Assembly (NCBI RefSeq): GCF_012273215.1
Contig: NZ_CP050965.1
Span: 1,775,001 to 1,839,000 of the forward strand
From: Gemella haemolysans
GTDB lineage: Bacteria; Bacillota; Bacilli; Staphylococcales; Gemellaceae
Length of the DNA stretch: 64,000 nt
Direction: 5' to 3'
Shown here: positions 1 through 64,000 of the stretch, piece after piece
Position numbering within the stretch: position 1 is the first letter of the stretch
How the letters are laid out: every line of letters starts with the position of its first letter
Translations under genes and position numbers: made by a program
Notes under the pieces: generated by a model
Seen by the model: the letters and a program-made list of their open reading frames with translations, nothing else
What the model was told of the DNA's origin: nothing
The model's database searches: none

Positions 1-842
1 CTTGTCATATTTATTAGTTTTGTATTCTCTAATGAAAGGATTTGTAAATCACCTGGAATACTTATACCTAAATCTAGTGCTTGTTGCATTATAGCTAGTG
101 CTACTTCATCAAACATAGTAATTACTACTTCTGAATCGATATTACTTAATGCTTTATATAGTTTATTACTTTCTTTATATGTTCTATATCCATCAATTAT
201 GTTTTGTGGTTTAAACTCTACTTTTTCTGAAGCAAGGGCATCTTTGTATCCTTTTATCAGTCTTTGAGTTTTTTGGCTTTCGTATTTATCTATTACTAAT
301 GAAATTTTTTTAGATCCTTTTGCTAAAAATTCTTTCGTTACATCGTATGCTGCTTTTTCATAATCAATGTTTACTGCATAGAAATCAGAATCTGTTCCTA
401 GGTTACCTGCTAAAACTACTGGTATTTGAATATCTTGTAAGTAATTTTTTGAACTATCTGATAGTGAATGACCTAAGTAAATAATTCCATCTACTTGTTT
501 ACTTACAAATGAAGCGAAGATATTTTTTTCAATTTCTTTATCATCACATGAGTTTGCTAAAATAATGTTATATTTATACATATTAGCTACTGATTCTATA
601 CCACTAACTATTTCTGCAGAAGATAAATCTGCAATATCTGGTAATACTATACCAATAGTTGTTGTTTTTTTACTAGCTAGTCCTCTGGCAACAGCGTTAG
701 GTGTATATCTTAATTTTTTGATAACCTCTTGTACACGTAGTCTTGTATCTTCTTTTACATTTGGATTATTATTAACAACCCTTGAAACTGTCGCCATCGA
801 TACTTTTGCTTCTTTTGCTACGTCATATATCGTTATTGTCAT
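1..842 (-). CDS. ccpA: Catabolite control protein A (5' part, truncated by window edge)
   Basis: LacI/GalR-family regulator, read on the minus strand from the ATG at 842; about 280 residues are present of an expected ~333, so the C-terminus lies outside the window. The N-terminus begins MTITIYDVAKEAKVSMATVS, a LacI helix-turn-helix, followed by a hinge with PNAVARGLASKKT. The periplasmic-binding-like core starts with TIGIVLPDI and contains MYKYNIILANS, as in CcpA of other Firmicutes. CcpA with HPr-Ser-P binds cre sites and controls carbon catabolite repression; cre-like sequences occur in this window near 972, 2305, 35735 and 37175. Downstream convergence is not visible. Family call is strong; the specific CcpA identity rests on close match to remembered family sequence. 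Confidence 0.88.
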   Translation of the reverse strand, partial: MTITIYDVAKEAKVSMATVSRVVNNNPNVKEDTRLRVQEVIKKLRYTPNAVARGLASKKTTTIGIVLPDIADLSSAEIVSGIESVANMYKYNIILANSCDDKEIEKNIFASFVSKQVDGIIYLGHSLSDSSKNYLQDIQIPVVLAGNLGTDSDFYAVNIDYEKAAYDVTKEFLAKGSKKISLVIDKYESQKTQRLIKGYKDALASEKVEFKPQNIIDGYRTYKESNKLYKALSNIDSEVVITMFDEVALAIMQQALDLGISIPGDLQILSLENTKLINMT

Positions 843-910
843 AGTTTTTCTCCTCTACTTTTTTATTTTAAATTTCTTTGATAACTTTAAAAACCTTTTC
901 ATCCGTATAT

Positions 911-939
911 ATTGTACCAAATTTTTTTCTATAAGTCTA
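911..939 (-). promoter_or_regulatory. Probable ccpA promoter
   Basis: On the minus strand TAGACT (934-939) is separated by 17 bp from TACAAT (911-916), about 70 bp before the ccpA start. A cre-like stretch with an AAACGTTT core lies a little upstream (about 972-985), compatible with autoregulation; three positions differ from the 14-bp consensus. Confidence 0.45.
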
Positions 940-1025
940 GTATTTGAAAACATTTTTTTCTATATTTATTTATTTTCAAAAAACGTTTACTTCCCTTTAA
1001 TATTAATATTCATTTTATTGAAATA

Positions 1026-1085
1026 ATAAAAAAAAGAAGAGTTAAATTCTCCTTAAAAATTTAAGATTAGAATCTAACTCTCCTA
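1026..1085 (-). terminator. Rho-independent terminator of ldh
   Basis: Arms AGAGTTAAATTCT and AGAATCTAACTCT form a 13-bp stem with one G-T pair. Read on the minus strand the stem is followed by a run of T, directly after the ldh stop codon. Confidence 0.8.
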
Positions 1086-1099
1086 TAATTTTCTTTAAA

Positions 1100-2053
1100 T
1101 TATGCTTCTAAAGATGCGTATGCTTTTTCTAAAGTTTCTTTTAATACTTTAGCAGAGTGTTGCATTTTAGCTGTTTCTTCTTCAGTTAAGTCTAATTCTA
1201 CTACTTCACGAACACCTTCGCGTCCAACGATAGCTGGAGTTCCGATATATAATCCGTCGATTCCGTAGTGTCCATCACAGTATCCACTTACTGCAAGCTC
1301 AACGTTTTCGTCACGTAATATAGCTTTAACGATTGTGAATAATGCAAGTCCGATTGCATAGTAAGTAGCACGTTTACGGTTGATTACTTCGTATGCAGCA
1401 CGCATAACTTTTTCTTCTACATCAGCGAAATCTTCTTTAGTGTATTTAGAAGTTTCTAAGAATTTATCGAATTGTTTTCCGTAAACATTTACGTTACTCC
1501 ATGCAGCAAGTTGAGTGTCTCCGTGTTCCCCAATGATATATCCACGAACACTGCTTGGTGCTAATCCTAATTTGTCTCCTAAGATGTAACGGAATCTTGA
1601 AGAGTCAAGAGTTGTACCAGATCCAACGATTCTGTTTCTTGGGAATCCAGTGAATTTTTGTAAAGCGTTAGTTAATACGTCTACTGGGTTAGATGCAATA
1701 ACGATAACTCCATCGAATCCAGAAGCAACGATTTGTTCTGACATGTCTTTAACAACTTTAATGTTTTTGTCAACTAGGTCAAGACGAGTTTCACCTGGTT
1801 TTTGTGGAAGACCTCCAGCGATTACGATAACGTCTGCATCAGCACATTGTTCATATCCACCTGAAGTTACTTTAATAGGTGGTACTAAAGCTCCACCGTG
1901 GTTAAGGTCCATTGCTTCACCTTCAGCTTTTTCAGCGAAGAAGTCGATTAATCCTAGTTCTTCACAAAGTCCGCTTGAATATAATTGATAAGCAAAGCTC
2001 ATCCCTACCATTCCTGCTCCTATTAAAACAACTTTTCTATTTTTCGCTTTCAT
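1100..2053 (-). CDS. ldh: L-lactate dehydrogenase
   Basis: NAD-dependent L-lactate dehydrogenase, 317 residues, the usual length. It reduces pyruvate to L-lactate in the cytoplasm and regenerates NAD in fermentation. The N-terminal Rossmann motif GAGMVG lies at about residue 13. Substrate-binding GETRLDL follows the mobile loop, the active-site signature IIGEHGDTQ carries the catalytic histidine, and SNPVDVLT is present. Start ATG is preceded by an AGGAGG-type ribosome site. It stands alone between ccpA and an MFS gene, with its own terminator and an extended -10 promoter. A cre-like sequence about 100 bp upstream of the promoter would fit CcpA activation, but that is inference. Confidence 0.97.
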   Translation of the reverse strand: MKAKNRKVVLIGAGMVGMSFAYQLYSSGLCEELGLIDFFAEKAEGEAMDLNHGGALVPPIKVTSGGYEQCADADVIVIAGGLPQKPGETRLDLVDKNIKVVKDMSEQIVASGFDGVIVIASNPVDVLTNALQKFTGFPRNRIVGSGTTLDSSRFRYILGDKLGLAPSSVRGYIIGEHGDTQLAAWSNVNVYGKQFDKFLETSKYTKEDFADVEEKVMRAAYEVINRKRATYYAIGLALFTIVKAILRDENVELAVSGYCDGHYGIDGLYIGTPAIVGREGVREVVELDLTEEETAKMQHSAKVLKETLEKAYASLEA

Positions 2054-2585
2054 AAGAAAACCTCCATTAATATATATATAGTTTTAGATATTTTTTAAGT
2101 AATTATTTTTACTATTTTATTTTTATGGGATAAAATACTATAACAACTCTTATTAAAGTACGAATATCTCATTTCCCTTAGAATTATATCACACTATTGG
2201 AAAAAAAGAAAGTGTTTTTATTGCCTTTATTTATGCTATCTTGTTATTAATCTAAACAAATTTTCATATATTTTTTGAAATTTTTATAGTGTTTTATCTG
2301 CGAAAATTAAAGCGTTTTCCTTTTATTGTCTTTGTTTATGCATATACTTTTAGTACAAGATAATTTTCTAATTTTATTACAATTAGTACATTTTTTAAGG
2401 TTAAATTTTTTAAAAAAATTTTATTTATTTTCTTTATTTTTCTACTTGTACTATTTATATTTAATTTTCTGTATTTATGTTACATTTAAGTGTATTAGTT
2501 ATTTACTATTATTTTTCTACTCTGTAATATTACAGTTTTACGTTTTTCTTCTTATATTCTATATTTCTCTATTCATTTTCATAGA
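2054..2585. other. Intergenic region between ldh and MFS gene
   Basis: About 570 bp of very AT-rich sequence before the MFS terminator. It holds the ldh promoter at 2183-2192 and a cre-like stretch at about 2304-2320 (minus strand core AAAACGCTTT). An open frame at 2326-2610 encodes only L/F/Y/I-rich low-complexity sequence without a ribosome site and is not called as a gene. Confidence 0.5.
2183..2192 (-). promoter_or_regulatory. Extended -10 promoter of ldh
   Basis: Minus strand reads TGaTATAAT (TATAAT at 2183-2188), an extended -10; no good -35 is visible 17 bp further up. It lies 130 bp before the ldh start. Confidence 0.5.
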
Positions 2586-2619
2586 TAAAAGAGGCTCAAA
2601 TCATTTTTGAACCTCTTTC
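2586..2619 (-). terminator. Terminator of the MFS gene
   Basis: Inverted repeat AAAGAGGCTCAAA / TTTGAACCTCTTT with a 4-nt loop, immediately after the MFS stop codon on the minus strand. Confidence 0.75.
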
Positions 2620-2624
2620 TTAAG

Positions 2625-3815
2625 TTATTTTTCTATTATATTCCCTTTTGAACTACAGTGTACTAGTGTCACTAATAATACCGCAGCAGTTAAAATTAAT
2701 ACATATAATCCTTTATTCCAATCTGAAATATCTCTAATGTATCCTAATAATGGTGGGAATACTGCAGCTAATAAATATCCTCCTGATTGAGCTAACCCTG
2801 AAATATCAGCCGCTTCTCTTTCATTTCTTGATTTAGCAGAGAATAGATACATTACATAAGAGAATGATCCTCCTCCAGCTAAGGCAAAGATAATAATAAA
2901 GATTAACATTGTTGCGAAATTTCCACTTGTATATAACATTCCTACTAATGATACTAAGTATCCTATAGTAATAATTACAGGAATAATTAGTTTATTATGT
3001 AGTTTATCTGCTAAAATCGGTACGATAAATGTTGATGGAAATTGTGCAAATTGGCTTATTGATAATAATAATCCTGCAGTTTCTGGCGTGAAACCTTTAC
3101 TAATCATTATTTCTGAAAACCAAGAAACACTACAATAAAATAGTGCTGATTGCAGCCCCATACTTAGCATAATAGTCCACACTTTCGAATGTTTAAAATA
3201 TCCATGTACTTTCTCATGACTATCTTTCACTTCACTTACACGGCTATTTTTCGACATTGCTGTGTATACAAAAATATTAATTACAGCTATTACTAACCAA
3301 ATATTAACAGCAAGACCTGTTGAGAATTTTTCTCCACCGATATTTGTACTTAAGATTGGGTAGCTAATACCAGCCGCAACTGCAGCTCCTACATTCATAA
3401 CAACTGCATAAAAACCTGTCATAAGTCCTAATTTTTCTGGATAGTATTTTTTTACTAATCCTGGTAATAGTACATTACCTACAGTTATTCCTACTCCAAT
3501 TATAAATGTCGTAAGAAAGAATACATACGTATTAATGTAAAATCTTAACGCTAATCCGATACTTATTGTAACAACAGCTAATAATAATGTTTTTTCTAAT
3601 CCAGCTTTGTTTGAAAGTTTTGCTACCATAGGACTAAAAATTGCAAAAGCAATTAATGGGATTGTTGTAATAAATCCTGCCACTGTATTATTTATATCTA
3701 ATATAGATTTTAATGGACCTAATATTGCCCCAACTGATGTTATAGGTGTTCTTAATATAAGACTTAAAAAGATAACACCAAGTATAATTAATATACTATT
3801 CGATTTTTTTGTCAT
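2625..3815 (-). CDS. MFS transporter, CynX/NimT type
   Basis: Major facilitator, 396 residues with about 12 hydrophobic segments. The N-terminal helix contains LRTPITSVGAILGPL, and the loop pattern (LSNKAGLEKTLL after the second helix, a GVGITVGNVLLPGLVKK helix, a conserved MTGFYAVVMNVGAAVAAG helix) is that of the CynX/NimT (cyanate/2-nitroimidazole) group. Members efflux or import small organic anions; the substrate here cannot be read from sequence. Start ATG follows a GGAGGAAC ribosome site. It is a single gene with its own terminator. Upstream lie dispersed repeat copies (3842-4095). Confidence 0.82.
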   Translation of the reverse strand: MTKKSNSILIILGVIFLSLILRTPITSVGAILGPLKSILDINNTVAGFITTIPLIAFAIFSPMVAKLSNKAGLEKTLLLAVVTISIGLALRFYINTYVFFLTTFIIGVGITVGNVLLPGLVKKYYPEKLGLMTGFYAVVMNVGAAVAAGISYPILSTNIGGEKFSTGLAVNIWLVIAVINIFVYTAMSKNSRVSEVKDSHEKVHGYFKHSKVWTIMLSMGLQSALFYCSVSWFSEIMISKGFTPETAGLLLSISQFAQFPSTFIVPILADKLHNKLIIPVIITIGYLVSLVGMLYTSGNFATMLIFIIIFALAGGGSFSYVMYLFSAKSRNEREAADISGLAQSGGYLLAAVFPPLLGYIRDISDWNKGLYVLILTAAVLLVTLVHCSSKGNIIEK

Positions 3816-3841
3816 TGTTCCTCCTTAGTTAACATAGAAAA

Positions 3842-4014
3842 AGGAGTGATTTTACTATTAAGAGTTTGGGATTAATTTAAAATCGATATTTTAGAAATAT
3901 AATTTTATCGAATTTCCCTGTAAAGTTTATTAGATATCAATAAACTAATATATTTATGATTTCTCATATAAACTTTTCAGAAATTTAGTACTTTTATGTC
4001 AGCACCTTTCCCTT
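3842..4014 (+). repeat. Dispersed intergenic repeat, copy C (internally deleted)
   Basis: Shares with 9428-9606 the landmarks GGAGTGA, an AAAATCGAT-type hairpin, AGTTTATTAGATATC, AATAAAC, TTCTCATATA and a terminal GCACCTTTCCC. The central 30 bp present in the 9.4-kb copy is missing. Lies between the MFS gene and dnaN. Confidence 0.65.
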
Positions 4015-4026
4015 ATTATGTAAAAT

Positions 4027-4095
4027 CTCCCCTACACAGTTTATTAGATATCCAAAAAGTTGTTAAAAAACTTGTTGAATATCTAATAAATAACT
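4027..4095 (+). repeat. Dispersed intergenic repeat, partial copy C2
   Basis: Begins CTCCCCTACACAGTTTATTA and contains the hairpin with arms TTATTAGATAT and ATATCTAATAA. Corresponds to the middle part of the full element at 9428-9606, placed directly behind copy C. Confidence 0.6.
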
Positions 4096-4130
4096 ACATT
4101 TTTATGTTTAAATCTAATTTTTATATATTA

Positions 4131-5270
4131 TTAGTAAGTTCTTACTGGTAAAATTAATTCGATAATTTCTCTGTGGTAATCACTTGGTTGAATAATAAAC
4201 GCTGTTAATTCTCCAGAGAACTTAACGATAATTTCTTCAGCTGCAACAGCAGATACCGCGTCTTTTAAATATTTACCAGATACAGAAATTTCAAATTTAT
4301 CATCTTCTAACGTAGAAGAAACTTTTAATTCTTCTACAGCACTTCCTAAATCTTTTGATTGAGAAGAAACTTCTAATAGATTATCAGTAACTACTAATTT
4401 AATAATATCATCTTTATCTTCTCTACTCATTAATGCAACCCTATCTACAGCATTAAAGAATTCTCTACTATTAGCTACAAATGTACATTCAAAAACAGTA
4501 GGAATAAGTTTATTAGTATTTGGATAATTCCCGCTAATTAGTAATACTGTATAAACTACATTTTGGTAATAAAGAACTATTCTATTATTTTCATAGAAAA
4601 TTTCTACTTGATCTTTTCCATTTTCTATCATTCTTTGGAAGTAAGTTAGAGCTTTTCTAGGAATAATTAAATTAAACTCTTTATTACTATCTTCATCATT
4701 AAGTGTAACTTGTCTTCTACTTAGACGATATGAGTCTGTAGCAGTCGCTGTTAAAATTTTGTTACTTAATGAGAAGTTAACTCCCTCTAAAATTGGTCTT
4801 TGATCATTAGGAGCTGTACAGAATACTGTTTCTTTAATAATATCATTAAAGATATTAGCTTCTAATTTAAGACTATTTTCTTTAGAAATAACTGGGAATT
4901 CTGGATAATCATTTGCATCATATCCTTTTACGTTAAATTCACTTTTTCCTGATTTAACTAATATGTTATTTTCTATTGTTTCAATTTCTATTAAATCAGT
5001 AGGTGCTTTTCTAATAATTTCTATAAAATTACGAGATGGTAATACTACTTGACCTTCTTCTTCAATAGTTATAATTTCTTTGTCATCTTCATAACTATTT
5101 ATTGAATATTCAACAGATACTAAAGAATCACTTGCTTTTAATATAAGTTGATCTTTTTCTAATTCTATTTTTATACCTTTTAAAATTTCAAAAAGAGAAT
5201 TAGGTGCTATTACTCTTGATACATGATTTAATCCATCAAGAAAATTTGATTTAGTTATAGTAAATTTCAT
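4131..5270 (-). CDS. dnaN: DNA polymerase III beta subunit (sliding clamp)
   Basis: 379 residues, normal length. Forms the dimeric ring that tethers DNA polymerase III to DNA. N-terminal MKFTITKSNFLDGLNHVSRV, central IEIIRKAPTD and RPILEGVNFSL, and the C-terminal FIIQPSDYHREIIELILPVRTY (broken here by other residues) are typical; the last residues form the clamp-binding cleft. Start ATG is preceded by AGGAGAAAAA. It is 160 bp downstream of dnaA in the same orientation, the classic order, and the spacer holds the origin unwinding element. Confidence 0.97.
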   Translation of the reverse strand: MKFTITKSNFLDGLNHVSRVIAPNSLFEILKGIKIELEKDQLILKASDSLVSVEYSINSYEDDKEIITIEEEGQVVLPSRNFIEIIRKAPTDLIEIETIENNILVKSGKSEFNVKGYDANDYPEFPVISKENSLKLEANIFNDIIKETVFCTAPNDQRPILEGVNFSLSNKILTATATDSYRLSRRQVTLNDEDSNKEFNLIIPRKALTYFQRMIENGKDQVEIFYENNRIVLYYQNVVYTVLLISGNYPNTNKLIPTVFECTFVANSREFFNAVDRVALMSREDKDDIIKLVVTDNLLEVSSQSKDLGSAVEELKVSSTLEDDKFEISVSGKYLKDAVSAVAAEEIIVKFSGELTAFIIQPSDYHREIIELILPVRTY

Positions 5271-5280
5271 TTTTTCTCCT

Positions 5281-5342
5281 TATATATAATATATATTTAA
5301 TAAAATAATAATAATAATAAGGCCTGTAAAAACTGTGGAAAA
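5281..5342. other. Origin unwinding element (DnaA-trio / BUS-like) between dnaA and dnaN
   Basis: From right to left on the complementary strand: DnaA box TTTTCCACA (5334-5342), a short spacer, GC block GGCC (5321-5324), then five to six AAT triplets read 3' to 5' (5303-5320), then an AT-only tract to 5281. This order (box, GC-rich block, trios, AT-rich DNA) is that of the basal unwinding system described for Bacillus subtilis incC. Seen directly; function inferred. Confidence 0.7.
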
Positions 5343-5430
5343 CTAAAGATAGCTCAAAAATATTGATTTTTTACTTGTTAATAACTTGTTAACAAAGTTT
5401 TGAATATCTATAGTAGAATTTAACAGGCTT

Positions 5431-6915
5431 CTAGATTTTTCCTAAACGTTCTTTTATCACTTCTATATCTTCAAAAATTTCAGGATTTTCATCTTTGCTA
5501 AGTTTTGCAATCTTATTAAATGAATAAAGAATAGAAGTATGATCTTTATTGAAGCAATCTCCTATAGAAGGGAATGATAAAGTAGTAAGTTCCCTACATA
5601 GATAGATAGCAATATTTCTAACCTGAACGACTTCCTTTTTACGAGAAGAAGATAATATATCATCAACCTTGATTTTATAGAAATCAGCACATACATTAAT
5701 GATATTATCAGGTGAGATATTTTTTCTTGGTGAAGTTTTAGCACTTTTTAGTATTTCCTCGGCAATACTAAGTGAAGGTTGTTCATGTTTAGAAGTTGCT
5801 GTGAACTTAATGCGTTTAAGCACACCTTCAAGCTCTCTTATATTAGAAGAGACATTGCTAGAAATATAAGTAAGTGTTTCTTCATCTAGTTTAATATCGA
5901 ACTGTTCGCATTTAAATTTAATAATAGCCATACGAGTTTCGAAGTCAGGTGGTGTAATATCTGCAGTTATCCCCTGACTGAATCTAGTAACCAATCTATC
6001 TTCCAAATCATTAAGTTGAGATGGAGAGCGATCACTTATAAGAACGATCTGTTTTTGATTCATTTGTAGTTCATTAAATGTATGGAAAAATGCGTTTTGT
6101 GTTTCTGTTTTCCCTGATAAAAATTGAATATCATCGATTAAAAGAGCATCTACATCACGGTATTTTCTTCTAAAGTCTTCATCCGCATTAGTATAATTGT
6201 TCTTGTCTTTCATCGGTTTAATAGAAGCAAGAAACTCATTTAAGAATTTCTCAGAAGATATACACTCTATTTTAAAATCAGGGAAATTAGCTTCCATTTC
6301 ATTACCAATAGCGTGAAGTAAGTGAGTTTTTCCAAGTCCAACCCCTCCGTATATAAATAGCGGATTGTATATTCCACCAGGAGAAACAGCCACGTTCCAA
6401 GCTATATTATGTGTAAAAGCATTCCCTTCTCCTACTACAAAGTTTTCAAATGTATAGTTTTTATTAAGAGTAGGGTTTTTCTTACTTGCTATAATATTCT
6501 TATTTGGTTCAGGTTTTTTATAATCTTCTAGAGGGAAAGTTTGTTTTTGATAAAAATGTTGAGCTCCAGAAGGTTTGTCACCTTGAAGGAAATTCTGTCT
6601 AATTAAGTTTTCTGCTGCTGGTTTTTCATCTTCAACATGAGGAGTAATTAGAGGAAGACCATTATCAAGGGAAGTATATTCTATATTGAAATCAAATCCA
6701 GTATTTTTCTTTAGTATTTCTTTTAATTTTTGATCATAAGCACTTTGAATAAATTGAGAAATAAGAGCTTCTTTACTAGTAATAACGATAGATTTTTTCA
6801 TAAAATCGACATTATCGATAGAAGCACTAGAAAACCATGTATCAAATACATGAGGATCTACAGTACTTTTTAGTTCGCGAAGAATTATTTCCCATAAGAA
6901 ATTAGAATTACTCAA
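5431..6915 (-). CDS. dnaA: Chromosomal replication initiator DnaA
   Basis: 494 residues, somewhat longer than the usual ~450 because of an extended, low-complexity domain II (residues ~85-150). Domain I is at 1-80 with WFSSASIDNV. The AAA+ domain starts near residue 155 with Walker A GGVGLGKTHLLHAIGNEM, Walker B DALLIDDIQFL, and sensor/arginine-finger region RLVTRFSQG. Domain IV ends with the DnaA-box recognition signature FNKDHTSILYS. It binds DnaA boxes on both sides of its own gene and opens oriC. Start ATG has a strong AAGGAGGTA site. An extended -10 (TGCTATAAT) lies 33 bp upstream. Confidence 0.97.
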   Translation of the reverse strand: MSNSNFLWEIILRELKSTVDPHVFDTWFSSASIDNVDFMKKSIVITSKEALISQFIQSAYDQKLKEILKKNTGFDFNIEYTSLDNGLPLITPHVEDEKPAAENLIRQNFLQGDKPSGAQHFYQKQTFPLEDYKKPEPNKNIIASKKNPTLNKNYTFENFVVGEGNAFTHNIAWNVAVSPGGIYNPLFIYGGVGLGKTHLLHAIGNEMEANFPDFKIECISSEKFLNEFLASIKPMKDKNNYTNADEDFRRKYRDVDALLIDDIQFLSGKTETQNAFFHTFNELQMNQKQIVLISDRSPSQLNDLEDRLVTRFSQGITADITPPDFETRMAIIKFKCEQFDIKLDEETLTYISSNVSSNIRELEGVLKRIKFTATSKHEQPSLSIAEEILKSAKTSPRKNISPDNIINVCADFYKIKVDDILSSSRKKEVVQVRNIAIYLCRELTTLSFPSIGDCFNKDHTSILYSFNKIAKLSKDENPEIFEDIEVIKERLGKI

Positions 6916-7490
6916 TGAAATACCTCCTTAAAAAAATATATAAATAATTATAGCATAAACTGTTAATAAAATAAAATGATAGTTATTAACAAGTTGTTAA
7001 CAGAAGTTTTTAACTATGTGAATAATATACTAGGAAAAAGCTGTGAATATGTTAAAAAGTAAAGAAATAAAAGAAGGAAGAATAAAATATCAATAAGTTT
7101 TTCACAAAGAGCAACATTGATATAAATATAGTTTATAAGTTTTTCACACACAATTAACAACTGTGGAAAACTTTTAAATGTGAAATTGTTAATAACGTTA
7201 TAAATCTGTGAAAAACTAATAAGAAAGTAAAATTGAGATTTTAAAGTTATTTAAGTTATTCACAAAAAATTGTGGATAACTATTTAACAACTGTGGAAAA
7301 GTTAGTAGGAAATATACTTAAATATTTTTTTATAGTTTTTAAGTGATTATTAACAACTATATTATTTTTTTTGTACATTAAGGGGGATTTATATTAATAG
7401 GTTAAAAGAAATATTACTCATAAATAGTGCTAAAAAGACTGTCATTTAGAATATTTTTCTTTAAGAAAATATTTTTTTGAAAAAATAAGG
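6916..7490. other. oriC: oriC, DnaA-box cluster upstream of dnaA
   Basis: Gene-free, AT-rich stretch with many DnaA boxes. Perfect TTATNCACA-type boxes are TGTGAATAA at 7017-7025, TTATTCACA at 7257-7265 and TGTGGATAA at 7271-7279. Near-consensus boxes are TGTGAATAT 7042-7050, TTTTTCACA about 7098 and 7140, TGTGGAAAA 7162-7170 and 7292-7300, and TGTGAAAAA 7207-7215. The dnaA promoter (TGCTATAAT, -10 at 6947-6952, minus strand) is at the left edge, so DnaA autoregulation is likely. With the trio element at 5281-5342 this makes a bipartite origin. Confidence 0.88.
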
Positions 7491-7497
7491 TTTTTGC

Positions 7498-7526
7498 TTG
7501 ATAAATTATTTCAGATATGTTAAACT
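7498..7526 (+). promoter_or_regulatory. Probable rpmH promoter
   Basis: TTGATA (7498-7503), 17-bp spacer, TAAACT (7521-7526) with an upstream TG giving an extended -10; 50 bp before rpmH. Confidence 0.5.
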
Positions 7527-7576
7527 AATTCAGTTATTACATCTATCTAAGTTAAAGAAAACTCGAGGAGGACAAA

Positions 7577-7711
7577 ATGAAACGTACGTATCAACCAAAT
7601 AAAAGAAAACATTCAAAAGTACACGGATTTAGAGCTAGAATGAGCACTAAAAACGGAAGAAATGTATTAGCAAGACGTAGAGCTAAAGGAAGAAAAGTTC
7701 TTTCAGCTTAA
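7577..7711 (+). CDS. rpmH: 50S ribosomal protein L34
   Basis: 44 residues: [18 protein letters not shown] at the start, then [20 protein letters not shown] and a short tail ending LSA. This is the full-length, highly basic L34 of the large ribosomal subunit. The start follows an excellent GAGGAGGAC ribosome site. It sits in its universal position next to oriC, before rnpA, and has its own hairpin terminator immediately downstream, as often seen to set the L34/RnpA ratio. Confidence 0.98.
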
Positions 7712-7723
7712 TGTTTGCACTGA

Positions 7724-7752
7724 GGGTATCACGAAAGTGGTACCCTTTTTTT
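7724..7752 (+). terminator. Terminator after rpmH
   Basis: GGGTATCAC-GAAA-GTGGTACCC stem-loop followed by seven T. Confidence 0.85.
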
Positions 7753-7836
7753 ATTAGTCAGTCCTAAAAAATATGAAAGATAGTTGTAAAAAAGTAAATA
7801 AACTGTTAAAATATTAGTGTTAAGAAAGGTTTTAAA

Positions 7837-8181
7837 ATGAAAAAAGAATATAGAGTAAAAAGAAGTCAAGATTTTGATAATATTATAAGAAAAAAACAAT
7901 CTTTTGCGAATAGACAGTTTGTTATTTATTATCAAAAAAATAATTTAGACCACATGCGTTTAGGAATTTCTGTAAGTAAAAAATTAGGAAAAGCCTTCGA
8001 ACGTAATAAAATAAAAAGATATATACGAGAAACTTTTAAAACAAGAAAAGAATATGTAAAAAACTATGATATAATAGTGATTGCAAGACCTGGTGCTAAA
8101 GAATTACCGTTTTTAGAATTTGGTAGTAGCATCGATCATGTTTTAAAAAGATCAAAACTTATGAAAGCGAAGAGGAGTTAA
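7837..8181 (+). CDS. rnpA: Ribonuclease P protein component
   Basis: 114 residues, normal length. Basic protein partner of RNase P RNA in 5' maturation of tRNA precursors. N-terminal KKEYRVKRSQDFDNII, the central RNR motif in AFERNKIKRYIRETF, and DIIVIARPGAK are family hallmarks. Start ATG follows AAGAAAGG. It is 2 bp upstream of khpB/jag; the yidC gene that commonly separates rnpA and jag is absent here. Confidence 0.97.
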   Translation: MKKEYRVKRSQDFDNIIRKKQSFANRQFVIYYQKNNLDHMRLGISVSKKLGKAFERNKIKRYIRETFKTRKEYVKNYDIIVIARPGAKELPFLEFGSSIDHVLKRSKLMKAKRS

Positions 8182-8183
8182 GA

Positions 8184-9053
8184 ATGGAAAAAGAATATTA
8201 TTATATTGGAGCTACTGTAGATGAGGCTATTAAAAAGGGGTTAAAAGACCTAGCTTTATCAGAAGATGCAGTGAAAATTGAAGTAATCGAAGGTGGTAGT
8301 ACAGGTATCTTCGGATTATTCAAAAAAGAAGCAAAGGTAAAATTAATTCCATTAGATGAAGAATATAATAAAGATGAAGCTGTTGCTAAAGTTATTGAAG
8401 TAGAGAAAAAAGAAGAAAAAGTTGTTGAGGTTGAGGAAACAACTGAAAAAACAGAAGAAGTTTCAGTAGAAAAAGTAGTTGAACAAGAAGCTCGTGTTGA
8501 AAAAACAGAAATAGTTGAAGAAGAAACTGTTGTTGAAATTGAAGAAGCAGAAACAGCAGAAGAGCCGGTTAAAAAAGCTAAAAGAGAAGATTATATCGTA
8601 AAAAATCAAGACCGTATCGTAAGTTACCTACAAAATATCGTTATTGCGATGGGATATCCTGATGTTACTGTTGATTTTAGAGAAGATGGAAACCGTCACT
8701 TCACTTTAAATATTAAAACAGAAGAAAATACTAGCCTAATTATCGGGAAACGTGGTATAACTTTAAATAGTTTACAGTTTTTAGTTAATAACTTCGCTAA
8801 AAAATTCAGCTCACACTACTTCAGAATAGAAGTAGACTGTGACGATTATAGAGAAAATCGTAAGAAAACATTAGAAGACTTAGCATTAAACTTAGCTAAG
8901 AAATCTAAGAAAATTGGAAAACCAGTTGAATTAGAACCTATGACAAGTATTGAAAGAAAAATTATCCACAATGCTTTAACAGGTATTAAAAACGTTGAAA
9001 CAGAATCACGTGGTGAAGAGCCACATAGATATTTAGTTATTACAGCTAAATAG
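8184..9053 (+). CDS. khpB: RNA-binding cell-elongation regulator Jag/KhpB
   Basis: 289 residues. An N-terminal Jag_N domain (residues ~1-55, with GSTGIFGLFKKEAKV) is followed by a Glu/Val-rich acidic linker (~65-130). Then come a KH domain (~135-215, loop IIGKRGITLNSLQFL) and a C-terminal R3H domain (~220-289, with SIERKIIHNAL and RGEEPHRYLVI). Jag/KhpB works with KhpA as an RNA-binding pair affecting cell division and elongation in streptococci and relatives. It starts 2 bp after rnpA and is followed 8 bp later by a CheY-like gene, so the three probably share a transcript. Confidence 0.93.
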   Translation: MEKEYYYIGATVDEAIKKGLKDLALSEDAVKIEVIEGGSTGIFGLFKKEAKVKLIPLDEEYNKDEAVAKVIEVEKKEEKVVEVEETTEKTEEVSVEKVVEQEARVEKTEIVEEETVVEIEEAETAEEPVKKAKREDYIVKNQDRIVSYLQNIVIAMGYPDVTVDFREDGNRHFTLNIKTEENTSLIIGKRGITLNSLQFLVNNFAKKFSSHYFRIEVDCDDYRENRKKTLEDLALNLAKKSKKIGKPVELEPMTSIERKIIHNALTGIKNVETESRGEEPHRYLVITAK

Positions 9054-9061
9054 GAGGTCTA

Positions 9062-9451
9062 ATGAAGACAGTATTAATAGTTGATGATAGTTCTTATTAT
9101 AGAAGCCGTGGTGCGGAAGTTGTTAGTCGTGCAGGATATGAGTATTATTTTGCAGAAAATGGAGAACAAGCTGTGCGAATGTATAGAAGAATAAAACCAG
9201 ATTTCGTAACAATGGATATTTGCATGCCGATAATGGATGGCTTAGAAGCAACTAAAGAAATTTGTACGAAATTTCCTGGGGCGAAGGTACTTATCTGCAG
9301 TAGTGTTGGACATGTACCTGTGTACAAAAGACAGGCATTCGCTAACGGAGCATGTGGAGTACTACCGAAAGAATATGATTTAGATGATTTAGAATTCGCT
9401 ATTTCAGAAATTGAAATTATGAATGAAGAGGGAGTGACTCAAAAATCGTGA
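9062..9451 (+). CDS. Orphan CheY-like single-domain response regulator
   Basis: 129 residues consisting only of a receiver domain. Asp8/Asp9 (IVDDS) form the acidic pocket, Asp52 in VTMDICMPIMDG is the phospho-acceptor, Ser near 80 (LICSSVG) and the Lys in LPKEY complete the active site. No output domain follows. There is no chemotaxis or kinase gene nearby, so its partner is unknown; co-transcription with jag suggests a link to growth or RNA control, which is inference only. Start ATG has AGGAGGTCTA. The last residues (GVTQKS) are encoded by the left end of a dispersed intergenic repeat, suggesting the original C-terminus was replaced. Confidence 0.85.
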   Translation: MKTVLIVDDSSYYRSRGAEVVSRAGYEYYFAENGEQAVRMYRRIKPDFVTMDICMPIMDGLEATKEICTKFPGAKVLICSSVGHVPVYKRQAFANGACGVLPKEYDLDDLEFAISEIEIMNEEGVTQKS

Positions 9452-9606
9452 TTTCGTAGAAATCGATTTTGTCGAGTCACCCCCGCACAGTTTATTAGAT
9501 ATCTAAAAAGCTTTTATAAAGCGATTTTAGATATCAATAAACCACTGCGTCTATGAGTTCTCATATACACTTTGTTAAAATTTAAGTCTTTTGGGGGGCA
9601 ATCCCT
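9428..9606 (+). repeat. Dispersed intergenic repeat, copy A (full)
   Basis: About 180 bp. Left hairpin GTGACTC...GAGTCAC with an inner AAAATCG/CGATTTT stem (9433-9479), middle hairpin TTATTAGATATCTAAAA / TTTTAGATATCAATAA (9490-9542), then GCGTCTATGAGTTCTCATATA and a G-rich end with CAATCCC. Its reverse complement closely matches 36828-36992, and shortened copies lie at 3842-4095. The left end overlaps the stop of the receiver gene. Confidence 0.8.
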
Positions 9607-9630
9607 TTTCAATAAATAATAAAAATGAGT

Positions 9631-9663
9631 AGTTTGGAGATTTATCCAGGCTACTTATTTTTT
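9631..9663 (+). terminator. Terminator downstream of the jag/receiver transcript
   Basis: AAAATGAGTAG / CTACTTATTTT stem with an 8-nt loop and trailing T run, directly behind repeat copy A. The remaining bases to mnmE hold only its weak promoter (TATAAT near 9746). Confidence 0.7.
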
Positions 9664-9804
9664 AACGTTGAAATTTGATTTCAAGTAGTTAATAGTTAGC
9701 AGTATATAGTTCGGTCGTATATAGAGAAAATTTCAAAGGAATAGTGTATAATAAATAAGATATGAATTTTTTATTAATATAAAAATTTTAAAGGAGTTTG
9801 AACA

Positions 9805-11187
9805 ATGAGTGAAACAATTTGTGCTATATCGACAGCTCTAGGAGAAGGAGCTATAGGTATTGTTAGACTTAGTGGTGACGAAGCATTTAGCATTGCCGAA
9901 AAAATAGTAAGACTACCAAAAGGAAAAACTGTAGAAAGTCTAGCTAGTCACACTATAAATTATGGAAATGTAGTTGATCCAACTACGAATGAAAAAATCG
10001 AGGAAATTATGCTTGTAAAAATGGTAGGTCCTCGTACGTACACTACAGAAGACGTTATAGAAATTAACTGTCACGGTGGTATTGTAACGATTCAAAAAGT
10101 ACTGGCACTTTGCTTAGAACACGGTGCTAGAATGGCTGAGCCAGGAGAATTTACAAAACGTGCCTTCTTAAATGGTCGTATCGATTTAACGCAAGCAGAA
10201 GCTGTAATCGACTTTATTAAGAGTAAAACAGATGAGGCTAGTCAAATAGCTAATAATCAAATGCAAGGACGCTTATCAACGCTTATTAAACGCTTGCGAA
10301 CTGAAATTTTAGATATCTTAACAGTTGTTGAGGTAAATATTGATTATCCTGAATACGATGACCTAGAAATAGAAACGACAAAAACTATTCTTGAAAAATC
10401 AACAAGTATTAGAAATAGTTTAGAAAGTCTATTAGAGACATCAAAACAAGGGAAAATAATTAAAGAAGGAATAAATACAGCGATTATTGGACGACCAAAC
10501 GTTGGAAAGAGTTCGCTTTTAAATAACCTGCTGCAAGAAAATAAAGCTATCGTAACTGATATTGCAGGAACAACTCGTGACGTTCTAGAAGAGTATGTGA
10601 ATATTAAAGGAGTACCTATTAAATTAATCGATACAGCAGGTATTCGTGAAACAGACGATATCGTAGAACAAATAGGTGTTAAACGCAGTAAAGAAGCTCT
10701 AGAAAAAGCGGATTTAGTATTATTCTTATTAAATAGTAGCGAAGAATTAACAGAAGACGATAAAGAGTTATTAAAACTAACAGAAGGCAAAACAACTATT
10801 GTAATATTAAATAAGCTAGATTTAGAGACAAAAATTGATATTGCAGAAGTTGAAAAATTAGCATATAACCACCCTATCATTAAAACATCTATGACAACAT
10901 ATAAAGGGATAGATGAATTAGAGAAAAATATAAGAGACCTATTCTTCGGTGGAGCTGCTCGTCCAAAAGATGCGACATATTTATCAAATACACGTCAAAT
11001 CAATCTTATTCAACGTGCATTAGCTAGTTTAAACGATGCTATCGGTGCGGCTGAATTAGGATTAGAAGTAGACATGGTGTTAATAGACTATACGAATACA
11101 TTCAATCTATTAGGAGAAGTTATCGGAGAAAACTCAGGTGATGAACTGATAAATGAATTATTCAGTAGATTCTGTTTAGGAAAATAA
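9805..11187 (+). CDS. mnmE: tRNA modification GTPase MnmE
   Basis: 460 residues, normal length. With MnmG it installs the cmnm5 group on wobble U34 of certain tRNAs. N-terminal folate-binding domain (~1-120, with [12 protein letters not shown] and [16 protein letters not shown]), helical domain, an inserted G domain (~225-380: G1 [13 protein letters not shown]2 TTRD, G3 DTAGI, G4 NKLD), and the C-terminal catalytic motif FCLGK (C-x-G-K) at the end. Start ATG follows AAAGGAGTTTGAACA. mnmG is not adjacent; a parS-like 16-mer begins 3 bp after the stop codon, before the exonuclease gene. Confidence 0.97.
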
Positions 11188-11189
11188 AA

Positions 11190-11205
11190 TGTTTCACATG
11201 AAACA
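11190..11205. other. parS-like site 1
   Basis: TGTTTCACATGAAACA, palindromic, one base from the TGTTTCACGTGAAACA form of the ParB site; between mnmE and the exonuclease gene. Confidence 0.75.
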
Positions 11206-11226
11206 TAAAATAAAAAGGAGAACGAA

Positions 11227-11991
11227 ATGAAATGTATAAGTTTTAATGTCAATGGTCTTAGAGCGATTGTTGGTAAAAATTTTGAAGAAGATTTTAAGAA
11301 ATTAGATGCTGATTTCTTTTGTTTACAAGAAACGAAGATGCAAGCAGGCCAATTAGACCTACAATTCAATGGATATTATAGCTATTTTAATTATGCTGAG
11401 CGTAAAGGGTACTCAGGAACTGCAATATATACTAAACACGAGCCGATAAATGTAACATATGGTATAGGAATCGAAGAACATGATACAGAAGGTCGTGTAA
11501 TTACATTAGAATATGATAAATTCTTCTTTATTACAGTGTATACACCGAACTCAGGTAGTGAGCTTAAGAGATTAGAATACCGTATGAGTTGGGAAGAAGA
11601 TTTTAAAAATTATTTATTAGAATTAAACAAAACTAAAGGTATAGTTGTTTGTGGAGATTTAAATGTTGCTCACACAGAAATAGATTTAAAAAATCCAAAA
11701 TCAAATACGAAAAATGCAGGATTCACACAAGAAGAAAGAGAAAAATTCACGAAGTTATTAGATGCAGGGTTTATCGATACATTTAGATATTATAATCCAG
11801 ATTTAACAGGTGCATACTCTTGGTGGAGTTATCGCTTTAATGCACGTAAAAACAATGCAGGATGGAGAATTGATTACTTCTTAGTAAGTCGTGACTTAGA
11901 AAAGTACTTAGAAAGTGCGGCGATTCACAATGAAATATTTGGTAGTGATCATTGTCCTGTTGAGCTTGTATTAAAAGACAATTTGTTGTAA
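11227..11991 (+). CDS. exoA: Exodeoxyribonuclease III (ExoA/Xth type)
   Basis: 254 residues, endonuclease/exonuclease/phosphatase fold. It cleaves abasic sites in base-excision repair and has 3'-5' exonuclease activity. Motifs in order: FNVNGLRAIVGKNF, FFCLQETKM with the metal-binding Glu, VYTPNSGS, GDLNVAHTEIDLKNP with the catalytic Asp and Asn, and the C-terminal GSDHCPVEL with the catalytic Asp-His. Start ATG follows AAAAAGGAG. It follows mnmE by 39 bp, with a parS-like site between. Confidence 0.95.
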   Translation: MKCISFNVNGLRAIVGKNFEEDFKKLDADFFCLQETKMQAGQLDLQFNGYYSYFNYAERKGYSGTAIYTKHEPINVTYGIGIEEHDTEGRVITLEYDKFFFITVYTPNSGSELKRLEYRMSWEEDFKNYLLELNKTKGIVVCGDLNVAHTEIDLKNPKSNTKNAGFTQEEREKFTKLLDAGFIDTFRYYNPDLTGAYSWWSYRFNARKNNAGWRIDYFLVSRDLEKYLESAAIHNEIFGSDHCPVELVLKDNLL

Positions 11992-12121
11992 AATAAAATA
12001 TGCGTTATGGTAAATCATGACGTGTATTTTTAATGAACCAGATTCAAGTTTAATATTGTAAGCTGGTACTTTATAAATATTAAAGAATGAAAACAACAAT
12101 TTAAAAAATATCATATAAAAT

Positions 12122-12180
12122 GAACGGAGGCGACTTAATTAGAATAAACTATAATATTAGGTTGCATCCGTTATTAATTT
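12122..12180 (+). terminator. Hairpin before the 12.2-kb gene (terminator or attenuator)
   Basis: AACGGAGGCGAC pairs imperfectly with GTTGCATCCGTT across a ~30-nt loop, followed by ATTAATTTTTT. It ends transcription from exoA or attenuates entry into the next gene. Bases 11992-12121 show nothing else I can name. Confidence 0.45.
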
Positions 12181-12199
12181 TTTAGAAAAGAGGTAATTT

Positions 12200-12682
12200 A
12201 TGGGACCAAAATTCTATATAGAAGACGTAAATGATTGTGATTCACAATATTCTATTGATTATATAAAATTCGATGAACTAGGAAAAATAGATATTGTTAG
12301 AGAAACATACGGACGAAATTATTTAGTAGAAAGAGATATACAGTTACCAATTTTTGAATCAGAATCTGAATATATCGATTATTTGATGGAAAAAGATATA
12401 ATAGATCCATATTTAGCAGATGTATTGCATAGATTAGTTGGACATACACCTGAAAACATAGTAATTGATGAAGTATCTTTAAATAATGCATTATTTATAG
12501 GGGATGCCAGAGGCGCAGATAGACCTGGGGGATTTAAAGATGCCTTCGAACTACTTATGGAAGCTACGCTGATATGGGAATTTTCCGCTATAGAAGCGAT
12601 GGAAAAAACTATGCAGGTAATAAGAACACTACTACGCGATAAAGAGCATAGATATCAAGAAAAACTAATTAGAATAAAATAG
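12200..12682 (+). CDS. Hypothetical protein
   Basis: 160 residues, not recognised. No signal peptide or membrane segment. It is acidic, with many Asp/Glu and Tyr in the first 80 residues, then a glycine-rich turn (GDARGADRPGGFKDAF) and a C-terminal half predicted to be helical (ELLMEATLIWEFSAIEAMEK, then LLRDKEHRYQEKL). Start ATG follows AAAAGAGGTAATTT. It ends 8 bp before a GNAT gene and probably shares its transcript. Likely a cytoplasmic protein; no function can be assigned. Confidence 0.75.
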   Translation: MGPKFYIEDVNDCDSQYSIDYIKFDELGKIDIVRETYGRNYLVERDIQLPIFESESEYIDYLMEKDIIDPYLADVLHRLVGHTPENIVIDEVSLNNALFIGDARGADRPGGFKDAFELLMEATLIWEFSAIEAMEKTMQVIRTLLRDKEHRYQEKLIRIK

Positions 12683-12690
12683 GTGAAACT

Positions 12691-13203
12691 ATGTTAAGAA
12701 CAACGAAAAAAGATGAATTAGAAGTTGTAATGAAGATAATAGAAGATGGTAGGGAGTTTTTAAAAGAACAAGGTGTGAATCAGTGGCAACATGGTGCACC
12801 TAGTCGAGATACGATTATTAATGATATCAACGAAGAAATATCATACATATACGATAAATCGGGTGAGATAGTTGCTACAGCTATGCTCACTATTTTTGAT
12901 GCAGATTATGAAAACTTCCCTACTTTTTGGTCAGAAAATTTTAGTTATTTAGCTATTCATCGTTTAGCTACGGCTAAAAAATCTCGTCATCAAGGAATCG
13001 CTCGAGAATTTATGCAAGCTATTTATCTTTTTGCTAAGTCTCAAAAAATAAAATTTTTGAGAATAGATACGCATATAGATAATAAAATAATGAGAAAATT
13101 TTTAAGTCGATTTGGATTTGAAGAAAAAGGTATTATAAAATTAACTATGAAAAATATTTTAGATGATAAAGAAAGAGTTGCTTACGAATTAGAAGTAAGA
13201 TAA
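12691..13203 (+). CDS. GNAT family N-acetyltransferase
   Basis: 170 residues with the GCN5-related acetyltransferase fold. Motif A, the acetyl-CoA-binding segment, is read in YLAIHRLATAKKSRHQGIAREFM (here interrupted by other residues in the full chain), containing the R/Q-x-x-G-x-A pattern RHQGIA; a following IDTHIDNKIMRKFLSRFGFEEKG is motif B. The N-terminal half (EVVMKIIEDGREFLKEQGVNQW) is typical of small-molecule or amino-acid acetyltransferases of the RimI-like group. Substrate unknown. Starts 8 bp after the preceding hypothetical gene; ribosome site AGGTGA. Confidence 0.85.
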   Translation: MLRTTKKDELEVVMKIIEDGREFLKEQGVNQWQHGAPSRDTIINDINEEISYIYDKSGEIVATAMLTIFDADYENFPTFWSENFSYLAIHRLATAKKSRHQGIAREFMQAIYLFAKSQKIKFLRIDTHIDNKIMRKFLSRFGFEEKGIIKLTMKNILDDKERVAYELEVR

Positions 13204-13210
13204 AGAGCAA

Positions 13211-13226
13211 TGTTTCATGTGAAACA
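13211..13226. other. parS-like site 2
   Basis: TGTTTCATGTGAAACA, in the intergenic space before the DUF3290 gene. Confidence 0.7.
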
Positions 13227-13248
13227 AAAGTTTTAAAAACTACAATCT

Positions 13249-13264
13249 AGTTTCACATGAAACA
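13249..13264. other. parS-like site 3
   Basis: AGTTTCACATGAAACA, 22 bp after site 2; first base deviates. Confidence 0.65.
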
Positions 13265-13284
13265 ATATACAAGGAGGAAAAACG

Positions 13285-13737
13285 ATGAAATTTTATTCTT
13301 ACGAATACTTACAAAGTAAAATAGAACAAAATAATATAGTAGGAATTGTAATAGTAGGATTACTACTTTTAGTATTGTTGTTCAGTTTAGTTAAATATTA
13401 TAAGAATAAACAAGACACAAAATATAGAGAGTTATCAATAATACTTGTATTAGGAACAATATTAGCAGTAACCATAGGTATAGGAAATTATCAAGACAAA
13501 GCTATTTCTTCAAATCAATATAGGAGTTCGGTACAATTTATTGAAAAAATAGCGAAGCATTTAAATATAGAAAAAACACGTATCTATATTAATAGTGAAG
13601 CATCAATAGAGAATTCATTCGTAAAAATTGATGATACATATTATAGAGTAATAAGTAGTGGTAAAAAAGATGATTATCTATTAGAAAAAATTGATTTAGT
13701 AAATCCAGTAGTAGAAAAAGTGGAGGTGAAAAAATAA
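13285..13737 (+). CDS. DUF3290 family membrane protein
   Basis: 150 residues with two hydrophobic segments (about residues 18-39 and 52-70) and a C-terminal soluble domain (~75-150) containing KIAKHLNIEKTRIYINSE and DDTYYRVISSGKKDDYLLEK. Matches the DUF3290 family, almost always encoded next to a YetF-type DUF421 protein, as here. Function unknown. Start ATG follows AAGGAGGAAAA; the stop overlaps the start of the next gene by one base, so the two are translationally coupled. Two parS-like sites lie in its leader. Confidence 0.85.
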   Translation: MKFYSYEYLQSKIEQNNIVGIVIVGLLLLVLLFSLVKYYKNKQDTKYRELSIILVLGTILAVTIGIGNYQDKAISSNQYRSSVQFIEKIAKHLNIEKTRIYINSEASIENSFVKIDDTYYRVISSGKKDDYLLEKIDLVNPVVEKVEVKK

Positions 13738-14369
13738 TGCAACTTTCATACGTTGATATAGCAATTAAATTAGCACTTGGATTAATATCATTAGTGTTCG
13801 TAATTAATGTTTCTGGTAAAGGTAATTTAGCACCATCTTCAGCAAGTGATCAAGTGCAAAACTACGTACTTGGGGGGATTATTGGTGGTGTGATCTATAA
13901 TCCAGCAATCTCAATCCTACAGTATATAAATATCTTATTAATATGGGTTATTTTAGTACTTATTCAAAAATGGTTGAAAACAAACAATATGTTCTTCAAA
14001 AAAATAGTAGATGGAGAACCGATTACTGTGGTGAAAAATGGAAAAATAGATGTAGAAGCTACAAGAAAGAGTGGTTTGACTGCTCATGATTTAGCGTTCA
14101 AACTAAGAAGTCAGGGAGTATATAGTATTAAAAAAGTTAAAAGAGCAGTGTTAGAACAAAATGGACAATTAATCATAGTATTAGAAGACGATGAGAATCC
14201 TAAGTATCCAATAATCACAGATGGTAACATTCAAATTAACACATTAGAATCAATGGATAAAACAGAAGACTGGCTAAAAGATACTTTATTAGAAATGGGA
14301 TATGAAGACACCTCTAAAATATTCCTAGCAGAATACGACAAAGGGCAATTACATATTGTAGAATACTAA
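13737..14369 (+). CDS. DUF421 (YetF-type) membrane protein
   Basis: 210 residues. Three N-terminal membrane segments (~5-25, 40-62, 60-80) precede two YetF-like soluble subdomains: FFKKIVDGEPITVVKNGKI and GLTAHDLAFKLRSQGVYSI are the recognisable DUF421 core. A further domain runs to the end (ITDGNIQINTLESMDKTEDW). YetF proteins have been linked to spore or membrane functions in Bacillus, but the role in a non-sporing coccus is unknown. One-base overlap with the DUF3290 gene. A strong bidirectional terminator follows. Confidence 0.88.
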   Translation: MQLSYVDIAIKLALGLISLVFVINVSGKGNLAPSSASDQVQNYVLGGIIGGVIYNPAISILQYINILLIWVILVLIQKWLKTNNMFFKKIVDGEPITVVKNGKIDVEATRKSGLTAHDLAFKLRSQGVYSIKKVKRAVLEQNGQLIIVLEDDENPKYPIITDGNIQINTLESMDKTEDWLKDTLLEMGYEDTSKIFLAEYDKGQLHIVEY

Positions 14370-14465
14370 AATAATAATATTATTAAACAATATTACGTAA
14401 ACATCTCTAGAATGTAAAATAAAGACAAAATATAAAAATAATAATATCAGTTAATGTTATAGAAA

Positions 14466-14505
14466 AGAAAAGCAGGAAATTGAAAAAATCAATTTCCTGC
14501 TTTTA
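14466..14505. terminator. Bidirectional terminator
   Basis: AAAAGCAGGAAATTGA / TCAATTTCCTGCTTTT, 16-bp perfect stem, serving the DUF421 gene (plus) and the GNAT gene (minus). Confidence 0.9.
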
Positions 14506-14510
14506 AAAAA

Positions 14511-14792
14511 CTATTTTTCAGCGTTAATAAAATCGAAAGAAGAATCTTCTTGGAATTTTTTAACGACATAAGAGCAAGTTGCGATAATTTTTTTGTTTTG
14601 CTCAGCCATATCTTTAACAAGCGCGTCTAACAGTTTCCCTGCTACACCTTGACCACGAAGTGATGAATCGACAAAAGTGTGATCAGCAACAACTACATTA
14701 GGATTGCTAGTAGTAGAATAAGTAATTTCAGCAATTACTCTACCCTGTTCATCATATTTAACGAAACCATTATTTGTTTTAGTAAATTCCAT
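14511..14792 (-). CDS. Small GNAT-like N-acetyltransferase (YjdJ type)
   Basis: 93 residues, the short GCN5-like family typical of Firmicutes and proteobacteria. The core contains VVVADHTFVDSSLRGQGVA followed by GKLLDALVKDMAEQN, which is the acetyl-CoA-binding loop, and KIIATCSYVVKKFQE near the end. Such proteins are predicted acetyltransferases with unknown substrates. Start ATG follows GGAGGTTTAT. It converges on the DUF421 gene with a shared terminator. Confidence 0.88.
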   Translation of the reverse strand: MEFTKTNNGFVKYDEQGRVIAEITYSTTSNPNVVVADHTFVDSSLRGQGVAGKLLDALVKDMAEQNKKIIATCSYVVKKFQEDSSFDFINAEK

Positions 14793-15420
14793 ATAAACCT
14801 CCTAGAATAATCATATAGTAATATGAGTGTTATTACTGTTATTATATCATAAAAAAGAGGAAAAGATGTGTAAATTAATCGATGGAGAGACAGAGAATGT
14901 AAAAAAGGGAAAAGAGGTTTATGAAGAAGGGACAAAATGTATGTAGTTGGAAAGAAGCTTATTAAATAGTATTTTAGAGAAAAGGAGGTGCAATTTATGA
15001 TTAAAGAAATAAAAGGAAATGAAGGAAAGTGTTAGAGTAGGAATAATATATTTCAATATCTAGTTAAAGCAACTTTTATCTGCTATCTTCTCATTTTTTC
15101 GCTCCTTGTGCAGGTATATATTCACTTTATTTTATATTCACCCTTTTTTTCTAGTTTTATATTGTTTTTTTTTGATATTTATATCCCCCCTTTTTCTTCA
15201 CTCTTTTTCTCTTTATTTTTCAGTAAGTTTGCCCTTATTTTTAAATTTCACACGAAAAAATAAAAAATAATCATTTCTTAAATTAAAATAAATACTTTCA
15301 CTAGATTTTTATTTTTAAAATAATAAATAAATTAAAATATTTTTATAAGATTTTTTGTTTAACATCTTTTTAACATCTTATAGAAGAAAAATAAAACGTT
15401 TTAAATTTTTAAAAAAAAGT
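14793..15420. other. Intergenic region upstream of the T-box
   Basis: About 630 bp. It carries a 12-codon open frame with a strong ribosome site at 14997-15035 (listed separately). A pyrimidine-rich, AT-rich stretch (15100-15240, many C/T runs) follows, in which I recognise nothing. A frame at 14735-14935 on the minus strand lacks any support. Confidence 0.4.
14997..15035 (+). other. Possible 12-residue microORF
   Basis: ATG preceded by a perfect AAAGGAGGTG with 6-nt spacing encodes MIKEIKGNEGKC and then stops. No clear promoter and no partner gene. It could be a leader peptide, a peptide signal or the stump of a lost gene; the only support is the ribosome site. Confidence 0.25.
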
Positions 15421-15422
15421 TA

Positions 15423-15451
15423 TTGACAAATATATAAAACGGGTGTATAAT
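15423..15451 (+). promoter_or_regulatory. Promoter of the T-box/metY transcript
   Basis: TTGACA (15423-15428), 17-bp spacer, TATAAT (15446-15451): a consensus sigma-A promoter. Confidence 0.9.
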
Positions 15452-15479
15452 TAGTTAAATTTAATACACAAACGTTGAA

Positions 15480-15728
15480 AAGATAAGTAGATTAATACGT
15501 AGCTACAACAGAGAGTTGCTGTTTGGTGTGAAGTAACAAGGTGAAGATTAATTGAAAATGGTCTTAGAGTTTTGTTTATCTAATAGGTAAACACGTGAGC
15601 TGCACGATATAGCACACAGTATAAACATGTACTGAATAAGGTACTAATCGTAAGGTTAGTATAAACTAGAGTGGTAACGCGAATTAAGATACTCGCCTCT
15701 ATTGCATAAGCAATAGGGGTGTTTTTTT
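15480..15728 (+). promoter_or_regulatory. T-box leader, probably sensing tRNA-Met
   Basis: Stem I region runs from about 15480 to 15600 with an AGAGAG bulge element; the likely specifier loop reads GAAA-ATG-G with ATG at 15558-15560. The T-box/antiterminator sequence AGAGTGGTAACGCG is at 15668-15681, slightly divergent from the usual AGGGTGGNACCGCG. The terminator stem CTCTATTGC / GCAATAGGGG with a T run spans 15695-15728. Uncharged tRNA would pair with the specifier and the antiterminator and allow metY expression. Met specificity is read from the codon and the downstream gene. Confidence 0.88.
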
Positions 15729-15778
15729 ATTATCTAAAACACAGAACTTATCAAAACGTAGAAAAGAGGAAATATATT

Positions 15779-17056
15779 ATGACAAGAAAATTTAGTTTTG
15801 AAACATTACAATTACACGCAGGACAAACAGTTGGAGATACAAAAGCAAGAGCTGTACCGATTTATCAAACAACATCATTCGTTTTCGATGATATGCAAGA
15901 TGCTGCAGATTCATTTGCATTAAGAAAAGCTGGGAATATTTATACTCGTATTACAAACCCTACTACGGCTGTTTTTGAAGAAAGAATCAATGCTTTAGAA
16001 GGTGGAGTTGGAGCATTAGCTGTAGCTTCAGGAATGGCTGCAACTACATATGTATTCTTAACATTAGCTCATGCTGGAGATCATATTGTATCTTCTAAAA
16101 ATGTGTATGGAGGAACTTACAACCTATTAAAACTTACATTACCTCGTTATGGAGTAGATGCAACTTTTGTTGATCCAGACAACTTTGAAGAAATTGAACA
16201 AGCTATTACAGATAAAACTAAAGCATTATTTGTAGAAACTTTAGGAAATCCATTAGCAAACGTAGCAGATTTAGAAAAATGGGCTGAAATTGCTCACAAA
16301 CACAAAATTCCATTAGTAGTAGATAACACATTTGCTAGTCCATACTTAATCAATGCATTTAGCCATGGCGTAGATATTATCGTTCACTCTGCGACTAAAT
16401 TCATCGGTGGACACGGAACATCAATTGGTGGTGTTATCGTAGACAGTGGTAAATTCGACTGGGAAGGTAGTGGTAAATTCCCTCAATTAGTAGATGAAGA
16501 TCCAAGTTACCACAACTTAAGTTATACAAGAGACGTAGGTGCTGCGGCGTTTATCACAAATGTAAGAACACAATTATTACGTGACACAGGAGCAGCATTA
16601 TCACCATTCAACGCGTTCCTATTATTACAAGGATTAGAAACATTATCTCTAAGAGTGGAACGCCATGTAGAAAATACTAAGAAAGTATTAGACTTCTTAG
16701 CTAAACACCCTAAAGTAGAATCAATCAACTACCCTGGATTAGAAGGAAACAAATACTATGAATTAGCTAAAAAATACCTACCTAAAGGTAGTGGTTCAAT
16801 CTTCTCATTCGATGTAGTTGGTGGAGAAGAAGCAGCCCGTAAAGTAATTGATAGTTTAGAAATATTCTCTAACTTAGCGAATGTAGCTGATGCGAAAAGT
16901 TTAGCAATCCACCCTGCTTCAACTACACACGGTCAATTAAGTCCAGAAGAATTACAATACACAGGAATTACTCCTGCGCAAATTAGATTATCAATCGGTC
17001 TAGAAAACGCAGATGACTTAATCGAAGATTTACGTTTAGCATTAGAAAATATTTAA
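15779..17056 (+). CDS. metY: O-acetylhomoserine sulfhydrylase / Cys-Met metabolism PLP enzyme
   Basis: 425 residues from the ATG at 15779, which has AGAGGA 8 bp upstream; a longer frame from 15719 starts inside the T-box terminator and is rejected. PLP-dependent gamma-family enzyme making homocysteine from O-acetylhomoserine and sulfide. N-terminal FETLQLHAGQTVGDTKARAV, YTRITNPTTAVFEERI, substrate/PLP loop ASGMAATTYVF, and the PLP lysine in HSATKFIGGHGTSIGG are visible. The long insert SGKFPQLVDEDPSYHNL separates it from cystathionine gamma-synthase. Controlled by a Met T-box. A parS-like site follows the stop. Confidence 0.93.
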   Translation: MTRKFSFETLQLHAGQTVGDTKARAVPIYQTTSFVFDDMQDAADSFALRKAGNIYTRITNPTTAVFEERINALEGGVGALAVASGMAATTYVFLTLAHAGDHIVSSKNVYGGTYNLLKLTLPRYGVDATFVDPDNFEEIEQAITDKTKALFVETLGNPLANVADLEKWAEIAHKHKIPLVVDNTFASPYLINAFSHGVDIIVHSATKFIGGHGTSIGGVIVDSGKFDWEGSGKFPQLVDEDPSYHNLSYTRDVGAAAFITNVRTQLLRDTGAALSPFNAFLLLQGLETLSLRVERHVENTKKVLDFLAKHPKVESINYPGLEGNKYYELAKKYLPKGSGSIFSFDVVGGEEAARKVIDSLEIFSNLANVADAKSLAIHPASTTHGQLSPEELQYTGITPAQIRLSIGLENADDLIEDLRLALENI

Positions 17057-17073
17057 TACAGAAGAAACAAAAA

Positions 17074-17089
17074 TGTTTTACGTGAAACA
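17074..17089. other. parS-like site 4
   Basis: TGTTTTACGTGAAACA, with the canonical ACGTGAAACA half; 18 bp after metY. Confidence 0.75.
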
Positions 17090-17147
17090 TTTATAAGATT
17101 ACTAAATACCGATTAACCTTAAAAAAATATATATTTATAGAGTATGT

Positions 17148-17233
17148 GCGGGGTTAAGACTCGACTTCTGATAATTTAATAACCGTTTATTTTTGTATTG
17201 TATATTTATAATAAACACGTCTTAACCCTCGCG
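17148..17233. repeat. Long-loop inverted repeat
   Basis: Arms GCGGGGTTAAGAC (17148-17160) and GTCTTAACCCTCGC (17220-17233) enclose about 59 bp of AT-rich DNA. No T run. Function unknown. Confidence 0.55.
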
Positions 17234-17247
17234 AGTTTTCTCTTTTT

Positions 17248-17325
17248 GGAAGGTGATTAACAAAAGATAAATAATGATAAAAACAGTATCGACATTTATC
17301 TTTAGAGTTAATCACCTTCTTTTAT
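17248..17325 (+). terminator. Imperfect long hairpin downstream of metY
   Basis: Arms GGAAGGTGATTAAC and GTTAATCACCTTC with inner arms AAAGATAAAT / ATTTATCTTT; T-rich right flank (TTTTATATT). Probable metY terminator or a small palindromic element. Confidence 0.55.
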
Positions 17326-17349
17326 ATTCAGTTATAAAAAAGAGGGTAT

Positions 17350-17389
17350 ATAAAAAAAGTCTTTTTAGGGAAATATCCTAAAAAGACCT
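17350..17389 (-). terminator. Terminator of fabZ
   Basis: GTCTTTTTAGG / CCTAAAAAGAC stem, followed on the minus strand by seven T. Confidence 0.85.
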
Positions 17390-17427
17390 GTATAAAGGAT
17401 AATAATTAAGTTAATAGGGTGAAAAAA

Positions 17428-17889
17428 CTAACTTTTAGCTATTAACATATCACCTGAGGCAACTTCTTTACCATTTTCATCTTGAATCACAGCATTTACT
17501 CTTATAAGACTACGTAAACTAGACTGTAATTCACATATAATCTTTAATTGATCCCCAGCTGTTACTAGTCTTTTAAATTTAAAGTTTTTAACGCTAGCTA
17601 AATAACCAACATTATTTGTGACAGTTTCAAAATCAGTCTGTTCATTCACTTCTTCTACTCCTAAAGAGTCTAGAATACACAGTAAACCTGCAGATTGTGC
17701 TGCCATTTCAATCATTAAAACACCTGGTACAACAGGTTTTTTAGGGAAATGACCCTGGAAGTAAGGTTCGTTTATCGTTATATTTTTACGACATTCAATT
17801 GAGCCGGGTTTATAACTAATTACTTTATCTACCAATAAGAAAGGGTAGCCGTGAGGTAATAACTTCATTATAGTTTCAATATTAATCAT
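17428..17889 (-). CDS. fabZ: 3-hydroxyacyl-ACP dehydratase FabZ
   Basis: 153 residues, hot-dog fold. It dehydrates 3-hydroxyacyl-ACP in type II fatty acid synthesis, or acts in a related acyl pathway. Catalytic His in LLPHGYPFLLVDKV and catalytic Glu in the GHFPKKPVVPGVLMIEMAAQ helix are both present. The segment between (VEEVNEQTDFETVTNN) is longer than in many FabZ, so a specialised paralogue is possible. It is a lone gene here; the rest of the fab cluster is not in the window. Start ATG follows AAGGAGTTTTATT. Confidence 0.92.
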   Translation of the reverse strand: MINIETIMKLLPHGYPFLLVDKVISYKPGSIECRKNITINEPYFQGHFPKKPVVPGVLMIEMAAQSAGLLCILDSLGVEEVNEQTDFETVTNNVGYLASVKNFKFKRLVTAGDQLKIICELQSSLRSLIRVNAVIQDENGKEVASGDMLIAKS

Positions 17890-18500
17890 GATAATAAAAC
17901 TCCTTTTTGTGAAAAATTATTTCAATTCTTATTAAAAAATACCTTAAAATATTAAATATCTTTACTATATATAATAGAATTTTATTCCTCAATTGTCAAA
18001 TTAAATAGAAAAATCGTTTGATTAAATAAACTATAATTTCTTAAGTTATTAAAACTAGTTAAAATATTTTTTTAGTGAATATATGCTGAAAGTAGAGTGA
18101 ATTTAGAATAAAATACCTTATTTTCGTATACTCCCCTTCCCTTTTTTTTCTTTTTTTTTACATACCCTTCTCTTCCACCATTTTTTTAGGTGATTCCCCT
18201 CTTTTTTTACATAGATTTATTTCCTTTTCTTTAAAAATCACAATAAACTTTATATATTCATTTCTTTAATACGTATTTTACTACTAAATAATGAATAACC
18301 TCCCTCCTCTTTTTTACTTCTAGACTCTCTCCCCTCCCCTATCAGTATTTTATTATTTAAATTTTATTTATAAAAACAGTTAACTATAAGAAATATCGAT
18401 TATAAAATATTAAGGTCAATTAATTTTATTATAAAAATTATAAATAACTTTAATATTTAAGGAAAATACTCCTCTTTTATATAAATTTAAGAATTAATTT
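17890..18500. other. Intergenic region upstream of the two-component system
   Basis: About 670 bp, AT-rich with long pyrimidine tracts (18120-18200 and 18295-18345). TTTACA near 18508 and TATAAT near 18523 lie close to the regulator gene and may contribute a promoter. I see no gene or clear RNA structure. Confidence 0.4.
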
Positions 18501-18560
18501 CTGTTTGTTTACATTTTATGGTATAATTTTATTAAAGTTTTACAATAAGGAGGAGATAAC

Positions 18561-19229
18561 GTGTATAAAGTAATGATAGTAGAAGATGATGAGATAATTT
18601 CTAACTCAATAGCTGGCTATCTTAATAAATGGCAGTACACTACATATGAAGTAAGTAACTTTCAAAATGTTATTACTGAATTTGTAGAAGAAAAGCCAGA
18701 CATAGTGTTAATGGATATAAATCTCCCCTATTTTGATGGATATTATTTTTGTGAAGAAATAAGAAAAATATCTAAAGTACCTATTATATTTATTTCATCA
18801 GCTAGCGATGATATGAATATAGTTATGGCTATGAATATTGGTGCAGATGATTTTATAGAAAAACCTTTTAAACTAGTAGTATTAAAAGCTAAAATAGAAG
18901 CTCTATTAAGACGTGTTTATAATTTTAATAGTAGTAATTCGCTAATTGTTTATAAGGAAGTTATTTTTGATATAAATAAAGATGAAATTAAATACAAAGA
19001 TAATATTGCAACATTAACAAAAAATGAAAGTAAAATTTTGACGATATTATTAGAAAATAGAGAAAAGATTGTTTCTAGAGAAGATATAATAGCCGCTTTA
19101 TGGCAAAGTGATAACTTCATCGATGAAAACACCCTATCGGTTAACATAAATAGGCTGAGAGCTAAGTTAAAAAGTATAGGAATAGATGAATTTATTACGA
19201 CTAAAAAAGGTAAAGGATACATCGTCTAA
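18561..19229 (+). CDS. OmpR-family response regulator (BceR/GraR-like)
   Basis: 222 residues from a GTG start with AAGGAGGAGATAAC. Receiver domain ~1-115: IVEDDEI, phospho-acceptor Asp in IVLMDINLPYFDG, Lys in DDFIEKPFK. A winged-helix DNA-binding domain runs from ~125 to 222 (TLTKNESKILTILLENREKI, VNINRLRAKLKSIG, TTKKGKGYIV). Sequence and the adjacent short kinase and FtsX-type ABC transporter put it in the BceR/GraR group that answers cell-wall-active peptides. The stop overlaps the kinase start by one base. Confidence 0.92.
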   Translation: MYKVMIVEDDEIISNSIAGYLNKWQYTTYEVSNFQNVITEFVEEKPDIVLMDINLPYFDGYYFCEEIRKISKVPIIFISSASDDMNIVMAMNIGADDFIEKPFKLVVLKAKIEALLRRVYNFNSSNSLIVYKEVIFDINKDEIKYKDNIATLTKNESKILTILLENREKIVSREDIIAALWQSDNFIDENTLSVNINRLRAKLKSIGIDEFITTKKGKGYIV

Positions 19230-20215
19230 TGGAAATATTAAAAAGTTATTTAAAGAAAAACATAAAAGTATATATTTTATTTATAGTTTTTATTCTAATA
19301 TTTTTCATTATGTTTTATTTGTATAATTTACCACTTGAGGCGCTAATTTATACAGGAAGTTTTTGTTTTTTAGCAGCGCTTATAGCTAGCTTTTCTGATT
19401 TTGTTAATTATAAAGAAAGCTATAAGAAATTAAATTTCTTGGAGCAAAATATACTAAATGACCTAGAAGCTCTGCCGAAAAGTTTGGATATTAGAATAGA
19501 CTATTATCATAAAATTATAGAGAAATTATATGAAGAGTTGGAGAAATTAACTCAGGAAAATCGACAAAAAAATACAGATATGGTCGATTACTACAGTATG
19601 TGGGTTCATCAGATAAAAACGCCGATTGCTGCGATGAATTTTCTATTGGATAATGAAGAAGTAGATCAAAAAATCTTACAGCAAGAACTGTTTAAAATAG
19701 AACGATATGTTGAGATGGTTTTAACGTACATAAGATTAGATAGCACGTCGTCGGATTATGTTATAACGAAGATTAATCTCGATGAAGTTGTGAAGGATAC
19801 TGTAAAAAAATATGCAGCGTTATTCATTAACAAAAAGATAAAATTAAACTATGTTTCACATGAAACAATGGTGATTAGTGATAAAAAATGGTTGAGTTTT
19901 GCCTTTGAACAAATATTAGGTAATAGTGTGAAATATTCTAGCACGAATGGCGAGATAACTATTGAAACATTTGAAAACAAACTTGTTATAGAAGATAAAG
20001 GAATAGGTATTAAAGAAGAAGACTTACCTCGAATTTTCGAAAAAGGTTTTACAGGATTTAATGGAAGATATGAAAAAAAATCAAGTGGTCTAGGTTTGTA
20101 TTTATGTAAAAAAACTTTAGATAAACTTGGTCATCATATAGAAATTTCTTCAACAGTTGGAAAAGGAACTAGAGTAGAAATTACATTCCCGAAAGAAGAT
20201 ACATTGAGGGATTAG
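19229..20215 (+). CDS. Intramembrane-sensing histidine kinase (BceS/GraS-like)
   Basis: 328 residues. Two closely spaced membrane helices (~12-32 and 37-55) with almost no extracellular loop, as in kinases that sense through a partner ABC transporter. The H-box is WVHQIKTPIAAMNF (~residue 131) and the ATPase core contains ILGNSVKYSS (N-box), EDKGIGIKEEDLPRIFEKGF (G1/F box) and SSGLGLYLCKK (G2 box). Likely phosphorylates the adjacent regulator. A parS-like 16-mer (19852-19867) lies inside the coding region at the codons for YVSHET. Confidence 0.92.
   Translation: MEILKSYLKKNIKVYILFIVFILIFFIMFYLYNLPLEALIYTGSFCFLAALIASFSDFVNYKESYKKLNFLEQNILNDLEALPKSLDIRIDYYHKIIEKLYEELEKLTQENRQKNTDMVDYYSMWVHQIKTPIAAMNFLLDNEEVDQKILQQELFKIERYVEMVLTYIRLDSTSSDYVITKINLDEVVKDTVKKYAALFINKKIKLNYVSHETMVISDKKWLSFAFEQILGNSVKYSSTNGEITIETFENKLVIEDKGIGIKEEDLPRIFEKGFTGFNGRYEKKSSGLGLYLCKKTLDKLGHHIEISSTVGKGTRVEITFPKEDTLRD
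19852..19867. other. parS-like site 5 (inside kinase gene)
   Basis: TGTTTCACATGAAACA, identical to site 1 but inside a coding sequence. Confidence 0.7.
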
Positions 20216-20233
20216 ATAAAGAACAAGGCAATA

Positions 20234-20288
20234 AAGAATCCTCTTTGGAGTTAGATTATAGATTTAACTTCTGAGGGGATTTTTTTAT
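20234..20288 (+). terminator. Terminator after the histidine kinase gene
   Basis: AATCCTC...GAGGGGATT outer stem with an inner AGTTA/TAACT stem, followed by seven T. Confidence 0.75.
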
Positions 20289-20431
20289 TTAAGGTGCATA
20301 GATATAAATTGACGGACTCCGAGCGTAAGTTAGCTATAAATTAGCTAAACCCTAAAAAACCTACTTGATATATATTATAATGTATATAAAATTATTTTCT
20401 AACTAATAAAAGAAATTATCTGAAAACTACC

Positions 20432-20460
20432 TTGTTTAAGTTTATTTTATTTGATAGAAT
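20432..20460 (+). promoter_or_regulatory. Probable promoter of the ABC exporter gene
   Basis: TTGTTT (20432-20437), 17-bp spacer, TAGAAT (20455-20460), 27 bp before the start codon. Confidence 0.45.
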
Positions 20461-20486
20461 AATAGTAAGGTGTAAGGAGGGAAAAG

Positions 20487-22094
20487 ATGAAGCAGTATTT
20501 AAAGAAAAGATATTTAGAAAATAGTTTGTTACTTTTACTAATTATTTTTGGAGGAGCATGTAAGGTTGTCGCTGCGTATTTTATAGGGGATGGATTTAAC
20601 GAATTAATTAAGTCAAATACCGATGGCTTTTTCTATAATATAGCCTATGCCGGTATAGTGTTTTTATTATATTTGGTTTCTCTTTATATAAAAATTCCGT
20701 ATGAAAACTATGTGGTGCAAAAAATGATAACGGACATTCGATGTGATGTAGTCGATGCAATTTCTAAAAATAACTATGCTAATTTCAATAAGAAAAATAG
20801 CGGTGACTACATATCGTGGCTTAGTAATGACTTGATGATTGTTGAGGAAAAAGGATTTGGTAATTTTTATCAAAGTATTACAGCGATAATAGAGACTTTT
20901 TTAGCTATAGTTGGACTGTTTGCATTCCACTGGTCGATTATTGTCTTCTCGATAATAATGAGTGTTCTTACATTAGTTTTACCAGCTCTTGCGCAAAAAT
21001 CTATCCAGAATAAAGCTCAGAGATATTCAGGTTCGTTAGAAAAATTAATAAGTAAAAATACAAATTACTTACAGGGATTTGATAGTTTACTATCGTTCAA
21101 TAAATTAGGAATTTTGAAAAAAATTGTAGAAAGTTCTTCTAATGAAGTACTAAAAGAATCTGTGTCGCTAAGAAAAAGTGTCGGTTTAGCTGGAGTTCTA
21201 GGTGGTTTAGGTAACTTAGTAGGACAAGTTGGTGTAGTATTACTAACAGGAATACTAGCGCTAAAAAATATTGTTGGTTTTGGATCTATTTTAACGGTAG
21301 AATCACTAACCTCAACGATTTTCAACTCTGTAGGAAATATTATGAATATTACGGTAGAGTTAAATATCGTAGTGCCAATCTTTGAGAAATTTGAGAAATT
21401 TAAAGAAGAGGCTAAGGCAATTAATGAACAAGATACAAGTAAAAAATTATTAAATGAAGAAATTGAAACTATAGAATTAGAAGACGTTTCTTATAAATAT
21501 GAAGAAAAAAGTATATTAAAAAATATTTCGTATTCATTTAATAAACATGGGAAGTACGCTATTGTCGGTGAAAGTGGTAGCGGAAAATCTACATTATTAA
21601 AATTATTGACTGGAAGAATAGAAAATTACGAAGGTTCAATTAAATTTAATGGAGAAGAACTAGAGAATCTTAATAAGTATAGCCTGTATGATAAGATGCT
21701 ATATATTCCGCAAGAACCTTACATTTTCACAGAAAGTCTAAGATTTAATATTACGCTAGGTGATGAATATACTGATGAAAAAATCAAAGCTACCTTAGAA
21801 AGTGTAGAATTAGGAGAATTTTTAGCAGGTCTTGAGGACGGTTTAGATACTGAGCTTGTAGAAGGCGGTAAGAATTTATCAGGTGGTCAAAAACAAAGAA
21901 TAGCCCTAGCTCGTGGAATTATTAGAGAGAAAAGAGTAGTACTGTTAGATGAGATAACGTCTAATTTAGATAAGGATAACGCAGAAAAAATAGAAGAACT
22001 TCTATTAACTAATCCAGAATTAACGGTAATTCTAATAACACACAGACTAGATAGCAATTCTGAACAAAGATTCACAGATGTATTGAGACTGTAA
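20487..22094 (+). CDS. ABC exporter, fused permease and ATPase
   Basis: 535 residues. An N-terminal six-helix ABC exporter domain (~15-300) is followed by a nucleotide-binding domain: Walker A GESGSGKSTLLKLL (~residue 357), Q-loop YIPQEPYIF, signature NLSGGQKQRIALARG, Walker B VVLLDEITSNLD, switch His in LITHRLD. Works as a dimer, substrate unknown. Positioned between a Bce-type two-component system and a Bce-type ABC pair, it may take part in peptide export or resistance, but that is only from location. Start ATG follows AAGGAGGGAAAAG. Confidence 0.88.
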   Translation: MKQYLKKRYLENSLLLLLIIFGGACKVVAAYFIGDGFNELIKSNTDGFFYNIAYAGIVFLLYLVSLYIKIPYENYVVQKMITDIRCDVVDAISKNNYANFNKKNSGDYISWLSNDLMIVEEKGFGNFYQSITAIIETFLAIVGLFAFHWSIIVFSIIMSVLTLVLPALAQKSIQNKAQRYSGSLEKLISKNTNYLQGFDSLLSFNKLGILKKIVESSSNEVLKESVSLRKSVGLAGVLGGLGNLVGQVGVVLLTGILALKNIVGFGSILTVESLTSTIFNSVGNIMNITVELNIVVPIFEKFEKFKEEAKAINEQDTSKKLLNEEIETIELEDVSYKYEEKSILKNISYSFNKHGKYAIVGESGSGKSTLLKLLTGRIENYEGSIKFNGEELENLNKYSLYDKMLYIPQEPYIFTESLRFNITLGDEYTDEKIKATLESVELGEFLAGLEDGLDTELVEGGKNLSGGQKQRIALARGIIREKRVVLLDEITSNLDKDNAEKIEELLLTNPELTVILITHRLDSNSEQRFTDVLRL

Positions 22095-22152
22095 TTTCCC
22101 AGGAAATAAAGTTGCTAGACATTCTTGAAATGAAATAAAAAGTAATAAATAT

Positions 22153-22193
22153 CCCAATCTTACAAAAGTGTAAGGTTGGGACCTTTTTTGTAA
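22153..22193 (+). terminator. Terminator hairpin with TTACA-N4-TGTAA palindrome
   Basis: CCCAATCTTAC / GTAAGGTTGGG stem then CCTTTTTT. The loop region also reads TTACAAAAGTGTAA, which fits the TNACA-N4-TGTAA pattern described for BceR-type regulators, so the site could double as an operator of the downstream transporter. Confidence 0.7.
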
Positions 22194-22310
22194 GGAAAAT
22201 CGATAGAATCTGTAAGAAAAGTAAGGTAGAATATAAATATAAACAACGAGGAAGTTGTAGAAAAGTTCGAACTAGGAAGATAAGATAAAAAGAATTCAGG
22301 AGTGATAAAA

Positions 22311-23063
22311 ATGTTATTAGAAGTCAACAATGTAAGAAAAGTTTATACGACAAGATTAAGTACTCAAAGTACAGAAGCGTTAAAAAATGTAAATTTCGCA
22401 GTAGATAATGGTGAATATGTAGCGATCATGGGTGAGAGTGGAAGTGGTAAAACTACTTTATTAAATATTATCGCAACATTCGATAAAGCAACGTCAGGGA
22501 ATGTGAATTTAAATAATTTAGATTTAAGTAAGCTGAAAGATAAAGATTTAGCGAATTTCCGCCGTGACAATCTAGGATTCGTCTTCCAAGATTTCAACCT
22601 ACTTGATAATTTTTCTATAAAAGATAATATCCTATTACCGCTAGTACTAGCTAATAAAAAATATAAAGATATGGAAAAAAGGTTAGAGAAAGTAACTAAA
22701 CCTTTAGGAATTGATAAATTAATCAATAAGTTTCCATATGAAGTATCTGGTGGTCAACGTCAAAGGGTTGCGGTAGCTCGTGCGATTATTACAAATCCAG
22801 CTCTAATCTTAGCGGACGAACCGACAGGAGCGCTAGATTCAAAATCAACAGATCAACTGTTAGAAGTATTTGAAAAACTAAATAATGCGGGACAAACAAT
22901 TATTATGGTTACGCACTCTGTGAAAACAGCAGCTCGTGCAAAACGTGTATTATTTATTAAGGACGGAGTAGTTTTCCACGAACTTAGAAAAGGAAATGCG
23001 ACTACTAGTGAGATGTTCCAAAAAATTAATGATACGTTAACTTTAATGCAGGCAGGTGAGTAA
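22311..23063 (+). CDS. ABC transporter ATPase (BceA-like)
   Basis: 250 residues from the ATG at 22311; a GTG at 22302 overlaps the AGGAG ribosome site and is rejected. MacB/BceA-type ATPase: Walker A GESGSGKTTLLN, Q-loop VFQDFNLLD, signature VSGGQRQRVAVARAI, Walker B LILADEPTGALD, His switch MVTHSVK. Forms a complex with the following FtsX-type permease for detoxification of, or signalling by, antimicrobial peptides. The stop overlaps the permease gene region by a few bases. Confidence 0.92.
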   Translation: MLLEVNNVRKVYTTRLSTQSTEALKNVNFAVDNGEYVAIMGESGSGKTTLLNIIATFDKATSGNVNLNNLDLSKLKDKDLANFRRDNLGFVFQDFNLLDNFSIKDNILLPLVLANKKYKDMEKRLEKVTKPLGIDKLINKFPYEVSGGQRQRVAVARAIITNPALILADEPTGALDSKSTDQLLEVFEKLNNAGQTIIMVTHSVKTAARAKRVLFIKDGVVFHELRKGNATTSEMFQKINDTLTLMQAGE

Positions 23064-23064
23064 G

Positions 23065-25077
23065 ATGAGCTTCTTTTATAGCAAATTTGCTTTAAACAAC
23101 CTTGTAAAAAATAAAAAATTTATAATACCTTATGTGTTATCAGCAATTTTTACAATAATGTCATTTTACATACTATCATCTCTAGCCTTTGGGGATAATT
23201 TAGACAAACTTCCAAATGGTATCGATGCGACCAAACAGGTATTAAGTTTCGGGATTATTGTAATTGCGCTGTTCTCTGTAATTTTCTTATTTTATACTTA
23301 CAGTTTTCTAGTAAAACGTAGAGTAAAAGAATTCGGATTGTATTCTGTTTTAGGTATGACAAAAAAACAAATAGCTAAAATCTTAGTGTTAGAAACAATT
23401 ATTATCGCTGTAACTACAATAGTGTTAGGAATTGGATTAGGAATAATTTTTGATAAACTTATGCTGTTAGTATTATTGAAGTTATTCTCAGCGGGAGTTA
23501 GCTTTGGTTTCAGTATAACACCGATAGCTATAGTTTTCTCAGTATTATTATTTGGAGGAATATACTTCTTATTATTACTTTATACTGTTATAAAAATAGC
23601 TAGACTTAGAATTGTAGCCTTATTAAAAGATGAAAATAAAGGTGAAAAAGAACCAAAATCTAGATGGATTCTAGCGATAATTGGTTTAGCGTTAATCGGT
23701 TATGGATATTACACAGCACAAACTGTACAAAATCCTATAAAAGCAATATTAGTATTCTTTTATGCTGTAATTGCGGTAATTATTGGTACATATTTAGTGT
23801 TCATGGCAGTTAGTATAACAGTACTAAAAATTATGAAAAATAATAAAAATTTCTACTATAAACCTAAAAACTTCATCAGCGTTTCTGGTTTATTATACAG
23901 AATGAAAAGAAATGCAGTAGGATTAGCGAATATCTGTATATTATCTACTATGGTTCTTGTAACTATGGGATCAACATCGGCTTTATATGCAGGTATGGAA
24001 AAATCTTATAATGAGAGATTCCCAAGACAATTAATGATCGCAGGTTATCATTCTACTAGTGATAAACTAAAAGAAATCGAAAATAATGTAAAATTATCAG
24101 CTAAAGAAGCGGGAACTGAAGTACAAGATTTAGTATCATATAATTCATTACCTATGGTAGGAAGATTAGTTGAAGATAAATTTAATTTTGAATCATATGT
24201 AGGTGTAGACTTAAGTAATGTTAAAATGATAGTTGTTTTACAATTAAAAGATTATAATAAGTTCGCTAATAAAAATAAAACATTAGAAAGTAATGAGATT
24301 TTATTACATATCGATAAAAAAGGAAATTACAACTATAATAGTATTTCTCTAAATGGCAGTGAATATAAAATTAAAGAAAAATTATCAGAGTTTCCAGGAA
24401 CAATAGGTTCAGATACCGCAAATATTATGGATACATATTATGCTGTTGTTAAAGATGAGAAAGAAGCAACTAAATTAGCTACAAAACTAACAGAGTTAAG
24501 TAGTAAAGAGTTAGAAAAAAGAGGGATTGGTTTACAATCAGGTGCTCCTACACTTCAAAACTACGTTGCATTCAATATTAAAGATACAGATAGAGAAGCT
24601 AAGGTAATCGAAAGTTTCAAAAAATTAGAAAAAGGAGAGAGTGTATCAATAGAAGGTAAAGAAGAAAACAAAATTACATTCAGAGGAGTATTCGCATCAT
24701 TCCTATTCATCGGAGTGTTTATAAGCTTTATCTTCGTAATAAGCCAAGTGGTAATCATGTACTACAAACAAATCTCAGAAGGATATGAAGATAAAGGAAA
24801 CTTTGAAATTATGAGAAAAGTAGGTATTACAGATAAACAGATTAAACAATCAATCAGATCACAAGTACTGTTAATCTTCTTCTCACCGCTAATTATAGCG
24901 ACATTACACACGATAGTAGCATATCCATTTATTGAGAAAATATTAAGATTATTCTTAATAACAGATAGTAGCATATTTTTACAAGCACTCGCTGTGACAA
25001 TTGTAGTCTTCGCAATCTTCTACCTAATAGTTTATGCGATAACATCAAAAATTTACTATAGAATTATAAAAGAATAG
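23065..25077 (+). CDS. FtsX-type ABC permease (BceB-like)
   Basis: 670 residues from ATG 23065 (a GTG at 23056 is an alternative, in frame, three codons up). Ten predicted membrane helices: one at ~20-38, FtsX helices at ~60-80, 105-130, 150-175, a pair at 205-250, one at 285-305, a large extracellular domain (~310-530), then three C-terminal helices. This is the BceB layout, with the big loop as peptide sensor. The RVKEFGLYSVLGMTKKQI segment after the second helix is the typical coupling region. It pairs with the ATPase upstream and with the kinase and regulator at 18.5-20.2 kb. Confidence 0.92.
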   Translation: MSFFYSKFALNNLVKNKKFIIPYVLSAIFTIMSFYILSSLAFGDNLDKLPNGIDATKQVLSFGIIVIALFSVIFLFYTYSFLVKRRVKEFGLYSVLGMTKKQIAKILVLETIIIAVTTIVLGIGLGIIFDKLMLLVLLKLFSAGVSFGFSITPIAIVFSVLLFGGIYFLLLLYTVIKIARLRIVALLKDENKGEKEPKSRWILAIIGLALIGYGYYTAQTVQNPIKAILVFFYAVIAVIIGTYLVFMAVSITVLKIMKNNKNFYYKPKNFISVSGLLYRMKRNAVGLANICILSTMVLVTMGSTSALYAGMEKSYNERFPRQLMIAGYHSTSDKLKEIENNVKLSAKEAGTEVQDLVSYNSLPMVGRLVEDKFNFESYVGVDLSNVKMIVVLQLKDYNKFANKNKTLESNEILLHIDKKGNYNYNSISLNGSEYKIKEKLSEFPGTIGSDTANIMDTYYAVVKDEKEATKLATKLTELSSKELEKRGIGLQSGAPTLQNYVAFNIKDTDREAKVIESFKKLEKGESVSIEGKEENKITFRGVFASFLFIGVFISFIFVISQVVIMYYKQISEGYEDKGNFEIMRKVGITDKQIKQSIRSQVLLIFFSPLIIATLHTIVAYPFIEKILRLFLITDSSIFLQALAVTIVVFAIFYLIVYAITSKIYYRIIKE

Positions 25078-25087
25078 ACAAAAATAA

Positions 25088-25119
25088 ACTCCAGAGGAAA
25101 ATTCTGGAGTTTTTTTGTT
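25088..25119 (+). terminator. Terminator after the BceB-like gene
   Basis: ACTCCAGA / TCTGGAGT stem with a run of seven T. Confidence 0.85.
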
Positions 25120-25133
25120 TTATCTACATTTGG

Positions 25134-25173
25134 ACTTTTGTTCTTACAAAATGGGAGATGTAAGAACAAAAGT
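25134..25173. repeat. Perfect 15-bp inverted repeat with TTACA half-sites
   Basis: ACTTTTGTTCTTACA and TGTAAGAACAAAAGT separated by 10 bp. Without T run, so not a simple terminator. The inner TTACA/TGTAA halves resemble the palindrome at 22160-22178. Confidence 0.7.
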
Positions 25174-25540
25174 AAGCTAAAAAGTAGAAAGAAAAGCTAT
25201 CTACTGTCTTTCTAAAGGAAACACAAAAATCAATAAATAGCGTCAAATTGTACATCTCACAAAAACAAAACTATGAAATACAAAGAGTTACCGAGAATAA
25301 GATGAAACTCCGTTTCCCGAACATTCTCTATATTTTTGAACATTTTCGTAACAATAAACAAGAAAGCTATCTTTTAATTTAGCTATATAGTATAATAATA
25401 ATTGATAATATATATCAATAAAGGTAGCTAGAGCCTTTTTCTCAAAAAGAGTGAATGTTGGACTTTTATAAGAAACAACCTAGATCTGATACCATAATAT
25501 TACTCTTTTTGTGTAAAAAATCTAAATTTGAAATTAAATA
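25174..25540. other. Leader region of the heterodimeric ABC exporter
   Basis: AT-rich; TATAAT occurs near 25390. A long hairpin with arms CAAAAAGAGTGAAT (25443-25456) and ATTACTCTTTTTG (25499-25511) encloses 42 nt just before the gene, possibly an attenuator. Nothing else recognised. Confidence 0.4.
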
Positions 25541-25550
25541 AGGAGATATT

Positions 25551-27272
25551 ATGAAGATAGATGGTAGAGCGATGGCTCTCTTTAATATCAAAAGAGAAGT
25601 ATATCTCGTAGCGATTCTTAAACTTGTTGCCTTTTGGTGCTCGCTATTTTTTATCTACAATTTCGTAGATTTTCTATTTTATTCACTAGGTGAAGAGAGT
25701 AGAAGCGGTGCTGTATTAGGGTTTATCTTGAAAACGGTAGTAGGTTTAGTAGTGTATTATGCAGCTACAACTGGGGATAATTACTTCAGTCACAAAATTT
25801 CTAAACAGGTTAGAAATACATTAAGAAAAGAAATTTACAACAAAGTAGAAAAACTTTCACTAAATTACACAGAAGCAGTAAATACTGGTAGTCTTCTTGT
25901 GATGAACTCTTCATCAATCGTGAATATTGAATTTTATTTCAATAAGTTTGTACCGCAGATGTTTGCGACATTGTTTATTGTGCTTAGCTCGTTTGTTATT
26001 TATGGGAAGATTCATATTCTGTTGTTTATAGCGATGTTATTACTATATCCGCTTATCCCTGTATCTATTATGATTATTATTAAGAAGTCGAAAAAGGCTA
26101 ATAAAAAGAACTTCAGCGATTTCTTAAGCTTATCTGAAGTATTCTACGATAGATTATCAGGTTTCACAACGGCAAAAATTTATGGTAAAGAAGATAACGT
26201 AGCGAGTGATGTTGATACTCGTAGTGCAAAATATAGAAAATCGACGATGGCATTACTTCGTCACCAACTTAATTCTATTAATGTGATGGATGCTATTACT
26301 TATGTTTCTATTTTTATCTTATCAATTATTGCTATCTTTGCGGTGAAAGATCAGAAGCTTATAGTTTTTGTTATTGTTGCTACATTAGAATGTTTTAAAC
26401 CATTACGTGCTTTAGGAGGATTGTTCCACATTTCGATGAAAGGGAATGTTGAGTTAGATAATATCTACAAACTTCTTGATCATCCGGAACAGGAAAAAGA
26501 TGAAACTATCAAGGTTGAAGCTGGGAAAAATATTGTTCTGAACAATGTAAGTTTCTCTTATGGTGAGGAGACGACTTTAGAAAATATCAATATGCTATTT
26601 AAACCTGGTACGAAAACAGCATTAGTAGGAGAAAGTGGAAGTGGTAAGTCTACTATTATCAAACTAATCTTAGGTTTAAATTCTAATTATAGTGGAAGTA
26701 TAAAATACGACAACTTCAATATTGATAGTATTCCTACTAGAGAGATGGCTAAAATTACGACACTTATTACTAATGATAGTTACTTAGTTAAAGGTACTGT
26801 AAGAGAGCATTTAAGTGTTCGCAAAAATATAACTGAAGAAGAAATGTATAATGCTTTAGAAAAAGTTAATCTTAAAGATTTTGTTGAAGAACACGGAGGT
26901 CTAGATTATGAGCTTGCGATAGGAGCTGCGAACCTTTCTGGTGGTCTAAAACAAAGGCTACTTGCAGCAAAAGCAATACTAAAAGATTCTTACTTGTATA
27001 TACTTGATGAAGCTGTATCGAATATTGATGATTACAGTAAAGAAATCGTGCTTAATGCCTTCGATTCAATTAAAGAAGGAAAAATTATTATTGTTATTTC
27101 TCACGATTTAGAGACTGTGACAAATTCAGATAATATTTATGTTCTAAAAGATAAGAAAATTATCGAAGAAGGAACACATGCTGAGCTGATTGAAGAAAAT
27201 TCTCTATATAGAAAATTATTCACAGATCAACAACAACTGAAATCAAAATTTTTAGCTAAGGAGGTAGAGTAA
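25551..27272 (+). CDS. Heterodimeric ABC exporter subunit 1 (CydD-like)
   Basis: 573 residues: six-helix exporter domain (~15-310) and ATPase domain with Walker A GESGSGKSTIIKLILG (~363), signature NLSGGLKQRLLAAKA, Walker B LYILDEAVSNID, and His in VISHDLE. The membrane part resembles CydD-type exporters (cysteine/glutathione/haem-related), though no cydAB is nearby, so a different substrate is possible. The stop overlaps the next gene start (TAATG), indicating a paired heterodimer. Start ATG follows AAGGAGATATT. Confidence 0.85.
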   Translation: MKIDGRAMALFNIKREVYLVAILKLVAFWCSLFFIYNFVDFLFYSLGEESRSGAVLGFILKTVVGLVVYYAATTGDNYFSHKISKQVRNTLRKEIYNKVEKLSLNYTEAVNTGSLLVMNSSSIVNIEFYFNKFVPQMFATLFIVLSSFVIYGKIHILLFIAMLLLYPLIPVSIMIIIKKSKKANKKNFSDFLSLSEVFYDRLSGFTTAKIYGKEDNVASDVDTRSAKYRKSTMALLRHQLNSINVMDAITYVSIFILSIIAIFAVKDQKLIVFVIVATLECFKPLRALGGLFHISMKGNVELDNIYKLLDHPEQEKDETIKVEAGKNIVLNNVSFSYGEETTLENINMLFKPGTKTALVGESGSGKSTIIKLILGLNSNYSGSIKYDNFNIDSIPTREMAKITTLITNDSYLVKGTVREHLSVRKNITEEEMYNALEKVNLKDFVEEHGGLDYELAIGAANLSGGLKQRLLAAKAILKDSYLYILDEAVSNIDDYSKEIVLNAFDSIKEGKIIIVISHDLETVTNSDNIYVLKDKKIIEEGTHAELIEENSLYRKLFTDQQQLKSKFLAKEVE

Positions 27273-28882
27273 TGACATCATTAAGAGAATTAAAACAACT
27301 TTTAGCTATCGCTCAAGAGTTTAAACGTCCATTACTTAGAGCGACTTTATTTGGAAGCTTAGGTCACTTAACACTTGTCGTATTTACCTACTTCATCTCG
27401 TTGTTCTTTTTAACAAAAATAACAACAATAGCAGCAATTTTATTTATCATAATTTTCGCTTTAGCTGTGTTAAAAGGATTATTTAGCTATACTGAGCAAC
27501 TTTTAAACCATTATGTTGCGTTCAAAGTATTACATGCTTTACGTGTTAAAGTTTTAGAGAAATTCAAACGTATATCTGTCGATAGTTTTACAAAAAACAC
27601 TTCAGGTGATTATATGACGATGATTACGACTGATATCGAATTATTAGAAGTTTTCTACGCGCACACGATAACACCATTTATGATCTATATCGTGCAAAGT
27701 TTAGTAGTTAGTATCTTCTTACTATTCTTTAGCGTGAAACTAGCGTTAGTAGCTTTAATAATCTATATCGTAATCGGACTTGTGTATCCACTAAGTTTTA
27801 GAAATGTCGGACAAGACGTTGGTGAAAATTATCGTCGTAAACTAACTCAAGTAAATAACAATTCATCAGAAGAAGCTTATGGAATTTTTGAAACATTACA
27901 ATATGGAAAAATCGATGAGGCTAAACGTAATATCGATATGGAAACTGAGGAACTGACAAGAAGTTCGTATTTAAAAAACAAATTCTTAGTAGATTTAAAT
28001 ACTCTAAATGTTGTAACTTACAATATCGGGGTGTTGGCATTTATCTACGTTGCAGCTTCACTTGATAGTCAGTTCATAACTGTATCATTAGTTGCGATGT
28101 TTATCGTATCGTTTATTCCTATTTTATACATGGGGAATCTTGCTTCAACATTAAGTCAAACGATGGCTAGTGGGAAGAGATTTTTAGAACTTATGAATAC
28201 GCCGGAAGAAGCGGAAAATAGAGGTGTAGTTGTTGATTTTAACGAACTTAAAGTTGAGAATTTAACATATCGTTACGCTGATAATACTGTAGTGGATAAT
28301 TTAAGCTTTGATGTGAAAAAAGGCGAAGTTATAGGATTAAGTGGACCAAGTGGTTGTGGTAAATCTACAATAGCGAAACTTATTATGAAATTCATCTCAG
28401 ATGAAAATATGGAAGGTAATATTACTATCGATGGTGTCGATCTAAGAGAGATAGATAATCGTTACTTTAGAGAAAATAGTTCGATAATACTACAAGATAG
28501 TTACTTATTCAATGCAAAAATTAAAGATAATATCACATTCTTCGAGAAAGATTTGGATAAAGAAGAGTTGGATGCATCATTAAGAAAAACTAATTTAAGA
28601 GGTTTTGTGGATAACTTGAAACGTCGTGAAAATGAAATCGTTGGTGAGAGAAGTTCGAATATAAGTTCAGGGCAAAAACAACGTTTATCAGTAGCGCGTT
28701 CATTCTACAATGACAGTAAACTTCTAATTCTAGATGAAGCAACAGCGAACATCGATATCTTCAGTGAAATCGAAGTGCTAAAAGCTTTAGAAGAAAGTAA
28801 AAAAGATAAGATAACAATAATAATTTCACACAATAAATCAACATTATCAATCTGTGATAAGGTGATTAGATTAGGTGAGTAA
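27272..28882 (+). CDS. Heterodimeric ABC exporter subunit 2 (CydC-like)
   Basis: 536 residues, same architecture as subunit 1. Walker A GPSGCGKSTIAKLIMKF, a weaker signature NISSGQKQRLSVARS (Ser for the first Gly), Walker B LLILDEATANID and His in IISHNKS. The altered signature in one half is common in heterodimeric exporters where the two ATP sites are unequal. Translation is coupled to the upstream gene. A strong terminator follows and separates it from the convergent TetR operon. Confidence 0.85.
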   Translation: MTSLRELKQLLAIAQEFKRPLLRATLFGSLGHLTLVVFTYFISLFFLTKITTIAAILFIIIFALAVLKGLFSYTEQLLNHYVAFKVLHALRVKVLEKFKRISVDSFTKNTSGDYMTMITTDIELLEVFYAHTITPFMIYIVQSLVVSIFLLFFSVKLALVALIIYIVIGLVYPLSFRNVGQDVGENYRRKLTQVNNNSSEEAYGIFETLQYGKIDEAKRNIDMETEELTRSSYLKNKFLVDLNTLNVVTYNIGVLAFIYVAASLDSQFITVSLVAMFIVSFIPILYMGNLASTLSQTMASGKRFLELMNTPEEAENRGVVVDFNELKVENLTYRYADNTVVDNLSFDVKKGEVIGLSGPSGCGKSTIAKLIMKFISDENMEGNITIDGVDLREIDNRYFRENSSIILQDSYLFNAKIKDNITFFEKDLDKEELDASLRKTNLRGFVDNLKRRENEIVGERSSNISSGQKQRLSVARSFYNDSKLLILDEATANIDIFSEIEVLKALEESKKDKITIIISHNKSTLSICDKVIRLGE

Positions 28883-28887
28883 AAAGT

Positions 28888-28925
28888 GAGAGGAACTTGG
28901 AAAATACCAAGCTCCTCTTTTTTTA
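28888..28925. terminator. Terminator between the ABC exporter and tetR
   Basis: AGAGGAACTTGG / CCAAGCTCCTCT stem followed by eight T on the plus strand. Confidence 0.85.
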
Positions 28926-29564
28926 TTATCGTGTTAAGTTTTTATAAATTTGTTGTTTAATAAATTGTAAATCATGCTCCTCAGTAGGACAAGGAACGTC
29001 TTCAAAAAGAATAAATCTTTGGACTGAGTAGGTACTGATAGGTCCTGCGAATGAACGAATAATTTCGGATGTTGATAAGTTCTCGTTAATTTCAGGATTA
29101 GTTTCTCTATATTTTTTTAATATAGCTTTGAAGTTTATTTTTTCAAATGTTATTTTTATAGAATCAATAAGTTGTGTTTTAAAATTTTCATTTGTTAATA
29201 TTTCTGAGTATACTATTTTTATAGTATCCTTATTTTCTTTTAGGAAAACCATGCGATCTTCGACAACGTAACTGATTAATTCTTCAAGGGAGTTGGTATT
29301 TTGAGTTCTTTTTAGAAAATTTAAAAACAATTTAGGAATAACAGGGACTATTATTGAATATAATAAATCTTCTTTAGTTTTAAAGTATTTGAATACTGTT
29401 GCCTGACTAACGCCTGCTTCTTTAGCGATTTGAAGCGTAGATGTCCCATGGTATCCTTGTTTTGCGAATAATTTAATAGCAGCTTCTATTGTTTTTTTCT
29501 TACCGGGTGGGAAGGATTCGTCATGAGAAATGCTAAAGTAAGATTGTAAGATATTTTCAGTCAT
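28926..29564 (-). CDS. TetR-family repressor of the ABC-2 exporter operon
   Basis: 212 residues. N-terminal helix-turn-helix (~20-66): TIEAAIKLFAKQGYHGTS, QIAKEAGVSQATVFKYF, KTKEDLLYSI. The variable C-terminal ligand and dimerisation domain follows. It is the last gene of the minus-strand operon ATPase-permease-TetR. It most likely binds the three AGTGA-type palindromes at 31407-31612, one of which fills the spacer of the operon promoter. The inducer is presumably a drug-like substrate of the exporter. Start ATG follows AGGAGACCCTT. Confidence 0.9.
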   Translation of the reverse strand: MTENILQSYFSISHDESFPPGKKKTIEAAIKLFAKQGYHGTSTLQIAKEAGVSQATVFKYFKTKEDLLYSIIVPVIPKLFLNFLKRTQNTNSLEELISYVVEDRMVFLKENKDTIKIVYSEILTNENFKTQLIDSIKITFEKINFKAILKKYRETNPEINENLSTSEIIRSFAGPISTYSVQRFILFEDVPCPTEEHDLQFIKQQIYKNLTR

Positions 29565-29583
29565 AAGGGTCTCCTATTGTTTT

Positions 29584-30666
29584 TTAAACTTTTCTATATC
29601 GTTTTAAGCCTAGAATATTAAGTATTATTAGAAGGATGCAAAGTGCAAGTAGAACAACGATATCAGTTTTAATTGCAAGAAGATTTTTACCTTCTAAAAT
29701 TATTTTGCTTAAACCGTCACTAGCATACGTAACAGGTAGGATTTTACTAATATAAACGGCGATTTTCCCCATACTTTCAACAGATACTATTCCTGAAAAG
29801 AACATTTGTGGAATGATTATTACTGGAACGAACTGCATAATTTGGAATTCTGATTTTGCAATTGTAGAGATTAGTAAACCTAATGTTAAGGCAACCATTG
29901 CTAGTAATACATTAACTATTATAACATAAAATGGATTTCCAGCAACTTCAATATTTAATAAATATATAGATGATAAAGTGACGATAATAGTTTGAATTAC
30001 AGCTAATGAGCTATAAGATAGCACATATCCTAGGACAACTTCACTTCTTTTTACAGGAGTAGCTAAAAGTCTATCTAGAGTTCCGCTAGTACGTTCTTTT
30101 AGTAGAGCCATACCAGATATTAGAAACACGAAGAAGAATAGGATATAGCCGATTAAAGTAGGTGCAACTTTATTGAAAAATGTTGAATCTGCATTACCGT
30201 AGTTATAATATTCTTTAACTTCAGGTTCTTGTTTGCTTTCACCTAATTTAGGATTTACTTTTTTAACAACTTCTACCAAGTTTTTTACTTCTGATGCTTT
30301 TATAGAACTTTTTAAAACTTGTTGAGCTTGCATAGTTTTAGTAGAATCTATGTTAGCATGAGTTACTGTATAAGTATTGTTATCGTAAGAAATTACAGTA
30401 TCAATTTCATTATTTTTTAATTTTTCTTCAGCAACTTCTTTTGATTGATATTCCTGTAGATAAACGTTGTCGATATCTTTCATTACAGATACGACACTTT
30501 GAGGAGTATTTACAGAAGCTACAGTAATTTCAGAATTTGTATTTGCTGAAAAGACTATGCTGATTAACCACATTATAAAAATAGGAGCAACGAACATCAT
30601 TGCCAAAGTTCTTTTATCTCTAAAAAACTCTTTAAAAACTCTTTTTGAAATAGTTAAAATTCTCAT
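29584..30666 (-). CDS. ABC-2 type permease
   Basis: 360 residues. One N-terminal membrane helix (~22-42), an extracellular region of ~130 residues, then five helices (from ~170 on). The segment LLKERTSGTLDRLLATPVKRSEVVLGY is the hallmark of YhgE/DrrB/YbhR-type ABC-2 permeases. It pairs with the ATPase that ends 1 bp upstream. Likely a drug or lipid-like compound exporter controlled by the TetR encoded downstream. Confidence 0.92.
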   Translation of the reverse strand: MRILTISKRVFKEFFRDKRTLAMMFVAPIFIMWLISIVFSANTNSEITVASVNTPQSVVSVMKDIDNVYLQEYQSKEVAEEKLKNNEIDTVISYDNNTYTVTHANIDSTKTMQAQQVLKSSIKASEVKNLVEVVKKVNPKLGESKQEPEVKEYYNYGNADSTFFNKVAPTLIGYILFFFVFLISGMALLKERTSGTLDRLLATPVKRSEVVLGYVLSYSSLAVIQTIIVTLSSIYLLNIEVAGNPFYVIIVNVLLAMVALTLGLLISTIAKSEFQIMQFVPVIIIPQMFFSGIVSVESMGKIAVYISKILPVTYASDGLSKIILEGKNLLAIKTDIVVLLALCILLIILNILGLKRYRKV

Positions 30667-30667
30667 A

Positions 30668-31384
30668 TTATTTTTCCTCCGCTTTTAAGAATACTTCTTC
30701 GATAGTAGCAACATTATTTTTTTCTTTTAGATTTTTTGGTGTATCAAAATCTATAATATCACCACGAAGAAGAAGTCCTACTTTATCGGTAAGTTCTGCT
30801 TCGTCCATTACGTGAGTCGTCACAAGGATTCCAACACCGTTATCCCTCTGCTTGAACAATTCTTTCCAAATGTTACGACGAAGGCTAGGGTCTATACCGA
30901 CTGTAGGTTCATCGAGTATAAGTAACTCAGGGCTACCGATTAGCGCAATAGCGAGTGAAAGTCTGCGTTTCATCCCACCTGAATAATTCGATACTAATTT
31001 TTTTAAGTGATCGGTTAGATCAACAATTTTAGCTACATAAGCTATCTCTTCTTTTAGTTGTTTTGAAGAAACACCTTTCATTCTTCCAAAGAATTCTAAG
31101 TTTTCGCAGCCGGTAAGCATCTCATAAAGGGCATCGCTTTGTGCCATATATCCAATATTAGAAAGAATTTCTCTTTTTGGCATTTTGTTATCTAGAACAA
31201 GGGCTTCACCTTTATCCGCTTTTTCCATACCGAGCATTGTTTTTATTAATGTTGATTTTCCGGCTCCTGAAGGCCCGATAAGACCGATAATTTCACCTTT
31301 TTCTAGGTTGAAATCAATATTGTCCAGGACTGTTTGATCACCGAAACTTTTTGATAATGAAGTAATTTGTATTAATTTTTTCAT
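30668..31384 (-). CDS. ABC transporter ATPase (DrrA-like)
   Basis: 238 residues from the ATG at 31384, which has an AAGGTG ribosome site. An upstream in-frame start at 31423 would begin inside the first operator and is rejected. Walker A GPSGAGKSTLIKTMLG, Q-loop YMAQSDALY, signature NYSGGMKRRLSLAIALIG, Walker B LLILDEPTVGIDP, His switch LVTTHVMDEAE. Partner of the ABC-2 permease. First gene of the TetR-controlled operon. Confidence 0.93.
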   Translation of the reverse strand: MKKLIQITSLSKSFGDQTVLDNIDFNLEKGEIIGLIGPSGAGKSTLIKTMLGMEKADKGEALVLDNKMPKREILSNIGYMAQSDALYEMLTGCENLEFFGRMKGVSSKQLKEEIAYVAKIVDLTDHLKKLVSNYSGGMKRRLSLAIALIGSPELLILDEPTVGIDPSLRRNIWKELFKQRDNGVGILVTTHVMDEAELTDKVGLLLRGDIIDFDTPKNLKEKNNVATIEEVFLKAEEK

Positions 31385-31406
31385 AAGAATCACCTTTCTT
31401 CCTAAG

Positions 31407-31424
31407 AGTGAGTAAACACTCACT
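31407..31424. promoter_or_regulatory. TetR operator 1
   Basis: AGTGAGTAAACACTCACT, perfect 7-bp arms, 23 bp before the ATPase start. Confidence 0.75.
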
Positions 31425-31560
31425 TTATAAATAAAAAAATATAGCTGAGATTATGTGAGAGATAATTGTCCCCCTAATTATTTTAGAACTAATATTATTA
31501 AAGAACAGTTTACGATAGGTGTAAGGAAATATCCCATTAGAAATATGATTTCAAACCTCT

Positions 31561-31578
31561 AGTGAGCAAACATTCACC
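31561..31578. promoter_or_regulatory. TetR operator 2
   Basis: AGTGAGCAAACATTCACC, imperfect version of operator 1, just downstream of the transcription start. Confidence 0.65.
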
Positions 31579-31589
31579 TCACACTTAAT

Positions 31590-31618
31590 ATTATAGTGAT
31601 TAATCACTCACTTGTCAA
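31590..31618 (-). promoter_or_regulatory. Promoter of the TetR-controlled operon with operator 3
   Basis: Minus strand TTGACA (31613-31618), 17-bp spacer, TATAAT (31590-31595). The palindrome AGTGATTAATCACTCACT (31595-31612) occupies the whole spacer, so bound repressor would block polymerase directly. Confidence 0.88.
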
Positions 31619-31689
31619 GAAGGAAAATTGAAAAGTTATAAAAAGGGGGATAAATGGCAAGTATTTTGACAAACCAAAATATTTGTTAT

Positions 31690-31840
31690 AACATAAAAAT
31701 AGAAGAAGTCTTATTGAAGTAGAAAAGGCTCTCTACACACTCTTTTATAGAGTACCTGAGATGATGGGTACGCCGTCTATCCTTTAAGACTCTTGTCAAA
31801 AAGTAAAAGAACATTCTTCGGAGTGTTCTTTTATTTTTTA
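31690..31840 (+). ncRNA. Candidate small structured RNA
   Basis: TTGACA (31666-31671) with TATAAC (31687-31692) could start it; spacing is short (15 bp). The body closes with AGTCTTA / TAAGACT (31707-31713 with 31785-31791). Inside are a CTCTA/TAGAG hairpin (31731-31752) and a GTACC/GGTAC hairpin (31752-31771). It ends in a strong terminator, AAAAGAACATTC-TTCG-GAGTGTTCTTTT. No open frame. I do not recognise a known family. Confidence 0.5.
31806..31838 (+). terminator. Terminator of the candidate small RNA
   Basis: AAAAGAACATTC / GAGTGTTCTTTT stem with TTCG tetraloop, then ATTTTTT. Confidence 0.88.
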
Positions 31841-31872
31841 AGATAAGTATTTCACAGATAATATGGTTTTGG

Positions 31873-32080
31873 AGATATTTATTAAAAATCTTATAATATA
31901 AACTTATATTAGAGTCACCTTAGTACAAGAAGTAATATATAGCATATAAATATGATATAATATTTATAAAATCAGAATAATAAAATATGAATCAAGTTTT
32001 TAGAAGATAAAAAGATAATAAATCATACGAGGGGGTTATTATACCTGGGGTATGTAGTAATTCAAGTGAAAAAAATTTTG
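31873..32080 (+). pseudogene. Duplicated pspC promoter and broken pspC 5' fragment
   Basis: Matches 32657-32936 base by base with substitutions: same ATTTATTA-AAATCTTATAAT start, same extended -10 TGATATAAT (31953-31961), same TTTATAAA-TCAGAATAATAAAATAT leader. About 65 bp spanning the ribosome site and first codons is deleted. The remainder (32000-32075) still matches pspC codons for the SYEGAIVSGVCSGLSE region but is frameshifted. It now acts as the leader of mepB. Confidence 0.8.
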
Positions 32081-32101
32081 TTAAGGGGGAGATACGTCAT
32101 A

Positions 32102-32539
32102 ATGAAAATACTTGAGGTTCTAAATGAGTTTTATGGTGATTTTGAATTCATTAAAGAAAAGTGGAATGAAAAATACGAAGGTATCCTTATCGAAATAAAG
32201 GAAGAGCAAGGCTATAAAAGATGTCGCTTGGCAAAAAAAACACCCAAAAAAGAAGGATATTTTACAGTCTTTTGGAAAAATGACTCAAGAAATAAAAACA
32301 TTCCATATACTAATGAAGATCTAGGGAATGAACTCGTTATTGTTGTGATCGATAACGATAAAAGAGGACTTTTTATTATTCCAAATGATGAGGCTATCCG
32401 TAAAAAAATTCTCTCGACAAAAGACAGCAAAGGAAAAATGGCTATGAGATTTTATCCACCTTGGTGTACGGATTTAAATAAAACAGCTCTAGAAGCACAA
32501 AAATGGCAATTGAAATTTTTTAGAATAATTGAATCATAA
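32102..32539 (+). CDS. MepB family protein
   Basis: 145 residues from the ATG at 32102 (ribosome site GGGGGAG a little far upstream); a GTG at 32066 lies in the pspC remnant. Matches the MepB family: NEFYGDFEFIKEKWNEKYEG near the start, RCRLAKKTPKKEGYF, FWKND, and the C-terminal KGKMAMRFYPPW, LNKTALEAQKWQLKFF. MepB was named from the S. aureus mepRAB multidrug locus; its biochemical role is unknown. No MepA/MepR nearby. Its promoter and leader come from a duplicated pspC region. Confidence 0.88.
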   Translation: MKILEVLNEFYGDFEFIKEKWNEKYEGILIEIKEEQGYKRCRLAKKTPKKEGYFTVFWKNDSRNKNIPYTNEDLGNELVIVVIDNDKRGLFIIPNDEAIRKKILSTKDSKGKMAMRFYPPWCTDLNKTALEAQKWQLKFFRIIES

Positions 32540-32740
32540 GAATAATTTTTGGTGCTCTTGGCGAAAAATATTGATGAAATCTTTAGTGGATTCATATATA
32601 CGCAAACGATTTGTTTTTTATGCTCGATAAGAATTTCACTGTTAATGTCATTTTTAAGATATTTATTATAAAATCTTATAATCTAAACTTAGTTTAAAGT
32701 CACCTGAGTAAAATAGTTAATATATATCACATAAGTGTGA

Positions 32741-32746
32741 TATAAT
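32741..32746 (+). promoter_or_regulatory. pspC promoter, extended -10
   Basis: TGATATAAT with TATAAT at 32741-32746, 54 bp before the start; identical box in the duplicated copy before mepB. Confidence 0.6.
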
Positions 32747-32800
32747 ATTTATAAAGTCAGAATAATAAAATATCAACAATAAAGTCAGGAGGAATTTATT

Positions 32801-33091
32801 ATGATAGATGGATTAAATAAAATATGGAATAAATTTCTTAATTTTTTAGAAGATAAAAAAATTTATAAATCATATGAAGGAGCTATAGTCTCTGGAGTAT
32901 GCAGTGGTTTAAGTGAAAGATTTGGAATAAGTGCTAGTTTTTTACGAGTGCTATTCTTATTAGCGAGTATTTTCTCATTCGGTAGTCCGATATTGATATA
33001 TATACTGTTATCGATAATAATGCCGGTAAAACCGATGAAAGAAAACTACAGAAAATCAAGCTACATCGATGGACGTGCTTGGGAAAAGTAA
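32801..33091 (+). CDS. PspC domain-containing membrane protein
   Basis: 96 residues. A short N-terminal region is followed by the PspC core (~27-78): GAIVSGVCSGLSERFGIS, then a hydrophobic helix ending in PILIYILLSIIMP. A basic tail closes the protein. PspC-domain proteins sit in the membrane and respond to envelope stress. Start ATG has AGGAGGAATTTATT. The promoter and 5' gene end are duplicated upstream of mepB. Confidence 0.92.
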   Translation: MIDGLNKIWNKFLNFLEDKKIYKSYEGAIVSGVCSGLSERFGISASFLRVLFLLASIFSFGSPILIYILLSIIMPVKPMKENYRKSSYIDGRAWEK

Positions 33092-33097
33092 TATAAA

Positions 33098-33136
33098 GAA
33101 AAGTTCTAATTGATCAAGTGTCAATTAGAACTTTTT
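33098..33136. terminator. Bidirectional terminator between pspC and nanE
   Basis: AAGTTCTAATTGA / TCAATTAGAACTT stem, T run on the plus side. Confidence 0.85.
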
Positions 33137-33138
33137 GT

Positions 33139-33837
33139 TTATTTCACTGCATCGATAAATCTAGCTGCTATTTCTTTTGGACGGGTAATAGCTCCACCTA
33201 CTACTACGCTGGATGCGCCTGCATCATAAGCTAATTTAGCTTGATTAGGGTAGTGGATGCGTCCTTCAGCTATGATTGGAACAGAAATAGTTTCAGATAA
33301 TTTTTTGATAAGATCTAAATCTACTTCATTTGGTCTATCTTTTGTATTTTCTGTGTAACCACTTAAGGTAGTTCCTACAAAATCAACACCTATTTTTTCT
33401 GCATTTACACCTTCTTCGAAAGTAGCGATATCAGCCATTAAAATAATGTCAGGATATTTAGCTTTGATTTCTGCAACAAAATCATTAATAGTTGTTCTAT
33501 CGAAACGAGGGCGTAAAGTACAGTCTAAGGCAATGATTTCACAACCTGTTTCTACAAGGGCGTCTACTTCTTTCATAGTTGCTGTGATGAATTGAGACAT
33601 ACCTTCATAACTTTGTTTGATAATTCCGATAACAGGTAAGTCTACTGTTTCTTTAATTTGAACTATGTCTGTAACACCTTGTGCACGAATACCAACGGCT
33701 CCAGCTTCTTTTGCAGCTAGTGCCATAAGTTTCATGATTCCACCTTCTTCAACATATAGTGGTTCTCCAGGTAATGCTTGGCAAGAAACGATAATGCCAC
33801 CTTTTATTTGGTTTAAGATTTTTTCTTTTTTATCCAT
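33139..33837 (-). CDS. nanE: N-acetylmannosamine-6-phosphate 2-epimerase
   Basis: 232 residues from ATG 33837 (GGAG 6 nt upstream); a TTG four codons up is not used. TIM-barrel enzyme converting ManNAc-6-P to GlcNAc-6-P in sialic acid breakdown. Visible: [33 protein letters not shown], the catalytic Lys region, [20 protein letters not shown] and [13 protein letters not shown]. It is encoded 19 bp downstream of the GntR regulator and likely co-transcribed with it. Confidence 0.95.
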
Positions 33838-33856
33838 AGTTAACTCCAATCAGAGC

Positions 33857-34561
33857 TTAATCTTTAATGGTTAAGCTGTAGTATTTATAATTTATATATA
33901 TTTTTACATATTCAAAAATTTTGCCGTCACCGAAGTAAGTGTACCTATCGAATTCAAAACAAGGTTCACCATCTTTTGCGATAAATTTGGCAATTTCTTC
34001 AGGAGTATCAACTATAACGTTCATAATTTTTTTAGATTTTTCTTGGTGAATATCTATACGATATTTTTTTCTAATCATAGTAGCAAGCTCTTTGAAACTA
34101 TCTATATCATTAATATTAACGTCAGGTAAATATTTTATTGGAATATAGTTAGTTTGATGAGCCCATGCGATATTACCAATATATTTTATACGAGCTACTT
34201 TTAGAAGTTTTTGATTTTTTAATTTTAATTTAGAACAAAGTTCTTTATCTTGAATAATCTCAGCTTCGATAACTTCAGAGTGCTCAGATACTGATTCTTT
34301 AAAGTGTTTGTGGAAGTTGTTATTTTCTGTAACTAGAACTTTTTTGTTAACTAATGTTTTATTAACAAAACTTCCTTTACCTTGAATTCTGAAAATATAA
34401 CCTGCAGACTCTAATTCATTTAGTACACGTACGGCAGTAGTACTACTAACATTATATATTTCTTTTATCTCTTTTTCTGTATAGAGTTGTTCACCTTCTT
34501 TAAAAATACCAGTTTGTATTTTTAAAATGATGTCATTTATAATCTTTTCGTATTTTTTCAA
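33857..34561 (-). CDS. GntR-family regulator with UTRA domain, probable sialic acid regulator
   Basis: 234 residues. Winged helix at ~5-70 (KIINDIILKIQTGIFKEGEQ, YNVSSTTAVRVLNELESAGY, IQGKGSFVNK) followed by a UTRA ligand-binding domain (~90-234, with KLLKVARIKY and FEFDRYTYFGDGKIFEYVKIY). Encoded with nanE. A 19-bp sequence downstream of its own -10 box recurs at the nanA promoter, so it probably represses both transcripts and is released by a sialic acid intermediate. Effector identity is inferred. Confidence 0.88.
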   Translation of the reverse strand: MKKYEKIINDIILKIQTGIFKEGEQLYTEKEIKEIYNVSSTTAVRVLNELESAGYIFRIQGKGSFVNKTLVNKKVLVTENNNFHKHFKESVSEHSEVIEAEIIQDKELCSKLKLKNQKLLKVARIKYIGNIAWAHQTNYIPIKYLPDVNINDIDSFKELATMIRKKYRIDIHQEKSKKIMNVIVDTPEEIAKFIAKDGEPCFEFDRYTYFGDGKIFEYVKIYINYKYYSLTIKD

Positions 34562-34601
34562 GTTGACTCCTCCTTGATTAATTAATATAAAAATAGACTT
34601 A

Positions 34602-34620
34602 TTAAAATTTAATGTGTTAA
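34602..34620. promoter_or_regulatory. Putative operator at the gntR promoter
   Basis: TTAAAATTTAATGTGTTAA, identical to 37201-37219 in front of nanA. Confidence 0.75.
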
Positions 34621-34629
34621 CTTAAACTT

Positions 34630-34658
34630 ATATTATCACTTATCCTGAACTTTGTAAA
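34630..34658 (-). promoter_or_regulatory. Promoter of gntR-nanE
   Basis: Minus strand TTTACA (34653-34658), 17 bp, TAATAT (34630-34635); the operator lies just downstream of the start point. Confidence 0.6.
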
Positions 34659-34735
34659 GAAAAATTTTAATAATATTAGAAAAAAATTAAACGGTTGCAT
34701 AAGTTGGAGTATTAGAACTAGAGAGATATTGATGA

Positions 34736-34784
34736 AAAAACAAGCCCCACCTTACTTTTTAGGTAAAGAGGGGATAAGTTTTAA
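34736..34784 (-). terminator. Terminator of the ROK kinase gene
   Basis: Minus strand stem CTTATCCCC...GGGGCTTG with inner TTTACC/GTAAGG, followed by six T. Confidence 0.7.
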
Positions 34785-34788
34785 TATT

Positions 34789-35652
34789 TTATTTTTCTAC
34801 AAATGGGCTGATTGCTCCATATAGAGCTGCATCGTTTCCTAGCTCAGCGGCTAAGAATTTAGTTTTGTTTATTTCGATTGGGTGTAGTTCACGTACTTTA
34901 GCTTCAAGTTTGTTTAATAAGTAATCACCTTGAGCAGATACGGCCCCACCGATTACGATGTATTTTGGATCTAAGATACATAGTAAGTTAACAATACCAC
35001 GAGCAAGCTCGAATAACCATTCGTCTAGTACTTTTAATGCACTTGTATCTTCACGTTTACAAAGATCGAAGAATTCGATAACACTTAGACCTTCGTACAT
35101 TTCAGATTTAATTTTTCTATCTAATGCAATAGTAGAAGCACGTTGTTCGTATGTAGTTTTAGTATCGAAATCGTAAACAGATTGTCCGATTTCCCCTACA
35201 CCGAAGTTAGATCCGAAAGGAAGGCTGTTTAAGTAGTAAGCCCCACCGATTCCAGTTCCTAAAGCCATACAGAATACTTCATCAAGACCTTTAGCTCCAC
35301 CAAGCCATTGTTCACCAAGTAAAGCACAGTTAACGTCGTTATCAGCATATACTGGAATACCTAGTCTATCTCCAAAATCACGTTTGAAGTTAGTTCCAAG
35401 GTAGTTTTTAATAGTTGGAGCAGCACGGATTACTTCCATGTGTACATTATCGATAACTCCAGCTGCAGAAATACCTGCTGCAGAGAAGTTGTAAGATTCA
35501 CGGATTTTGCTTGCTATTCTGAACATTTCGTCAGTAATTTTTACAGTTACGTTGTCAGGTGTTTTACAAGTTTCGTAGTGGATGATTTTATAGTTATCAT
35601 CAAATACAGCAAATTTTATACTTGTCCCACCGATATCAATTCCTAAATACAT
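34789..35652 (-). CDS. ROK family sugar kinase, probable N-acetylmannosamine kinase
   Basis: 287 residues. ATP-binding DIGGTSIKFAVFD at the N-terminus, AAGVID, substrate loop ADNDVNCALLGEQW with catalytic Asp, GTGIGGAYYLN and a C-terminal VIGGAVSAQGDYL. The zinc-binding CxCGxxGC motif usual in ROK proteins is absent and the expected GEIGH is GEIGQ, as in the short ROK proteins found in streptococcal sialic acid loci. It therefore likely phosphorylates ManNAc for NanE; a glucokinase role cannot be excluded. Separate promoter from nanE, with a cre-like AAAACGTTTTT core at about 35735. Confidence 0.82.
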   Translation of the reverse strand: MYLGIDIGGTSIKFAVFDDNYKIIHYETCKTPDNVTVKITDEMFRIASKIRESYNFSAAGISAAGVIDNVHMEVIRAAPTIKNYLGTNFKRDFGDRLGIPVYADNDVNCALLGEQWLGGAKGLDEVFCMALGTGIGGAYYLNSLPFGSNFGVGEIGQSVYDFDTKTTYEQRASTIALDRKIKSEMYEGLSVIEFFDLCKREDTSALKVLDEWLFELARGIVNLLCILDPKYIVIGGAVSAQGDYLLNKLEAKVRELHPIEINKTKFLAAELGNDAALYGAISPFVEK

Positions 35653-35847
35653 ATTATACCTACTTTCTAAATAAAGACATATTGTTCTTTAAAATTTATT
35701 AATGTTAAAAAATCTTTACAACGATATATTACCATAAAAACGTTTTTTTGAAAATAAGTTATTGAAAAAAATATAAGGTATCTGTTATATAAAGTAACAT
35801 ACTTAGTGTATAATAAAAGCGTAGGTATATAATAAAAGGAGAAGAAA

Positions 35848-36795
35848 ATGGATAAAATTATATTTTTAGAGCCTGTATTTTGTGAAAGAATATGGGGAGG
35901 ACGCAATTTAGAAAGTTTTAATTTTTCTATTCCACAAGGAAATATTGGAGAAGCATGGGTAATTGCAGCTCATGATAATGGAAGTTCAAAAATAACAAAT
36001 GGACAGTTGGCAGGATTGACACTAAAAGAGGCTTACGAGAAACAACCTACGTTATTTACAGAAAAAATTTATGATAAGTTTCCGTTATTGATTAAAATCT
36101 TAGATGCTAGTGATAATTTATCGGTTCAAGTGCATCCTGAAGACGACTATGCGCGAGTAAATGAGAATGGAGAGCTAGGTAAGACTGAATGTTGGTATGT
36201 ATTAGATGCTAAAGAAGGTGCGAAATTAGTATATGGACATACCGCTAAAACAAAAGAAGAGTTTAATAGTAAAATAGACGCTGAGCAATGGAATGAGCTG
36301 TTTATTGAGAAAAATGTAAAAGCAGGAGATTTCTTCTATATTCCAGCGGGGACACTTCATGCGATTGGAGAAGGAATTTTAATTTATGAAGTGCAACAGA
36401 ACTCTGATACAACATATAGAGTTTACGATTATGATCGTGTTGATAAAGATGGAAATGCTCGCGAACTACATATAGAAAAAACAAAAGATGTTACAAAAGT
36501 TCCTTTTGAAAAAGCTACAACAAGTCCTAAAGAGGAGAAGTTGGATGGAGCTACTATAACATACTTAGCAGATGAGAAGTATTTTTCTGTTTATAAAGTA
36601 GATGTTAAAGGTCAGGTTTCGCTAGATAAAACTGCGACAGGAAATTTATTTACTGTTCTTGATGGTAAAGGTAGAGTGGTAATTGATGGAACTAGTTATG
36701 ATGTAAAAAAAGGAGATAGCTTTATTCTAACAACAGCTTGCTCATCATATACATTAGAAGGAAATATGTTCCTAATCGGAAGCTATGATAGATAG
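35848..36795 (+). CDS. manA: Mannose-6-phosphate isomerase, class I
   Basis: 315 residues, cupin-fold zinc enzyme interconverting mannose-6-P and fructose-6-P. Visible: EPVFCERIWGGRNL at the start, IGEAWVIAAHDNGSS, FPLLIKILDASDNLSVQVHPED with zinc ligands, GKTECWYVLDA, and FFYIPAGTLHAIGEGILIYE with the third ligand set. Start ATG follows AAAAGGAGAAGAAA. A weak promoter (TATAAT at 35809-35814) precedes it. It diverges from the ROK kinase gene. Repeat copy B lies just downstream. Confidence 0.95.
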   Translation: MDKIIFLEPVFCERIWGGRNLESFNFSIPQGNIGEAWVIAAHDNGSSKITNGQLAGLTLKEAYEKQPTLFTEKIYDKFPLLIKILDASDNLSVQVHPEDDYARVNENGELGKTECWYVLDAKEGAKLVYGHTAKTKEEFNSKIDAEQWNELFIEKNVKAGDFFYIPAGTLHAIGEGILIYEVQQNSDTTYRVYDYDRVDKDGNARELHIEKTKDVTKVPFEKATTSPKEEKLDGATITYLADEKYFSVYKVDVKGQVSLDKTATGNLFTVLDGKGRVVIDGTSYDVKKGDSFILTTACSSYTLEGNMFLIGSYDR

Positions 36796-36827
36796 AATGT
36801 TCTAAAGAATGTGAATCTTAAAATAAG

Positions 36828-36992
36828 AGGGGCTGATCTAAAAGTCCTAGATTTTATAAAAAATTATATGAGAACGTATAGACGCAAGAGTTTACTGATA
36901 TTTAAAGAAAGTTTTAATATCTAATAAACTTAGCGGGAGTGACTCGACAAAATCGATTTCTTTGAAATTATGATTTTTGAGTCGCTCCTTTT
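36828..36992 (-). repeat. Dispersed intergenic repeat, copy B (full, inverted)
   Basis: Reverse complement aligns over ~165 bp with copy A at 9428-9606: GGAGCGACTCAAAAATCA, ATCGATTTTGTCGAGTCACT, GTTTATTAGATAT, TGCGTCTAT, GTTCTCATATA, then a CAGCCCCTC end. The left hairpin carries paired changes between copies (GAGTGACTC versus GAGCGACTC). It may also act as manA terminator. Confidence 0.8.
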
Positions 36993-37160
36993 TTATATTT
37001 AAGAGTTTAATGCATTAATTAGATAATAGAAGACTAGACAAATACTAGATAAATAACGTATAAAACAACTCAACAATAATAATGATTGAATCATACCAGA
37101 TATAGCTTAAAGGTTAACAGATAAAAGGGTTTCAAAAAATATTATAATTTTAATTTTTTC
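36993..37160. other. Intergenic region upstream of the nanA promoter
   Basis: AT-rich sequence between repeat copy B and the nanA promoter; no gene or hairpin that I can support. Confidence 0.35.
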
Positions 37161-37162
37161 TA

Positions 37163-37191
37163 TTGACAAACGATAGAAAACGTTTTACAAT
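37163..37191 (+). promoter_or_regulatory. nanA operon promoter with cre-like spacer
   Basis: TTGACA (37163-37168), 17 bp, TACAAT (37186-37191). The spacer contains the palindromic core GAAAACGTTTT, similar to a CcpA cre site, so catabolite repression is likely. Confidence 0.8.
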
Positions 37192-37200
37192 ATAAGTGTG

Positions 37201-37219
37201 TTAAAATTTAATGTGTTAA
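37201..37219. promoter_or_regulatory. Putative operator at the nanA promoter
   Basis: TTAAAATTTAATGTGTTAA, just downstream of the -10; identical to 34602-34620. Two GTGTTAA direct repeats (37197, 37213) overlap it. Confidence 0.75.
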
Positions 37220-37269
37220 ATAAATACAAAAAATAAAAATAATAAAAACAAATAACGGAGGTTATAACA

Positions 37270-38148
37270 ATGAAAGATTTAAAAGGACTTTATTCAGCTT
37301 TACTTATTCCATTTGACGAAAATGGTGAGGTTAAAGAAGAGGGACTAAGACAGGTTATTGAACATAACATCAATGTAAGTAAAATTGATGGTCTATATGT
37401 TAACGGAAGTAGTGGGGAGAACTTCTTATTAAACACTGCTCAAAAGAAACAAATTTTTAAATTTGTAAAAGAAGTAGTTGGGGACAGAGTTAAGCTTATC
37501 GCTCAAGTTGGATCTTTAGATTTAAATGAAGCTGTAGAACTAGCTAAATACGCTACAGAATTAGGATACGACTCATTATCAGCAGTTACTCCATTCTACT
37601 ACCCACTATCATTCAACGAAATCAAACACTACTACAAAACAATCATCGATGCAACTGACAACAGCATGATTCTTTACTACATTCCATTCTTAACAGGGGT
37701 TAAAATTAGTTTAGATCAATTCGCTGAATTACTAGAAGATGAAAAAGTTATCGGTGTTAAATACACTGCAGCAGACTTCTATCAATTAGAAAGATTCAGA
37801 AAACGATTCCCTAACAAACTAATTTGGTCTGGATTTGATGAAATGTTAGTTCAAGCTGCTATTACTGGAGTAGACGGAGCTATCGGTTCTACATACAATG
37901 TTAACGGACAAAGAAGTCAAGAAATCTTCAGACTTGCTAAAGAAGGTAAAGTTGCTGAAGCTTATGAACTTCAACACGAAGCAAATGACGTAATTGAAAA
38001 AGTTCTTGAATTAGGATTATACCAAACACTTAAAGAAATCCTTAAAGTTAAAGGAATCGATGCAGGAACTTGTAAAAAACCTATGAAATCATTCGATCCA
38101 GCTAAATTAGCTGAAGTTGAAAAATTAGTTAAAGATTATAACCTATAA
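37270..38148 (+). CDS. nanA: N-acetylneuraminate lyase
   Basis: 292 residues, DapA-type TIM barrel. Splits sialic acid into ManNAc and pyruvate. Visible: [14 protein letters not shown] (pyruvate-binding GSSGE), [11 protein letters not shown] with the catalytic Tyr, the Schiff-base Lys in [13 protein letters not shown], and [14 protein letters not shown]. Start ATG follows ACGGAGGTTATAACA. First gene of the plus-strand sialic acid operon, ahead of the symporter; a hairpin at 38180-38210 lies between them. Directly controlled by the putative operator at 37201. Confidence 0.96.
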
Positions 38149-38175
38149 TTTTTAAAAAAATAAGGGGTATATTAG

Positions 38176-38212
38176 GGGTAAGGAAAGAGGAGCCAAGCTC
38201 CTCCTTCCAAAA
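38176..38212 (+). other. Hairpin between nanA and the symporter gene
   Basis: GGAGGAGCT-type stem (GAGGAGCC / AGCTCCTC, with GGAA/TTCC below) without a T run; more likely an RNA stabiliser or processing signal than a terminator. Confidence 0.45.
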
Positions 38213-38244
38213 TAAGAAGTAAATAAAATTAGGAGGAGAGTACC

Positions 38245-39798
38245 ATGGACAAAATAGGATTTGGTACACTGAATAGTATAGTTTTAGCAGTTTATCTAAT
38301 AGCTATGCTAGGTATAGGGGTGTATTTCACTAAAAAAGCAGGTGAAAGCACGGACGAATTCTTTAAAGCTGGTGGAAATATCCCATCTTGGGCAGTAGGA
38401 TTCTCAATTTATGCAACAACATTATCAGCCATTACATTTATGGCGACACCGGAAAAAGCATTTAACGGTGACTGGACATATGCAGCAGGGAACTTTTCAA
38501 TTATCGCGATTATTCCGATATTAATTCACTACTATGTTCCATTCTTTAGAAAATTAAATGTAACTACAGCGTATGAATATTTAGAAGAACGTTTTAATCC
38601 TAGTGTACGTGTAGTAGGAAGTGTGTTATTCTCACTATTCCATATTGGACGTGTAGCTATCGTTATTTATTTACCAACAGTAGCGATTACATCAGTATCG
38701 ACACTTAATCCATTCTTAGTGTGTGCGGTAATCGGGTTACTTTGTGTAGTTTACTCATTCTTAGGAGGGGTAGAAGGGGTTATCTGGACAGACGTTATCC
38801 AAGGTATTATTTTACTTGGAGGAGCTGTTTTAGTAATAATCTTAGGAGCTTACCACGTAGGCGGATTTGGACACATTACTCAAGATGCTTTAGCAAATGG
38901 TAAAATTATAACTGCTGAGAAATTTAATTGGTCACTAACTGCATCTACTATTCCAATCATCTTCATTGGATCAGTATTTAACAGTTTACAACAATATACA
39001 GCTTCTCAAGACGTAGTTCAACGTTATAGTACTACTGAATCAGTTAAAGAAACTAATAAATCACTTTGGACTAACGGATTATTAGCATTCATCTCTATTC
39101 CAATTTTCTATGGAATGGGAACAGTTCTTTACAGCTTCTATAAAGGTAGCCACGCTGTAACTAAATTACCAGACTTCATGAATGCTGAAGTAGTAGGTAA
39201 AGCAGCTAACACAACAGCTTTAGTACCTTACTTCATCTTAACAGCATTACCAGCAGGTATCGCTGGATTAGTTATCGCAGCTATTTTAGCAGCTGCTCAA
39301 TCAACTATCGCATCAAGCTTAAACTCAATTTCTGCTTGTATCACAGTTGATATTAAACAACGTTTCTTCGGACTAAGTAAAGATGCTAAACAAGACGTTC
39401 TATTAGCTCGTGTTATCATTATTGTAGCAGGGGTACTTGGAACAATTGCAGCATTATACTTTGTTAACACTAACCAAAAAGAAACTTGGGATTTATTCCT
39501 TAAATATATCGGACTTCTAGGAGTGCCTTTAGCTGGTACATTTGCACTTGGTATCTTTACTAAACGTGCAAACGGAGCTGGAGCATTATTAGGATTATTA
39601 GTAGCAGGTGTTGTATGTTGGTATATCCAAGACTACACAACTTATGCTAAACAAAGTCCATTTATCTTCTCAGGATTCTCATTCTTAAGTGCATTAGTAT
39701 TCGGATATATCTGTAGTTTCTTCTTTAGATCTACAAAAAATATCACTGGACTTACTATTCATACTAAAGATCAAGAATACGTAAAAGAAGCAAAATAA
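38245..39798 (+). CDS. Sodium:solute symporter, probable sialic acid transporter
   Basis: 517 residues, about 13-14 membrane helices, SSS family. Visible: KAGESTDEFFKAGGNIPSWA and FSIYATTLSAITFMATPEKAF (family signature region), LGGVEGVIWTDVIQG in the fifth helix region, and AILAAAQSTIASSLNSISA with Na-site serines. SSS-type transporters are one of the known bacterial sialic acid importers; placement behind nanA supports that substrate. Start ATG has AGGAGGAGAGTACC. Terminator at 39835. Confidence 0.9.
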   Translation: MDKIGFGTLNSIVLAVYLIAMLGIGVYFTKKAGESTDEFFKAGGNIPSWAVGFSIYATTLSAITFMATPEKAFNGDWTYAAGNFSIIAIIPILIHYYVPFFRKLNVTTAYEYLEERFNPSVRVVGSVLFSLFHIGRVAIVIYLPTVAITSVSTLNPFLVCAVIGLLCVVYSFLGGVEGVIWTDVIQGIILLGGAVLVIILGAYHVGGFGHITQDALANGKIITAEKFNWSLTASTIPIIFIGSVFNSLQQYTASQDVVQRYSTTESVKETNKSLWTNGLLAFISIPIFYGMGTVLYSFYKGSHAVTKLPDFMNAEVVGKAANTTALVPYFILTALPAGIAGLVIAAILAAAQSTIASSLNSISACITVDIKQRFFGLSKDAKQDVLLARVIIIVAGVLGTIAALYFVNTNQKETWDLFLKYIGLLGVPLAGTFALGIFTKRANGAGALLGLLVAGVVCWYIQDYTTYAKQSPFIFSGFSFLSALVFGYICSFFFRSTKNITGLTIHTKDQEYVKEAK

Positions 39799-39834
39799 TA
39801 AGCAAAGACCTTAAATATAATATAACAAACTTAC

Positions 39835-39876
39835 GAAGAACAACCCTCGATGTAAAAGTCGGGGATTGTTCTTTTT
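39835..39876 (+). terminator. Terminator after the symporter gene
   Basis: AGAACAACCCTCGA / TCGGGGATTGTTCT stem followed by TTTTTAT. Confidence 0.8.
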
Positions 39877-39980
39877 ATAATAGTTTATTAGAGTTTTGAG
39901 ACAGTGAGTTAGGATACTGTTTTTCTAAAGTTTGTTGATGTATAATTGTATTGAAATATAGGAGTTGGGAAGGTGAGAGA

Positions 39981-40793
39981 ATGAAATTAGAGAAAGAACG
40001 AGAAGTAAATTATAAGGTTAGTATTTTAAAAGATTATGCTGAGATGCAATTATTGTCGATTGAATTTGATGCCATAGATAATTCAAAAATTTATGCTGAA
40101 CTTGTTGTGAAAAAAGATAATAACAAAGGACTAATATTAGAAATTCCAGATTATGAGGAAGTGCCGAGTAGCGAGGTAAGTCTTATGAGGTACGGTGTGC
40201 TAGGATATAGTTGCGGATCGCTTCATGTGAGGGGAGACAGAGGGAGAAGTGAAAATAAGCAACCAGCTTCGATATATTTCCCATTTTTAAATAATAATAG
40301 TGAGGATGATTTATATTATAATTTTGCTTATCAAGATGGGATAGATTTAGTGAATATTCTTAAGAGGGAGTTTCCGGATTTGCAAGTGACGATTGTTGCT
40401 AAAGGTCAGGGGGCTGCTATCGGGATTGTCACAGCTGCAGTTGGTAAAAAAGTCCAAAATTTATTTATTTCAAATGTTCAAAATGCAGATTTCAAATTTA
40501 TTTTTGATAATAATCTTGATGTAGGAGTTTATGATGGTATTCGAGAATATAATCGTAATTATCATGAAAAAGAGGAATACTTATTAGAGAAGTTAGGAAA
40601 AATTGATGTGTTAAATTATGCAGAGGATGTTGAAGCGGAAGTTAACTTCGGTTATTCAAGTTTAGATGATGAGCGAAATATTGTTATTAATAAAAAGTTA
40701 GCTAGTATATTTAAACGAAAGAAAGTTACAGTTTTTGAGTATGAAGATTTAAATATTCATAAGAAACTGATTGAAGAGTGGCTGATAAACTAG
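39981..40793 (+). CDS. Degenerate AXE1-family (acetylxylan/sialate esterase-like) protein
   Basis: 270 residues from ATG 39981 (GGAAGG-type site); an earlier TTG is unlikely. It resembles the alpha/beta-hydrolase AXE1 family found in streptococcal sialic acid loci: YGVLGYSCGSLHVRGDRGRS matches the oxyanion loop with its DTRGQG-type motif. The nucleophile elbow, normally GGSQGG, reads VAKGQGAA, so the catalytic Ser is replaced by Gly. The C-terminal GHE-type His is not obvious. Shorter than the usual ~320 residues. Probably a non-catalytic remnant or repurposed binding protein next to the nan genes. Confidence 0.65.
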   Translation: MKLEKEREVNYKVSILKDYAEMQLLSIEFDAIDNSKIYAELVVKKDNNKGLILEIPDYEEVPSSEVSLMRYGVLGYSCGSLHVRGDRGRSENKQPASIYFPFLNNNSEDDLYYNFAYQDGIDLVNILKREFPDLQVTIVAKGQGAAIGIVTAAVGKKVQNLFISNVQNADFKFIFDNNLDVGVYDGIREYNRNYHEKEEYLLEKLGKIDVLNYAEDVEAEVNFGYSSLDDERNIVINKKLASIFKRKKVTVFEYEDLNIHKKLIEEWLIN

Positions 40794-40827
40794 GATATGA
40801 ACTAATAATGGATCTACGTATAAAATA

Positions 40828-40900
40828 AAATCCGAATCTAATAGTTACACAATCGCAAGGTTCAGGCTTGGGATAGTTTGTAACGTATTAGATTCAGATA
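40828..40900. terminator. Bidirectional terminator between esterase-like gene and tlpA
   Basis: ATCCGAATCTAATA / TATTAGATTCAGAT stem, with GTTAC/GTAAC continuing it, large loop, T runs on both sides. Confidence 0.75.
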
Positions 40901-40906
40901 TTTTTA

Positions 40907-41485
40907 TTATTTAAGTTTTTCTATTTCTTTAGTTAGTGATTCTTCAGTAACGCCTCCAGCGATTCTAGTTTCAAACGTACCATCACTATTGATTAAAATG
41001 TGAGTAGGGAATGAACGAATTGCGTAGTTTATGATGAAGCGGTCGTTAACATCGAAAAGAACAGGATAAGTTGCACCAAGTTCTTTTGCTTTTTTAAGAA
41101 TTACATCTTTACTTTTATCCTGAGGACTTTTGTTTTTAAATTCTGCATCATTAGGTGAAGTCATTGACAGAAAGACAATATCTTTATTATCTTTATATTT
41201 TTGATAAACTTTTTCTAATTCTGGAATCTCTCTCATACAAGGTCCACACCAGCTTGCCCACATGTTAATATAGACTTTTTTACCTTTGAAATCACTAAGT
41301 TTTACAGTTTTTCCATCTTTATCCATTGCAGTAAAATCAAAAGCTTGAGTAGCTTTAGTTTCATTAGATGAAGATGTAGAAGTTTGTTTGTTTGTCTCTT
41401 CTTTTTTTTCAGAAGTGCTTGAGCATGCACTTAAAATTAAAGCACTACTAAGAAAAGTTGCGCTAAGTATTGTTAGTTTTTTCAT
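40907..41485 (-). CDS. TlpA-like thioredoxin-fold lipoprotein
   Basis: 192 residues. Lipoprotein signal with lipobox LSAC (Cys about residue 21), a Ser/Thr/Lys-rich spacer, then a thioredoxin domain (~48-192) with the active-site WCGPC in MWASWCGPCMREIPELEKVY and cis-Pro in FPTHILI. An extracytoplasmic thiol-disulfide reductase kept reduced by CcdA, encoded 29 bp upstream. In related cocci such pairs feed a surface methionine sulfoxide reductase, which is not in this window. Start ATG follows GGAGGAAATTAAT. Confidence 0.92.
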   Translation of the reverse strand: MKKLTILSATFLSSALILSACSSTSEKKEETNKQTSTSSSNETKATQAFDFTAMDKDGKTVKLSDFKGKKVYINMWASWCGPCMREIPELEKVYQKYKDNKDIVFLSMTSPNDAEFKNKSPQDKSKDVILKKAKELGATYPVLFDVNDRFIINYAIRSFPTHILINSDGTFETRIAGGVTEESLTKEIEKLK

Positions 41486-41514
41486 ATTAATTTCCTCCAG
41501 TTGAAATCACAAGT

Positions 41515-42243
41515 TTAAGTAAAGTATCTAGTTAAAGTGATAAATGATCCACTTAGGATTAGAACACCTATTAAGATAAGGATAATTCCTGAGATAACTT
41601 GTGTATATTTTAGAATGTTTGTATGTTTTTTGAATAGTTCTAATAATTTTGAAGCGAAGAATGCTACAAGGATGAATGGTAAGATAAATCCTAAGCAATA
41701 AGCAAGAATTAGAAGAACACTCATTATTCCAGTGTGACTAGATGCATATAAGAAAACACTAGCTAAGATTGGTCCAATACATGGAGTCCAAGAAAAGCTA
41801 AATGTGAATCCCATTAGAAAAGCAAGAATAGGAGTAGTTTTATTTCCTTTTCTCTTAACTTTATTTTTTATTGAGAATTCTTGTTTTAAAAATCCTATCT
41901 TGAAGACACCTAGTTGTAATAGTCCCATAAAAATAATTAAGACACCACTAACGATTTGTAAAGTTTTAATATTTTCGTTTAAGAAAATACTGATAAAACT
42001 AGTTGCAAAAGCTAGGATGAAGAAAGTTGAACAAATACCAAGTACGAATGAAAGTGTATTTGTAATAGTGTTACGTTTATTAAAAACTAGTTCTCCATGT
42101 TCATTCATTTCTTTTTTTCCAGCTAAAATACCGATATAAATAGGTAATATAGGTATTACGCAAGGAGAAAGAAAAGATAGTAGCCCTTCTAAAAAGACAA
42201 GGCCCATTTTTAAGACAGAACTAGCTGTATTAAAATCTGTCAT
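41515..42243 (-). CDS. ccdA: CcdA-type thiol-disulfide membrane transporter
   Basis: 242 residues, six membrane helices. Passes electrons from cytoplasmic thioredoxin to extracytoplasmic thioredoxin-fold proteins. Cys residues in FLSPCVIPILPIYIG (helix 1) and SWTPCIGPILASVF (helix 4) are the conserved redox pair, each in an S/T-P-C motif. Operon with the tlpA-like gene. Ribosome site GGGGGGTTT is strong. Confidence 0.94.
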   Translation of the reverse strand: MTDFNTASSVLKMGLVFLEGLLSFLSPCVIPILPIYIGILAGKKEMNEHGELVFNKRNTITNTLSFVLGICSTFFILAFATSFISIFLNENIKTLQIVSGVLIIFMGLLQLGVFKIGFLKQEFSIKNKVKRKGNKTTPILAFLMGFTFSFSWTPCIGPILASVFLYASSHTGIMSVLLILAYCLGFILPFILVAFFASKLLELFKKHTNILKYTQVISGIILILIGVLILSGSFITLTRYFT

Positions 42244-42375
42244 AAACCCCCCTAAATATTAAATTTAAAATTACAGATTTACTATATTATAAAAACGTTT
42301 CAAATGCAATTAAATTGCTTGATAAAAGAATTAATATTACGATAATAATATAATGTAACAGGGAGTTATCGTTAT

Positions 42376-42392
42376 TGTTACAAAACTGTTAC
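42376..42392 (+). promoter_or_regulatory. WalR (YycF) binding site
   Basis: TGTTACAAAACTGTTAC: two TGTTAC hexamers exactly 5 bp apart, matching the WalR consensus TGTWAH-N5-TGTWAH. Ends 5 bp before the -35 box of the wall hydrolase promoter. Confidence 0.8.
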
Positions 42393-42397
42393 AAGTA

Positions 42398-42426
42398 TTG
42401 AAAAACCGATACATTCAACATATAAT
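42398..42426 (+). promoter_or_regulatory. Promoter of the LysM-NlpC/P60 gene
   Basis: TTGAAA (42398-42403), 17 bp, TATAAT (42421-42426). Confidence 0.85.
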
Positions 42427-42481
42427 GGTATTACGTCGAAGTTATAAAGCAATCGAAGTGATTCGAAAGAAAATCTAGACG

Positions 42482-42529
42482 TTAGAAATTAGACATAAAC
42501 ATTAGAAATTAGACATAAACATTAGAAAT
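42482..42529 (+). repeat. 20-bp tandem repeat in the leader
   Basis: TTAGAAATTAGACATAAACA repeated about 2.5 times in the 5' untranslated region of the LysM gene; the copies are identical. Confidence 0.75.
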
Positions 42530-42608
42530 TAGAAAATAGAAATTTAAATAGAATTTAGTAAAAAATGAGTCGCTTGACTCGAACTTAATTTTAAGGAGAT
42601 TAGAATAG

Positions 42609-43685
42609 ATGAGTAAATTACAAAAATTAGTAGCCGCTACGGCAATCGTATCAACAGTAGGTGTTGGTTTATCACAAATCGCTGATGCAGATACATATAC
42701 AGTAAAAAAAGGTGATACTCTTTGGGATATCGCAATCAACAACGGAACAACTGTTGATCAACTTATGCAAGACAACAACTTAACAAGTTCATTAATTTTC
42801 CCTGGGGATAAATTAACTTACAACACAACAGTAGCTCAAGTAGCTCAAGCTAAAGAAGAAGGTTACTACACAGTAGTATTAGGAGATACTTTAGGGAAAA
42901 TTTCTAACAGATTCGGTGTTTCAGTAGACCAACTTGTTAAATTAAACAAACTTGAAAATCCTAACTTAATTTATGTTGGAACAGTATTAAAAGTAAGTGA
43001 AAACGCAGCTACTAAAACTGAAGTTTCAGTACCAAAAGCAGAAGCAACAGTAGCAAAAGCAACTGTAGTAGAAAACACTGCAGAAAAAACTGTAGCTAAA
43101 GTAGACACAGTTCAAACTGTACCTGCAAAACCAGCAGCAGCTACTTCAAAAGTGGAAACTCCAGCAGTAGCACCAAAAGCAGAGGTTAAAAAAGAAACTC
43201 CAGCGGTAGCGCCAAAAGCGGAAGTTAAAAAAGAAACTCCAGCGGTAGCGCCAAAAGCGGAAGTTAAAAAAGAAACTCCAGTAGCAACAGCAGCACCGAC
43301 AGTAGCAGCAAAACCAGCAGCTCCAGCGGCAGCAGCAACTACTCAAGCGGCTTCTTCAAACAAAGGAGCAGCAATCTACCAAGCGGCATTAGCTCAATTA
43401 GGTAGATACCAAGACTGTACAATGCTAGTAACAAATGCTCTTAAAGCAGTAGGAATCAACTTCCACGACTGGCCAGCAGGATATATGAGCTTAGGAACTG
43501 TAGTTCCAGCATCACAAGCTCAACCTGGAGACTTAGTTTACTACGCAAATGGTGGATTAGGAGCAGCTCACATCGCAGTTTATGCAGGTAACGGTCAAGC
43601 AGTTCACGGTGGATGGTTAGGTAACCAAACAGCGCTTAACTCTGCAAACGTTGGTAGTGGAGCAGTATACATCCGCGTTAAATAA
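42609..43685 (+). CDS. Secreted LysM-NlpC/P60 cell wall hydrolase
   Basis: 358 residues. Signal peptide 1-27 (KLQKLVAATAIVSTVGVG, cut near QIADA). LysM 1 at ~29-71 (YTVKKGDTLWDIAINNG) and LysM 2 at ~83-126 (YYTVVLGDTLGKISNRFG) bind peptidoglycan. A Pro/Ala/Lys/Val linker (~130-250) includes three copies of a 13-residue unit PAVAPKAEVKKET. The C-terminal catalytic domain (~255-358) has Cys in RYQDCTMLVTNALK and His in AAHIAVYAGNG, as in NlpC/P60 peptidases. Likely splits wall peptides during growth and division. A perfect WalR box upstream indicates control by the essential WalRK system. Confidence 0.93.
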   Translation: MSKLQKLVAATAIVSTVGVGLSQIADADTYTVKKGDTLWDIAINNGTTVDQLMQDNNLTSSLIFPGDKLTYNTTVAQVAQAKEEGYYTVVLGDTLGKISNRFGVSVDQLVKLNKLENPNLIYVGTVLKVSENAATKTEVSVPKAEATVAKATVVENTAEKTVAKVDTVQTVPAKPAAATSKVETPAVAPKAEVKKETPAVAPKAEVKKETPAVAPKAEVKKETPVATAAPTVAAKPAAPAAAATTQAASSNKGAAIYQAALAQLGRYQDCTMLVTNALKAVGINFHDWPAGYMSLGTVVPASQAQPGDLVYYANGGLGAAHIAVYAGNGQAVHGGWLGNQTALNSANVGSGAVYIRVK

Positions 43686-43701
43686 TTAAAAGAAATATAA
43701 T

Positions 43702-43736
43702 AAAAAGTGATTGGAATTTTCCAGTCGCTTTTTTAT
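43702..43736 (+). terminator. Terminator of the LysM gene
   Basis: AAAAGTGATTGGAA / TTCCAGTCGCTTTT stem followed by TTTATTTTA. Confidence 0.8.
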
Positions 43737-43772
43737 TTTATGAGAATTTATCGTTTGAATAGATATGTAAAA

Positions 43773-43805
43773 TAATCGGACTGATGGAAAAAATCAGTCC
43801 GATTG
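43773..43805 (-). terminator. Terminator of the CHAP cassette
   Basis: AATCGGACTGAT / ATCAGTCCGATT, 12-bp perfect stem, then ATTTTA on the minus strand. Confidence 0.75.
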
Positions 43806-43837
43806 AATTATATAGATTTAAATCAATCTATAAATAA

Positions 43838-44512
43838 TTATTCAAATTTTCCCCAGCTACTAGTTCTTCTATTTCCATCATGGGTTCCTGTAGCTAAGTA
43901 ATGTCGTTCTTTTGAGTAAGAAATGTAGCTGATCCAAACAAAACCTTCCTTGATTACGTAGCTATCATAATATACTCGTTCACCTTCGTAATATGTATTA
44001 ACAATTTTCCCTAGTTTGCTTGGTTTAACTCTGACATTTATTGACGAAACTCCTACAGTAAAATAACCGTTTTCTGGGATTCTAGACCATTCTTCACTGG
44101 AATCGTAACTAGGTCTTATGAACCCAACTAGATAAGTATCATCACGACTCATGATACGAGCGATACCTCCACGTTCTGGGGTACCATCAACATTTTGTTC
44201 TACAGAGGTAATAGTACTACCATTTACCTCAATAACTATTCCTACATGTCCGTACTTATCCCAATCTCCCCAGTGCCAGATTGCTATGTCTCCAGGAGCT
44301 ACTTCTACATCCCCTTTGTAATATCTTTTCCAACCAGGAGGTATAGAGTTAGTTAGATAATCTATAGCGTTGCCGTATATTTGAAAGTTTGCAAAGTTTT
44401 TTACGTAGGCCATAGTAAGATCGACGCATTGTGCACCATACATACCATCCATATCAATCCATTTATATACATTATCTTTAGCCCAATTTACCATTGTTTG
44501 TTGACTTGTCAT
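43838..44512 (-). CDS. CHAP-SH3b peptidoglycan hydrolase (endolysin-like)
   Basis: 224 residues. CHAP domain ~1-140: catalytic Cys in MYGAQCVDLTMAYVKN, His in DKYGHVGIVIEV, and a Glu/Asn partner in SVEQN. An SH3b-type wall-binding domain runs from ~155 to 215 (FTVGVSSINVRVKPSKLG, EGERVYYDSYVIKEGFVWISY). There is no signal peptide, as in phage endolysins that need a holin. It is the last gene of a minus-strand cassette DUF1659-DUF2922-YvrJ-CHAP with no phage structural genes around. Start ATG follows AAAGGGAGTAAATATT. Confidence 0.92.
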   Translation of the reverse strand: MTSQQTMVNWAKDNVYKWIDMDGMYGAQCVDLTMAYVKNFANFQIYGNAIDYLTNSIPPGWKRYYKGDVEVAPGDIAIWHWGDWDKYGHVGIVIEVNGSTITSVEQNVDGTPERGGIARIMSRDDTYLVGFIRPSYDSSEEWSRIPENGYFTVGVSSINVRVKPSKLGKIVNTYYEGERVYYDSYVIKEGFVWISYISYSKERHYLATGTHDGNRRTSSWGKFE

Positions 44513-44535
44513 AATATTTACTCCCTTTATTTGTG

Positions 44536-44697
44536 TTATTTGTTGCTAATATCTAGATTTAATTTTGTTTCGATAATACGAGTAAGTTCGTTTAAATTTT
44601 TCCCTATGTTTTGCAGCGTATTGTCTAATTTCAATAAAAAGAATACTGCAACAAATATAGGAAATCCTACAGTATTAATGAAATTTAATATATCCAT
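44536..44697 (-). CDS. YvrJ family small membrane protein
   Basis: 53 residues from the ATG at 44697. One hydrophobic helix (INTVGFPIFVAVFFLLKL) followed by a charged amphipathic tail (LDNTLQNIGKNLNELTRIIE), which is the YvrJ family pattern. Function unknown; size and topology would allow a pinholin-like role for the hydrolase encoded next. The only good ribosome site (GGGAGGGAGG) is more than 20 nt upstream, separated by a GC-rich hairpin and seven T that end exactly at the ATG. A longer frame to 44760 overlaps the DUF2922 gene and lacks a start with a site. Confidence 0.82.
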   Translation of the reverse strand: MDILNFINTVGFPIFVAVFFLLKLDNTLQNIGKNLNELTRIIETKLNLDISNK

Positions 44698-44724
44698 AAA
44701 AAAAGGTGCGGAATTAACCGCACC
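44698..44724 (-). terminator. Hairpin plus T-run directly before the yvrJ start codon
   Basis: Minus strand GGTGCGG-TTAATT-CCGCACC-TTTTTTT then ATG. Works as an intra-operon terminator by shape, and brings the ribosome site near the ATG if folded. Confidence 0.75.
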
Positions 44725-44737
44725 TCCCTCCCTTCTA

Positions 44738-44950
44738 TTATTGAAGTTCGCTTGCTTCACGTGTAACGTAAGTAGCTTTTTTAAAACCTGTTAGAGTGTG
44801 TTTATCGTTGTTGAAAACTTTAGTATCAATAATTTTCTGAGCAACACCTTCCACAGTAGCTTTACTTAAGTTTTCTTTTGGATGTGATAAAGCGACGTGA
44901 TAAGTTTTTTTGTTTTCTGTATTGAAATAAATGTTTAATTTTTTCTCCAT
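44738..44950 (-). CDS. DUF2922 family protein
   Basis: 70 residues, soluble, small beta/alpha protein. Sequence pattern KKLNIYFNTENKKTYHVALS, then HPKENLSKATVEGVAQKIID and a C-terminal segment with TLTGFKKATYVTREASEL, is that of DUF2922. Members are nearly always found beside DUF1659 and YvrJ. Function unknown. Start ATG has an excellent TTAGGAGGAAAAACACATT. Stop is followed by a terminator-like hairpin ahead of yvrJ. Confidence 0.88.
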   Translation of the reverse strand: MEKKLNIYFNTENKKTYHVALSHPKENLSKATVEGVAQKIIDTKVFNNDKHTLTGFKKATYVTREASELQ

Positions 44951-44970
44951 AATGTGTTTTTCCTCCTAAA

Positions 44971-45165
44971 TTATAGTGCCTCTTTTGTATTGGTTGTAAT
45001 AGTATCAATATTTTTATCGATAAGTTTTTTTAATTCTTCCCCAACTTCTTTTAAAGTATTATCCTCAGTGTTTGGAGAAACCTCGAAGTTATAACTTTTA
45101 GTAACTTGTTTTTGGTTTTTTTCTTCACCATAGTTTAAATGTAAAACTTTTTTTAATATACTCAT
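44971..45165 (-). CDS. DUF1659 family protein
   Basis: 64 residues from the ATG at 45165, which has AAAGGAGATTTCAAA; a longer frame to 45237 has no site. Pattern KKVLHLNYGEEKNQKQVTKS, SYNFEVSPNTEDNTLKEVGE, and a final helix LKKLIDKNIDTITTNTKEAL fits DUF1659. First gene of the cassette. Upstream (minus strand) a TTGACA at about 45240 and a TATAAT at about 45212 are 25 bp apart, too far for a normal sigma-A promoter, so regulation is unclear. Confidence 0.82.
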   Translation of the reverse strand: MSILKKVLHLNYGEEKNQKQVTKSYNFEVSPNTEDNTLKEVGEELKKLIDKNIDTITTNTKEAL

Positions 45166-45385
45166 TTTGAAATCTCCTTTGTTGTTTGTTATTTGTCTTT
45201 GGCCGCTGACATTATATTTATCGAAATAACTGACCATGGTTTGTCAAAAATAATTCTTTTTCCTATTGATCAGTTTTAGTGAAAGTTTTAAGTACAATTT
45301 AATTTGAATAGAGTATAATAAAAAAGTAGTGGAAATATGCTAAAAATAGTATTATAATATATTAGTAACGAAGGAGGGGAATATA

Positions 45386-45967
45386 ATGAAAGATAATAGA
45401 TTGTTGAAAGTGTTATGGGGTATTGTATTAGCTATATTCTTATGTAGTGCGCTATTCATAGGGATAAGTTATTTTACTGGTGGAGATAGTTCGAGTAAGA
45501 AAAAGGATAATGATACTACAGATGTATCTTCATCGAAAACTAAAGACAAAGATGAGTCTAAGTCTAAATCAAAAGAGAAAAGTGATGAGGAGAAATATAG
45601 AGAAAACAAAGATTCTAATAATGGAAATAGTTCATCGTCTTCAAACTCTTCTAAATCAGAAAGTAACAAATCAAGTGATAATGACAGAGTTGTAAGTAAT
45701 AGACCAACTAACAACAGTAATACAGCTTCAAATAGCAATGCTAATGTTACTAAGAAAGAAGAAGTGAATACTGAAAATAAAGAGGATAATAGTAGTTCAT
45801 CTTCTAACAACACATCATCGCAAGGAACATATGGAAGTTCAGCTGATGCTAAAAAATATGCTAATGATGAAATAGCAAGATTAGCAAAAGAAAATAAAAA
45901 ACACTATAGTTATACTGTAGATAGAAATAACAAAGGTGAATTTGTTGTAAATATTAAAGAAGGTTAG
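45386..45967 (+). CDS. Membrane-anchored protein with disordered Ser/Lys/Asn linker
   Basis: 193 residues. One N-terminal membrane helix (~7-30, LWGIVLAIFLCSALFIGISYF), a long low-complexity linker rich in Ser, Lys, Asp, Asn (~33-145), and a small C-terminal domain (~148-193) with GSSADAKKYANDEIARLAKE and YTVDRNNKGEFVVNI. The linker would span the wall. It shares layout and the C-terminal pattern with the next gene (46094-46714). Function unknown. Start ATG follows GAAGGAGGGGAATATA. Weak promoter with TATAAT at 45353-45358. Confidence 0.75.
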   Translation: MKDNRLLKVLWGIVLAIFLCSALFIGISYFTGGDSSSKKKDNDTTDVSSSKTKDKDESKSKSKEKSDEEKYRENKDSNNGNSSSSSNSSKSESNKSSDNDRVVSNRPTNNSNTASNSNANVTKKEEVNTENKEDNSSSSSNNTSSQGTYGSSADAKKYANDEIARLAKENKKHYSYTVDRNNKGEFVVNIKEG

Positions 45968-45972
45968 AATTT

Positions 45973-46016
45973 AAAAAGCACAATCTTTAGGAATACGTTA
46001 AAGATTGTGCTTTTAT
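45973..46016 (+). terminator. Terminator after the first membrane-anchored protein
   Basis: AAAAGCACAATCTTTA / TAAAGATTGTGCTTTT stem and ATTG tail. Confidence 0.85.
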
Positions 46017-46093
46017 TGTGCGTAAAAAAGAGATAATAAATACCTGTTTATTTTAGCAAAATATTATAATAAGTGGTATAATATAGGGTAAGT

Positions 46094-46714
46094 ATGAAAG
46101 AGGATATGAAAATTATGAAAAAAAATAAAATTATGATATATAGCATTTTATCATGTATTATTGCGATTATTATTTTTTTAACAATCAGTTATTTTGGTAA
46201 GGAGGAACCTGTTCAGAAAAAGGATTCATCACAAAGTGAAAAGAAACAAGAACAGGTGGAACAGACGAAAGACAATAAACATGATGAAGATAATAATCAA
46301 TCTACAGAGGTAAAAAAAGAAGAAAACTCTGAAAAGAACGATGCTGAATCTAATAATGACAAAAAAGAAGTTATACAAAATAAGGAAAAAACAATAATTA
46401 GAAATAGTGGTAATGAATCTCAAAAAAATGCTAAGATCCAAGATTATAATGGGAAAAAACTTTCGGATTCAGAAGGTGTTGGAACGACTGGTAAAGTTTT
46501 TAATTCTCAAAAGGAAGCTTTAGATTTTGGAAAACAAGAGGTTAAGAAGTTAACTGAAGGAGATAAAAAACCTAGACAATTTTCTATAAGTAAGGTAACA
46601 GCGAAAGATGGAAGTCTTGTAGGATGGACTGTAGATATATTTGAAGATAATAGTGTTGAGAAAATAGTGTCTAATCCAACAGAGGACACTGAGAAGAACA
46701 AAGATAAAGAATAA
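46094..46714 (+). CDS. Membrane-anchored protein, paralogue of the preceding gene
   Basis: 206 residues (start could also be ATG 46106 or 46115). Membrane helix ~15-37 (MIYSILSCIIAIIIFLTISYF), then a Lys/Glu/Asn/Asp-rich linker (~40-115), and a C-terminal domain (~120-190) with VFNSQKEALDFGKQEVKKLT, KPRQFSISKVTAKDGS and GWTVDIFEDN. The C-terminal pattern (A-x-x-x-A/G-x-x-E-V/I-x-x-L ... basic strand ... V-x-I) parallels that of the upstream gene, so the two probably arose by duplication and diverged in the linker. Role unknown, outside face of the membrane inferred. Confidence 0.72.
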   Translation: MKEDMKIMKKNKIMIYSILSCIIAIIIFLTISYFGKEEPVQKKDSSQSEKKQEQVEQTKDNKHDEDNNQSTEVKKEENSEKNDAESNNDKKEVIQNKEKTIIRNSGNESQKNAKIQDYNGKKLSDSEGVGTTGKVFNSQKEALDFGKQEVKKLTEGDKKPRQFSISKVTAKDGSLVGWTVDIFEDNSVEKIVSNPTEDTEKNKDKE

Positions 46715-46716
46715 GA

Positions 46717-46775
46717 AAAGCGAGGAGATTACTTAGTATTTAAAAGCATTAAGTAAAAAACTCGCTATCTTTATA
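46717..46775 (+). terminator. Weak hairpin after the second membrane-anchored protein
   Basis: AGCGAG / CTCGCT outer and ACTTA / TAAGT inner stems, T-rich right side. Confidence 0.45.
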
Positions 46776-46808
46776 TTTATACAAAAATAGTAAAAAAGAG
46801 GTGGAAAA

Positions 46809-47939
46809 ATGAGAATTGGAATAGTTGCAGAATTTAATCCATTACATAGTGGACATAGATATTTAATAGAATGTGCAAGGAAAATAGCTGATGAAAATAA
46901 TGGAGAAGTAATTTGTGTAATGAGTGAATTTTTTACCCAAAGAGGTGAAGTTGCGATAGTAGATGGATATATTCGTGCTAAGGAAGCTGTTAGGTGTGGT
47001 TGTGATCTAGTCCTTGCGCTACCTTATCTCGGAAGTGTCGCGTATGGTGACGACTTTGCTAAAAAGAGTATAGAGATATTATTCGGTGCTGGGATAACTC
47101 ATTTAATCTTTGGGACTGAAAATGAAGATGTAAGTATGTTTGAAGAAATTTACACAAAACAGCAAAATGAAAATGGAGAAGAATATAAAAAATTATTAAA
47201 AACTGGTAGTAATCACGCTAAGATTAATAGCATATTATATGGATTAGAAAATAATAATCCGAATTTCAGTTTAGCGTATAGTTATTATAAAGCTATTAGA
47301 GAAGCGAATTTAGATATTAAACTGATTCCTGTAAAAAGAGAAGGTCAAGGGTTAAATAGTGGTGACGTTTCTGAACAAGTGCATCTTAGTGCGACGGCTA
47401 TAAGGAATAATATAAATGATGAAAAGATAGAAAAATATCTTTCAAGAGAGATGCTTGCTGATTTGAGGAAAGAAAATATAGCATCTGAAGCAGAGTTATT
47501 CCCATATTTAAAATATAAAATTTTAACCTTAGGTAAAGTGGGAATCGAGAAAATTTATGATGTTAGCGAAGGATTAGAAAATAGAATTTATGAAGCGGTG
47601 CTTAAGGCAGAGAATTATAATGATTTAGTAAATTTAATAGCGACAAAAAGGTATAGTAATAAAAAAATTCAGAGGGTACTACTTCATATTCTAACAAATA
47701 CTACAAAAGAAAATTACAAAAAATATTTTTCTACTAATAATTTTAGAGTACTAGCTGTAAAAAAGGACAAAGCAGCTATTATTAGAGAGATTAATAGAGA
47801 TGGTAAAATTAATCTTCATCCACTTTTGAATAGCAAAAATAGTATGAACTTCGAACAAGATATTAAAGTAGCTAGAATATACGAATTTTTGTTCAGTAAG
47901 AAAGATGTTTTTAGAGAAAATATACAAATAATATATTAA
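46809..47939 (+). CDS. tmcAL: tRNA(Met) cytidine acetate ligase
   Basis: 376 residues, nucleotidyltransferase fold. It forms N4-acetylcytidine at the wobble base of elongator tRNA-Met using acetate and ATP. The N-terminal ATP motif GIVAEFNPLHSGHRYLI (HxGH) and FTQRGEVAIVDGYIRA are diagnostic; VPVKREGQGLN-like IPVKREGQGLNSGD and HLSATAIRNNI follow. Start ATG follows AAAGAGGTGGAAAA. Independent of neighbours; a strong terminator follows. Confidence 0.94.
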   Translation: MRIGIVAEFNPLHSGHRYLIECARKIADENNGEVICVMSEFFTQRGEVAIVDGYIRAKEAVRCGCDLVLALPYLGSVAYGDDFAKKSIEILFGAGITHLIFGTENEDVSMFEEIYTKQQNENGEEYKKLLKTGSNHAKINSILYGLENNNPNFSLAYSYYKAIREANLDIKLIPVKREGQGLNSGDVSEQVHLSATAIRNNINDEKIEKYLSREMLADLRKENIASEAELFPYLKYKILTLGKVGIEKIYDVSEGLENRIYEAVLKAENYNDLVNLIATKRYSNKKIQRVLLHILTNTTKENYKKYFSTNNFRVLAVKKDKAAIIREINRDGKINLHPLLNSKNSMNFEQDIKVARIYEFLFSKKDVFRENIQIIY

Positions 47940-47943
47940 TGAT

Positions 47944-47990
47944 AAAGGGTTGACTCAACAAAATCAATTTTGCCAAGTCAGTCCCTTTCT
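47944..47990 (+). terminator. Terminator after tmcAL
   Basis: AAAGGGTTGACT / AGTCAGTCCCTTT stem with an inner AAAAT/ATTTT stem; then TCTTGTTG. Confidence 0.75.
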
Positions 47991-48520
47991 TGTTGTAGAT
48001 AATAAAAGTCTAATTTATGTAAATTCTAAAAAAGTTAACGCTAGTTTACATATATACTTTAACTAAAATTTATGTAACTATATTATAATATTTTATATTG
48101 GATTAATTATGATCGTTTTAACAAAACTATAATTGAAAAATATTTTTCAAATTATATGATTTATATAAACAAGTATAAAAGAAGTAAAAAAACATTAAAT
48201 TTTAAAGAGAAAAGGATATTTTTCAAAGGTGATGAAAACTAATTTTTGTCATTATTTTTAAGTATTTTTGATAAAGTATATAAAGTGATAATGTTAATGA
48301 TAATTTAGTTTGTTTATATCGGAAAATATATTTTGTAATTTAATATATATTGTACTATTTATGAGTGCCTATAATTTGAAAAAAGTTTTGGAACTTGATA
48401 AGATATTAGTTATAAAATAATGATTATAAAATAGGATAGTAATGCATATTTTTCTATGTTTTATTATTCACTAGAATAAAGAAAAAAGTTAGTTAAGTCG
48501 AAGCGATAAATTTTTAAGGA
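47991..48520. other. Intergenic region upstream of the giant surface protein
   Basis: About 530 bp, strongly AT-rich (many TAT/ATA runs). It must hold the promoter of the surface protein, but I cannot pick a convincing -35/-10 pair. No gene or RNA recognised. Confidence 0.35.
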
Positions 48521-48531
48521 GGGATGCATCG

Positions 48532-51500
48532 GTGATAGGAAAAAATAATCAATATTTAAAGAAAACAAAAGAAGGAACGAAAGTAGAAACTTACTCGATC
48601 AAAAAATTCAAAATAGGTACTGCATCAGTAGTAATAGGTGCAAGTATCTTTTTTGGTGCTGGAGCAGTGGCACAAGCTAGTGAAGAAGTTTCAAAAAACA
48701 CAACAACAGATAATTCAAAAAATGAAGGTGCGACATTAGGTGTCTCGATCTCTGAAAAAGTAGTTGGTAATTCAGTTGCCAAGGAAACAACAAAAGAGGA
48801 AGTAGCGGCAGGTGTAGCAGCAAAATTAGGAATAAAGGAAACTGAAAAAGTAGCTGAAAAAGATCTTGTAAAAACATTAGATAAAACACAACTATCAAGC
48901 TTTATTAGTGAAATCGAAGGAAAGATTTCAAGTGGGGCTTATGTGAACAAAACAGAAGAAAGTGTAGCTAATTTAGTAGCTGACTTAAATACAGCAAAAG
49001 TAACTTTAGAAAGTGCAAAAACACAAGAAGAACTAACTAAAACATATCAAAAGCTAGTGGTTTCTGTTAACTCGAAACTAAGAAATAAAACAGTTGAGAA
49101 AAAAGAAACTCCAGTAGTTGAATCTACAACTTCAAAAGAAACTGCAGGTAATAAAGAAGAAAACACGGAGAAAAAAGTTGAGAATAACTCAGCTGAAAAT
49201 ACGGAGAAAAAAGTTGAGAATAACTCAATTGAAAACACAGGAGCAAAAGATCCTGGTAATGGAAAAGAAATAGCGAAGAATACTGCATTCCGTGCAGCTG
49301 TTAACCAAGATCCAAAGGTAGATTTCACATTCTCGATTCCAGATGAGAAGAAAATCTATATCTATAACGAAGAGCACTTTTCATTGGAGATTCCAGTTTA
49401 TTCTGAAACAGGAAAGATCCGTTATGCAACGATTAAGAAAGGATCAAGACAAAGATTCCCTAATGTTGCAGGTACGGATAATGACTTAGATGTTGAATTT
49501 GGATTTACAGCTACGGTAATAAATCGTGATGAAACAGCTGGTGTTACATCAAATGCGAGTCAAGCAAATCCTGCAAAAATCGTCATTACTGGTCGTCCAA
49601 ATGACATACTAAAAAATATGCCGCAGTATACAAAACAAGAAAATCAAACATTAAACGTTGGTACTCGTTATGTACAGGTAGTTGATGATCAAGGAAGAGA
49701 GAATCTTAAAAAAGGTATGGATATAACAGATCCAGGATATTTCTACTTAGTATTAAAATCACAAGCGAAAAAGTATGCATTAAGATCTCGGGGTACTGAT
49801 GAGAAAATTTCTGTAAGTAGTTTAACTAACCCAACAGCGGAAGATTTAAAGAAAATCAAAGATAGTATTCAATTAGAATATTCAACAACAAACGAAGATG
49901 CAAGGTTTGCAGATAAACGTGGAACTTTAGTAGAACATCCTGAGGATGTTATTCAATCGGTTAATATCGTTGGAAATAATATTGTTGTTACATTTACAGA
50001 CGGTTCTACGAAGACAAAACCGGTAAGTGAAATTGTACAAAAGAATGTTCCTCCGGTCGTTAATCTGCCCTATTCAAACGAAGCGAACAGAAATATTTAT
50101 ATATATTCTGGAGAAGAGACAGATCTAACATTTACTGCAACGGATGAATCTAAGATTAAGGATCTAAAACTTCGTGGTCCTGGTGATATTAACTACAATA
50201 ATGCAACTAGTTTTGGGTTAGCAGTAGGGAATATTGTTGATAGTGCAGTAACTAGTGGACAAGGTTCTGTGTCTGAAGATAAGAAAACAGCAACAATTAA
50301 AATGACTGGAACTACTAACTTAGGAGATGGTAAAAAGTGGACAAGTGTTATCGTTGCAAAAGATGACAACAATGGGGAAAGTGCACCTTTCAACGGAAGA
50401 ATTAATGCAACTACTAATCCTGCAGAACGTCAAAAAATAGCGGGATATGTTGAATTCGTAGTGAAAAATCAAACTAAAAAATATGATATTAAAGCACCAG
50501 AAGGTACGGTAAGTGTAATAGATCCTGCGAATGTAACTGCAGAAGAATTTGAAAAAATTAAAGAAAAAGTAAAAATTGAATACTCTCAAACTAATGATGA
50601 TGCAAATCTTACAAGTAAGAGAGGGCAAGCTGTAGACAATCAAGCGACAAGAATTTCTACAATTACAAAAGATGCTAGTGGAAATCTTGTTGTGACATAT
50701 AAAGATGGTTCAACTGATACAAAACCTTTATCAGAATATGTAAGTTTAAATAAACAACCTGCAATTGATGCAATTAATACAGCTGCAAACAATAAAATTG
50801 CGGAAATTAATTCAAATACAAACGCAACTGCAGAAGAAAAAGCAGAAGCAATCGAAAAAGTTAATGCTGATAAGACAAAAGCTTTAACAGCAATTAATGA
50901 TAACTCGGTAACGACAAAAGCTGCATTAGATAATGCAAAAACATCAGGAACAACTGCGATTAGCAATGATAACCCGGTAGTAACTAAGAAAGATACGGCA
51001 AAAGCAGCTATTGATACGGCTTTAAGAGAGAAAGAAGCTGCAATCGATGCGAATAATACTCTGACAACAGAAGAGAAGAATGCAGCCAAAGCAGATGCGC
51101 AGGCAAAAGCGAATGCAGCAAAAACAGCAATTGATAATGCGACAACAAACGCAGCTGTAGACTCAGCGAAAACGGCGGGAACAACGAGTGTAGGGTCAGT
51201 AAACCCAACAGCTGTAGCGAAACCAGCGGCTAAGAAAGCAATAGATGACGCACTTAAAACGAAAGAAGCACAACTTGATGGAAGAAATGATTTAACAACA
51301 GAAGAGAAGAATGCAGCCAAAGCAGATGCGCAAGCAAGAGCAACGGCAGCCAAAGCAGCTATCGACAATGCTACAACAGATGCAACTGTAGATAGTGCTA
51401 AAACAACAGGTGTTGCTGATGTTGAAAGTGTCAATCCACAAGCAAGTCAAAAGAAAAGTGATGCGAAAAATGCAGTTGATGAAGCGTTAAAAGTAAAAGA

Positions 51501-54500
51501 AGCAGCTATAGATGCGAATAACGACTTAACAGCGGAAGAAAAAGCAAAAGCTAAGGAAGATGCAAAAGCGAAAGCCGATGCAGCGAAGACTGCGATTGAT
51601 AATGCGACAACAAACGCAGCTGTAGAACAAGCTAAGGCTGATGGAGCAACAAGTGTAGATTCAGTAAACCCAACGGCACAAGCGAAGCCAGCAGCTAAAA
51701 AAGCGATAGACGATGCACTTAAAGCTAAAAATGACGCGATTGATGCGAATAACGACTTAACTGATGAAGAAAAGACTGCGGCGAAAGCAGATGCAAAAGC
51801 GAAAGCCGATGCAGCGAAGACTGCGATTGATAATGCGACAACAAACGCAGCTGTAGAACAAGCTAAGGCTGATGGAGCAACATCAGTAGATTCAGTAAAT
51901 CCAACGCCAGTAACGAAACCAGCAGCTAAAAAAGCGATAGATGATGCACTTAAAGCTAAAAATGACGCGATCGATGCGAACAACGACTTAACAGCGGAAG
52001 AGAAAGCAAAAGCTAAGGAAGATGCAAAAGTAAAAGCTGATGTAGCGAAAACAGCAATCGACAACGCTACGACAAACGATGCAGTTACTCAAGCTAAAAA
52101 CGATGGAGCAACAAGTGTAGATTCAGTAAACCCAACGGCACAAGCGAAGCCAGCAGCTAAAAAAGCAATAGATGATGCATTAAAAGCTAAAAACGACGCG
52201 ATTGACGCGAACAACGACTTAACTGATGAAGAAAAGACTGCGGCGAAAGCAGATGCAAAAGCAAAAGCTGATGCAGCGAAAACAGCAATCGACAACGCTA
52301 CGACAAACGATGCAGTTACTCAAGCTAAAAACGATGGAGCGACATCAGTAGATTCAGTAAATCCAACGCCAGTAGCAAAACCAGCGGCTAAAAAAGCAAT
52401 AGATGATGCATTAAAAGCTAAAAACGACGCGATTGACGCGAACAACGACTTAACTGATGAAGAAAAGACTGCGGCGAAAGCAGATGCGAAAGCGAAAGCC
52501 GATGCAGCGAAGACTGCGATTGATAATGCGACAACAAACGCAGCAGTAGAACAAGCTAAGGCTGATGGAGCAACATCAGTAGATTCAGTAAACCCAACGG
52601 CACAAGCGAAGCCAGCAGCTAAAAAAGCGATAGATGATGCACTTAAAGCTAAAAATGACGCGATCGATGCGAACAACGACTTAACAGCGGAAGAGAAAGC
52701 AAAAGCTAAGGAAGATGCAAAAGCAAAAGCTGATGTAGCGAAAACAGCAATCGACAACGCTACGACAAACGATGCAGTTACTCAAGCTAAAAACGATGGA
52801 GCAACAAGTGTAGATTCAGTAAACCCAACGGCACAAGCGAAGCCAGCAGCTAAAAAAGCAATAGATGATGCATTAAAAGCTAAAAACGACGCGATTGACG
52901 CGAACAACGACTTAACTGATGAAGAAAAGACTGCGGCGAAAGCAGATGCAAAAGCGAAAGCCGATGCAGCGAAGACTGCGATTGATAATGCGACAACAAA
53001 CGCAGCTGTAGAACAAGCTAAGGCTGATGGAGCAACATCAGTAGATTCAGTAAACCCAACGGCACAAGCGAAGCCAGCAGCTAAAAAAGCGATAGATGAT
53101 GCACTTAAAGCTAAAAATGACGCGATTGATGCGAATAACAACTTAACAGCGGAAGAAAAAGCAAAAGCTAAGGAAGATGCAAAAGCAAAAGCTGATGCAG
53201 CGAAGACTGCGATTGATAATGCGACAACAAACGCAGCTGTAGAACAAGCTAAGGCTGATGGAGCAACAAGTGTAGATTCAGTAAACCCAACGGCACAAGC
53301 GAAGCCAGCAGCTAAAAAAGCGATAGATGATGCACTTAAAGCTAAAAATGACGCGATTGATGCGAATAACAACTTAACAGCGGAAGAAAAAGCAAAAGCT
53401 AAGGAAGATGCAAAAGCAAAAGCTGATGCAGCGAAGACTGCGATTGATAATGCGACAACAAACGCAGCTGTAGAACAAGCTAAGGCTGATGGAGCAACAT
53501 CAGTAGATTCAGTAAACCCAACGGCACAAGCGAAGCCAGCAGCTAAAAAAGCGATAGATGATGCACTTAAAGCTAAAAATGACGCGATTGATGCGAATAA
53601 CAACTTAACAGCGGAAGAAAAAGCAAAAGCTAAGGAAGATGCAAAAGCAAAAGCTGATGCAGCGAAGACTGCGATTGATAATGCGACAACAAACGCAGCT
53701 GTAGAACAAGCTAAGGCTGATGGAGCAACAAGTGTAGATTCAGTAAACCCAACGGCACAAGCGAAGCCAGCAGCTAAAAAAGCAATAGATGATGCATTAA
53801 AAGCTAAAAACGACACGATTGACGCGAACAACGACTTAACTGATGAAGAAAAGACTGCGGCGAAAGCAGATGCAAAAGCGAAAGCCGATGCAGCGAAGAC
53901 TGCGATTGATAATGCGACAACAAACGCAGCTGTAGAACAAGCTAAGGCTGATGGAGCAACAAGTGTAGATTCAGTAAATCCAACGCCAGTAGCGAAACCA
54001 GCAGCTAAAAAAGCGATAGAAGATGTACTTAAAGCTAAAAATGACGCGATCGATGCGAACAACGACTTGACTGATGAAGAAAAGACTGCGGCGAAAGCAG
54101 ATGCAAAAGCAAAAGCTGATGCAGCAAAACAAGCGATCGATAACGCTACTACAAATGATGCAGTAACACAAGCTAAAAATGATGGAGCGACATCAGTAGA
54201 TTCAGTAAATCCAACGCCAGTAGCAAAACCAGCGGCTAAAAAAGCAATAGATGATGCATTAAAAGCTAAAAACGACGCGATTGACGCGAACAACGACTTA
54301 ACTGATGAAGAAAAGACTGCGGCGAAAGCAGATGCGAAAGCGAAAGCCGATGCAGCGAAACAAGCAATCGACAACGCGACAACAAACGATGCAGTAACTC
54401 AAGCTAAAACAGATGGAGCAACAAGTGTAGATTCAGTAAACCCAACGGCACAAGCGAAGCCAGCAGCTAAAAAAGCGATAGATGATGCACTTAAAGCTAA

Positions 54501-57500
54501 AAATGACGCGATTGATGCGAATAACAACTTAACAGCGGAAGAAAAAGCAAAAGCTAAGGAAGATGCAAAAGCAAAAGCTGATGCAGCGAAGACTGCGATT
54601 GATAATGCGACAACAAACGCAGCAGTAACTCAAGCTAAGACAAATGGAGCAACATCAGTAGATTCAGTAAATCCAACGCCAGTAGCGAAGCCAGCAGCTA
54701 AAAAAGCAATAGATGATGCATTAAAAGCTAAAAACGACGCGATTGACGCGAACAACGACTTAACAGCGGAAGAAAAAGCAAAAGCTAAGGAAGATGCAAA
54801 AGCAAAAGCTGATGCAGCGAAGACTGCGATTGATAATGCGACAACAAACGCAGCAGTAACTCAAGCTAAGACAAATGGAGCAACATCAGTAGATTCAGTA
54901 AATCCAACGCCAGTAGCGAAAACAGCGGCTAAGAAAGCAATAGATGATGCATTAAAAGCTAAAAACGACGCGATTGATGCGAATAACGACTTAACAGCGG
55001 AAGAAAAAGCTACAGCAAAACAAGAAGCACAAGCTAAGGCGACAGAAGCTAAGAACAACATCGATGCAGCAAGAACAAACGATGCAGTAACTCAAGCTAA
55101 GACAAATGGAACAACAGAAGTAAACAATGTAAATCCACAACCAGAAGCGAAGCCAGCGGCTAAAAAAGCGATAGACGATGCATTAAAAGCTAAAAACGAC
55201 GCGATTGACGCGAACAACGACTTAACAGATGAAGAAAAAACTGCGGCGAAAGCAGATGCAAAAGCGAAAGCCGATGCAGCGAAACAAGCAATCGACAACG
55301 CAACAACAAATGATGCAGTAATTCAAGCTAAGACAAATGGAACAACAGAAGTAAACAATGTAAATCCACAGCCAGAAGCGAAACCAGCGGCTAAGAAAGC
55401 AGTAGAAGACGCACTAGCGGATAAGATTAAAGCAATTGATGCGAACAACGACTTGACTGATGAAGAAAAAACTGCAGCTAAAGAAGAAGCTAAAGCAAAA
55501 GCCGATGCAGCAAAACAAGCAATCGATAACGCAACAACAAACGCGGGAGTGGAACAAGCTAAGGCTAATGGAGCAACAGAAGTAAACAATGTAAATCCAA
55601 CGCCAGAAGCGAAACCAGCGGCTAAGAAAGCAGTAGAAGATACATTAGCGGATAAGATCAAAGCAATTGATGAGAACAACGACTTGACTGATGAAGAAAA
55701 AACTGCGGCTAAGGAAGATGCAAAAGCGAAAGCCGATGCAGCAAAACAAGCAATCGATAACGCAACAACAAACGCGGGAGTGGAACAAGCTAAGGCTAAT
55801 GGAGCAACAGAAGTAAACAATGTAAATCCAACGCCAGAAGCGAAACCAGCGGCTAAGAAAGCAGTAGAAGATGCATTAGCGGATAAGATCAAAGCAATTG
55901 ATGAGAACAACGACTTAACAGATGAAGAGAAAGCTACAGCGAAACAAGAAGCACAAGCTAAGGCAACAGAAGCTAAGAATAACATCGACGCAGCGAGAAC
56001 AAACGCAGAAGTAGAGACAGCTAAAACAAATGGAACAACAGAAGTAAACAATGTAAATCCAACGCCAGAAGCGAAACCAGCAGCTAAAAAAGCAATAGAA
56101 GACGCGTTAGCTGAGAAGATTAAAGCAATCGAAGCAAATAATGACTTGACTGACGAAGAAAAAACTGCAGCAAAACAAGAAGCACAAGCTAAGGCGACAG
56201 AAGTTAAGAACAACATTGATGCAGCAAGAACAAACGACGCAGTAACTCAAGCTAAGACAAATGGAACAACAGAAGTAAACAATGTAAATCCACAGCCAGA
56301 AGCGAAAACTGCGGCTAAGAAAGCAGTAGAAGACGCACTAGCGGATAAGATTAAAGCAATTGATGCGAATAAGGACTTAACTGATGAAGAAAAGACTGCG
56401 GTGAAAGCAGATGCGAAAGCAAAAGCTGATGCAGCAAAACAAGCAATCGATAACGCAACAACAAACGCTGGAGTGGAACAAGCTAAGGCTAATGGAACAA
56501 CAGAAGTAAACAATGTAAATCCAACGCCAGAAGCGAAACCAGCGGCTAAGAAAGCAGTAGAAGATGCACTGAAAGCTAAGGAAGCAGCGATCGATGCGAA
56601 TAACGACTTAACGGACGAAGAAAAAACTGTGGCTAAGGCAGAAGCTAAGAAGAAAGCCGATGCAGCAAAAGAAGCGATTGACAACGCGACAACAAACGCA
56701 GGAGTAGAACAAGCTAAGGCTAACGGAACAACAGAAGTAAAAGCTGTAGACCCACAACCGGTAGCGAAACCAGCGGCTAAGAAAGCGATAGAAGACGCAT
56801 TAAAAGCTAAGAACGATGCGATTGATGCGAACAACGACTTAACAGACGAAGAAAAAACTGCGGCTAAAGAAGAAGCTAAAGCCAAAGCAGATGCAGCAAA
56901 ACAAGCAGTTGATAAAGCGACAACAAATGCTGACGTTGAAAATGCAAAAACTACTGGGGTAGCAGATGTAAACTCATTGAATCCAGTAGCGGTTAAGAAA
57001 CTAGAGGCTAAAAAAGCAATAGATGAGGCTCTTAAGGCAAAAGAAGCAGAAATTGATGCGAATAATGACTTGACAGCAGAAGAGAAACAAGCAGCTAAGG
57101 AAGAGGCTAAGAAAAAAGCAGATGCATCAAAAGAAGCGATTGACAATGCGACAACAAACGCAGAAGTAGACCAAGCTAAGGATAACGGAACAACAGAAGT
57201 GAAAGCTGTAAATCCACAACCAGTAGCCAAAACAGAAGCTAAGAAAGCGATCGACGATGCGCTTAAAGCTAAGAATGACGAGATCGGCGCACGTACAGAC
57301 TTAACAGACGAAGAAAAAACTGCGGCTAAAGAAGAAGCTAAAGCCAAAGCAGATGCAGCAAAACAAGCAGTTGATAAAGCGACAACAAATGCTGACGTTG
57401 AAAATGCAAAAACTACTGGGGTAGCAGATGTAAACTCATTGAATCCAGTAGCGGTTAAGAAACCAGAGGCTAAAAAAGCAATAGATGAGGCTCTTAAGGC

Positions 57501-60500
57501 AAAAGAAGCAGAAATTGATGCGAATAATGACTTGACAGCAGAAGAGAAACAAGCAGCTAAGGAAGAGGCTAAGAAAAAAGCAGATGCAGCAAAAGAAGCA
57601 ATTGACAATACGACAACAAACGCAGAAGTAGAGCAAGCTAAGACTGCAGGAACAACAAGTGTAGATTCAGTGAATCCAACGGCACAAGCAAAACCAGCAG
57701 CGAAACAAGCAATCGACGATGCTCTGAAAGCTAAGAACGATGAGATAGACGCACGTACAGACTTAACGGACGAAGAAAAAACTGCGGCTAAGGCAGAAGC
57801 TAAGAAGAAAGCCGATGCAGCAAAAGAAGCGATTGACAACGCGACAACAAACGCAGGAGTAGAACAAGCTAAGGATAACGGAACAACAGAAGTAAAAGCT
57901 GTAGACCCACAACCGGTAGCGAAAACAGAAGCTAAGAAGGCAATCGACGAAGCACTTAAAGCTAAGGAAGCAGCGATTGATGCGAACAATGACTTAACAT
58001 ATGAGGAAAAAGCAGCAGCTAAGCAAGAAGCGCAAGACAAGGCAGCTGCAGCGAAGACTGCGATCGACAATGCGACAACCAATGCAGCGGTAGAACAAGC
58101 TAAGGATAACGGAACAACAGAAGTGAAAGCTGTAGATCAACAATCAGTAGCGAAAACAGAAGCTAAGAAAGCAATCGATGATGCCCTAAGAGCTAAAAAT
58201 GACGAGATCGATGCACGTACAGACTTAACGGACGAAGAAAAAACTGCGGCTAAGGCAGAAGCTAAGAAGAAAGCCGATGCAGCAAAAGAAGCGATTGACA
58301 ACGCGACAACAAACGCAGAAGTAAACCAAGCTAAGACTAATGGAACATTAGACGTGACTTCAGTAAATCCACAACCAGTAGCGAAGCCAGAAGCTAAGAA
58401 AGCAATCGATGAAGTACTTAAAGCTAAGAATGATGAAATCGATGCACGTACAGACTTAACAGATGAAGAAAAAGTCAAAGCGAAAGCAGATGCGAAAGCC
58501 AAAGCCGATGCAGCGAAAGAGGCAATCGACAACGCGACAACAAATGCAGCGGTAGAACAAGCTAAGGCTAATGGAACAACAGAAGTAACTTCAGTAGATC
58601 CAGAAGCAGTAGCGAAGACAGAAGCTAAGAAAGCAATCGATGAAGCTCTTAAAGCTAAAAATGATGAAATCGATGCACGTACAGATTTAACAGAAGAAGA
58701 GAAAACTGCGGCTAAGGCAGATGCGAAAGCAAAAGCTGATGCAGCAAAAGCAGCAATCGATAAAACAACAACAAATGTAGAAGTCGATCAAGCTAAAACA
58801 ACTGGAACAACAGAAGTAGCTGCAGTAAATCCAGAAGCGTTAGTAAAATCTGCTGCTAAGAAAGCTATAGATGATAAGTTAGCAGAACAACTTAAAGTTA
58901 TAGCAAATACTCCGGACGCTACTGATGAAGAGAAAAAAGCAGTAGCTGACAAAGCTAAACAATTAGCAGAAGAAGCTAAGAAAGCTATTGATGCAGCTAA
59001 GACAAATGCAGATGTGAAAAAATTACAAGCTGACTCTGAAGCGGAAATTGAAAAAACGGTGCCGTTAGTAGAAGCTAAACCTAATGCAAGAAAAGCGATA
59101 GATGAAGAAGCGAAAGCTAAGAAAGCAGCTATTGATGCCAGAACAGATATTTCTGATAAAGTGAAAGAGCTTCTTAAGGCTGAAGTTGATGAAATTGTAA
59201 CACAAGCTAAAAAAGCTATCGATGCAGCTTCAAGTGTTAATGAACTTAACAAGATAGAAGAAGCTAAGAAATCAGAAATCAAAGCTGTGGAAGAAGTTAG
59301 AGTTCCTGCAGAAAAAGTAATTGTAGCAGATCCAACTAAGTTAACGAATGAAGAAAAAGCTAAAGTATTAGCGGCTATTAGATCAGTAAATCCAGATGCA
59401 AAAGAAATAACACAAGATGAAAAAGGCAATGTTATAGTAGTGACTGCAAACGGTCATAAACAAGTTATTTCAGTTGCACAAGTAACAAAAACAGAAGCAG
59501 ATCTTGTTAAAGAAAATGCTGGAAATGTAGTTAATACACCTGTAGCTAAGACGGCTGTAGCGGATGTAACAAAACTAACAGAAGCAGAGAAACAGGAAAT
59601 CATAGCTAAAGTTAAGGCGGTAAATCCTGGAGCAACAGTAGCTATCGATGAAAAAGGTAATGTTATTGTAACTAATGGAGAAGGTTTAGTATTCGTACTT
59701 CCAGTTCTAGATTTAGTTATTCCAACGGATAAACTGACTGATATTACTGCGAATAGCAAGGTTAATACACCAGCAATAAGAACGTTAGTAGCGAATAAAG
59801 GAAGTTTAACATCAGAAGAAATAGCAAAAATTAAAGCAGCTATCAAAGAAATTAATCCTGGAGCGTTAGTTGTAGTAGATTCAAAAGGAAATGCCACTGT
59901 TACTACAAAAGATGGCAAGTCTACGACGATTTCTTCAGATGTACTAGTGAAAGATGCTGCAGATGTTAAGAATAATGGTGAAAATATTAATCTTGACTTT
60001 GATAAAGAGGTAGTTGCGGATATTAACAATCTAACTGAATCTGATAAAGAAAAAGGTAAGTTTAAGGTGTTAGGAGCTATAAGAGAAGCGGTAGAACTTG
60101 TCATTGATGAAAAAGGGAATGCTACTGTAATTCTTAAAGATGGTAGAATATTTACTATTCTAGCTAAAAATATCTTTGAACAACGTAAAGAAGTAACTGT
60201 AAACTTACCGGAAAAAGTTAAGGTAAAAGATGTTTCAAACCTTACAGAAATAGAAAAAGAAGCTGTTAAACAAGCTTTAATAACTACAAATCCAAATTTA
60301 AAAGATGCTAAAATTACTATTTCAAACACAGGAGAAGTGACAATTGTTTACCCTGATGGGCAAGTGGTAGTAATTTCAGCTGAAAACTTAGTAGTTGCTA
60401 AGAAAGTAACAAGTGTTATCGTTGAGGATAACGTAGGAACTTATACAAAAGAAGATAAGAAACCTATGGTAGATTATTCAAATGACAACACATCTAGATT

Positions 60501-60633
60501 CAATGCTAAAAAAGGTCAACGCCTAGCGAATACAGGAGAAGATGAGACTAATACTGGATTAGCAGGGCTAGGAATGGCGCTTTTAGGTGGATTACTTGTG
60601 GTAGCGAAACGTCGTAAGGAAAAAGAAGAATAA
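48532..60633 (+). CDS. Giant DUF1542-repeat surface adhesin, sortase-anchored
   Basis: 4033 residues from a GTG start with AAGGAGGGATGCATCG. The signal region carries YSIKKFKIGTASVVIG (residues 21-36), a YSIRK-G/S type signal. Residues ~50-240 are low complexity; ~245-740 are two unrelated-looking beta-rich modules, each ending in a V-x-(F/Y)-(T/K)-D-G-S-T strand. Residues 743-3589 are about 37 repeats of 77 residues of DUF1542 type (core AKPAAKKAIDDALKAKNDAI). About 3590-3970 hold five related ~70-79-residue modules ending in DG strands. The anchor is LANTGE (3998-4003), then a hydrophobic helix and KRRKEKEE. Architecture resembles staphylococcal Ebh/FmtB/SasC, which bind matrix or aid aggregation; the ligand here is unknown. 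Confidence 0.93.
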   Translation: MIGKNNQYLKKTKEGTKVETYSIKKFKIGTASVVIGASIFFGAGAVAQASEEVSKNTTTDNSKNEGATLGVSISEKVVGNSVAKETTKEEVAAGVAAKLGIKETEKVAEKDLVKTLDKTQLSSFISEIEGKISSGAYVNKTEESVANLVADLNTAKVTLESAKTQEELTKTYQKLVVSVNSKLRNKTVEKKETPVVESTTSKETAGNKEENTEKKVENNSAENTEKKVENNSIENTGAKDPGNGKEIAKNTAFRAAVNQDPKVDFTFSIPDEKKIYIYNEEHFSLEIPVYSETGKIRYATIKKGSRQRFPNVAGTDNDLDVEFGFTATVINRDETAGVTSNASQANPAKIVITGRPNDILKNMPQYTKQENQTLNVGTRYVQVVDDQGRENLKKGMDITDPGYFYLVLKSQAKKYALRSRGTDEKISVSSLTNPTAEDLKKIKDSIQLEYSTTNEDARFADKRGTLVEHPEDVIQSVNIVGNNIVVTFTDGSTKTKPVSEIVQKNVPPVVNLPYSNEANRNIYIYSGEETDLTFTATDESKIKDLKLRGPGDINYNNATSFGLAVGNIVDSAVTSGQGSVSEDKKTATIKMTGTTNLGDGKKWTSVIVAKDDNNGESAPFNGRINATTNPAERQKIAGYVEFVVKNQTKKYDIKAPEGTVSVIDPANVTAEEFEKIKEKVKIEYSQTNDDANLTSKRGQAVDNQATRISTITKDASGNLVVTYKDGSTDTKPLSEYVSLNKQPAIDAINTAANNKIAEINSNTNATAEEKAEAIEKVNADKTKALTAINDNSVTTKAALDNAKTSGTTAISNDNPVVTKKDTAKAAIDTALREKEAAIDANNTLTTEEKNAAKADAQAKANAAKTAIDNATTNAAVDSAKTAGTTSVGSVNPTAVAKPAAKKAIDDALKTKEAQLDGRNDLTTEEKNAAKADAQARATAAKAAIDNATTDATVDSAKTTGVADVESVNPQASQKKSDAKNAVDEALKVKEAAIDANNDLTAEEKAKAKEDAKAKADAAKTAIDNATTNAAVEQAKADGATSVDSVNPTAQAKPAAKKAIDDALKAKNDAIDANNDLTDEEKTAAKADAKAKADAAKTAIDNATTNAAVEQAKADGATSVDSVNPTPVTKPAAKKAIDDALKAKNDAIDANNDLTAEEKAKAKEDAKVKADVAKTAIDNATTNDAVTQAKNDGATSVDSVNPTAQAKPAAKKAIDDALKAKNDAIDANNDLTDEEKTAAKADAKAKADAAKTAIDNATTNDAVTQAKNDGATSVDSVNPTPVAKPAAKKAIDDALKAKNDAIDANNDLTDEEKTAAKADAKAKADAAKTAIDNATTNAAVEQAKADGATSVDSVNPTAQAKPAAKKAIDDALKAKNDAIDANNDLTAEEKAKAKEDAKAKADVAKTAIDNATTNDAVTQAKNDGATSVDSVNPTAQAKPAAKKAIDDALKAKNDAIDANNDLTDEEKTAAKADAKAKADAAKTAIDNATTNAAVEQAKADGATSVDSVNPTAQAKPAAKKAIDDALKAKNDAIDANNNLTAEEKAKAKEDAKAKADAAKTAIDNATTNAAVEQAKADGATSVDSVNPTAQAKPAAKKAIDDALKAKNDAIDANNNLTAEEKAKAKEDAKAKADAAKTAIDNATTNAAVEQAKADGATSVDSVNPTAQAKPAAKKAIDDALKAKNDAIDANNNLTAEEKAKAKEDAKAKADAAKTAIDNATTNAAVEQAKADGATSVDSVNPTAQAKPAAKKAIDDALKAKNDTIDANNDLTDEEKTAAKADAKAKADAAKTAIDNATTNAAVEQAKADGATSVDSVNPTPVAKPAAKKAIEDVLKAKNDAIDANNDLTDEEKTAAKADAKAKADAAKQAIDNATTNDAVTQAKNDGATSVDSVNPTPVAKPAAKKAIDDALKAKNDAIDANNDLTDEEKTAAKADAKAKADAAKQAIDNATTNDAVTQAKTDGATSVDSVNPTAQAKPAAKKAIDDALKAKNDAIDANNNLTAEEKAKAKEDAKAKADAAKTAIDNATTNAAVTQAKTNGATSVDSVNPTPVAKPAAKKAIDDALKAKNDAIDANNDLTAEEKAKAKEDAKAKADAAKTAIDNATTNAAVTQAKTNGATSVDSVNPTPVAKTAAKKAIDDALKAKNDAIDANNDLTAEEKATAKQEAQAKATEAKNNIDAARTNDAVTQAKTNGTTEVNNVNPQPEAKPAAKKAIDDALKAKNDAIDANNDLTDEEKTAAKADAKAKADAAKQAIDNATTNDAVIQAKTNGTTEVNNVNPQPEAKPAAKKAVEDALADKIKAIDANNDLTDEEKTAAKEEAKAKADAAKQAIDNATTNAGVEQAKANGATEVNNVNPTPEAKPAAKKAVEDTLADKIKAIDENNDLTDEEKTAAKEDAKAKADAAKQAIDNATTNAGVEQAKANGATEVNNVNPTPEAKPAAKKAVEDALADKIKAIDENNDLTDEEKATAKQEAQAKATEAKNNIDAARTNAEVETAKTNGTTEVNNVNPTPEAKPAAKKAIEDALAEKIKAIEANNDLTDEEKTAAKQEAQAKATEVKNNIDAARTNDAVTQAKTNGTTEVNNVNPQPEAKTAAKKAVEDALADKIKAIDANKDLTDEEKTAVKADAKAKADAAKQAIDNATTNAGVEQAKANGTTEVNNVNPTPEAKPAAKKAVEDALKAKEAAIDANNDLTDEEKTVAKAEAKKKADAAKEAIDNATTNAGVEQAKANGTTEVKAVDPQPVAKPAAKKAIEDALKAKNDAIDANNDLTDEEKTAAKEEAKAKADAAKQAVDKATTNADVENAKTTGVADVNSLNPVAVKKLEAKKAIDEALKAKEAEIDANNDLTAEEKQAAKEEAKKKADASKEAIDNATTNAEVDQAKDNGTTEVKAVNPQPVAKTEAKKAIDDALKAKNDEIGARTDLTDEEKTAAKEEAKAKADAAKQAVDKATTNADVENAKTTGVADVNSLNPVAVKKPEAKKAIDEALKAKEAEIDANNDLTAEEKQAAKEEAKKKADAAKEAIDNTTTNAEVEQAKTAGTTSVDSVNPTAQAKPAAKQAIDDALKAKNDEIDARTDLTDEEKTAAKAEAKKKADAAKEAIDNATTNAGVEQAKDNGTTEVKAVDPQPVAKTEAKKAIDEALKAKEAAIDANNDLTYEEKAAAKQEAQDKAAAAKTAIDNATTNAAVEQAKDNGTTEVKAVDQQSVAKTEAKKAIDDALRAKNDEIDARTDLTDEEKTAAKAEAKKKADAAKEAIDNATTNAEVNQAKTNGTLDVTSVNPQPVAKPEAKKAIDEVLKAKNDEIDARTDLTDEEKVKAKADAKAKADAAKEAIDNATTNAAVEQAKANGTTEVTSVDPEAVAKTEAKKAIDEALKAKNDEIDARTDLTEEEKTAAKADAKAKADAAKAAIDKTTTNVEVDQAKTTGTTEVAAVNPEALVKSAAKKAIDDKLAEQLKVIANTPDATDEEKKAVADKAKQLAEEAKKAIDAAKTNADVKKLQADSEAEIEKTVPLVEAKPNARKAIDEEAKAKKAAIDARTDISDKVKELLKAEVDEIVTQAKKAIDAASSVNELNKIEEAKKSEIKAVEEVRVPAEKVIVADPTKLTNEEKAKVLAAIRSVNPDAKEITQDEKGNVIVVTANGHKQVISVAQVTKTEADLVKENAGNVVNTPVAKTAVADVTKLTEAEKQEIIAKVKAVNPGATVAIDEKGNVIVTNGEGLVFVLPVLDLVIPTDKLTDITANSKVNTPAIRTLVANKGSLTSEEIAKIKAAIKEINPGALVVVDSKGNATVTTKDGKSTTISSDVLVKDAADVKNNGENINLDFDKEVVADINNLTESDKEKGKFKVLGAIREAVELVIDEKGNATVILKDGRIFTILAKNIFEQRKEVTVNLPEKVKVKDVSNLTEIEKEAVKQALITTNPNLKDAKITISNTGEVTIVYPDGQVVVISAENLVVAKKVTSVIVEDNVGTYTKEDKKPMVDYSNDNTSRFNAKKGQRLANTGEDETNTGLAGLGMALLGGLLVVAKRRKEKEE
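50758..59298 (+). repeat. 231-bp tandem repeat array coding the DUF1542 modules
   Basis: About 37 units of 231 bp (77 codons), many nearly identical in the centre (about 51.5-54.9 kb) and diverging toward both ends. Two linker variants (NPTAQ and NPTPV) and two core variants (LTDEEKTAAK and LTAEEKAKAK) are shuffled among units. Confidence 0.92.
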
Positions 60634-60671
60634 ATATCTGAAAATCGATATCTAATAGTTTCGGTTATATA

Positions 60672-60712
60672 CTAAATCCGGGGCATGGAAAAAATTCCAA
60701 TCCCGGATTTTA
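60672..60712 (+). terminator. Terminator of the giant surface protein
   Basis: AAATCCGGG / CCCGGATTT stem with an inner TGGAA/TTCCA, then TAATTTTAT. Confidence 0.85.
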
Positions 60713-60740
60713 ATTTTATATGCCAAAAGACAAAGAGCAA

Positions 60741-60786
60741 AAAAATTCTAAGTAACAAATATTGATGTTACTTAGAATTTTTTATT
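60741..60786. terminator. Second strong hairpin downstream of the surface protein
   Basis: AAAATTCTAAGTAACA / TGTTACTTAGAATTTT stem with T run; lies just outside the IS200 element. Confidence 0.8.
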
Positions 60787-60875
60787 AATGGCTTTAGCCA
60801 GTTGAGGAGGCAAAGTCTCCGAAACAAAAAACCACCCGCTATGCGGGTGCGAGATAAAAGTTAAACAATTGAAAA

Positions 60876-60933
60876 ATCATCCTTTCTTGATAAAATAAGA
60901 GTAGTTCAAGCTCTAAAATAAAGAAAGGATGAT
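60876..60933 (+). promoter_or_regulatory. tnpA leader hairpin sequestering the ribosome site
   Basis: Arms ATCATCCTTTCTT (60876-60888) and AAGAAAGGATGAT (60921-60933), perfect 13 bp; the right arm contains the AAAGGA ribosome site of tnpA. A comparable leader stem limits expression of other IS200 elements. Confidence 0.8.
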
Positions 60934-60940
60934 TTTAATT

Positions 60941-61405
60941 ATGGCAAACAAACATAATAGTTTATCGCATACAAAGTGGTTATGTAAATACCATATTGTA
61001 TTTACCCCTAAGTATAGACGAAAAATAGAATTTAATCAATACAAACGAGATATAGTAGATATAATAAAAAGGTTATGTAAGTATAAAGGAGTGGAAATAA
61101 TAGAAGGACATATAATGCCAGATCATATACATTTGCAGTTATCAATACCACCGAAATATAGTGTATCAAGTTTTATGGGGTATTTGAAAGGAAAAAGTTC
61201 ACTCATAATATTTGATATGCATGCAAACTTGAAATATAAGTATGGGAATAGAAAATTTTGGGCAGAAGGATACTATGTAAGTACTGTAGGTTTGAATGAA
61301 AGTATAATAAGAAAATATATCAGAGAACAAGAAACTCATGACATTTCAATAGATAAATCGACAACAAAAGAATATACAAATCCATTTGGAAATAAGAAAA
61401 AGTAG
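60941..61405 (+). CDS. tnpA: IS200-family transposase TnpA
   Basis: 154 residues from ATG 60941 (an in-frame ATG at 60929 abuts the ribosome site and is unlikely). Y1 HUH nuclease: KYHIVFTPKYRRKIEF near the start, the HUH motif in MPDHIHLQLSIPPK, and the catalytic Tyr in IIRKYIREQE. It cuts and joins single-stranded DNA at the IS end hairpins. Full length and with intact motifs, so probably active. Sits in the gap between the giant surface protein and the YhgE-like gene. Confidence 0.93.
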   Translation: MANKHNSLSHTKWLCKYHIVFTPKYRRKIEFNQYKRDIVDIIKRLCKYKGVEIIEGHIMPDHIHLQLSIPPKYSVSSFMGYLKGKSSLIIFDMHANLKYKYGNRKFWAEGYYVSTVGLNESIIRKYIREQETHDISIDKSTTKEYTNPFGNKKK

Positions 61406-61517
61406 ATAAACCCGTTTAACGGGTAGCGGGCGTCAAAATACAATAGGGCTTAAACGAATGTGAAAGCCAGTGCCTTGAGGTGCGTGTTAGTAACAAAGGG
61501 TTATACCCGAAGAGAAA

Positions 61518-61539
61518 ACCACCCCTTTTCAGGGGTGGT
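61518..61539. terminator. IS200 right-end hairpin, also terminator for the YhgE-like gene
   Basis: ACCACCCC / GGGGTGGT stem; on the minus strand it follows the stop at 61551 and leads into TTTTCTCTTC. Confidence 0.65.
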
Positions 61540-61550
61540 CATTATTTTTG

Positions 61551-64000
61551 TTATTTTGCTAAATTCACAACAGTTTTATTATTCTTGTTGTAAGAGATGT
61601 AAGTAAGAGTTAAGAATATTATTCCTAAAACAACTAAGATTAATATAGAGTTGTTGTAAATTCCATCAGTTAAACCACCAAGAACAGCGTGGCGAACTGC
61701 CATGTCACCGTAGTAAACAGGTGTGAACGGAATTAATCCACTGTATAGAGAAGGTAACATTTCTTTAGGGAAAAGTGGTGTAGTTAGAACGAATTGTAAA
61801 GCTACAAATCCGATACTAATAGCATTACCAACTTTTCCGAACGTGTATGATAAGAAGTGTGTTATTATCATAAACACGATACCTGAAAGTATTAATCCGA
61901 AGAAGTACATTCCGAAGTTTTGTATTCTAAAGTCGAATAATAATTTCATCGCTACAACTTCGATAAGTGTAGCTAATACTGCGAATGTAGACATTGATGC
62001 AAGTCTCGAAGTGAATAGACTATTTGTTGACTCTCCGTATTCTGCTTTACGAGCTGGGAATAGGATGTTAAATGCCGCAGCTGCAATTAGAAGTCCGAAT
62101 ACTAAGAAGAATGGAGCCATTGCGTTTCCGTAGCTAGTTTCTTCTGAGATGTCGCTAATATTAGTTTTGATTGGGTTAGACATCATGTCTACATTTTTGT
62201 CTCCAGTTTTAGCTGCTGATAGTTTATCAGCTCCGCTAGAAAGTTTATCTGCTAATAAACCAGACCCATCTTTAGCTTTATCTAATCCTGCGATTAACTC
62301 AGGAGCTTTAGCTTGCATGATTGTAAGAGCGCTGTAAAGTTTATCAGATCCAGCTTTTGCAGTGTTAAGTCCGTTAAGTAGTTCCGGAGCTTTAGCTTGC
62401 ATAGCAGTAAGTCCGCCGTGAAGTTTGTTAGCTCCATCTTTAGCGCTATTAACTCCATTAATTAATTCTGGGGCTTTGGCTTGCATAGCAGCAAGTCCGT
62501 TAGAAAGTTTTTCAGAACCGTCTTTAGCAGTGTTAACTCCGCCTATTAATTCCGGAGCTTTAGCTTGCATTATTGTAAGAGCGCCAGAAAGTTTTTCAGA
62601 ACCAACTTTAGCGTTGATAAGTCCGTTAAGTAGTTCCGGAGCTTTAGCTTGCATAGCAGCTAAACCGTTAGAAAGTTTTTCAGAACCATCTTTAGCAGTG
62701 TTAACCCCGTTGATTAATTCTGGAGCTTTAGCTTGCATAGCAGCTAAACCATTAGAAAGTTTTTCAGAACCCACTTTCGCAGCATTAACTCCATTGATTA
62801 ATTCCGGAGCTTTAGCTTGCATAGCAGCTAAACCGTTAGAAAGTTTTTCAGACCCTTCTTTTGCAGCATTAACTCCATTGATTAATTCCGGAGCTTTAGC
62901 TTGCATAGCAGCTAAACCATTAGAAAGTTTTTCAGACCCTTCTTTAGCACTGTTAAGTCCGTTAAGTAGTTCTGGAGCTTTAGCTTGCATAGCAGCTAAA
63001 CCATTAGAAAGTTTTTCAGACCCTTCTTTAGCACTGTTAAGTCCGTTAAGTAGTTCTGGAGCTTTAGCTTTCATATCTGTTAGTCCTTGATATAATTTTT
63101 TACCACCGTTATCAAGTTCTTTAATACCGATACTTAATTCTGGAAGTTTAGCTTGAAGTTTGTTAAGTCCTGCATTGATTCTTGCATTTCCGTTAACTAA
63201 AGCATCGATTCCACCAGCTAATTCTGGAAGTTTTTCATGCATTATGCTGATACCACCACCTAGTTTATCGAATCCGGCTTGTAGTTCAGATCCTTTAGCT
63301 GCAAGTGTTCCAACACCTTGTGCTAGCTCACCTGTAGTCATTGATGTAGTAAGAGCACTTACACCGTTAGTGTAATTTGTTACACCATCTTTAAGTTTTG
63401 GAGTAGCATTAGCAAGTTGGTTTAGACCGTTTGCTAAGTCCCCTGTTGTTAGAGAAGATACTGTAGCATCTACTCCACCTTTATATTGATTGAATCCTGC
63501 CATAAGGGTAGGAGTTTTTTCATTCATTATTGTTAGTCCAGCTTTTAATTGACCACTACCAGCAGAAAGTTTACCAACAGCGTCTTTGATGCTAGAAAAA
63601 CCACTAATTGTTCCCTCAAGTTCAGAAGAAAGTGTATTTACATCGAATTTATCAAGTTGAGTTTGGATGTAGTTTAATCTTCCTACACGATATTTCATGC
63701 TTGAATATTTTGAGTTTGCGCTAGATACTGCTGAAGAAAGTTCAGCTTTAATCTGGCTATTGTTGTTACTGCTATTGTTTTGAACAGTAGTAGTTGGTTG
63801 AGCAGCAGGTGCTGGTGTAGCAGCAACATCGTTACGAGCGGCAGCAAGGATACTTGCTTTTTGCTCAGGTGTTAATTGCATTGATGATAATGTTTGCTCC
63901 AAGTTTGCAAAATTAGTGGCTGCAGGAGCTGGAGCAGGTGCTGCTGTAGTTGTAGTAGTCGTGGTAGATTGTGTTTCTATACGATCTACAAGAGCTTTTA
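61551..64000 (-). CDS. YhgE/Pip-like membrane protein (truncated by window edge)
   Basis: Open from the stop at 61551 to the right window edge (about 816 residues); the start is outside. From the N-terminal side: a Thr/Ala/Pro-rich stretch at ~63.8-64 kb, a helical region, nine identical-length 28-residue units (62298-63053, core AAMQAKAPELINGVN), and a C-terminal block of five to six membrane helices starting at PFFLVFGLLIAAAAFNILFP. This C-terminal part and the long coiled extracytoplasmic region fit the YhgE/Pip (phage infection protein)/EsaA-like group. Role in export or as phage receptor is not proven here. A frame beginning TTG at 63902 is not the real start. Confidence 0.8.
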   Translation of the reverse strand, partial: KALVDRIETQSTTTTTTTAAPAPAPAATNFANLEQTLSSMQLTPEQKASILAAARNDVAATPAPAAQPTTTVQNNSSNNNSQIKAELSSAVSSANSKYSSMKYRVGRLNYIQTQLDKFDVNTLSSELEGTISGFSSIKDAVGKLSAGSGQLKAGLTIMNEKTPTLMAGFNQYKGGVDATVSSLTTGDLANGLNQLANATPKLKDGVTNYTNGVSALTTSMTTGELAQGVGTLAAKGSELQAGFDKLGGGISIMHEKLPELAGGIDALVNGNARINAGLNKLQAKLPELSIGIKELDNGGKKLYQGLTDMKAKAPELLNGLNSAKEGSEKLSNGLAAMQAKAPELLNGLNSAKEGSEKLSNGLAAMQAKAPELINGVNAAKEGSEKLSNGLAAMQAKAPELINGVNAAKVGSEKLSNGLAAMQAKAPELINGVNTAKDGSEKLSNGLAAMQAKAPELLNGLINAKVGSEKLSGALTIMQAKAPELIGGVNTAKDGSEKLSNGLAAMQAKAPELINGVNSAKDGANKLHGGLTAMQAKAPELLNGLNTAKAGSDKLYSALTIMQAKAPELIAGLDKAKDGSGLLADKLSSGADKLSAAKTGDKNVDMMSNPIKTNISDISEETSYGNAMAPFFLVFGLLIAAAAFNILFPARKAEYGESTNSLFTSRLASMSTFAVLATLIEVVAMKLLFDFRIQNFGMYFFGLILSGIVFMIITHFLSYTFGKVGNAISIGFVALQFVLTTPLFPKEMLPSLYSGLIPFTPVYYGDMAVRHAVLGGLTDGIYNNSILILVVLGIIFLTLTYISYNKNNKTVVNLAK
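62298..63053 (-). repeat. 84-bp tandem repeat (nine units) in the YhgE-like gene
   Basis: Nine units of 28 codons, four heptads each, with core SEKLSNGLAAMQAKAPEL; units differ at a few positions (LLNGLN / LINGVN; LTIMQAK / LAAMQAK). Confidence 0.9.

What the first reader, a model, noticed from the sequence alone, without database searches (positions are those of the whole stretch)
43838..45165. Phage-free lysis-like cassette DUF1659-DUF2922-YvrJ-CHAP/SH3
Four tightly packed minus-strand genes pair three uncharacterised small families that co-occur in Firmicutes with a CHAP-SH3 hydrolase that lacks a signal peptide. No capsid, integrase or other phage gene is near. A one-helix YvrJ protein next to an export-signal-free endolysin looks like a domesticated holin/endolysin module. 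The two soluble DUF proteins could be regulators or adaptors. Possible uses are programmed lysis for DNA release, competitor killing or cell separation.
Basis: partly seen in the sequence, partly recalled or inferred. Interest (0 to 1): 0.72.

Follow-up and report, generated by a model that had tools for sequence, protein, structure and literature searches.

The report
Phage-free holin-endolysin operon in Gemella
All nine species examined in this bacterial genus (probably Gemella) carry, outside any prophage, a small operon that pairs two uncharacterised proteins with a hole-forming protein and a phage-type cell-wall enzyme; related operons across Firmicutes and on plasmids often sit beside competence-type regulators, pointing to an undescribed bacterial release or lysis module.

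Summary
The four genes are real and stand as described: DUF1659, DUF2922, YvrJ and a CHAP-SH3_5 hydrolase, with no signal peptide and no phage genes nearby. All four occur together in 9 of 9 species of the genus, in more than one chromosomal setting, and are under purifying selection. The hydrolase is a full-length relative of Streptococcus-phage endolysins. YvrJ matches a phage holin family, and a YvrJ relative fills the holin slot of a Bacillus phage. In other genera the YvrJ slot is taken by BhlA or Phage_holin_4_1, and the hydrolase slot by GH25, M15 or Amidase_2 enzymes, again without signal peptides. DUF1659-DUF2922 is a widespread pair, absent by tblastn from 50,697 phage genomes. Small sigma-70-like genes, sometimes with ComK, often lie directly upstream, including ComK on Geobacillus plasmids. 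Best reading: a domesticated holin-endolysin operon under an alternative sigma factor. Its use (competence-linked DNA release, wall opening or cargo secretion) is untested. It resembles UviA-UviB-amidase loci but has its own DUF core.

The parts
45242..45250 (-). putative -35 region (TTTTTGACA here; TTTTTGRGAA in several congeners)
   Evidence: alignment of 8 Gemella upstream regions; inferred
45213..45225 (-). putative -10 element TTCGATAAATATA, conserved as TTYCGATATATA in Gemella and other Staphylococcales, and as CGTTTATATA in Enterococcaceae
   Evidence: promoter function inferred
45194..45211 (-). imperfect palindrome TGTCAGCGGCCAAAGACA directly downstream of the -10, possible operator or 5' hairpin; one full-match site per genome
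44971..45165 (-). DUF1659 protein, 64 aa, predicted beta-beta-alpha-beta
44738..44950 (-). DUF2922 protein, 70 aa, predicted beta-beta-alpha-beta
44698..44724 (-). terminator-like hairpin GGTGCGG-TTAATT-CCGCACC plus T7, ending at the base before the YvrJ ATG; conserved in 9/9 Gemella with compensatory changes
44536..44697 (-). YvrJ family protein, 53 aa, one predicted transmembrane helix, holin-like (PHROG 4898 'holin')
43838..44512 (-). CHAP-SH3_5 peptidoglycan hydrolase, 224 aa, no signal peptide, phage-endolysin type; Cys (AQCVDLT), His (YGHVGIV) and EQN motifs align with PDB 5udm
43774..43804 (-). intrinsic terminator at operon end (12-pair stem)

Best explanation
This is a domesticated holin-endolysin operon, controlled by an alternative sigma factor and built on the bacterial DUF1659-DUF2922 pair. 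A non-housekeeping promoter drives DUF1659-DUF2922. A hairpin with a T-run then stops most transcripts and/or masks the ribosome site in front of YvrJ. When it is passed, YvrJ assembles in the membrane as a small one-helix holin, and the leaderless CHAP-SH3 enzyme crosses to the wall and opens it, either locally or by lysing the cell. Shown: gene content, conservation, family assignments, linkage to sigma/ComK genes in relatives, and the conserved promoter-like and hairpin sequences. Inferred: sigma recognition, attenuation, holin activity, lysis, and a link to competence or DNA release.
For: Gemella 9/9. Hydrolase matches phage lysins over its full length (39% identity to Streptococcus phage lysins; PDB 5udm). 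YvrJ hits PHROG 'holin' at E 1.2e-10, and a relative sits in the holin slot before the endolysin of phage KonjoTrouble. The YvrJ slot is replaced by Phage_holin_4_1 (E 3.6e-33) and Holin_BhlA (E 2.5e-16). Signal-less GH25, Amidase_2 and M15 enzymes lie next to the pair (Geobacillus plasmids). Sigma gene immediately upstream in 11/92 loci versus 10/1500 other neighbours (odds ratio 20, p 3e-9), in 8 families when a looser count of 15 is used. ComK is nearby in several. Hairpin in all Gemella, and in 46/86 other loci versus 0.7 expected; z -5.5. Gemella carries apparently one alternative sigma besides RpoD, 5-7 kb from the operon in two species. In B. subtilis, SigO-RsoA, which drives yvrJ (PMC8103513), is up 3.9/8.7-fold in competent cells (PMC7317962).
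Against: No activity data. The Gemella sigma gene is about 107 kb from the cassette in this genome, and its target promoter is unknown. Gemella comGA lacks the motif; Staphylococcales comGA promoters match only weakly, clearly in one of six. No ComK in Gemella. Most Bacilli have the DUF pair (about half with YvrJ) without an adjacent hydrolase. One Gemella hydrolase is frameshifted. The sampled loci are not phylogenetically independent.
Confidence: 0.6

Rival explanations
1. Wall-opening helper for the transformation pilus: the endolysin acts locally so that the competence pilus can cross the wall, without killing, as proposed for LytF of S. sanguinis.
For: ComK or sigma genes adjacent in many loci; LytF precedent (PMC13192262); comGA and ComEC present in Gemella.
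Against: LytF-type enzymes are ordinary secreted proteins (own knowledge), whereas here a holin-like gene and a leaderless enzyme are used; comG and cassette promoters are not clearly shared; a published survey found no complete competence gene set in Gemella (PMC7136413).
Confidence: 0.25
2. Release module for an unlinked or linked cargo (bacteriocin, DNA, or the DUF1659-DUF2922 proteins themselves), like UviA-UviB-amidase for Bcn5 or TcdE-type release.
For: Sigma plus holin plus endolysin architecture is the hallmark of those loci (PMC9527704); the module is part of Geobacillus plasmids, as UviAB is of pIP404.
Against: No bacteriocin or toxin gene lies in or next to the Gemella operon.
Confidence: 0.3
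3. Prophage relic: a decayed phage lysis cassette fixed by chance beside DUF genes.
For: Hydrolase and YvrJ have phage relatives; frameshifted hydrolase in one species.
Against: 9/9 species keep it, with dN/dS 0.04-0.1; no phage genes nearby; DUF2922 not found in 50,697 phages with three queries; independent recruitment of different endolysins elsewhere.
Confidence: 0.06
4. Two independent units: DUF1659-DUF2922 ends at its own terminator, and YvrJ plus hydrolase is a separately transcribed gene pair that merely neighbours it.
For: Terminator-like hairpin between DUF2922 and YvrJ.
Against: The YvrJ ATG follows the T-run directly in most Gemella, leaving no room for a promoter after it; the linkage recurs in many families, and unrelated holins and hydrolases occupy the same place.
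Confidence: 0.12

Closest known systems
UviA-UviB-amidase (Bcn5) loci on Clostridium perfringens pIP404 and TcdR/TcdE loci (sigma plus holin plus endolysin, PMC9527704)
   Same: small sigma-70-like factor, one-helix or phage holin, and leaderless endolysin in one neighbourhood; plasmid-borne in some taxa; BhlA (the UviB family) even occupies the YvrJ slot in one locus
   Different: here the core is the DUF1659-DUF2922 pair, no toxin or bacteriocin gene is linked, a hairpin precedes the holin gene, and the sigma gene is unlinked in this genome
Phage endolysin of Streptococcus phages (PDB 5udm family; CHAP-SH3_5)
   Same: full-length collinear 224-aa enzyme, active-site motifs, no signal peptide
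   Different: chromosomal, conserved in 9/9 species, beside DUF genes and outside any prophage
SigO-RsoA/yvrJ cluster of Bacillus subtilis
   Same: YvrJ gene under an alternative two-subunit sigma (PMC8103513)
   Different: the window's module adds the DUF pair and the endolysin
Type 10 secretion (ChiW/ChiX-like non-lytic holin/endolysin)
   Same: holin plus endolysin used by bacteria
   Different: described for Gram-negatives, with linked chitinase or toxin cargo
Streptococcal competence hydrolases CbpD and LytF
   Same: wall hydrolases tied to competence; CbpD also has a CHAP domain (own knowledge)
   Different: those are exported by signal peptide and have no holin (own knowledge)

Membership tests
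Prophage / phage lysis cassette | structural or integration phage genes near | tested here: not met
   window gene list and nine congeneric loci show none
Prophage / phage lysis cassette | holin gene directly followed by endolysin gene | tested here: met
   YvrJ (PHROG holin) then CHAP-SH3 in the window and in nine species
Holin (functional class) | small membrane protein with transmembrane helix and homology to phage holins | tested here: met
Holin (functional class) | forms membrane lesions or releases endolysin | not testable with these tools
   needs experiment
Endolysin (CHAP-SH3_5) | catalytic Cys/His motif, wall-binding domain, no signal peptide | tested here: met
UviA-UviB / TcdR-TcdE type module | dedicated sigma gene adjacent | tested here: not met
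   not adjacent in this genome (about 107 kb away); 5-7 kb away in two Gemella species; adjacent in other genera
UviA-UviB / TcdR-TcdE type module | linked leaderless toxin or bacteriocin | tested here: not met
   none in the flanks
Competence regulon | shared promoter with com genes in the same genome | tested here: inconclusive
   no match at Gemella comGA; one of six Staphylococcales comGA regions matches well
Type 10 secretion system | non-lytic cargo export through holin/endolysin | not testable with these tools
   needs experiment
Known anti-phage defence | PADLOC model hit | tested here: not met
   one short marginal hit (JetD, E 1.4e-3, 15.8 bits) to the hydrolase, none to the others

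The most novel reading that the evidence does not exclude
DUF1659-DUF2922-YvrJ is a general Bacillota lysis/release switch, controlled by competence-type regulators (SigH/ComX-like sigma, SigO-RsoA, ComK), in which the paired beta-beta-alpha-beta proteins act on the conserved hairpin or on RNA polymerase to let transcription into the holin-endolysin part, and which chromosomes and plasmids use to release DNA from a subpopulation.
Probability: 0.25. Interest if true: 0.88.

Novelty: new variant of a known kind. Interest (0 to 1): 0.66.

Why it matters
DUF1659, DUF2922 and YvrJ are carried by much of the Bacilli (DUF2922 in 149 of 250 sampled species, mostly single copy), yet full-text search found no dedicated study naming them. 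Their repeated pairing with competence-type regulators, holins and leaderless endolysins gives these families a first testable function and would extend programmed release/lysis from phages and clostridial toxin loci to ordinary commensals and plasmids.

Tried and rejected
Shared promoter with comGA in Gemella: no match. Search for other genes with the cassette promoter in six Gemella genomes: only cassette sites recur. Palindrome elsewhere in the genome: only chance-level partial matches. ComK in Gemella: absent in 9/9. ComK boxes upstream of DUF1659 on Geobacillus plasmids: none convincing. Fold matches for DUF2922 and DUF1659: nothing confident; the best rows (phi29 p6/p56, PurS, T7 gp2, YkzG) are weak and non-specific. 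DUF1659 and DUF2922 as paralogues: weak profile match (hhalign probability 32%), similar predicted topology only. L. sakei SigH regulon paper: no mention of lysozyme or lysin. Viral-contig scan with the hydrolase found no relative (a close-relative search only); the DUF2922 viral-contig scan could not be run. The comEA promoter of Gemella was not within the fetched stretch.

Full report
Observation. The four minus-strand genes exist at the stated positions and have the stated domains. YvrJ begins at the ATG at 44697. The hydrolase lacks an N-terminal hydrophobic segment and YvrJ has a single one. Flanking genes are housekeeping or surface-protein genes with no phage structural gene.

Conservation in the genus. 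DUF2922 is found once in each of 9 species. In all nine it sits with YvrJ and a CHAP-SH3 gene; the chromosomal neighbourhood differs among species (fructose PTS genes, LysM-NlpC gene, others). Codon comparisons give dN/dS of 0.04-0.1 for the hydrolase between closer pairs. Two blemishes: a frameshift in the SH3 part in G006, and an ATA in place of the ATG of DUF1659 in G007.

Hydrolase. tblastn against phages gives full-length 39% matches annotated as lysins in Streptococcus phages. The alignment to 5udm keeps the Cys, His and EQN motifs.

YvrJ. It matches PHROG 4898, annotated holin, at 1.2e-10. A relative is annotated as holin directly before the endolysin of Bacillus phage KonjoTrouble. In sampled Bacilli the gene at that place can instead be Phage_holin_4_1 (L069) or Holin_BhlA, the UviB family (L127). 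This replacement is the strongest sequence argument that YvrJ does a holin's job.

The DUF pair outside the genus. DUF2922 occurs in 149 of 250 Bacilli genomes, mostly once. In 92 non-genus loci read with 8-20 kb of flank, DUF1659 lies directly upstream in nearly all, and YvrJ next to the pair in about half (51 by my count). tblastn with three different DUF2922 queries found nothing in 50,697 phage records; weak PHROG matches exist.

Hydrolases of unrelated folds, without signal peptide, sit immediately beside the set: GH25 (sampled genomes and Vagococcus, Enterococcus alcedinis, Tetragenococcus), Amidase_2, and M15. Other wall hydrolases in the same flanks were not adjacent and had hydrophobic N-termini, apart from an Amidase_3 six genes away on a small contig. 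On Geobacillus and Parageobacillus plasmids the order is ComK (or an unnamed protein)-DUF1659-DUF2922-YvrJ-M15-recombinase; on a Peribacillus plasmid an amidase takes the hydrolase place.

Regulators. A small sigma-70-like gene is the immediate upstream neighbour in 11 of 92 loci, against 10 of 1500 other neighbour genes. Allowing an undetected DUF1659 or one intervening gene raises this to 15 loci in 8 families. ComK-like genes stand nearby in six of the sampled loci (three were tested by Pfam, one strong and two weak). Clostridium triads lie next to paired sigma-like genes. In B. subtilis the split sigma SigO-RsoA transcribes yvrJ (PMC8103513) and is raised in competent cells (PMC7317962). 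Gemella has no ComK and apparently one alternative sigma, preceded by a region-4-like gene; it lies 5-7 kb from the cassette in two species but far away here.

Regulatory DNA. The sequence upstream of DUF1659 is conserved in the genus: a -35-like TTTTTGRGAA, a -10-like TTYCGATATATA, and a palindrome TGTCAGMGGCCWAAGACA. The same -10-like CGATATAT sits 30-32 nt before DUF1659 in all eight sampled other Staphylococcales loci; CGTTTATATA followed by a different palindrome precedes DUF1659 in Enterococcaceae. This does not look like a housekeeping promoter. A link to comG promoters is suggestive in one genus only.

Between DUF2922 and YvrJ, all nine Gemella have a G+C-rich hairpin followed by a T-run, with compensatory changes at three pairs and z -5.5 in the window. 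In most of them the YvrJ ATG follows the T-run directly. Similar hairpins precede the next gene in 46 of 86 other loci, against 0.7 in shuffles (mononucleotide shuffles). YvrJ mRNA must therefore read through a terminator-like structure, or initiation must use a structured leader. Either fits a lock on lethal genes.

DUF proteins. AlphaFold gives beta-beta-alpha-beta for both (pLDDT 87 and 82); no confident structural relative was found. Their role is unknown; acting on the hairpin or on RNA polymerase is a guess.

Conclusion. The purpose is not shown.

Noticed in passing
window 42609-43685 +: Convergent gene for a secreted LysM-NlpC/P60 hydrolase next to the cassette, present beside it in several but not all congeners.
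   Followed up: partly
window 48532-60633 +: 4033-aa repetitive surface protein with YSIRK-like start and LPxTG-like end.
   Followed up: no
window 60941-61405 +: Probable IS200/IS605-type transposase ORF downstream of the giant surface gene (named from sequence only).
   Followed up: no
L052-L056, upstream of comGA: Gemella comGA is preceded by a conserved hairpin (ATATAGGCTAAGTA...TACTTAGCCTATAT) with T-run, directly before its ribosome site.
   Followed up: no
L213, 858-2019: Conserved Gemella gene pair: 139-aa region-4-like HTH protein plus 172-aa divergent sigma factor, apparently the only alternative sigma of the genus.
   Followed up: partly
L007 (G006) hydrolase; L003 (G007) DUF1659: Frameshift in the SH3 part of one hydrolase, and ATA in place of ATG at one DUF1659 start; sequencing error or decay not distinguished.
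   Followed up: partly
L177-L183: Clostridium DUF1659-DUF2922(-YvrJ) sets lie next to pairs of small sigma-like genes.
   Followed up: partly
L224-L227, L230, L231: Geobacillus/Parageobacillus plasmids carry ComK (or an unnamed protein)-DUF1659-DUF2922-YvrJ-M15-integrase as a conserved block.
   Followed up: yes
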